A DNA stretch of 21,255 nt, taken from IMG/VR virus record IMGVR_UViG_3300020171_000142, positions 1 to 21,255 of that record; one strand, 5' to 3'. The notes under the pieces were generated by a model, which was given only the letters and a program-made list of their open reading frames with translations, searched no databases and had not been told where the DNA came from. Numbering within the stretch: position 1 is the stretch's first letter; every line of letters begins with the position of its first letter. This stretch comes from a virus. The position numbers and the translations under genes were made by a program. Below, piece after piece: positions 1 to 21,255 of this stretch.

Positions 1-129
1 GATTTTTAAAGGTATATTGAAATGTTCAGCCATATCCTTTAAATAGTTATGGCCATCATTATACCAGTGAAAACCAGCGTTGCGCTCGAACTGGTTTGAC
101 TCAAGATATGTTTTCTCAAAGTTATTCAT
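1..129 (-). CDS. Partial small phage protein, C-terminus off the left edge
   Basis: The reverse strand has an open frame from an ATG at 129 to the edge (43 codons seen), beginning MNNFEKTYLESNQFERNAG and continuing with an FHWYNDGHNYLKDMAEHF stretch. GGGGATC lies about 6 bases upstream of the start. The first 8 bases overlap the end of the upstream gene (122-307) as ATGAATAA, which suggests translational coupling. The pattern of a Gly followed by WYN.xxH and a leading E/R-rich segment reminds me of a short phage family (DUF7178-like) of unknown function. That resemblance is from memory and unverified. Only the N-terminal part is visible, so no function is offered. Confidence 0.6.
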   Translation of the reverse strand, partial: MNNFEKTYLESNQFERNAGFHWYNDGHNYLKDMAEHFNIPLKI

Positions 130-307
130 TTGATTGATCCCCACTTGAATTAAACAAGTTTGGATTTCTAATTAATTCACAGCAACTTTCCTCCCCATTC
201 CACGCCATACAATTATCACCTAAGCAAGACTGATAATGATAAGATTTAGTGCCATAAAATCTAAATGGGCAAACTTTTTCTCGAACTAATTCAGCTGTTG
301 TTTTCAT
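122..307 (-). CDS. Small cysteine-rich phage protein (61 aa)
   Basis: This 61-residue leftward gene has a clear ribosome site (AAGGGGGATC) 6-7 bases before its ATG. Five cysteines (residues 13, 28, 33, 42 and 43) fall in a CP(F)...C....C.AW....CC pattern. That pattern matches a widespread type of short phage protein with conserved CMAW and GYC-like motifs, probably metal-binding; the function is unknown. It is the first gene of the leftward transcript and its stop overlaps the start of the next gene. The C-terminal 15 residues are polar and look disordered. I am confident it is a gene and not confident about any role. Confidence 0.7.
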   Translation of the reverse strand: MKTTAELVREKVCPFRFYGTKSYHYQSCLGDNCMAWNGEESCCELIRNPNLFNSSGDQSNE

Positions 308-590
308 TTTCTTGATCCCCCTTTGAACCTTATTAATGCAAACGATATGCCATAAATAAATAAATCTTTCAAATATAAATCATAACGAATTCAATAGGTT
401 AAATACTATTCAATTTCATAAGAAATGGTTAGTATGCAAACTTTATATAGCTATTCAACAATGGTCAGTTAACCAATTGAATATATTCAAGAAATACCTA
501 TGACATTTATTTTACAATGTGACATAAAATGTCTAAAAGGTGATATATGAAATAGAATTTTAATAATATGGACAAAGTATCCGAATAAAA
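308..590. other. AT-rich non-coding segment left of the repeat array
   Basis: This segment is strongly A+T rich and holds no gene with a ribosome site on either strand. It separates the leftward genes from the DnaA-box-like array at 594-637. It must contain the promoter for the leftward genes, but I could not pick a convincing -35/-10 pair. Such a stretch beside DnaA-like boxes is also what a DNA-unwinding element looks like; that is inference. Confidence 0.45.
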
Positions 591-593
591 TCC

Positions 594-637
594 TGTGGAA
601 ACCTTATGGATAACCCGTGGAAAACCTGTGGATAACT
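594..637. repeat. Four tandem 11-bp DnaA-box-like repeats (candidate iterons)
   Basis: Four contiguous 11-bp units read TGTGGAAACCT, TATGGATAACC, CGTGGAAAACC and TGTGGATAACT. The last contains TGTGGATAA, the exact complement of the consensus DnaA box TTATCCACA. The second differs from it by one base, and the first and third by two each. The 11-bp period places every copy on the same face of the helix. The array sits between leftward and rightward operons next to AT-rich DNA. It could be an origin, a DnaA-responsive regulatory site or a binding array for a phage protein. Confidence 0.7.
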
Positions 638-688
638 CAAGGATGGGGTAAAATGCTACACTCTGGGATGTAATCCCCTTAAGTAAAC

Positions 689-730
689 AATCCATACAAT
701 TCCTATGGGAATGGTGGGAATTGATGGATT
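689..730. promoter_or_regulatory. Long inverted repeat in the control region
   Basis: AATCCATACAATTCC (689-703) pairs with GGAATTGATGGATT (717-730), giving 14 base pairs with one bulged base and a 13-nt loop. There is no T-tract on either side that would make it a clean terminator. It could be a dyad operator or an RNA hairpin in a leftward transcript. Confidence 0.4.
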
Positions 731-760
731 ACTATATAAAATCCAATAGCGGGCACCTCC

Positions 761-776
761 AGGTATGGCCATACCT
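761..776. promoter_or_regulatory. Perfect 16-bp palindrome, candidate operator
   Basis: AGGTATGGCCATACCT is a perfect 16-bp palindrome with half-site AGGTATGG. The same core, GGTATG, recurs nearby at 828-836 (as CATACC), 856-861 and within the promoter spacer around 905-910. Perfect dyads of this length beside a phage promoter usually bind dimeric repressors. No repressor gene is visible in the window. Confidence 0.5.
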
Positions 777-827
777 ATAAGGACCGGCGCCACGGTTAAC
801 CCATCATAATAAATCAATATAACAGTC

Positions 828-861
828 CATACCTTAGCCTGTTTACATTTCATAAGGTATG
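828..861. promoter_or_regulatory. Inverted pair of GGTATG half-sites upstream of the promoter
   Basis: CATACCTTA (828-836) and TAAGGTATG (853-861) are exact reverse complements separated by 16 bases, about 28 bases upstream of the -35 box. They share the GGTATG core with the palindrome at 761-776. The arrangement fits either a regulator site with spaced half-sites or an upstream hairpin. Confidence 0.4.
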
Positions 862-888
862 AAATTGAATTAATCTGAAGGATATTAC

Positions 889-916
889 TTGACATTCCCC
901 TGTGGTATGGTATGAT
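889..916 (+). promoter_or_regulatory. Sigma70-type promoter for the rightward operon
   Basis: A consensus -35 (TTGACA, 889-894) is followed after 16 bases by TATGAT (911-916). TGG directly upstream of the -10 gives an extended -10 signature. Transcription would start near 922-924, exactly at the foot of the first leader hairpin. This is the clearest promoter in the window and should drive the genes from 1098 onward. GGTATG occurs twice at its -10 end, so a regulator binding that core could control it. Confidence 0.75.
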
Positions 917-922
917 GTTTAA

Positions 923-1097
923 GACCGGTGGAGCAGTCATGGGCCCCCCGGTCCAAGAGTAAGCCCGACCCCTAAGATATCTCTCCATCACACCGTGCGT
1001 CCATTACCTCGGGGGCCGGGGGCAGTCCCTGGAAAGATTCGGATCTGCATAAAAGGGTGGTACCAAATAATTTTTTTAAAAATCTAAGGAGGAAAAC
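923..1097 (+). promoter_or_regulatory. GC-rich structured 5' leader of the rightward transcript
   Basis: About 175 nt separate the promoter from the first start codon, in a genome where gaps are usually under 60 nt. GACCGG (923-928) pairs with CCGGTC (948-953) across a 19-nt loop. CCGGGGG (1016-1022) pairs with TCCCTGG (1026-1032) around a 3-nt loop. AGAT-tcgg-ATCT (1036-1047) is another mini-hairpin. It is much richer in GC than its flanks. I could not match it to a known riboswitch or ribozyme. It could be an antitermination or stability element. Confidence 0.4.
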
Positions 1098-1295
1098 ATG
1101 AAAAATCTAGGTTTAGTAGAGGAAGTAAACGAGAAGTTCTTGGAGGCTATTTTAGATTCAGAAAACCCGACAGCGTTGGACATCCTCACATCTGCATATC
1201 TCAACTTTGCTCACGCCGCGGAGGTTATGCAGGATGTAATCTTGGGTGATGAGGATGAATGGGATGAGGACGAATTGGACGAGGAAGACCTATAA
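1098..1295 (+). CDS. Small acidic protein of unknown function (65 aa)
   Basis: This is the first gene of the rightward operon, with a perfect AAGGAGG site 6 bases before the ATG. Its N-terminal 45 residues are predicted helical, with no recognised domain. The last 16 residues are an almost pure Asp/Glu tail (GDEDEWDEDELDEEDL), giving a very acidic protein. Acidic first-operon phage proteins are sometimes DNA mimics or inhibitors of host proteins, but nothing here shows that. Function unknown. Confidence 0.75.
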   Translation: MKNLGLVEEVNEKFLEAILDSENPTALDILTSAYLNFAHAAEVMQDVILGDEDEWDEDELDEEDL

Positions 1296-1355
1296 ACTGA
1301 AGATCGGGTTGCACGGGGGGTTGATGGTCAGACATCACCATAACGGGAGGACATT

Positions 1356-1565
1356 ATGGCTCGATTTAAGGTATGGGAATGCAGGGTAGTGGTGAGGGGT
1401 GACGTGGAAATACCACGTGGGTTCGATTTTCCCCCACGTCGTGCAGCGATTGAGGCTATTGAGGCCGGTGGTATTGAGGTGTTGTCTTGCTTTTCGGGTT
1501 GGGGTGGGACGTTGACTGAGACGCAAACGGAAATTGTTGAGAGAAATTGTAAGCAGGGGGGATAA
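1356..1565 (+). CDS. Hypothetical small phage protein (69 aa)
   Basis: The ATG follows a CGGGAGGA ribosome site. The 69-residue product starts MARFKVWECRVVVRGDVEIP and has a likely beta-strand N-terminus, then an alpha-helical AAIEAIEAGG segment, then a Gly/Trp-rich LSCFSGWGG turn. This looks like a compact alpha/beta domain. It contains three cysteines without a metal-binding spacing. No family is recognised. It is followed within 3 bases by the next gene, so the two are probably co-translated. Confidence 0.65.
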   Translation: MARFKVWECRVVVRGDVEIPRGFDFPPRRAAIEAIEAGGIEVLSCFSGWGGTLTETQTEIVERNCKQGG

Positions 1566-1567
1566 TC

Positions 1568-1831
1568 TTGGTTAAGAATATAATGTACTGGCTGATTGAT
1601 CGACTCCCTAGGCGCAAACTCGGAATACATGATAGGGAACTGGAGTTCTACGGGACGAAATGCAAGATACAGACATTCGACCGAAGGGATCTATATCAAG
1701 TGGTGATGCACGCGAGCGATGGGGCGATAATTATAATCGATAATGATACGTCTATCTTGGTAAGAAAGGGGTTTAGGGATGAAAGTAGAACTACAGAACG
1801 CTCTATTCAGGAAGTATCCAGCAATTTTTAA
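1568..1831 (+). CDS. Hypothetical protein, TTG start (87 aa)
   Basis: The start chosen is TTG at 1568, because AGGGGGG sits 6 bases upstream. The first in-frame ATG (1583) lies too far from any ribosome site. The 87-residue product is basic at its N-terminus (WLIDRLPRRK). It has a strand-rich middle with an AIIIIDNDTSILV segment. The last 17 codons overlap the next gene (from 1779), an unusually long overlap here. No domain is recognised. Confidence 0.55.
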   Translation: MVKNIMYWLIDRLPRRKLGIHDRELEFYGTKCKIQTFDRRDLYQVVMHASDGAIIIIDNDTSILVRKGFRDESRTTERSIQEVSSNF

Positions 1832-2192
1832 GCAGCGTAATTATTCTATTATGGAAAGTTGTATGCCGTGGGGTATCAACTGCGGCTCGGGCTGGTATAA
1901 CCTTATCGATACCCTTTGTGGGCTCATCCAGCACTACGTTCAAGACCATCCCGATAGTTCGGTCGAGGCTGTCCAGGTAAAGGAAAAATTCGGATCGCTC
2001 AGGTTCTACATCAATGGTGGGGACGATTATGTTGATGGGTTGATAACATTTGCCGAGGCCATGAGTTATCTCACCTGTGAACAATGCGGATCTACCGATG
2101 GGGTTACGCAAACGAAGGGATGGGTTTATACTCTTTGTGGGCAGTGCTTGTTTGAACGGGATATGGCGCAGTATGGTGGTGTTGACGATTAA
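1779..2192 (+). CDS. Conserved phage/bacterial hypothetical protein (137 aa)
   Basis: The ATG follows AAAGGGGTTTAGG. The protein has the pattern LFRKYPAIFKQ, CMPWGINCGSGWYNLID and AVQVKEKFGSLRFYINGG, then a CEQCG...C..C segment. I recognise this as a common short phage and bacterial hypothetical family whose members share C.WGI.CGdGWY.li and QvKEKFGtLRFY. The cysteine pairs near the C-terminus (CEQCG, then CGQC) probably bind one zinc. The biochemical role of the family is not known to me. It lies in the accessory segment upstream of the packaging genes. Confidence 0.75.
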   Translation: MKVELQNALFRKYPAIFKQRNYSIMESCMPWGINCGSGWYNLIDTLCGLIQHYVQDHPDSSVEAVQVKEKFGSLRFYINGGDDYVDGLITFAEAMSYLTCEQCGSTDGVTQTKGWVYTLCGQCLFERDMAQYGGVDD

Positions 2193-2228
2193 AGAATAGG
2201 AAAACTTGGAACGGGGAGGAATGGATAA

Positions 2229-2927
2229 ATGGGTAAATTCCGCTTAAAATCTGAAATAATTACAGCTGCCCGCTGGTCGAAGAACGGCGACCATCCGCTC
2301 GATAAACCCGAAGGTTACAAGGTTGGTGACGAGGGTGCCTTCGTTGGGTATTCCAAGGGCAAGGATAGCTTCCTCGCCAAGAAGTGTGACAAGTGCGGCG
2401 CTGTCATGCGGGTGCACGGGGAGATTAATAGGCTCGGGGAGGTAGGGTATTCGGGGATATGGTGGGTGTGTCCCGGCAGTTGGGTTCTGACCCCCTCAGA
2501 TGACACCATAGAGATTATGTCCCATGCTGAGTTCTCGGAAATGTACGAAGAGGTGGACGATCGAGGGGCTCCGCTGATTACGGAACAGGGTAGGCAAAAG
2601 TTTATTAGCGCAGTAGAAGCCCCCAAGAATCCATACCCGGATGGACCTAAGCCCGAACAGCAATGCCCAACCTGTAGGTTTGACATCGAGGAGCTCGACG
2701 TATGCATGAAGGATCGACGCAGGATCCAACGTAATGAGGCTGGGAAGTTGTTTAAGGCTGTTAACTGTCCGTTTTGGGAGTTCGGGAAGGAATTGCCCAA
2801 GGTAGAGGTTCCACCCGAACCTAGGGAACCCAGGCGTTCCGGAGATGATAAAAAGGGACGTGGTAGGCCAAAGGGTAGTAAAAAGCGGTTTATTTCTCCG
2901 CCCGAGGTCAATCTTGAAAAGAATTAA
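2229..2927 (+). CDS. Zinc-binding phage protein with C-terminal AT-hook (232 aa)
   Basis: GGGGAGGA lies 8 bases before the ATG. The N-terminal half resembles phage proteins with a short SH3-like PGDYG-type fold: an xIxAxxW start (residues 9-16), a GD..F/V turn, and a SWVLTPSDDTIEIMSHAEF...YEEV end. A CDKCG motif is inserted at about residues 53-57. A second cysteine set (CPTCRFDIEELDVC, then C.FW) looks like another zinc site. The tail contains KKGRGRPKGSKK, a textbook AT-hook for the minor groove of AT-rich DNA. The combination suggests a DNA-associated protein; the function is unknown. Confidence 0.7.
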   Translation: MGKFRLKSEIITAARWSKNGDHPLDKPEGYKVGDEGAFVGYSKGKDSFLAKKCDKCGAVMRVHGEINRLGEVGYSGIWWVCPGSWVLTPSDDTIEIMSHAEFSEMYEEVDDRGAPLITEQGRQKFISAVEAPKNPYPDGPKPEQQCPTCRFDIEELDVCMKDRRRIQRNEAGKLFKAVNCPFWEFGKELPKVEVPPEPREPRRSGDDKKGRGRPKGSKKRFISPPEVNLEKN

Positions 2928-3288
2928 ACAAAAGCCCAAAATTACAAAGGTGAAACGAAAGACGATCCGTATTTGCTCTCGGGAATGGACACTTCGGGCT
3001 AACAGGGGGGGGCTAGTTGGTGGTCGCCTAACCACATATGGTCGATCTGGTGCGGGAGAAATTGTCATCGGCACTAAAGGGCAATGCCGTAGATATATTA
3101 TTGAAGTATTAGCTCATGAGGCGATGGAAGGTATATTAATTCATGATAACCGTCGATGGAAAGAAGGCTCGGGTAACGAAAGAATACTTTTCTGCTTTGA
3201 TCATAACTATCTAGATAAATTTGCCGAAAAACTCGTAGATGCTTTTGTGTCATGTGGGTTAATTGATCCCAATAAGAAGGTGATCTAG
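2914..3288 (+). CDS. Hypothetical protein with HExxE motif (124 aa)
   Basis: I favour the TTG at 2914, with GAGGT 6 bases upstream and a 14-bp overlap with the previous gene. An ATG at 2845 would give 23 more residues but an 83-bp overlap and no ribosome site. The product begins with a very basic stretch. In its second half it has VLAHEAMEGIL (H68, E69, E72), then FCFDHNYLDKFAEKLVDAF. The HEA/VxE plus FDH...L arrangement occurs in a group of short phage proteins of unknown function. It resembles a zinc-protease HExxH signature, but the third ligand is Glu, so protease activity is not assured. Confidence 0.65.
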   Translation: MKRIKQKPKITKVKRKTIRICSREWTLRANRGGLVGGRLTTYGRSGAGEIVIGTKGQCRRYIIEVLAHEAMEGILIHDNRRWKEGSGNERILFCFDHNYLDKFAEKLVDAFVSCGLIDPNKKVI

Positions 3289-3698
3289 TGAAACAATCCA
3301 AATTTAACTGCCGTACCTGTCGGCATCACACCGACTGCACCGAGGTCTGTATACGGCTCAAGAAATACCTGAACGAGAACCTACCCCGAAGTAAGCGGGT
3401 GGAGTTGCCTATTGGGGTCCCGCAATACCCGGGCACAAGTATCCTTAATTATATCATAGGGTGTGACGACTTCCTTAACATGGACACCCAAACGGAGGTG
3501 TGGAATAGTATTTCACCCAATAGACGGTGTAAGACCTCTTCCCGCGAGCGTGCTTTATTGACGCTTGATATTATAGGTTTTCCACGTAAGCAAATTGCCA
3601 AACTCTTCGGAATTAAAGTAGAATCCGTCCGCCGAATGGTCTACGAAACCAAGAAAAAACTAGGTCTCCGCTCCACGTTTTCCCGGTATCCGGACTAA
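3288..3698 (+). CDS. Zinc/HTH regulator, putative late transcription activator (136 aa)
   Basis: The GTG start shares one base with the previous stop (TAGTG), and AAGAAGG lies upstream. The N-terminus has four cysteines and histidines (C8, C11, H13, H14, C17, C21) suited to zinc. The C-terminal about 50 residues (ERALLTLDIIGFPRKQIAKL, then ESVRRMVYETKKKLGL) form a helix-turn-helix of the sigma region 4/LuxR type. Phage ArpU/RinA-like late activators have the same HTH style and the same position, immediately before the terminase genes. The role is inferred from fold and place; homology to a specific family is not established. Confidence 0.65.
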   Translation: MKQSKFNCRTCRHHTDCTEVCIRLKKYLNENLPRSKRVELPIGVPQYPGTSILNYIIGCDDFLNMDTQTEVWNSISPNRRCKTSSRERALLTLDIIGFPRKQIAKLFGIKVESVRRMVYETKKKLGLRSTFSRYPD

Positions 3699-3704
3699 GG
3701 GTGT

Positions 3705-4367
3705 ATGAATAATACAAAAAGGAATCCACAGATATTCCCATTGGGTCGCTCTGCTCCAGTGGTGCCCGATCCTGTTATTCCCCTTGAGCCAGAAATTGTA
3801 GATGATAATCAGATAGATACTGACGTTACCGAATCCAAGAAATGTGGACAGTATTTTCCTAAACAGGAAACCGACCAGAATCGTGAAATGTATGAATACT
3901 ACGAAAGTCTTGGTCGTAGTCGAACACTTTATAAGGTATCAGAGCGCTTTAGTAAGTCATCTTCCACCATCGCTCTACTTTCACGTCAATACGGATGGAA
4001 GGATCGTGCAAGGGTTGCCGATGGTTTTGGCGATCCCGTAAGGGAAAAATCCAGGGAACCCGTTGACGATGCCCGTCTCAAACTCGTAAAGGTCGTGAAT
4101 GAGGTTGCAGATACCCTATACGAGATAATGTTTATCGCGAAGGCATGTAAGGCCGGAAAAATGACCACGATATTCGAAGAGAAACTGGAGCGACTCCAGA
4201 GGTCTCTTAAATTGTGGGGCTTTGATTGGAAAAGCCCTAGCGCATTTAAGGCGCTCGTTGAGACGATGAAACAAGTTATGGATTTTAATATTGAGGCGAA
4301 GGGTAAGGTTCCTGCGAGGGCTACGCAGATAAATGCGGAGAAATTTGAACTTCATATCTCGGATTAA
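3705..4367 (+). CDS. terS: Terminase small subunit (220 aa)
   Basis: The ATG lies 6 bases after the previous stop, with AAGGGTG as ribosome site. Residues 1-55 are Pro/acid-rich and look unstructured. Residues about 65-100 (YYESLGRSRTLYKVSERFSK, then a YGWKDRAR end) form the helix-turn-helix plus WxxR signature of small terminases, which recognise the packaging start on phage DNA. The following helices (about 120-200) fit the oligomerisation region. It lies 2.4 kb upstream of TerL, separated by a block of small accessory genes and an inserted HNH gene, instead of directly adjacent as in many phages. Confidence 0.8.
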   Translation: MNNTKRNPQIFPLGRSAPVVPDPVIPLEPEIVDDNQIDTDVTESKKCGQYFPKQETDQNREMYEYYESLGRSRTLYKVSERFSKSSSTIALLSRQYGWKDRARVADGFGDPVREKSREPVDDARLKLVKVVNEVADTLYEIMFIAKACKAGKMTTIFEEKLERLQRSLKLWGFDWKSPSAFKALVETMKQVMDFNIEAKGKVPARATQINAEKFELHISD

Positions 4368-4393
4368 CGACTAATAATTAAAGGAGGAGAATC

Positions 4394-4504
4394 ATGGAAG
4401 ATCTTATTAGAAAAATACATAAATTATTGAACAAGATAGATAAGATTCTGGAACGCATGGAAGGTAATATCGAGAGGCTGAAACAACGGGAAGAAGGGGA
4501 ATAA
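4394..4504 (+). CDS. 36-residue coiled-coil peptide
   Basis: A strong AAGGAGGAGA site precedes an ATG whose frame encodes 36 residues ending in TAA at 4504. The peptide (MEDLIRKIHKLLNKIDKILE, then RMEGN.ERLKQREEGE) has a clean heptad pattern of I/L residues, so it should form a coiled coil. No function is known. The strong ribosome site and tight packing support expression. Confidence 0.55.
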   Translation: MEDLIRKIHKLLNKIDKILERMEGNIERLKQREEGE

Positions 4505-4558
4505 TATTTGTTGAGTGATTTAACCACGCAATTGCGCGGTTTAGGTGGGAGAATAGAA

Positions 4559-4726
4559 ATGCCGGTACGAATTAAGAAATTGAAGGGTGGCCGTTACAAG
4601 GTAAGCACCCCGGGTGGAACGAAGAGTAAGGGGACCACACTCAAGAAAGCCAAGTCGCAGGAGCGGTTACTACGCGGTGTAGAACATGGATGGAAACCTA
4701 CTGGAGTGGTGCCAACCAAACAGTAA
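4559..4726 (+). CDS. Small basic phage protein (55 aa)
   Basis: I chose the ATG at 4559 because GGTGGGAG lies 7 bases upstream. A TTG at 4508 in the same frame would add 17 residues, and AAGGGG lies near it, so it remains possible. The product (MPVRIKKLKGGRYKVSTPGG, then KGTT..KAK.QERLLRGVEHG) is short, basic and strand-strand-helix in pattern. It resembles many tiny phage proteins with a GGYRV...GT..KA...Q..L motif. Function unknown. Confidence 0.65.
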   Translation: MPVRIKKLKGGRYKVSTPGGTKSKGTTLKKAKSQERLLRGVEHGWKPTGVVPTKQ

Positions 4727-4792
4727 CACCCTTGGTGCATAATGTAACCCGTGAGGCCACATTCGTCACACAAAATATAACAGGGGGAGACA

Positions 4793-5062
4793 ATGCCATT
4801 CCGAGTTGATTTTTCAGATCTAGGGGAGACGCTTCGAGAACTCATCGAACAGGCGAGCAATCCTCCGTGGTCGCTTACCATTACAAGAATCGATAACGGA
4901 TACATGCTGCATGGATCTGATTATGATTCCGTTATTGAGGATGTGGAAAGTGATCCCCTGAGGTCTGGGGAAGAACTTTTGTGGAATGTAATGGATTATT
5001 TTGACCTGCGTGGGTCGAAACATGATCCAGAACGACTCAGGGTTGTAAGGGAAAAATCATAG
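4793..5062 (+). CDS. Conserved small phage protein (89 aa)
   Basis: CAGGGGGAGA lies directly upstream of the ATG. The product has a strand-rich SLTITRIDNGYMLHG segment followed by an acidic linker. It ends in a helix with an LLWNVMDYFDLRGSKHDPER tail. Small phage proteins with this NGY.l.g...E.l...v..yF...gskhd..r layout are common near terminase genes; their role is unknown. No cysteines or membrane segments. Confidence 0.65.
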   Translation: MPFRVDFSDLGETLRELIEQASNPPWSLTITRIDNGYMLHGSDYDSVIEDVESDPLRSGEELLWNVMDYFDLRGSKHDPERLRVVREKS

Positions 5063-5132
5063 ACTTTATAGTTAAAACCATAGATTTTATAGTTTATAAT
5101 CAATTAATTTGTAGTTTAAACTCAATTAATTT
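5060..5132 (+). promoter_or_regulatory. AT-rich repeats with possible internal promoter
   Basis: TAGACTTTATAGTTA (5060-5074) is repeated with changes as TAGATTTTATAGTTTA (5081-5096). CAATTAATTT occurs at 5101-5110 and 5123-5132. The repeats are spaced 21-22 bp apart, about two helical turns. TTAAAA (5072-5077), 17 bases, then TATAAT (5095-5100) could form a promoter with a perfect -10 and a weak -35. The stretch sits in a short non-coding gap before two tiny genes. Confidence 0.4.
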
Positions 5133-5146
5133 AACGGGGTGAAACA

Positions 5147-5233
5147 ATGGAAATCTTTATGTTACTAGTTGGAATCGTTGGTGGATTTGTGCTCGGGTGG
5201 TATGTCTTCCGACACAGACCCGAAAAGTTTTAA
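5147..5233 (+). CDS. 28-residue single-pass membrane peptide
   Basis: ACGGGGTGA precedes an ATG encoding 28 residues, ending in TAA at 5233. Residues 2-21 (EIFMLLVGIVGGFVLGWYVF) form one hydrophobic helix with a GxxxG-like glycine face, followed by a basic tail RHRPEKF, which predicts an N-out/C-in peptide. It has no recognised family. It lies close to another membrane protein (5506-5727). Confidence 0.5.
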   Translation: MEIFMLLVGIVGGFVLGWYVFRHRPEKF

Positions 5234-5310
5234 TCAATATCGCCACCCCTTGGCTGAACAATCCATTTGTCGATGGATAATGCAAGGCCCTTCGGATTTA
5301 GGGGGATACC

Positions 5311-5490
5311 ATGCCTGAGTTTGCCGAGGGGAAACGGGAGTTCCGGTTTCGTTGCGTCCCACAAAACTTAATTACCTATATGGTACAGCTAAGACAACGC
5401 AACGGATGGAGGATCGGGGGACGCCCCGAACTCGGAGGCGACAGTGCTTTCGGGAAGCAAATCCTTCAGGGGTGGCGATTTCTTTTTTAA
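5311..5490 (+). CDS. Hypothetical small basic protein (59 aa)
   Basis: TTAGGGGGATACC precedes the ATG, and the frame stays open for 59 codons to TAA at 5490. The product begins MPEFAEGKREFRFRCVPQNL and is Arg-rich in the middle (QLRQRNGWRIGGRPELGG). It has a Gly/Phe-rich end. A competing frame (5352-5573, TTG start) covers the same DNA but has no ribosome site and overlaps the next real gene. No family is recognised. Confidence 0.5.
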   Translation: MPEFAEGKREFRFRCVPQNLITYMVQLRQRNGWRIGGRPELGGDSAFGKQILQGWRFLF

Positions 5491-5505
5491 TTGGGGGGAG
5501 AATAA

Positions 5506-5727
5506 TTGATCAACATTATTACATGGATTGCGGTTGTCCTACAAGCCGTGGGTTCAACTGCCATCGTATTTAAAAGTAGATATGCATTTCCCATTTGGGG
5601 TGTTTCGGCGGCAATTCTAATATATGTTAATATCGTGTTGCAATCTTACGCCCAAGTTTGTCTGTGGTGCTTTTTTCTTGTTTTAGACTTTTATGGATGG
5701 TTTAAATGGGGGAAAAAGAAAGGATAG
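5506..5727 (+). CDS. Three-helix membrane protein resembling half of PnuC (73 aa)
   Basis: TTG start, with GGGGGGAG 4-5 bases upstream. Three hydrophobic segments lie at residues about 3-21, 27-45 and 47-66. The end FLVLDFYGWFKWGKKKG matches the ..YGWY.W signature closing the core of PnuC vitamin transporters. PnuC has about seven helices built from two three-helix halves, so this 73-residue protein would be a single half acting as a dimer, as SemiSWEETs do. Phage PnuC normally imports nicotinamide riboside for NAD recovery. Transport here is inferred from motif and topology only. Confidence 0.55.
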   Translation: MINIITWIAVVLQAVGSTAIVFKSRYAFPIWGVSAAILIYVNIVLQSYAQVCLWCFFLVLDFYGWFKWGKKKG

Positions 5728-5737
5728 GGCATATAGG

Positions 5738-5953
5738 TTGGCAGATATTAATATCATAAGAGAACTTGAAAAACTAAAAAAGCTTCTTGAGAATAGAAAC
5801 TATGGGGAACAACTCGCCCTGTGGGATTTGGTTTGTATTTTAATTAAATACATTGGGCGGTTAGAAAAAAGAATTAAAGAACTAAACCCCTATGATAGTA
5901 TTCCCGTTCGGAGAACAATGGAAAACGGGAAGCAACGGAGGAAAAATGTGTAA
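5738..5953 (+). CDS. Small coiled-coil protein (71 aa)
   Basis: TTG at 5738 is the first start after the upstream stop (5727), with a GGATAGGG stretch before it. An ATG at 5693 would overlap the membrane gene and has no ribosome site. The product is helical, with heptads in IIRELEKLKKLLENRNYGEQ and IKYIGRLEKRIKELN, and a basic tail ending GKQRRKNV. The last 8 bases (ATGTGTAA) overlap the next gene's start. Function unknown; the start is the weakest part of the call. Confidence 0.5.
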   Translation: MADINIIRELEKLKKLLENRNYGEQLALWDLVCILIKYIGRLEKRIKELNPYDSIPVRRTMENGKQRRKNV

Positions 5954-6158
5954 TTGTAATTGTGGATGGATTTGTCCTCGATGTGGTGTGGTGAATTCTC
6001 CGTCTGTGTTGCAGTGTCCATGCGTGGATGCTGAACGGTATACCGGGATTTATCCATGTCCATATAATGTACCGACTATCGGAGATCCACTACCGCACCC
6101 ATGGTATGCTGGAGATCCATTACCACCCCGGGGATACTCGGTGTGCTGTGGCTCATAA
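5946..6158 (+). CDS. Cysteine-rich zinc-ribbon-like protein (70 aa)
   Basis: ACGGAGG precedes ATG 5946; an upstream in-frame ATG (5892) lacks a ribosome site. The product begins MCNCNCGWICPRCGVVNSPS and has ten cysteines. CPRCG plus a later CPC suggests a zinc ribbon. It is followed by a Pro/Tyr-rich tail with a duplicated GDPLP motif (IGDPLPHPWYAGDPLPPRGY) and a terminal CCGS. The Pro-rich part looks extended. It overlaps the previous gene by 8 bp. No family is recognised. Confidence 0.6.
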   Translation: MCNCNCGWICPRCGVVNSPSVLQCPCVDAERYTGIYPCPYNVPTIGDPLPHPWYAGDPLPPRGYSVCCGS

Positions 6159-6212
6159 GGTTCTTGAAAGCGTTCGTTAATATATGGCGATAAGGGTTGT
6201 TGGGGAGGGGAG

Positions 6213-6794
6213 ATGGCGAGAAAATTCGTAACGGTGCAATGTAAGCTGTGCGGTAAGGATACTCAAAAACCGCCAAGTCTGGTTAAATGGCGTAAGAATT
6301 TATTTTGTAGTAAACTATGCGATGGTAAATATCATAGGATCGACCCAAATAGAACGCATAGGGTTTGCTCGACCTGTGGCATAAATAAACCAAGATCGGA
6401 ATACAGTTTTAGGCAAGGAAGTCCTGATGGATTAAATCATTATTGTAGATCATGTCATAATAAGCGTAGCCTTGATTATAGAAATAAAAATACAGAGGTA
6501 CTTAAAGATCGTCAAAGGACATTGTATGGAAATAATAAACACACCTTTAAGGCAAAACGTATTAAGCAGAGATACGGAATTACCATGGAGCAGGTAGAAA
6601 ACCTACGTGATCAACAGGGTGGACTATGCGCAATTTGCAAATTAGAACCCGCATCCCATATAGATCATGATCATGTGACGGACAGGGTTCGTGGATTATT
6701 ATGTAACAACTGTAATACTGGTCTTGGAATGTTTCAAGATAATGCTTCGCTCATGGCCGCTGGTATAAAGTACTTGGAGGACAACCGTGATTAG
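6213..6794 (+). CDS. Endonuclease VII-type HNH endonuclease (193 aa)
   Basis: A GGGGAGGGGAG site precedes the ATG. The C-terminal domain (about residues 115-190) has the recombination endonuclease VII layout. Zinc pairs C139/C142 and C164/C167 flank H149-I-D-H-D-H, and GLLCNNCNTGLGMF follows. The N-terminus adds zinc pairs (C10/C13 with C32/C36, then C52/C55 and C78/C81). T4 gp49 of this family cuts branched DNA, but free-standing phage copies with extra DNA-binding fingers usually act as homing-type mobile nucleases. It ends 8 bp inside TerL and carries TerL's ribosome site. Confidence 0.8.
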   Translation: MARKFVTVQCKLCGKDTQKPPSLVKWRKNLFCSKLCDGKYHRIDPNRTHRVCSTCGINKPRSEYSFRQGSPDGLNHYCRSCHNKRSLDYRNKNTEVLKDRQRTLYGNNKHTFKAKRIKQRYGITMEQVENLRDQQGGLCAICKLEPASHIDHDHVTDRVRGLLCNNCNTGLGMFQDNASLMAAGIKYLEDNRD

Positions 6795-8298
6795 GGAATA
6801 TTCCTTCGCGACTGTGCCCACCATCAAGCGATTCTGTAGTGACGATGCATTTATTACGGGAGTTCTAGGCCCATTTGGTTCCGGAAAATCTGTTGGCTGT
6901 ATAATGAAAATTATACAACGTGCGCAAAGGCAAGCTCCAGGGCCAGACGGTGTGCGAAGGTCCCGATGGGGAATTATAAGATCGAGTTATCCTCAACTTC
7001 GTGATACAACAATTCCTACAGCCCTGGACTGGATTGAGGGGCTTGGGAGTTATCAGAAAACGGAATATGACTTCCTTTTAAATAAACTATCTTATGATGG
7101 TCATCCAATCGAAGCGACGCTTCATTTCCGGGCCCTAGATAGGCCGAGGGATATTCGTAACCTTTTATCCTTGGAGCTCACGGGTGCATTCTTCAATGAA
7201 ATCAAGGAAATACCTAAGCGTATAGTTGATGTCATGCGTGGCCGTGTCGGAAGATATCCATCGAAAGCAAAGGGTGGCTGCACTTGGTCAGGAATTATAT
7301 TTGACAGTAATCCTCCCGATACGGATCATTGGCTTTACAAGCTATTAGAGGTTGACAAACCAAGATATTGTTCTACATGTAAAGATGCCCAGGGCGGTAT
7401 CATCCTATTTGTCGAAGGTCAATGCCCAAGATGCAAAGACAACATCGGTCTTCCATTCGTCAGTCTCTACAGACAGCCAAGTGGCCGAGGGCCTAATGCA
7501 GAGAATCTTCCTAATCTAGAGGTTGGTTATTACGCGCGCTTAGCCGCGGGCATGGACAAAGACTTCATCCGCGTTTACGTAGATGGCGAATACGGATATG
7601 TTTCGGATGGTAAAGCCGTCTACCAGATCTTTGATGAACATAAACACGTTGCAAGAGAGAAACTTAAAGCGGTTACTGACTATCCGCTTATTATAGCATT
7701 TGATAATACAGGCCGCGATCAGGCCGCGGTTATTTGCCAGTATCTTCCTATTGGGCAGTTGCGGGTTCTACATGAATTTGTAATGACGGATACTGGAACC
7801 AGAACCTTGGTTCGTGAGATAGTGAAACCATTTATTGTTTCAAACTACCCGGGGGCCAAGTTAATCCTAACGGGTGACCCCGCTGGGGTAAGGCCGAGTG
7901 ACACAGATGAACGTAACACATTTGAAGAAATTAGCGAAGCGTTTGGCATTAGCGCTTTCCCTGCACGCTCAAACACTCTCGGGGCTCGCCTCGGGGCTGT
8001 TGAGAGCCTGATGAAGCGTTTCCTTGGGGGAGATAAGTTTGGGCTCCTCGTGTCCCCTACCTGTGGTATCCTCATTAAAGGATTCCGTGGTGAATATCGT
8101 ATGCGCCGACTTCAGGTGGTTGGGCAGGAACGATATACTGATAAGCCTGAGAAGAATCTTGTCAGCCATGCGCACGATGCGCTCCAGTATGCAGCGCTTG
8201 CCGTAGAGGATTCATTGGTATTAACCTCCGAAGGTTCCCTAGATTGGGGATCTGGAAACGTGGTTCTAACACCATCAACATGGATTGCATTTACTTAA
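6787..8298 (+). CDS. terL: Terminase large subunit (503 aa)
   Basis: The GTG start at 6787 lies behind TTGGAGG. This is the ATP-driven motor that packages DNA into the procapsid and cuts it. Walker A is GPFGSGKS (residues 28-35). A GAFFNE segment ending in E138 fits Walker B and the catalytic glutamate. The RNase H-like nuclease has D306 (FDNTGRD), D364 (LTGDPAG) and D464 (HAHDALQY). Between the domains sits a zinc ribbon: CSTC (195, 198) and CPRC (213, 216). That ribbon is not part of the basic fold. Length is normal. It lies directly upstream of the portal gene. Confidence 0.95.
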   Translation: MIREYSFATVPTIKRFCSDDAFITGVLGPFGSGKSVGCIMKIIQRAQRQAPGPDGVRRSRWGIIRSSYPQLRDTTIPTALDWIEGLGSYQKTEYDFLLNKLSYDGHPIEATLHFRALDRPRDIRNLLSLELTGAFFNEIKEIPKRIVDVMRGRVGRYPSKAKGGCTWSGIIFDSNPPDTDHWLYKLLEVDKPRYCSTCKDAQGGIILFVEGQCPRCKDNIGLPFVSLYRQPSGRGPNAENLPNLEVGYYARLAAGMDKDFIRVYVDGEYGYVSDGKAVYQIFDEHKHVAREKLKAVTDYPLIIAFDNTGRDQAAVICQYLPIGQLRVLHEFVMTDTGTRTLVREIVKPFIVSNYPGAKLILTGDPAGVRPSDTDERNTFEEISEAFGISAFPARSNTLGARLGAVESLMKRFLGGDKFGLLVSPTCGILIKGFRGEYRMRRLQVVGQERYTDKPEKNLVSHAHDALQYAALAVEDSLVLTSEGSLDWGSGNVVLTPSTWIAFT

Positions 8299-8311
8299 GG
8301 GGTGTTTGCTT

Positions 8312-10411
8312 ATGGTTATGATCAGAACGAATGATGAAATCGAACAGGCTGAACGTGCTGTCATTAACACAGACCTTGAGGCTGAAAAAGCTGCATCTCC
8401 GGATGCTGGGGCCATGACGGGTCTTATTGCCAACTTGCGTCGAAGGTGGGAAGCTGCCGTCCTTGCTAAAAGAAATAGTGGTGTCGAGGATCAGTTCTTT
8501 AAAAACCTTAACATGATAAATAAGATCTACGACAACGCTCGCAGGGCAGCCATTAAGGAAATGAATGGTAGTGATACCTACCTGGGAGTTGTAGAAACGA
8601 AGGTACGCCATGGTAAGGCTTGGGTTAGGGATGCCTTGTTTCCTCCCGGGAAGAAACCGTATGGCGTAAAGCCAACCCCATCCCCAGACCTTCCGCAAGA
8701 TATTATACAGCAAGAAACGCAGAGGTTTGTGTCGGAAACACTTCAGGTGATTCAGCAGCAATCGGCAGCCGCTGGCGTGCAGGTCGATATGGGCATGGCA
8801 GTTCAGGAAATTCAGAATAGCTTTCCAGAACTTCAGAGGCGAGTCAAGAACGAACTTCGCAAAATCTCCTGGGAAAAATGTCAGGACATGGAAAAAGAGG
8901 TTGATGACCAACTAATTGAGGGTGAGTGGTACGACGCTCTCGATCGATGTGTTCCTGATATTATAGCACTTGGCACTGGTATAATGCTTGGTCCGTTTAA
9001 GAGAAAACGCAAGCTATTAGTGGCAAGTCAATCTGGCGCAGAAGTACAAGATAAACTGGTTAAGGGTTTTGAGCGGGTATCTCCATTTAATGTCTATCCA
9101 CAGGCTGATTCTAGCGGACCAGACGATGGACATGTATTCGTTAAACTCCCTTATCGAAAACTTGATCTTCAGGATTTAATTGGGGCTCCAGGGTTCGACA
9201 ATATCGAGGCTGTTCTCGCAGAAGCTGGTTCTGGTAAGTTACGCGAATGGACATTGATCGAAACCGAAAGGGCGATGCGGGAAAAGAAGTCTACGGAGAG
9301 CGTATACGATACTGACATAATTGATTGTCTGCTTTATATGGGTTCACTGTCTGGAGAAGAATTACGTGAGGCTGGTATTGAGATTCCCGAGAAAAAGAAA
9401 TACTTTGACTTTCTCTGTAATGTTTGGTTTATTGGCAACCATGTAATCCGAGCTATGATCAACGAAGATCCATTCGGTAAACAACCAATATCGATCGCAC
9501 ACTTTGATGAAAACAACGATGGATGGTGGGGTAAGGGATTGCCGGAAACAATTGAATCGGACTCCCATGTTATCAATGCTTGCGCCCGTGCGACAGTCAA
9601 TAACGTAGCGATGGGATCTGGCCCCCAGGTCGAAATCAATGCAGATCGCCTTAAGGGTGGCGATAAGGGCGATACCCGACTCATGCCATGGAAAAGGTGG
9701 ATCACTAATTCCAAGGGTATGCAAACGGGTCCAGCAATTACATTCTGGCAGCCTGCCATGCACGCGCAAGAAATATTATATGTGTTGAATGATTTTAAAA
9801 AGGGTGCAGACGAGAGATGTGGGATCCCCGGATTTGCCCATGGAGATCCACAGGTTGGGGGCGGAGGCAACACGGCATCAGGGCTTAGTATGTTGATGAG
9901 CCAGGCCGCCCGGGGCATCCGCGGAATCATCAAAAACATTGACAAGAACATGATTTCACGTTCGGTTGGATTTGTTTATAACGAGCTTGCACTGGATCCT
10001 AAATACCAAGAGTTTATTGGAGACGTTCAACTCATCGCCATGGGATCTCAAATCCTTGTCGAAAAGGAACAGCGAGCCGTTAGAATGCTTGAACTTCTCA
10101 ACGCCACAAACAACCCGAACGACCTTGCCCTGATGGGTGCAGAAGGTCGGGGTTACTTACTTGGTGAGGTGGCGCGCACGTATGAGATTGATCCGGAGAG
10201 GGCGTTACCGATGCTCGAACTTTTTAAAGGAAAACCTATAGGTCAGCCCGTACCGGAACAAGCTGGTACCCCAACTCCTGGACCAGGTGCTGGTGGACGT
10301 GGTACTCCGCCATTAGCTCGTAGAAATTTAGATGTAGCAGGAAATGAAGTACAGGGCCAGGAGTCTCAACTTTTCGGAGGCCGCGGAGGTCCATCGGAAT
10401 TACCTAAATAA
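8312..10411 (+). CDS. Portal protein (699 aa)
   Basis: The ATG at 8312 has AAGGGG 9 bases upstream and starts 13 bases after TerL. Portal rings of 12 subunits form the DNA entry vertex and bind TerL. Evidence is the position between TerL and scaffold/capsid, the length, and motifs of long podovirus-type portals: FERVSPFNVYPQADSSGPDD (about 253-272), GWWGKGLPETIESDSHVINA (404-423) and a helix-rich GNTASGLSMLMSQAARGIRG crown segment. The last about 60 residues are Gly/Pro-rich (TPTPGPGAGGRGTPP) and probably flexible. The family level is from memory; the portal call itself is strong. Confidence 0.85.
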   Translation: MVMIRTNDEIEQAERAVINTDLEAEKAASPDAGAMTGLIANLRRRWEAAVLAKRNSGVEDQFFKNLNMINKIYDNARRAAIKEMNGSDTYLGVVETKVRHGKAWVRDALFPPGKKPYGVKPTPSPDLPQDIIQQETQRFVSETLQVIQQQSAAAGVQVDMGMAVQEIQNSFPELQRRVKNELRKISWEKCQDMEKEVDDQLIEGEWYDALDRCVPDIIALGTGIMLGPFKRKRKLLVASQSGAEVQDKLVKGFERVSPFNVYPQADSSGPDDGHVFVKLPYRKLDLQDLIGAPGFDNIEAVLAEAGSGKLREWTLIETERAMREKKSTESVYDTDIIDCLLYMGSLSGEELREAGIEIPEKKKYFDFLCNVWFIGNHVIRAMINEDPFGKQPISIAHFDENNDGWWGKGLPETIESDSHVINACARATVNNVAMGSGPQVEINADRLKGGDKGDTRLMPWKRWITNSKGMQTGPAITFWQPAMHAQEILYVLNDFKKGADERCGIPGFAHGDPQVGGGGNTASGLSMLMSQAARGIRGIIKNIDKNMISRSVGFVYNELALDPKYQEFIGDVQLIAMGSQILVEKEQRAVRMLELLNATNNPNDLALMGAEGRGYLLGEVARTYEIDPERALPMLELFKGKPIGQPVPEQAGTPTPGPGAGGRGTPPLARRNLDVAGNEVQGQESQLFGGRGGPSELPK

Positions 10412-10429
10412 TTTTTAAGGGGAGGATGC

Positions 10430-10960
10430 ATGGGTAGAAATAAGGAAAAAAGAAGAGAATGGGTATTACAATATAATTTAAAGAACAAAGAACACCGCAA
10501 GGAATACAACAAAGAATACAGTATAAAATATAGGCAAGAACATAAGGAGCGTATCGCAGCGCAGCATAAATTATACTACGAGAAGAATAAAGAGCAAATC
10601 CTAGCATCCGAAAAAAAGAGTAGACAAAAGAACATAGAACACTACAGGGAATTTCGAAGGCAATATCATCAAAAGAACAAGGCAAGGCGAAACCTAAATA
10701 TAAAGAAATGTAACCTTAAGAGAAAATATAATCTTACCCCTGAAGAAGTGGATGCAATGCTGTCTGGGCAAAGCTTCTCATGTTTAATTTGTCATGGAGA
10801 TTTACGGATACTCAAGAGACATATCGATCATAATCACAAAACGGGAAAAGTCAGGGGAATTCTTTGCAGTAATTGTAATAAGGGCATTGGAATGTTGGGC
10901 GAAAATACTGAAACCCTGTCTAGGGCAATTAGTTATTTACAACGGGAGGATAAAATATGA
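10430..10960 (+). CDS. Second endonuclease VII-type HNH endonuclease (176 aa)
   Basis: GGGGAGGATGC precedes the ATG. The catalytic domain has zinc pairs C118/C121 and C146/C149 around H131-I-D-H-N-H and then GILCSNCNKGIGM, the same family as the gene at 6213. The N-terminal 95 residues differ: a very basic, tyrosine-rich helix with repeated Y..KNKE-type segments (LYYEKNKEQI, QYHQKNKARR), typical of DNA-contacting arms in phage HNH proteins. It is inserted between portal and capsid genes and overlaps the next gene by ATGA. It is AT-rich compared with the portal gene, consistent with separate acquisition. Confidence 0.8.
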   Translation: MGRNKEKRREWVLQYNLKNKEHRKEYNKEYSIKYRQEHKERIAAQHKLYYEKNKEQILASEKKSRQKNIEHYREFRRQYHQKNKARRNLNIKKCNLKRKYNLTPEEVDAMLSGQSFSCLICHGDLRILKRHIDHNHKTGKVRGILCSNCNKGIGMLGENTETLSRAISYLQREDKI

Positions 10961-11262
10961 TCTCTTTGACCCCAGACTTATTAAGATTAATAATGTCGGT
11001 TCGTAACGTAGTCGACCACGGCCTTTGGATTGCCTTTACAAGGGAATTTAAATCCATGAGCGATAAAATGATGGGTGAGGCACTCCACTTTGTCCCTGAC
11101 CCGTCAGACTTTAATGCACAAACGAGACAGGACGTGCTTCGGGGTGCTTCGATAGCCACTGACATTTTTTCTCACGCCTTAATCAATCCCGAAGAGTGTG
11201 TCGAACAGCTTGTAAACATTACCAAAGTGGAGAATTCAGCAGTAGAGCAAATGCACTATTAA
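10957..11262 (+). CDS. Hypothetical protein in the head module (101 aa)
   Basis: CGGGAGG lies upstream; the ATG overlaps the HNH stop by 4 bases (ATGA). The product is mostly helical with no cysteine pairs or membrane segment. It begins MISLTPDLLRLIMSVRNVVD and ends in a GASIATDIFSHALINPEECV helix. Its place between portal and scaffold, once the HNH insertion is removed, suggests a head-assembly or virion role, but I do not recognise a family. Confidence 0.65.
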   Translation: MISLTPDLLRLIMSVRNVVDHGLWIAFTREFKSMSDKMMGEALHFVPDPSDFNAQTRQDVLRGASIATDIFSHALINPEECVEQLVNITKVENSAVEQMHY

Positions 11263-11301
11263 TCCACGATTATCCCCGTATTACGTTAAGGATAAGGTCA
11301 T

Positions 11302-11330
11302 TCATCATAAGACGTTAATCGCTATGATGA
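11302..11330 (+). terminator. Weak hairpin with short T-run
   Basis: TCATCATA (11302-11309) pairs with TATGATGA (11323-11330) across a 13-nt loop, followed by TTTT. The stem is A/T-rich, so if it is a terminator it is a weak one. It sits in the gap before the scaffold gene and may instead tune the transcript ratio or stability. Confidence 0.3.
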
Positions 11331-11362
11331 TTTTAAACGGAATACCGCAGTAGGAGGCTCCA

Positions 11363-12388
11363 ATGGATTCATTACTACCTACAGACATTCAGGCAGTAAT
11401 CGAGCAAACGCAGAAGATTGAGGATGAGTTATTTAAGAAACCAGGTACACCCCCACCGGCTGACGCTCCGCCTAAACCGGAAGACGTTCCGCCAAAAGTA
11501 GATGAACCACCTGTTCCACCGCCAGCGGTAGAACCCCCTCCAATAACGGATGAACCACCTCCGCCCGAAGACTTCAAACATAAATATGAGGTTCTTCAGG
11601 GTAAGTATAACAAGGAGATAAAAGAGGGGAAGGATAAGGTCAGGGAAACCTCAGATAGGCTTCTTTTCCTAGAGGATGAGAGGTCAAAACTTTTGGGGCA
11701 ACTCGTAGATCTTACCGGTAAGGTGACCAAGGGGAAAGATGGCGAACCAGTTGACACTCCCTCGTCTGTAGATCTCGAAAGTCTTCCTGAAACGCAGTAC
11801 ATTAAGGCTGAATTTCCAGATGTCTGGAAAGCCATGAAAGTGGTGATTGCACATTCCGCAAAGGATACCCAGAAAAAGCTCGATGATGTTGAAAAGAAAA
11901 TCGAGAGCTCAGTTAAGGTATCTGACACCACCTCGTGGAACACATTCAATCAATACCTCGATACTAACGTAGAAGGGTGGCGAGAAGTTAATGTAGACCC
12001 CGAGTTCAAGGAATGGCTTAAGGTTCCAGAAAAATATTCAGGCATCACCAAGCTCGAACTAATCAACCGCGATATCTCAAGTCGTGATGGTACCTCGGTT
12101 GCTAAGTACTTTAAGGATTTTGCAACAGAAAAAGCGGTTAAGGTTGAACCTCCTGTAACGGATGGAGCAACTCCACCGCCAGCAGCGCTCCCACAGGGAG
12201 GCTTGCCGAAATCTAAACCTGGTAGCCCGCCCCCAAAAAGGCCCGCTACTCCAGAAAATCTAACAACGGAACATATAACCGATTTTTACCAGAAACTTCA
12301 ACGAGGCTATTTTATAGGGAGGGAAACCGAGGCAGCTGCCGAGGAAAAACGTATAGAAAAAGCGGTAATGGAGGGAAGGGTAGAATAA
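11363..12388 (+). CDS. Putative capsid scaffold protein (341 aa)
   Basis: GTAGGAGG precedes the ATG. The protein lies just before the capsid gene, where scaffolds are encoded, and has their character: highly charged, helical, low in Cys and Trp. Residues about 26-72 are Pro-rich (repeats such as PPPITDEPPPPED). Residues about 73-120 form a coiled coil (YEVLQGKYNKEIKEGKDKVR). The middle is helical and acidic. Another Pro-rich linker (PPPAALPQGGLPKSKPG) leads to a basic C-terminal helix, the usual capsid-binding end. Identification rests on position and composition, not on a recognised family motif. Confidence 0.65.
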   Translation: MDSLLPTDIQAVIEQTQKIEDELFKKPGTPPPADAPPKPEDVPPKVDEPPVPPPAVEPPPITDEPPPPEDFKHKYEVLQGKYNKEIKEGKDKVRETSDRLLFLEDERSKLLGQLVDLTGKVTKGKDGEPVDTPSSVDLESLPETQYIKAEFPDVWKAMKVVIAHSAKDTQKKLDDVEKKIESSVKVSDTTSWNTFNQYLDTNVEGWREVNVDPEFKEWLKVPEKYSGITKLELINRDISSRDGTSVAKYFKDFATEKAVKVEPPVTDGATPPPAALPQGGLPKSKPGSPPPKRPATPENLTTEHITDFYQKLQRGYFIGRETEAAAEEKRIEKAVMEGRVE

Positions 12389-12418
12389 GGTAGTTCCGAA
12401 TTTAAGGAGGAACTACAA

Positions 12419-12484
12419 ATGACTTATCCTTATGCCAGTGGCCACCCGGACTACAGTTCGACTGGCTCAAGCAAGTTTATCCCT
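12419..12484 (+). CDS. Major capsid protein, exon 1 (22 codons)
   Basis: AAGGAGG lies 8 bases before the ATG. The 22 codons give MTYPYASGHPDYSSTGSSKF then IP, matching the N-terminal arm of capsid proteins that read (N)PxYSSTGxSxFIPEI... in relatives. The frame then meets TAA at 12485-12487, so unspliced RNA makes only a 22-residue peptide. The stop lies at the start of a group I intron: exon bases 12478-12485 pair with the guide GGGGGATA (12494-12501). Exon 2 starts near 13764. The splice site is placed after T12484 (U:G wobble); T12485 is the alternative. Confidence 0.8.
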
Positions 12485-13763
12485 TAATAAGCTGGGGGAT
12501 AGTATTTCCAGTCAATGCAGCTATGGGCTGGGAAAACAATCGTTAGATATCATTTGACGATTTTAAACCAATTCTAAAAAACTGGAAAGCAATTGCTAAC
12601 CAGATTGAAGTGTCGAGAAAGAGAGGAAACAGGCAATGCCAAAGCTCTCTGACAAATATATAGCTGGTTTTTTAGACGCGGATGGCAGTATTAGCCTTGG
12701 GTTTTATGGAAACAATAGAACCCCGCAGCTAAAAGTTGGCTTTAGCCAGCGAACAGACAGGGATGAAGTCCTATATAGAATTCAAGAAGTAACGGGCGGA
12801 ACTATAGATAATGTTCAAATTAAGGGTGGTTCTTACACCAGGTTAAACATTTTCGCAAAGGTTGCTGTCCATGGGTTACTGAACAGAATTCTAAAATATC
12901 TAGTCATCAAGCGTCATTACGCTGGGGTTGCATTAGAGATATCAAAGCAAAAGGCTTTTGATGTCGAAGCAACGAAATTTTTGTTAAAACAGCAACGACG
13001 AATTAAATCACTTCCAATTCCAAACTTTCCATCACGGAAGTGGATGGCTGGATATATAGATGGTGATGGATGTTTTTCCACCACAAAGATTCGCCAAGAT
13101 GGTGCGGTATCTATCTATTTTAAACTGTGTTCATCAGATTATGATAGTGAGGGTATCGAGTTAATCCAAAAGGCATTTGGTGGAAATATCTATCCTGCGC
13201 GGAGTTGTAAGAATCCAGTTATTCAATATACCTTACTGCTTCCCCCATCTAAGGCGATACAGTTTATTGCTCACTTTGGAAAATACTGTATCATTAAGAA
13301 AAAACAGACAGATTTCATCCTAGAGTGCGCTCGAATCGGACATTACCGAAATGGTAAATGGATTAAAGAGCATTTATCTGCACTCAAAGGCACACAAGCA
13401 CAGACTGAACGAATTGGCGATCACAATGTGATCGATGCGACAGTCGAATCAAGTAATGAAAATTGCTTGACGGAAATGGTATAACTCAACAGTTTTAACA
13501 AGTATCACCAACCGGGATTAATAACATAGTCCCATATCTCAGTAATGAGATATTAAAAACCCGGAGAATTGCTGGAAGCCTGAAACGGTAATCAGCAGCC
13601 GAGCCCATCGATAGGTGGGAAGGTTCAGAGACTAACCGACAATCGCTAAAGATTGTTGGACACGAGCACCGGGCACCCTTCTTGGGTGATGATATAGTCC
13701 GGCCTTGCGAGAACTTACAATCGCAAGAAGTTAAGGATAAAGAGCCTTAACGATAACAAAGCG
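12485..13763 (+). ncRNA. Group I intron (IA-like) in the capsid gene
   Basis: All core helices can be drawn. P1: 12478-12485 with 12494-12501. P3: CCCGG 13560-13564 with CCGGG 13669-13673. P4: TGCTG 13570-13574 with CAGCA 13593-13597. P6: CCCA/TGGG. P7: GACTA in the R element GTTCAGAGACTA (13623-13634) with TAGTC in ATATAGTCC (S). P7.1: 13636-13644 with 13651-13659, an IA feature. P8: CACCC/GGGTG 13674-13688. P9: CTTGCGA/TCGCAAG. P9.1: GTTAAGG/CCTTAAC. The LAGLIDADG gene lies between P2 and P3. The 3' end is set at G13763 (possible P9.0, GC with GC); G13752 or G13761 would also keep the frame. Confidence 0.85.
12636..13484 (+). CDS. Intron-encoded LAGLIDADG homing endonuclease (282 aa)
   Basis: The ATG follows AGAGAGGAAA inside the intron. 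Two LAGLIDADG motifs are visible: YIAGFLDADGS (residues 8-18, active-site D16) and WMAGYIDGDGC (136-146, D144). It is therefore a monomeric, two-domain enzyme of the usual length. Such enzymes cut the intronless allele at the insertion site so that repair copies the intron; some also help splicing as maturases. The gene is intact, with no frameshift, so the intron may still be mobile. The expected target is the capsid exon junction, i.e. sequence around 12470-12484 joined to sequence from about 13764. Confidence 0.9.
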   Translation: MPKLSDKYIAGFLDADGSISLGFYGNNRTPQLKVGFSQRTDRDEVLYRIQEVTGGTIDNVQIKGGSYTRLNIFAKVAVHGLLNRILKYLVIKRHYAGVALEISKQKAFDVEATKFLLKQQRRIKSLPIPNFPSRKWMAGYIDGDGCFSTTKIRQDGAVSIYFKLCSSDYDSEGIELIQKAFGGNIYPARSCKNPVIQYTLLLPPSKAIQFIAHFGKYCIIKKKQTDFILECARIGHYRNGKWIKEHLSALKGTQAQTERIGDHNVIDATVESSNENCLTEMV

Positions 13764-14552
13764 TATGAAGGTGAGATAAAAAAGCAGGGTGACACCGTTA
13801 TCCTAAGATCCGTAGCCGACGTGTCGGTTGAGGATCACAACATCGGTGATACCTTCAGTTACGAAAGACCCACCTCTACACCGGTCACCATGCTTATCGA
13901 CAAAGGTAAGAGATGGAAGATCGCCCTTGATGATGTTGTCAAGGTCCAGTCTGATATTCCTCTTTTAAATAAGTGGACAGACGATGCTGCTATGCAGATG
14001 AAGATTTCGATCGAGAGGAGTTATTTCACCTCTTCCGAAATTACTGCTGGTATGCACGCTTCAAACGCTGGCCTAACGGCTGGTGTCGCTTCTGCAAGTT
14101 TTAACATCGGAACCACAGGCGCTCCCGTTCAGATTACGGCTGCTAACGTTCTTGATTATATCGTTGATTGCGGTACGATCTTGGATGAGCAGAATGTTCC
14201 CGAGCAGGGCCGGTGGATGGTCATCCCCGTTTGGATGGCTGGGCTTATCAAAAAGTCAGATTTAAAAGATGCCTCACTAACCAATGATGACAAGTCGATT
14301 TTGAGAACTGGCAGAATTGGTGGGATCGATCGCTTCGTGCTTTATTCCAGCAACCTCCTGAGTTCTTCTGGAACATCTTGGTACAGGGTGCCCTTCGGCG
14401 TGAATGCCGCGGTGACCTTTGCTACACAGATTGTTCATACGGAGAGCATGAGGAATCCGTTTGCGTTTGAGGATCTCGTAAGGGGTCTTCAGGTTTACGG
14501 GTACAAGGTTGTGAAGCCCGAGGGTTATGGGCACATGGTGTGCTATAAATAA
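13764..14552 (+). CDS. Major capsid protein, exon 2
   Basis: From the chosen splice point the frame reads YEGEIKKQGDTVILRSVADV, a hallmark of HK97-fold capsid proteins of the (N)xDYEGEI..QGDxVxIR type. Other family matches are LLIDKGKRWKIALDDVVKVQ, AAMQMKISIERS, NVLDYIVDCGTILDEQNVPE, GRWMVIPVWMAGLIKKSDLK and LVRGLQVYGYKVVKPEG. Translation can also be opened at a GTG at 13821, but no ribosome site is there, so expression should depend on splicing. The spliced product is about 284 residues, shorter than the about 300-340 I recall for relatives. The gene ends before a strong hairpin. Confidence 0.85.
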   Translation, partial: YEGEIKKQGDTVILRSVADVSVEDHNIGDTFSYERPTSTPVTMLIDKGKRWKIALDDVVKVQSDIPLLNKWTDDAAMQMKISIERSYFTSSEITAGMHASNAGLTAGVASASFNIGTTGAPVQITAANVLDYIVDCGTILDEQNVPEQGRWMVIPVWMAGLIKKSDLKDASLTNDDKSILRTGRIGGIDRFVLYSSNLLSSSGTSWYRVPFGVNAAVTFATQIVHTESMRNPFAFEDLVRGLQVYGYKVVKPEGYGHMVCYK

Positions 14553-14558
14553 TTAACA

Positions 14559-14601
14559 GGGTGTTCATTAAAACGCTACAACATATTTTTAATGAACACC
14601 C
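14559..14601 (+). terminator. 15-bp perfect hairpin after the capsid gene
   Basis: GGGTGTTCATTAAAA (14559-14573) pairs perfectly with TTTTAATGAACACCC (14587-14601) around a 13-nt loop, 6 bases after the capsid stop. The downstream sequence is only moderately T-rich (CCACTTTATT), so it may be a partial terminator or a 3' end that protects the abundant capsid mRNA. Confidence 0.6.
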
Positions 14602-14628
14602 CACTTTATTATACATGGAGGTTTTAAC

Positions 14629-15111
14629 ATGACTCTTCAAGATTTTGCACCGGGAAGTCTTTCTCTACCTATGGATGGTAGTAGAAAGCATTTTATCATC
14701 AAAAATACTATCGATTGTTACCGTTCGGTGGCAAATGGTGGTTTTGGAACATGGACAAGTGGAGACACCGCTCGCCTTTTGGAACTCAAAGAAGGGTGGG
14801 AGGTCAGAAACGTTTGGATTCGAGTTGTTCAGCTTGGTACATTAGCCGCCGCCCTCGATAAGATCGGGGATTCCGTTACGAATGATACATGCTATATGGC
14901 CGGAGACTGCAAGATTGGCAGTGCAGGTACCATTGGCATGGTGTATCGTGGCTTAGTGACTGATACTAATCAGGCATTGGGTGGGTATACCATGTTGGAA
15001 GATGGCTACCTTCTCGGTACGCTAAAGACGGCTAACTTCGACGGTATCTTTGAGATCGCCGCAGAAGTGGTTGATGTGTTCGGTGGTAATACGATTATTG
15101 CTGGAACATAA
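14629..15111 (+). CDS. Putative virion structural protein (160 aa)
   Basis: TGGAGG lies 7 bases before the ATG. The product is beta-rich, Gly/Thr-rich and has no signal peptide or membrane segment, as expected of a head-decoration or head-completion protein encoded directly after the capsid gene. The middle reads GWEVRNVWIRVVQLGTLAAA and the end is VFGGNTIIAGT. It is framed by two hairpins (14559-14601 and 15121-15153), so it may be a separately dosed transcript unit. I do not recognise the family. Confidence 0.6.
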   Translation: MTLQDFAPGSLSLPMDGSRKHFIIKNTIDCYRSVANGGFGTWTSGDTARLLELKEGWEVRNVWIRVVQLGTLAAALDKIGDSVTNDTCYMAGDCKIGSAGTIGMVYRGLVTDTNQALGGYTMLEDGYLLGTLKTANFDGIFEIAAEVVDVFGGNTIIAGT

Positions 15112-15120
15112 GTCCTTAAC

Positions 15121-15153
15121 TCCGGGGACGTGGGAATAGACCCTATCCCCGGA
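15121..15153 (+). terminator. GC-rich hairpin between virion genes
   Basis: TCCGGGGA (15121-15128) pairs with TCCCCGGA (15146-15153), with a further GGG/CCC pairing inside the loop, followed by ATTTTAT. It lies in the 64-nt gap after the gene at 14629. The stem is strong but the T-run short, so termination is probably partial. Confidence 0.5.
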
Positions 15154-15175
15154 ATTTTATCACAAGAGGTGGTCT

Positions 15176-15451
15176 ATGGCTTTAAGAGAAGCGGTAAGGT
15201 TCGGGAAGGCAATGCTTACTGGAGTTCGTCATGGTATAAATTTTGCCAGTGACGAAATGGTTCTTCTCGAAGATGGCAAGGGTGATGCCCTTTTGGCTAC
15301 CGGTACGACCGTTCCTTCGAACACGGCGGATGGGTATGCAAAAGGGTGTCTGTTTATTGACACAAACGTTGCGACTGGGACTAGTGGTTTATATTGCAAT
15401 AAAGGAACCAAAGATTCCTGCGTATTCACGCTTGTCACTCAGGCTGCATAA
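15176..15451 (+). CDS. Small virion protein sharing a domain with the fibre gene downstream (91 aa)
   Basis: CAAGAGGTGG precedes the ATG. The 91-residue protein ends in DGYAKGCLFIDTNVATGTSG followed by LYCNKGTKDSCVF. This G(Y/F)AKG.L...T...TGT.G.Y.N.G pattern is a recurrent motif of phage virion proteins encoded after the capsid gene. The next gene (15502) starts with a diverged copy of the same domain. It is therefore probably a capsid decoration or head-fibre base protein; the exact role is not shown. Confidence 0.65.
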   Translation: MALREAVRFGKAMLTGVRHGINFASDEMVLLEDGKGDALLATGTTVPSNTADGYAKGCLFIDTNVATGTSGLYCNKGTKDSCVFTLVTQAA

Positions 15452-15501
15452 TAATTAATTTTGGGGATGGGCAACCCGTAAATTGCTTGATGAGGTCCAT
15501 C

Positions 15502-16983
15502 ATGGGCGCAAGAGAAAGATTAAGTGTGGGAGAAGCCAAATTTAAGGGAACTAGAACTTACGTTGGCTCAAATCTATATGTTGTTTATATGCGAGATGCT
15601 GCTGGTAATATTATGTATGCCACCACAGCTATTGCAGATCCTACGGCTGAGACTGGTGCCGGTTTTGCCAAGGGTGCCTTAATTGTTAAGACCGATGCTG
15701 TTACGGGAACTAAGGGCACTTACGAAAACCAGGGAGTTACCACAGCCGCAGTTATGAATAAAATTGGTGATGTTACCTCTGCTGAAATCGGAGCTGCCGC
15801 AGTTACGTCTGCCTCTTTATCTGCAAATTCAATTATTGCCGCTAAGGTAAAGGCCGCCGCAGTCACTTCGGCGGGATTATCTGCTAATTCGGTGATTGCC
15901 ACTAAGGTAAAAGCCAGCGCAGTTACTTCTGCTGGTCTCTCAGCCCTGAGCGTTACGGCTGGGAAAATTAAGGGTGCCTTTACTTCAGCAAATCTATCAG
16001 CCAATTCAGTGATTGCTGGGAAAATTAAGGCAAATGCAGTTACATCTGCAACCTTATCTGCAAATAGCGTAACGGCTGGAAAGATTAAAGATGCCGTGAC
16101 ATCTGCAAACTTATCAGCCAATTCAGTTATCGCCTCTAAAATCAAAGCTAGTGCCGTTACATCTGCTGGGTTATCTGCACTCAGCGTCACTGCGGGGAAA
16201 ATTAAAAGTGCCCTAACCTCAGCTAACTTATCGGCAAGTTCAGTTATCTCAAGTAAAATTAAAGCAAGTGCCGTAACTTCTGCTGGTCTATCAGCCAATT
16301 CGATAATTGCAGCTAAGGTTAAGGCGAGTGCGGTAACTTCAGCCGGTTTATCGGCAAATTCTATCATTGCCGGTAAAGTTAAAGCGGCTGCTGTTACGTC
16401 AGCCGGATTATCAGCCAATTCAGTAATCGCTTCAAAAATTAAAGCGGCTGCCGTTACATCAGCGGGGCTGTCCGCAAACTCTGTTGTCGCGAGTACAATA
16501 AAGGCAGTTGCCGTAACCTCCGCTGGGCTTTCAGCAAATTCAGTTGTATCTGGAAAGATTAAGGCTGCAAACCTTACGTCGGCTGGATTGTCAGCATCTT
16601 CTGTTGTTACAGCAAAAATTAAAGATGGTAATGTAACATCTGCAAAAAGGGCTGTTTTAACAAAAACAACCGAGGCAACCGATGCTAGCATTACGGTTTC
16701 AGCCGCTACACTACTTGAGGGATATTTAGTTAAGACAGGTTTAACCGGACCACAAAATGTTACTACGGATACCGGTGCAAATATACAGGCCGCCTTCAAC
16801 GCAACCGTTGGAGCCTATTTTGATTGGGTATTCGCTAATAATAGTGGTCAAACGGCAACTTTAATTGGTGGCGTCAACGTGACACTACTTGGTAATGGGG
16901 CCATACCCAATACCGATAATATGCTTGTTCGTTTCATTAATACTGGTGCCGATACTTTAGATGCGGTTATTATGAGCAATTAA
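15502..16983 (+). CDS. Head- or tail-fibre protein with decapeptide-repeat shaft (493 aa)
   Basis: ATG 15502 is chosen because GATGAGG lies 6 bases upstream; a TTG at 15487 is in frame but poorer. Residues 1-90 are a domain paralogous to the protein at 15176 (GFAKGALIVKTDAVTGTKGT). Residues about 98-383 are 14 tandem units of 19-20 residues built from two decapeptides, VTSAGLSANS and VIASKIKAxA. Similar TSAKIA-type repeats form rigid trimeric beta-structured shafts in phage fibres. Residues about 385-493 form a compact beta-rich head, probably the receptor-binding or trimerising tip. It ends just before the strongest terminator in the window. Confidence 0.7.
   Translation: MGARERLSVGEAKFKGTRTYVGSNLYVVYMRDAAGNIMYATTAIADPTAETGAGFAKGALIVKTDAVTGTKGTYENQGVTTAAVMNKIGDVTSAEIGAAAVTSASLSANSIIAAKVKAAAVTSAGLSANSVIATKVKASAVTSAGLSALSVTAGKIKGAFTSANLSANSVIAGKIKANAVTSATLSANSVTAGKIKDAVTSANLSANSVIASKIKASAVTSAGLSALSVTAGKIKSALTSANLSASSVISSKIKASAVTSAGLSANSIIAAKVKASAVTSAGLSANSIIAGKVKAAAVTSAGLSANSVIASKIKAAAVTSAGLSANSVVASTIKAVAVTSAGLSANSVVSGKIKAANLTSAGLSASSVVTAKIKDGNVTSAKRAVLTKTTEATDASITVSAATLLEGYLVKTGLTGPQNVTTDTGANIQAAFNATVGAYFDWVFANNSGQTATLIGGVNVTLLGNGAIPNTDNMLVRFINTGADTLDAVIMSN
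15793..16650 (+). repeat. 57/60-bp coding tandem repeat, 14 units
   Basis: Fourteen in-frame units encode x-VTSAxLSxxSV-x-x-x-K(I/V)K-x. Units 3, 5 and 7 are 57 bp (they carry SVTAGKIK and lose one residue) and alternate with 60-bp units, giving a 117-bp higher-order repeat in the first half. The second half is uniform 60-bp units. Third codon positions have diverged, so protein sequence is conserved more than DNA. The array is old or under purifying selection. Confidence 0.85.
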
Positions 16984-16989
16984 CAATTG

Positions 16990-17015
16990 GGCGGGGTTTA
17001 ATGCCCCGCCTTTTT
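16990..17015 (+). terminator. Strong intrinsic terminator
   Basis: GGCGGGG (16990-16996) pairs with CCCCGCC (17004-17010) around a 7-nt loop, followed directly by TTTTT. It lies 7 bases after the fibre stop. It should end the head/fibre transcript before the glycosyltransferase gene. Confidence 0.9.
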
Positions 17016-17032
17016 GTTAGGGAGGGGAAAAT

Positions 17033-17731
17033 ATGCATTCGATTAATCTTAAGGCAGTGCCAGAGGATTATGCTTACTGTCCACAGGAAATTGTAGACGG
17101 AATTAACGTTTTACCACCAGGAATCGTGGGTATTGCTACGGCTTTTCTGGGTCGATATAGGGAGTTTGATGTTTGTTTAGACGATGCCTGGTTTCCGCCT
17201 GAATCTGAAATGTTATGGTGTATGGGTATTGATCCATGTCACCACTTTAATCAGATGGTGGAAAAAATGTATTCCGATAATAAGTTTCAATGGGTATGGA
17301 TTCTAGGTGATGACCATACATTTCCTGCCGATTTATGGTGGAACTTATATCAGAGAAATGTTGATATAGTAGTTCCCCTCTGCCTTAAGAAAGATAGACC
17401 GCCAAGACCCCTACTTGAACATGGTGATTATAATTTATCATATTGGGATTGGATCAAGGGAAGAAGTGGATTAATGCCATGGGATGGAACCGTTGGTAAT
17501 GCAGGCATGTTGATACGTAGATCTGTGTTTGATGAAATGGAAGCACCATGGTTTAGGGCTGGAGTTCATGATCCCGGACATTCTTCGTCTGATTTGAATT
17601 TTTGCCGTTGTATACAGCGACTTGGTTTTATAGTTAACGTTGATCTCGATAACCCCATTGGTCATTTACAACATTACGCGGTGTGGCCTAAGCGCGATGA
17701 AGATGGGGTATGGAAAACGATATGGGTATAA
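17033..17731 (+). CDS. GT-A fold glycosyltransferase (232 aa)
   Basis: GGGAGGGG precedes the ATG. The protein looks like phage GT-A enzymes. An N-terminal strand pattern is followed by WVWILGDDHTFPADLWW with D93-D94-H95 at the place of the metal-binding DxD. Then come DIVVPLCLKKDRPPRP, VGNAGMLIRRSVFDEM (from 154; acceptor-side loop) and SSDLNFCRCIQRLGF (the late Asp helix). It should transfer a sugar from a nucleotide donor. Because it sits among virion genes after its own terminator, virion or host-surface glycosylation is likelier than DNA modification; that is inference. Cytoplasmic, no signal peptide. Confidence 0.75.
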   Translation: MHSINLKAVPEDYAYCPQEIVDGINVLPPGIVGIATAFLGRYREFDVCLDDAWFPPESEMLWCMGIDPCHHFNQMVEKMYSDNKFQWVWILGDDHTFPADLWWNLYQRNVDIVVPLCLKKDRPPRPLLEHGDYNLSYWDWIKGRSGLMPWDGTVGNAGMLIRRSVFDEMEAPWFRAGVHDPGHSSSDLNFCRCIQRLGFIVNVDLDNPIGHLQHYAVWPKRDEDGVWKTIWV

Positions 17732-17862
17732 CATATATTGTAAATTGTAAGAAATGTGGAACATCTTACATAAGTATGAAAAGGCCAAACCGAAAATGTT
17801 TTATGTGTCGTTCCATGGTTAAGATGGGACGGTGTAAAATATCTACACTTAGGGTACCTTAG
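17722..17862 (+). CDS. 46-residue zinc-ribbon peptide
   Basis: An ATG 10 bases inside the glycosyltransferase gene opens a frame of 46 codons ending in TAG at 17862. It reads MGITYIVNCKKCGTSYISMK and continues RPNRKCFMCRSMVKMGRC, so C9/C12 and C26/C29 make a complete CxxC...CxxC zinc ribbon. The ribosome site is weak (GGA), which fits coupling to the upstream gene. Its role is unknown; it may be a DNA- or RNA-binding accessory peptide. Confidence 0.5.
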   Translation: MGITYIVNCKKCGTSYISMKRPNRKCFMCRSMVKMGRCKISTLRVP

Positions 17863-17871
17863 GAGGATGTA

Positions 17872-18537
17872 ATGAAGGATATTAAAATAATCGACAACTT
17901 AACATTGAGTGCGGTTAACTGGACACCAATTGCATTTGGCGGGAAAGCGATCCATGAACTTACCTTACAGCTTCGCACTGCCGCAGACTTTTATCTTGCG
18001 TGGCCCGCAGATGTTACGAAGTTTATAACCGTTAAAAGCGGAACAAAATTCACTATGGATTTTGAGGGAAGGAATTTCGTTACAGTATCCCTCGGTGATG
18101 ATCTTGTGACAAATGGAGTTTTTGCAGACGATACCGGATGGACGGCAGATCTTGCTGACTGGACATGGAATGCTGGTACGACAGATTGGGATAAGGATGC
18201 CGATGGTGTAACAACTCTGTCCCAGGACATTGTTGTGGTTGCCGGTAAGTGTTACAAGCTCACCTATGATGTGACCGCCTTGGCCGTAGCCGGAGTCACT
18301 CCATCTTTTGGGGGCACAAGTGGTACAAATCGGGCAGCTACGGGATCTTTTGTTGATTATATAGTCGCTGCCAATGCTACTGGGGACTTAATTTTTATCC
18401 CGAGCGCAGATGCATCACGGTTTAGCCTTGATACTGTTACTTTAAGAGAAGTAACGAACTACGCAAACGCGATGCCGAACATGCTTCTGGTACTTGCAGC
18501 CGCAGCTACACCAGTCCTTGAAATTTTCTCTACATAA
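17872..18537 (+). CDS. Virion protein with jelly-roll carbohydrate-binding-like domain (221 aa)
   Basis: TTAGGAGGATGT precedes the ATG. Residues 1-70 and 195-221 look like a small beta-domain (SGTKFTMDFEGRNFVTVSLG) interrupted by an inserted module at about 76-190. That module begins LVTNGVFADDTGWTADLADW, continues with VVVAGKCYKLTYDVTALAV and closes with SRFSLDTVTLREV. This N-G-F..GTW start, V.aGk.YrltfdV core and D.V.lre end is typical of CBM-like jelly rolls in phage virion proteins. It probably decorates the particle and binds glycans. The inserted module recurs in the gene at 20261. Confidence 0.65.
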   Translation: MKDIKIIDNLTLSAVNWTPIAFGGKAIHELTLQLRTAADFYLAWPADVTKFITVKSGTKFTMDFEGRNFVTVSLGDDLVTNGVFADDTGWTADLADWTWNAGTTDWDKDADGVTTLSQDIVVVAGKCYKLTYDVTALAVAGVTPSFGGTSGTNRAATGSFVDYIVAANATGDLIFIPSADASRFSLDTVTLREVTNYANAMPNMLLVLAAAATPVLEIFST

Positions 18538-18547
18538 GGAAATCTGA

Positions 18548-18889
18548 GTGGCCGACAAATACCTAGAACTCATTGATGGTGTCATCACCGAACGGGAAGT
18601 CATTACCAAAAGTCTTGGATATGACGATGCTGGTAAGATACCCGGTCTTGGAGATGATGGGCGTTTAGATATATTCATGATGTCGAAGGATGTGGTGACC
18701 ACGCTTAATCCTGCGGATCATGGGTTTTTGCTTGGGCTCGCGGATGATGATCATACTCAATACCTTTTGGCAGATGGAACTAGGGCGGCCAATGAAATAA
18801 GACTTACACCAAAGGCATCTTCATCTGGACCGGAGGGAACCATTTTTTATGATAGTGACGACGACCACGTTTGGGTCGGAACAGAATAG
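18548..18889 (+). CDS. Fibre-type protein with DDHxQYLL motif (113 aa)
   Basis: GTG start with AAGGAAA upstream. The protein contains HGFLLGLADDDHTQYLLADG, a motif found again and again in phage tail-fibre and virion-attached proteins (HG.L.GL.DDDH.QYL..dG). It ends PEGTIFYDSDDDHVWVGTE, the GTIFYDS..d.lwvg type segment that usually leads into a fibre tip. Here the gene stops, so the protein is a short linker-like piece of what elsewhere is one long fibre. Confidence 0.65.
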   Translation: MADKYLELIDGVITEREVITKSLGYDDAGKIPGLGDDGRLDIFMMSKDVVTTLNPADHGFLLGLADDDHTQYLLADGTRAANEIRLTPKASSSGPEGTIFYDSDDDHVWVGTE

Positions 18890-18898
18890 GGAGGATAT

Positions 18899-19057
18899 AT
18901 GCGTTTGACGATTTGGTTAAAGGGAAACAAGACAACACTTTACATAGGTGGAGATCCGGAAAAGAATCAGGCACCGGTTGTTACGGCGGAGTTGACAGAT
19001 CCGCAGATTTTGATCGAGCCTGACCGATACAGAATAGACATAAAGGAGACGAAGTGA
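18899..19057 (+). CDS. Hypothetical small protein (52 aa)
   Basis: GGGAGGATAT precedes ATG 18899, and the frame gives 52 codons to TGA at 19057. It begins MRLTIWLKGNKTTLYIGGDP and ends LIEPDRYRIDIKETK, a two- or three-strand beta pattern. GTGA overlap with the endonuclease gene follows. No family recognised; it is most likely a small virion-associated or assembly protein judging by its place between fibre-type genes. Confidence 0.5.
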   Translation: MRLTIWLKGNKTTLYIGGDPEKNQAPVVTAELTDPQILIEPDRYRIDIKETK

Positions 19058-19485
19058 AGGAAAGTTTATATGAGACCATCCTGGCTTATACTGCGGGTAT
19101 CTTGGATGGAGAAGGAAGTATTATGCTCCCTCGTCTGCATAAAAAAATTACATATCTGAGAGTTGCCATTTCCAATACGGATTTCAATTTAATAAAATTT
19201 TTATTAAACAATTTTGGTGGAAGTTTTGTAGAATATCATCACAAGAATCCTAATTGGAAAAGACAATACTGCTGGGTTGTAGCTTCTAAGCAGGCATTGA
19301 ATTTTTTATCGTCGATTAGACCTTATTTGATTTTAAAAAGCCAGCAAGCCGATATAGCTATTGAATTTCAACTTAGAAAGAGATCCAGAGGACAATACCA
19401 GACTAAAGAAGAGAAATTATTGGACGCTACAGATGTTGGCATGATGCATAAGTTAAACAAAAGAGGAAAAATAGTAACCATTTAA
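19054..19485 (+). CDS. Free-standing single-motif LAGLIDADG endonuclease (143 aa)
   Basis: GTG start overlapping the previous stop (GTGA), with AAAGGAGA upstream. One LAGLIDADG motif (AYTAGILDGEGSI, residues 11-23, active-site E20) means it would work as a homodimer. Length is normal for that class. No group I core elements surround it, and the flanking genes look whole, so it is an intergenic mobile gene. It is AT-rich relative to its neighbours. Compare the two-motif enzyme at 12636: the motifs differ, so this is not a recent copy. Confidence 0.85.
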   Translation: MKESLYETILAYTAGILDGEGSIMLPRLHKKITYLRVAISNTDFNLIKFLLNNFGGSFVEYHHKNPNWKRQYCWVVASKQALNFLSSIRPYLILKSQQADIAIEFQLRKRSRGQYQTKEEKLLDATDVGMMHKLNKRGKIVTI

Positions 19486-19500
19486 GAGAAGGAGACGAAA

Positions 19501-19875
19501 ATGGCAGTAACCTGGAAAAAATTAGCGTATGAAGATGATGTTATAACTAAGGCACTCCTAACCACAAAGGGAGACATTATCTATGCTAGTGCAGCTAGCA
19601 CTCCGGAAAGGCTGGGAATTGGAACTGATACACAACTTCTCAATGTTGCTACTGATGTTCCTGCTTGGATTAACATTCCGGCTCCCATAGCCCATACTTT
19701 AAATAGTCATACCGCGGCGGATGGAACTGTTGATTTTAATCTCCAGCAGGCGGGAGATTTAGTGTTTAAAACGGTAGCTAACGTCGCCGCCCTGCCTATA
19801 GCTGATATTGCGTTGGGTCAACCTTGTTGGGCAACCGGAGAATTGTCATTGCATATTTGTACTTCAATTGCATAA
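19501..19875 (+). CDS. Tail-fibre-type protein (124 aa)
   Basis: GAAGGAGACGAAA precedes the ATG. The protein begins MAVTWKKLAYEDDVITKALL and continues with GDIIYASAASTPERLGIGTD, then LNVATDVPAW. These are the TKGDIIyAsaa.TP.rL.iGtd.q.L.v....paW units found in long phage fibre proteins. The C-terminal half (ADGTVDFNLQQAGDLVFKTV) is a further beta-module, ending ATGELSLHICTSIA. It is one fibre-type unit in its own gene. Confidence 0.65.
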   Translation: MAVTWKKLAYEDDVITKALLTTKGDIIYASAASTPERLGIGTDTQLLNVATDVPAWINIPAPIAHTLNSHTAADGTVDFNLQQAGDLVFKTVANVAALPIADIALGQPCWATGELSLHICTSIA

Positions 19876-19888
19876 TTTGGGTTAGATA

Positions 19889-20053
19889 ATGAAAGATATT
19901 TCACCGCAAACATGGGAAACCATGGCGGGGTTTAGTAATGCTATTACGGAAATGATTGATCACATTGATTTAACCCCGCCAGAGGTTATAACTGTGTTGG
20001 AAATGATTTCTGGTAGATTAAAACAATTATTAGAAGCGAAAAAGGCAGGGTAA
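19889..20053 (+). CDS. 54-residue helical peptide
   Basis: ATG 19889 follows a GGGTTAGA stretch and opens a 54-codon frame to TAA at 20053. The product (MKDISPQTWETMAGFSNAIT, then a LEMISGRLKQLLEAKKAG end) is amphipathic helix throughout. Small helical proteins at this place in other phages can be spanin or holin partners, but there is no membrane segment here. Function unknown. Confidence 0.5.
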   Translation: MKDISPQTWETMAGFSNAITEMIDHIDLTPPEVITVLEMISGRLKQLLEAKKAG

Positions 20054-20056
20054 TTA

Positions 20057-20251
20057 ATGGCGGTTGTTTGGAAACAGATAGCATATAAGGGCGAACTATT
20101 TCACTTATTTGAAGTAGATGTTGGTGGAGATTTAATGCCTAGTATAAGTATTATTTCCGATGAATATTTTGAATCGGATGGGAGTAATGATATTATGCCA
20201 AGAGAGACGGTGTTTCAATTAGATTCTCTCGGTGATTTAATGCCTGCATAG
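20057..20251 (+). CDS. Small fibre-associated protein with repeated D(L/I)MP motif (64 aa)
   Basis: The ATG lies 3 bases after the previous stop. The start MAVVWKQIAYKGEL parallels MAVTWKKLAYEDDV of the protein at 19501. It is followed by three D-L/I-M-P motifs (GGDLMP, SNDIMP, LGDLMP) separated by about 22 and 17 residues, with ELD-like phrases in between (FQLDSLGDLMP). This repeated ..eld..gdlmP. motif occurs in phage tail-fibre-cluster proteins; its role is not known to me. The ribosome site is poor, so coupling is likely. Confidence 0.55.
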   Translation: MAVVWKQIAYKGELFHLFEVDVGGDLMPSISIISDEYFESDGSNDIMPRETVFQLDSLGDLMPA

Positions 20252-20260
20252 GAGATATAG

Positions 20261-21255
20261 ATGGTTACACGGAATATAGTTCCACGAAATGATAACGAAG
20301 GTGGTATTGGAACCTCACTTAAAAAATGGGCAACGGGATTTATTAATATTTTGGGGGTAGATGTAGTAACGGTTACTTCCATAAACGGTTTAATAATCAC
20401 TTCCACGGCGGGCACCCTGACCATCCCCAACCATGCCGATGCTAAGTTGATCACAAGTGGGAATTACTCTATCACCCTGACGGCGACAGAGGCAACAGGC
20501 GTGACCCTGCCCGCAAGCGGGACTCTCTATGGAACCCTTGCGGGATCAATCACCTCGGCGCAATTGCTTGGCTCCTTGTCGGACGAAACAGGTTCGGGTC
20601 TGGCAGTATTCAACAATGCCCCGACCATTGTCTCCCCCGTCATACTAAACCTCAACCCCGCCGCAGACTTTACCCTTACTCAGAATGGAGTGGCCGCCCT
20701 GACAAGCGTCAATGCTGGGGCGGTTGTGAATACGTTTTATTTGAAGGCAGGCAACGTCGGCATCGGGACGGTAACACCTAATTATAAAGGACATATTTGG
20801 GGAGGGGCTCTTGGTGTCCAAGACCCTACCACTCTTGGGAGTGAATCTCTCAATGAAACCGCCTTTGCTACTCATGCCAAATGGGATGTGACAGGAGATT
20901 TTGTCGATACTGGCGGAAATGCTGTTTATACCCATGCAACAGGTGTTGGAACTCTTACTCAAACTTCAGCTAATCTTGCCATTACCGTTCGGGCTAACCG
21001 TTGGTATAAATTCGTTTATCCTGTCTCCTCAGTTACCGCTGGTTGCACGGCAGTCCTTACAACTGGGGTGGCAGCCACACAGCAGACCCTTACGATAACG
21101 GCTGGTACACAGACCCTTTACTTCCTCAGTGCATCCTCACCTGGGAATTTTGTTATCTCCGTAACCTCCACGGCAGGAGGATTCACGCTAGATGATTTGA
21201 GTTTGATGGAGGTGCAGGGAGGAGATATTCATGTTGGAGGAAAGATTTATCTGGG
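20261..21255 (+). CDS. Partial tail-fibre protein, runs off the right edge (331 or more aa)
   Basis: AGGAGATATAG precedes ATG 20261; no stop occurs before the edge. The N-terminus MVTRNIVPRNDNEGGIGTSL with KKWATGF is the usual fibre lead-in. Residues about 50-150 contain ASGTLYGTLAGSITSAQLLG and SLSDETGSGLAVFNNAPTIV, classic fibre repeats. About 163-175 is GNVGIGTVTPNYKGHI, the GNVGIGT.sP motif that precedes C-terminal tips. About 206-318 is a second CBM-like jelly roll (KWDVTGDFVDTGGNAVY to GFTLDDLSLMEVQ), like the one at 17872. GC content rises clearly at about 20400-20780, suggesting a swapped module. Confidence 0.75.
   Translation, partial: MVTRNIVPRNDNEGGIGTSLKKWATGFINILGVDVVTVTSINGLIITSTAGTLTIPNHADAKLITSGNYSITLTATEATGVTLPASGTLYGTLAGSITSAQLLGSLSDETGSGLAVFNNAPTIVSPVILNLNPAADFTLTQNGVAALTSVNAGAVVNTFYLKAGNVGIGTVTPNYKGHIWGGALGVQDPTTLGSESLNETAFATHAKWDVTGDFVDTGGNAVYTHATGVGTLTQTSANLAITVRANRWYKFVYPVSSVTAGCTAVLTTGVAATQQTLTITAGTQTLYFLSASSPGNFVISVTSTAGGFTLDDLSLMEVQGGDIHVGGKIYL

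Follow-up and report, generated by a model that had tools for sequence, protein, structure and literature searches.

Tandem DnaA-box-like units in the longest non-coding gap of a tailed-phage genome fragment: a putative docking array for host DnaA

Four DnaA-box-like units of 11 bp stand in tandem in the longest part of the window that contains no credible gene (308-1097, 790 bp, free of ORFs). By the window we mean the whole 21,255-nt stretch analysed here, a piece of 21.3 kb from the genome of a tailed phage (Table 1). This array probably binds host DnaA, and quite possibly, though we would not go as far as to call it probable, it forms part of a phage replication origin at which an oligomer of host DnaA would dock, which is the single reading that we favour. 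It belongs to an already known kind of element, the phage DnaA-box array; what could be new is an apparent exchange of arrays at one and the same slot in related phages.

Sequence, geometry and surroundings of the array

The four units start at positions 594 (TGTGGAAACCT), 605 (TATGGATAACC), 616 (CGTGGAAAACC) and 627 (TGTGGATAACT) and, when read on the minus strand, yield four direct boxes of the same orientation within 44 bp, each with 0 to 2 mismatches. An earlier sequence-only reading had described four head-to-tail 11-bp units at this place, one with an exact and one with a single-mismatch box on the minus strand; its coordinates proved correct and both boxes were located. The common motif TGGA(A/T)AAC that it assigned to all units holds for units 2-4, but not for unit 1, which reads TGGAAACC.

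Single DnaA boxes are unremarkable in a window of 21 kb (1 to 5 matches vs 2.2 to 6.3 expected). Their clustering exceeds chance: the summed mismatches of the four 9-mers to TGTGGAWAA amount to 3, whereas 300 dinucleotide shuffles applied to the whole window gave 11 at best, with a mean of 13.4. Self-identity of the array at period 11 is 23/33 (shuffle maximum, 22), and when the gap was shuffled 300 times, the TRF score of the array was never reached. TRF favours a 22-bp unit repeated 1.9 times (score 63) over the 11-bp unit (score 46). The array offers both the direct boxes at 2-bp spacing (period 11) looked for in an oriC-type origin and the direct repeats of ~17-22 bp looked for in iterons.

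The gap divides minus-strand genes on its left from a plus-strand operon on its right, which bears out the earlier description of a longest non-coding region adjoining AT-rich DNA between opposite operons. A 62-aa minus-strand ORF (507-695) spans the array; as the sister phage has not retained this sequence, we took the gap as non-coding. Within the window, AT content is highest in DNA that flanks the array 5' of its TGTGGATAA units and that is, on composition only, a candidate unwinding element. In E. coli oriC, too, the unwinding element is located 5' of the TGTGGATAA boxes. Inspection of the candidate element by eye revealed no clear run of DnaA-trios.

Table 1. Coordinates of the array, of its surroundings and of the hallmark phage genes in the window
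Feature	Position	Strand	Remarks
Most AT-rich stretch of the window, candidate unwinding element	296-608		100-bp windows of ≤26% GC; composition only
Left conserved non-coding block, upstream of minus-strand operon	305-511		80% identity to G001 51575-51781
Segment holding the array, unconserved relative to the sister phage	512-767		flanks ~80% identical
Palindrome-like TGACATAAAATGTC, possible phage-regulator site	520-533		counterpart TGACAAAATGTC in G002 at 34998; sequence only
Tandem array of four 11-bp DnaA-box-like units (9-bp box + 2-bp spacer)	594-637	-	boxes 5'-TTATCCACA-3'
One-mismatch DnaA box TTATCCATA	605-613	-	
Exact consensus DnaA box TTATCCACA	627-635	-	
Right conserved non-coding block, promoter and leader of plus-strand operon	768-1027		80% identity to G001 52021-52280
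Sigma-70-like promoter TTGACA-16-TATGAT with TG extension	889-916	+	11/12 matches; conserved in G001 and G002
Small terminase	3705-4367		
Large terminase	6787-8298		
Portal	8285-10411		
Major capsid protein	13821-14552		

The promoter and the GC-rich leader that follows it (889-1080) are highly conserved, and the sister phage repeats part of this stretch ahead of an extra small gene (L029 4694-4850 and 5065-5130). A structured RNA in the conserved leader (918-1097) was considered and rejected, its stability being no greater than that of shuffles, and an Rfam search of window positions 1-1300 returned no match. Tandem repeats of 21-22 bp make up the intergenic stretch 5053-5133, one more of the window's few places of very high AT content.

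Similar arrays are widespread in phages

The degenerate triple TGGAWAAYYNR(x3) is present in at least 119 viral contigs, as against a single contig for the reversed control pattern, and carriers of 11-bp arrays include T5-like, T7-like, Arthrobacter and Microviridae phages. A search with a 33-base consensus matched 90 of 50,697 phage records, a count that includes many near-identical T5-like records, and 2 of 72,556 plasmid records (both at E 0.05) from a non-random sample of plasmids; at similar sensitivity, no E. coli genome was matched (E 0.5 in 28 Gb). Among the matches listed, 15 of 72 non-redundant arrays fall within ORFs of at least 100 aa, where 51 would be expected. When three exact boxes were allowed free spacing in viral contigs, the preferred distances were 11 bp (86 cases), 12 bp (76) and 21-23 bp (75), which is what cooperative DnaA binding would favour.

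Like the window, the T7-like phiEap-1, the Arthrobacter phage BillyTP, Siara and gokushoviruses carry arrays of the unit TGTGGATAAC(C/T) in non-coding DNA; unlike it, they have them close to genome ends or within small ssDNA genomes, and the boxes of phiEap-1 are ~22 bp apart. Several replication initiator families are found among the genes adjacent to such arrays (phrog_942 in 4 members, phrog_391 in 3, others in 2), and none among the 25 commonest families of control genes from the same loci. Adjacency to terminase genes was discarded as an array-specific trait, as control genes at the same loci match terminase families equally often. With some members located in terminal repeats or close to the ends of genomes and others next to initiator genes, the class as a whole may not have a single function.

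A possible origin of phage replication

We infer DnaA binding, strand opening and origin activity from the array, its statistical significance, its geometry, its AT-rich flank, its recurrence in phages and the absence of recognisable polymerase, DnaB or DnaA genes from close relatives. With their 2-bp spacers, the four direct boxes face almost the same side of the helix; ATP-DnaA would bind them there and would build a head-to-tail oligomer directed at the AT-rich DNA to the left; most likely this oligomer would open the AT-rich DNA and load the host helicase, and the gap would serve as the phage replication origin, or as one among several. In Thermotoga maritima, cooperative DnaA complexes reach their maximum on direct boxes separated by 2 bp (PMC10316083). 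The array resembles bacterial origins (the left array of E. coli oriC, boxes 3-5 of T. maritima) in its direct 9-bp boxes, 2-bp spacers and AT-rich neighbour (PMC10316083, PMC4285127), and differs from them in belonging to a phage genome outside any dnaA/dnaN neighbourhood, in having only a candidate unwinding element and putative initiation, and in packing four boxes of one orientation into 44 bp.

Domains of DnaB, PolA, PolB, PolIII-alpha and DnaA were found neither in the window nor in its relatives G001, L002 and G002, all of them incomplete records, and since these relatives have no recognisable DnaB, DNA polymerase or DnaA, such phages probably use the host replisome. G001 does encode a DnaG-type zinc-ribbon protein, a Sak4-like recombinase, an ERCC4 nuclease and an integrase.

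GC skew had been proposed earlier as a check on an origin. The turn is indeed present at this site, as a local minimum of the cumulative skew in G001 and a global one in G002, but it does not discriminate: throughout both contigs and on both sides of the gap, plus-oriented gene blocks have positive and minus-oriented blocks negative skew. Because its sign tracks gene orientation, skew was ruled out as evidence for an origin. Beside the gap, the amplitude of the skew in G001 and G002 (about 0.23-0.25) is approximately double that of most other gene blocks (about 0.1).

Several other points count against an origin. The array is missing from the closest phages, viral arrays as a group display no one-sided AT bias, so that a general AT-rich polarity had to be rejected, and some known phage arrays occupy terminal repeats and not proven origins. 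Moreover, a plain origin role fails to explain the preference for phages, because plasmids, which often initiate with DnaA, are nearly devoid of the array. Of the earlier suggestion of a compact replication origin or DnaA-responsive switch, then, the DnaA-box identity is well supported, given the sequence, the 2-bp spacers, the recurrence of the same period across phages and an AT-rich side as in E. coli oriC, while the role as origin or switch is still conjecture.

Possible DnaA binding for other purposes

Host DnaA might also bind the array for a purpose other than initiation, be it titration that stops host initiation, a DnaA-responsive early transcription or a DNA-protein block near the physical genome end, of the kind proposed for the T5 injection stop signal; we regard this as rather unlikely, yet as the strongest competitor of an origin. 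The enrichment of the arrays in phages over plasmids and E. coli speaks for it, and so does their position: among the matches listed, 14 of 30 non-redundant whole contigs have the array within 500 bp of a contig end, where 4.4 would be expected. The arrays of the T5-like Kenya-K36 and of Siara are within the DTR, that of phiEap-1 is at base 144, that of BillyTP 78 bp from the right end and that of Vibrio phage BD1 74 bp from an end. Contig ends may, however, be assembly artefacts, the window is a fragment with unmapped ends, and the contigs of G001 and G002 continue through the site.

The T5 injection stop signal has been described as containing DnaA boxes (PMC13250531), and the gap resembles the terminal repeat with this signal in Kenya-K36 in being non-coding, with direct TGTGGATAA boxes at ~12-bp spacing accompanied by other repeats (PMC13250531). 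In T5, by contrast, the boxes are paired within a terminal repeat of ~8.6 kb, whereas the window holds four in one block. Of the DnaA boxes and the inverted repeats or palindromes characteristic of the T5 signal, the window has the array and a single short palindrome only. As for transcription, the nearest strong promoter is too distant from the array for simple repression.

If many unrelated phages indeed carry tuned DnaA docking arrays without counterparts in plasmids or a host chromosome, host DnaA would be a common phage target, and whether such an array starts phage replication, stops host replication or holds incoming DNA becomes testable with an element of 44 bp.

Different arrays in the same slot of related phages

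Two related phages were available for comparison, G001 (55 kb, continued by L002 through an identical overlap of 127 bases) and G002 (64 kb); a search with the flanking DUF7178 gene recovered only these two, and deposited phages included no nucleotide relatives of the window. Conservation in relatives, which the sequence-only reading had also named as a check, failed: the array is absent from both phages, and other helical tandem arrays are there instead. In the syntenic gap of G001, TRF detected a 20-bp array (AAATGTCGAAAGCTCGACAA x2.5, 51844-51893), and in that of G002 a 10/20-bp array (ACTCTTCACC x5.3, 35167-35220), each of which outscores 300 of 300 shuffles. The conserved TTGACA promoter begins 253 bp past the array in the window, and the corresponding distances in the two relatives are 248 and 122 bp; with the repeats themselves differing, position is therefore kept while sequence changes.

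The three arrays may be variants of a single element. More tentatively, and with some doubt, related phages might keep a dedicated intergenic slot between early and late genes for a helically phased protein-binding array and swap the array itself (DnaA boxes vs other 10/20-bp repeats), thereby changing the initiator or host protein in control; the DnaA-box version would then belong to the widespread, phage-enriched class of host-DnaA docking arrays. Such a swap among sister phages would offer a natural series for testing changes of initiator dependence.

The same observations bear on the reading of the array as iterons or operators of a phage-encoded initiator or repressor, in which case the likeness to DnaA boxes would be coincidental and protein and array would change together between relatives. 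The arrays in the syntenic gaps of G001 and G002, the better score of the window array as 22 bp x1.9 and the array-promoter distances all agree with it, and the integrase of G001, together with a similar protein in G002, makes a repressor-operator region plausible. In iteron-type origins such as those of P1 and RK2, direct repeats of roughly two helical turns adjoin AT-rich DNA, in some cases together with DnaA boxes. The window array shares with them direct repeats of about two helical turns adjoining AT-rich DNA; unlike in P1 and RK2, however, neither a Rep-type initiator gene nor any other initiator or repressor family was recognised among the scanned window genes (the plus-strand genes and the 61-aa minus-strand ORF beside the array). 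Moreover, its units fit the DnaA consensus far beyond chance and recur in unrelated phages, which is hard to reconcile with a private phage protein, and we consider this explanation unlikely. A functionless chance tandem duplication, to which the lack of conservation in the two closest phages might point, is highly improbable, as its level was never attained by shuffles and the pattern recurs across phages.

Distant relatives and other features of the window

Annotated relatives identified by their terminase had neither the array nor mapped ends in the stretches read. In the distant relative L009, whose terminase is 40% identical, an extended non-coding region that also carries tandem repeats of 12 bp and 6 bp contains three exact DnaA boxes (367-419 and 1068-1076), two of which are inverted. 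Another, L020, possesses in a gap at 14307-15114 a pair of DnaA boxes at 12-bp spacing, one of them mismatched, just upstream of a TTGACA motif, and in the same gap a 10-bp tandem array (TTCATACGCA x3.3). A search of a genome collection with the terminase gave a sole match (L277, JAGWGN010000009.1; 41%) on a contig assigned by binning to a Micrarchaeota archaeon, which may reflect a binning error or a provirus; this being the only, distant match to a MAG contig so labelled, it was not used to assign a host by prophage search.

The major capsid gene of the window is split into an N-terminal part at 12419-12565 and a remainder at 13755-14549, between which lie a LAGLIDADG endonuclease ORF (12636-13484) and a group I intron (RF00028, 13509-13721, 82 bits); the capsid gene of G002 is unbroken. 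Three more homing-endonuclease-like genes are scattered among the structural genes (6213-6794, 10430-10960 and 19054-19485), two of the endonuclease VII/HNH type and one weakly LAGLIDADG-like. Finally, the structural protein encoded at 15487-16983 contains many degenerate repeats of ~20 residues, visible as a 60-bp period in the DNA at 15817-16463.
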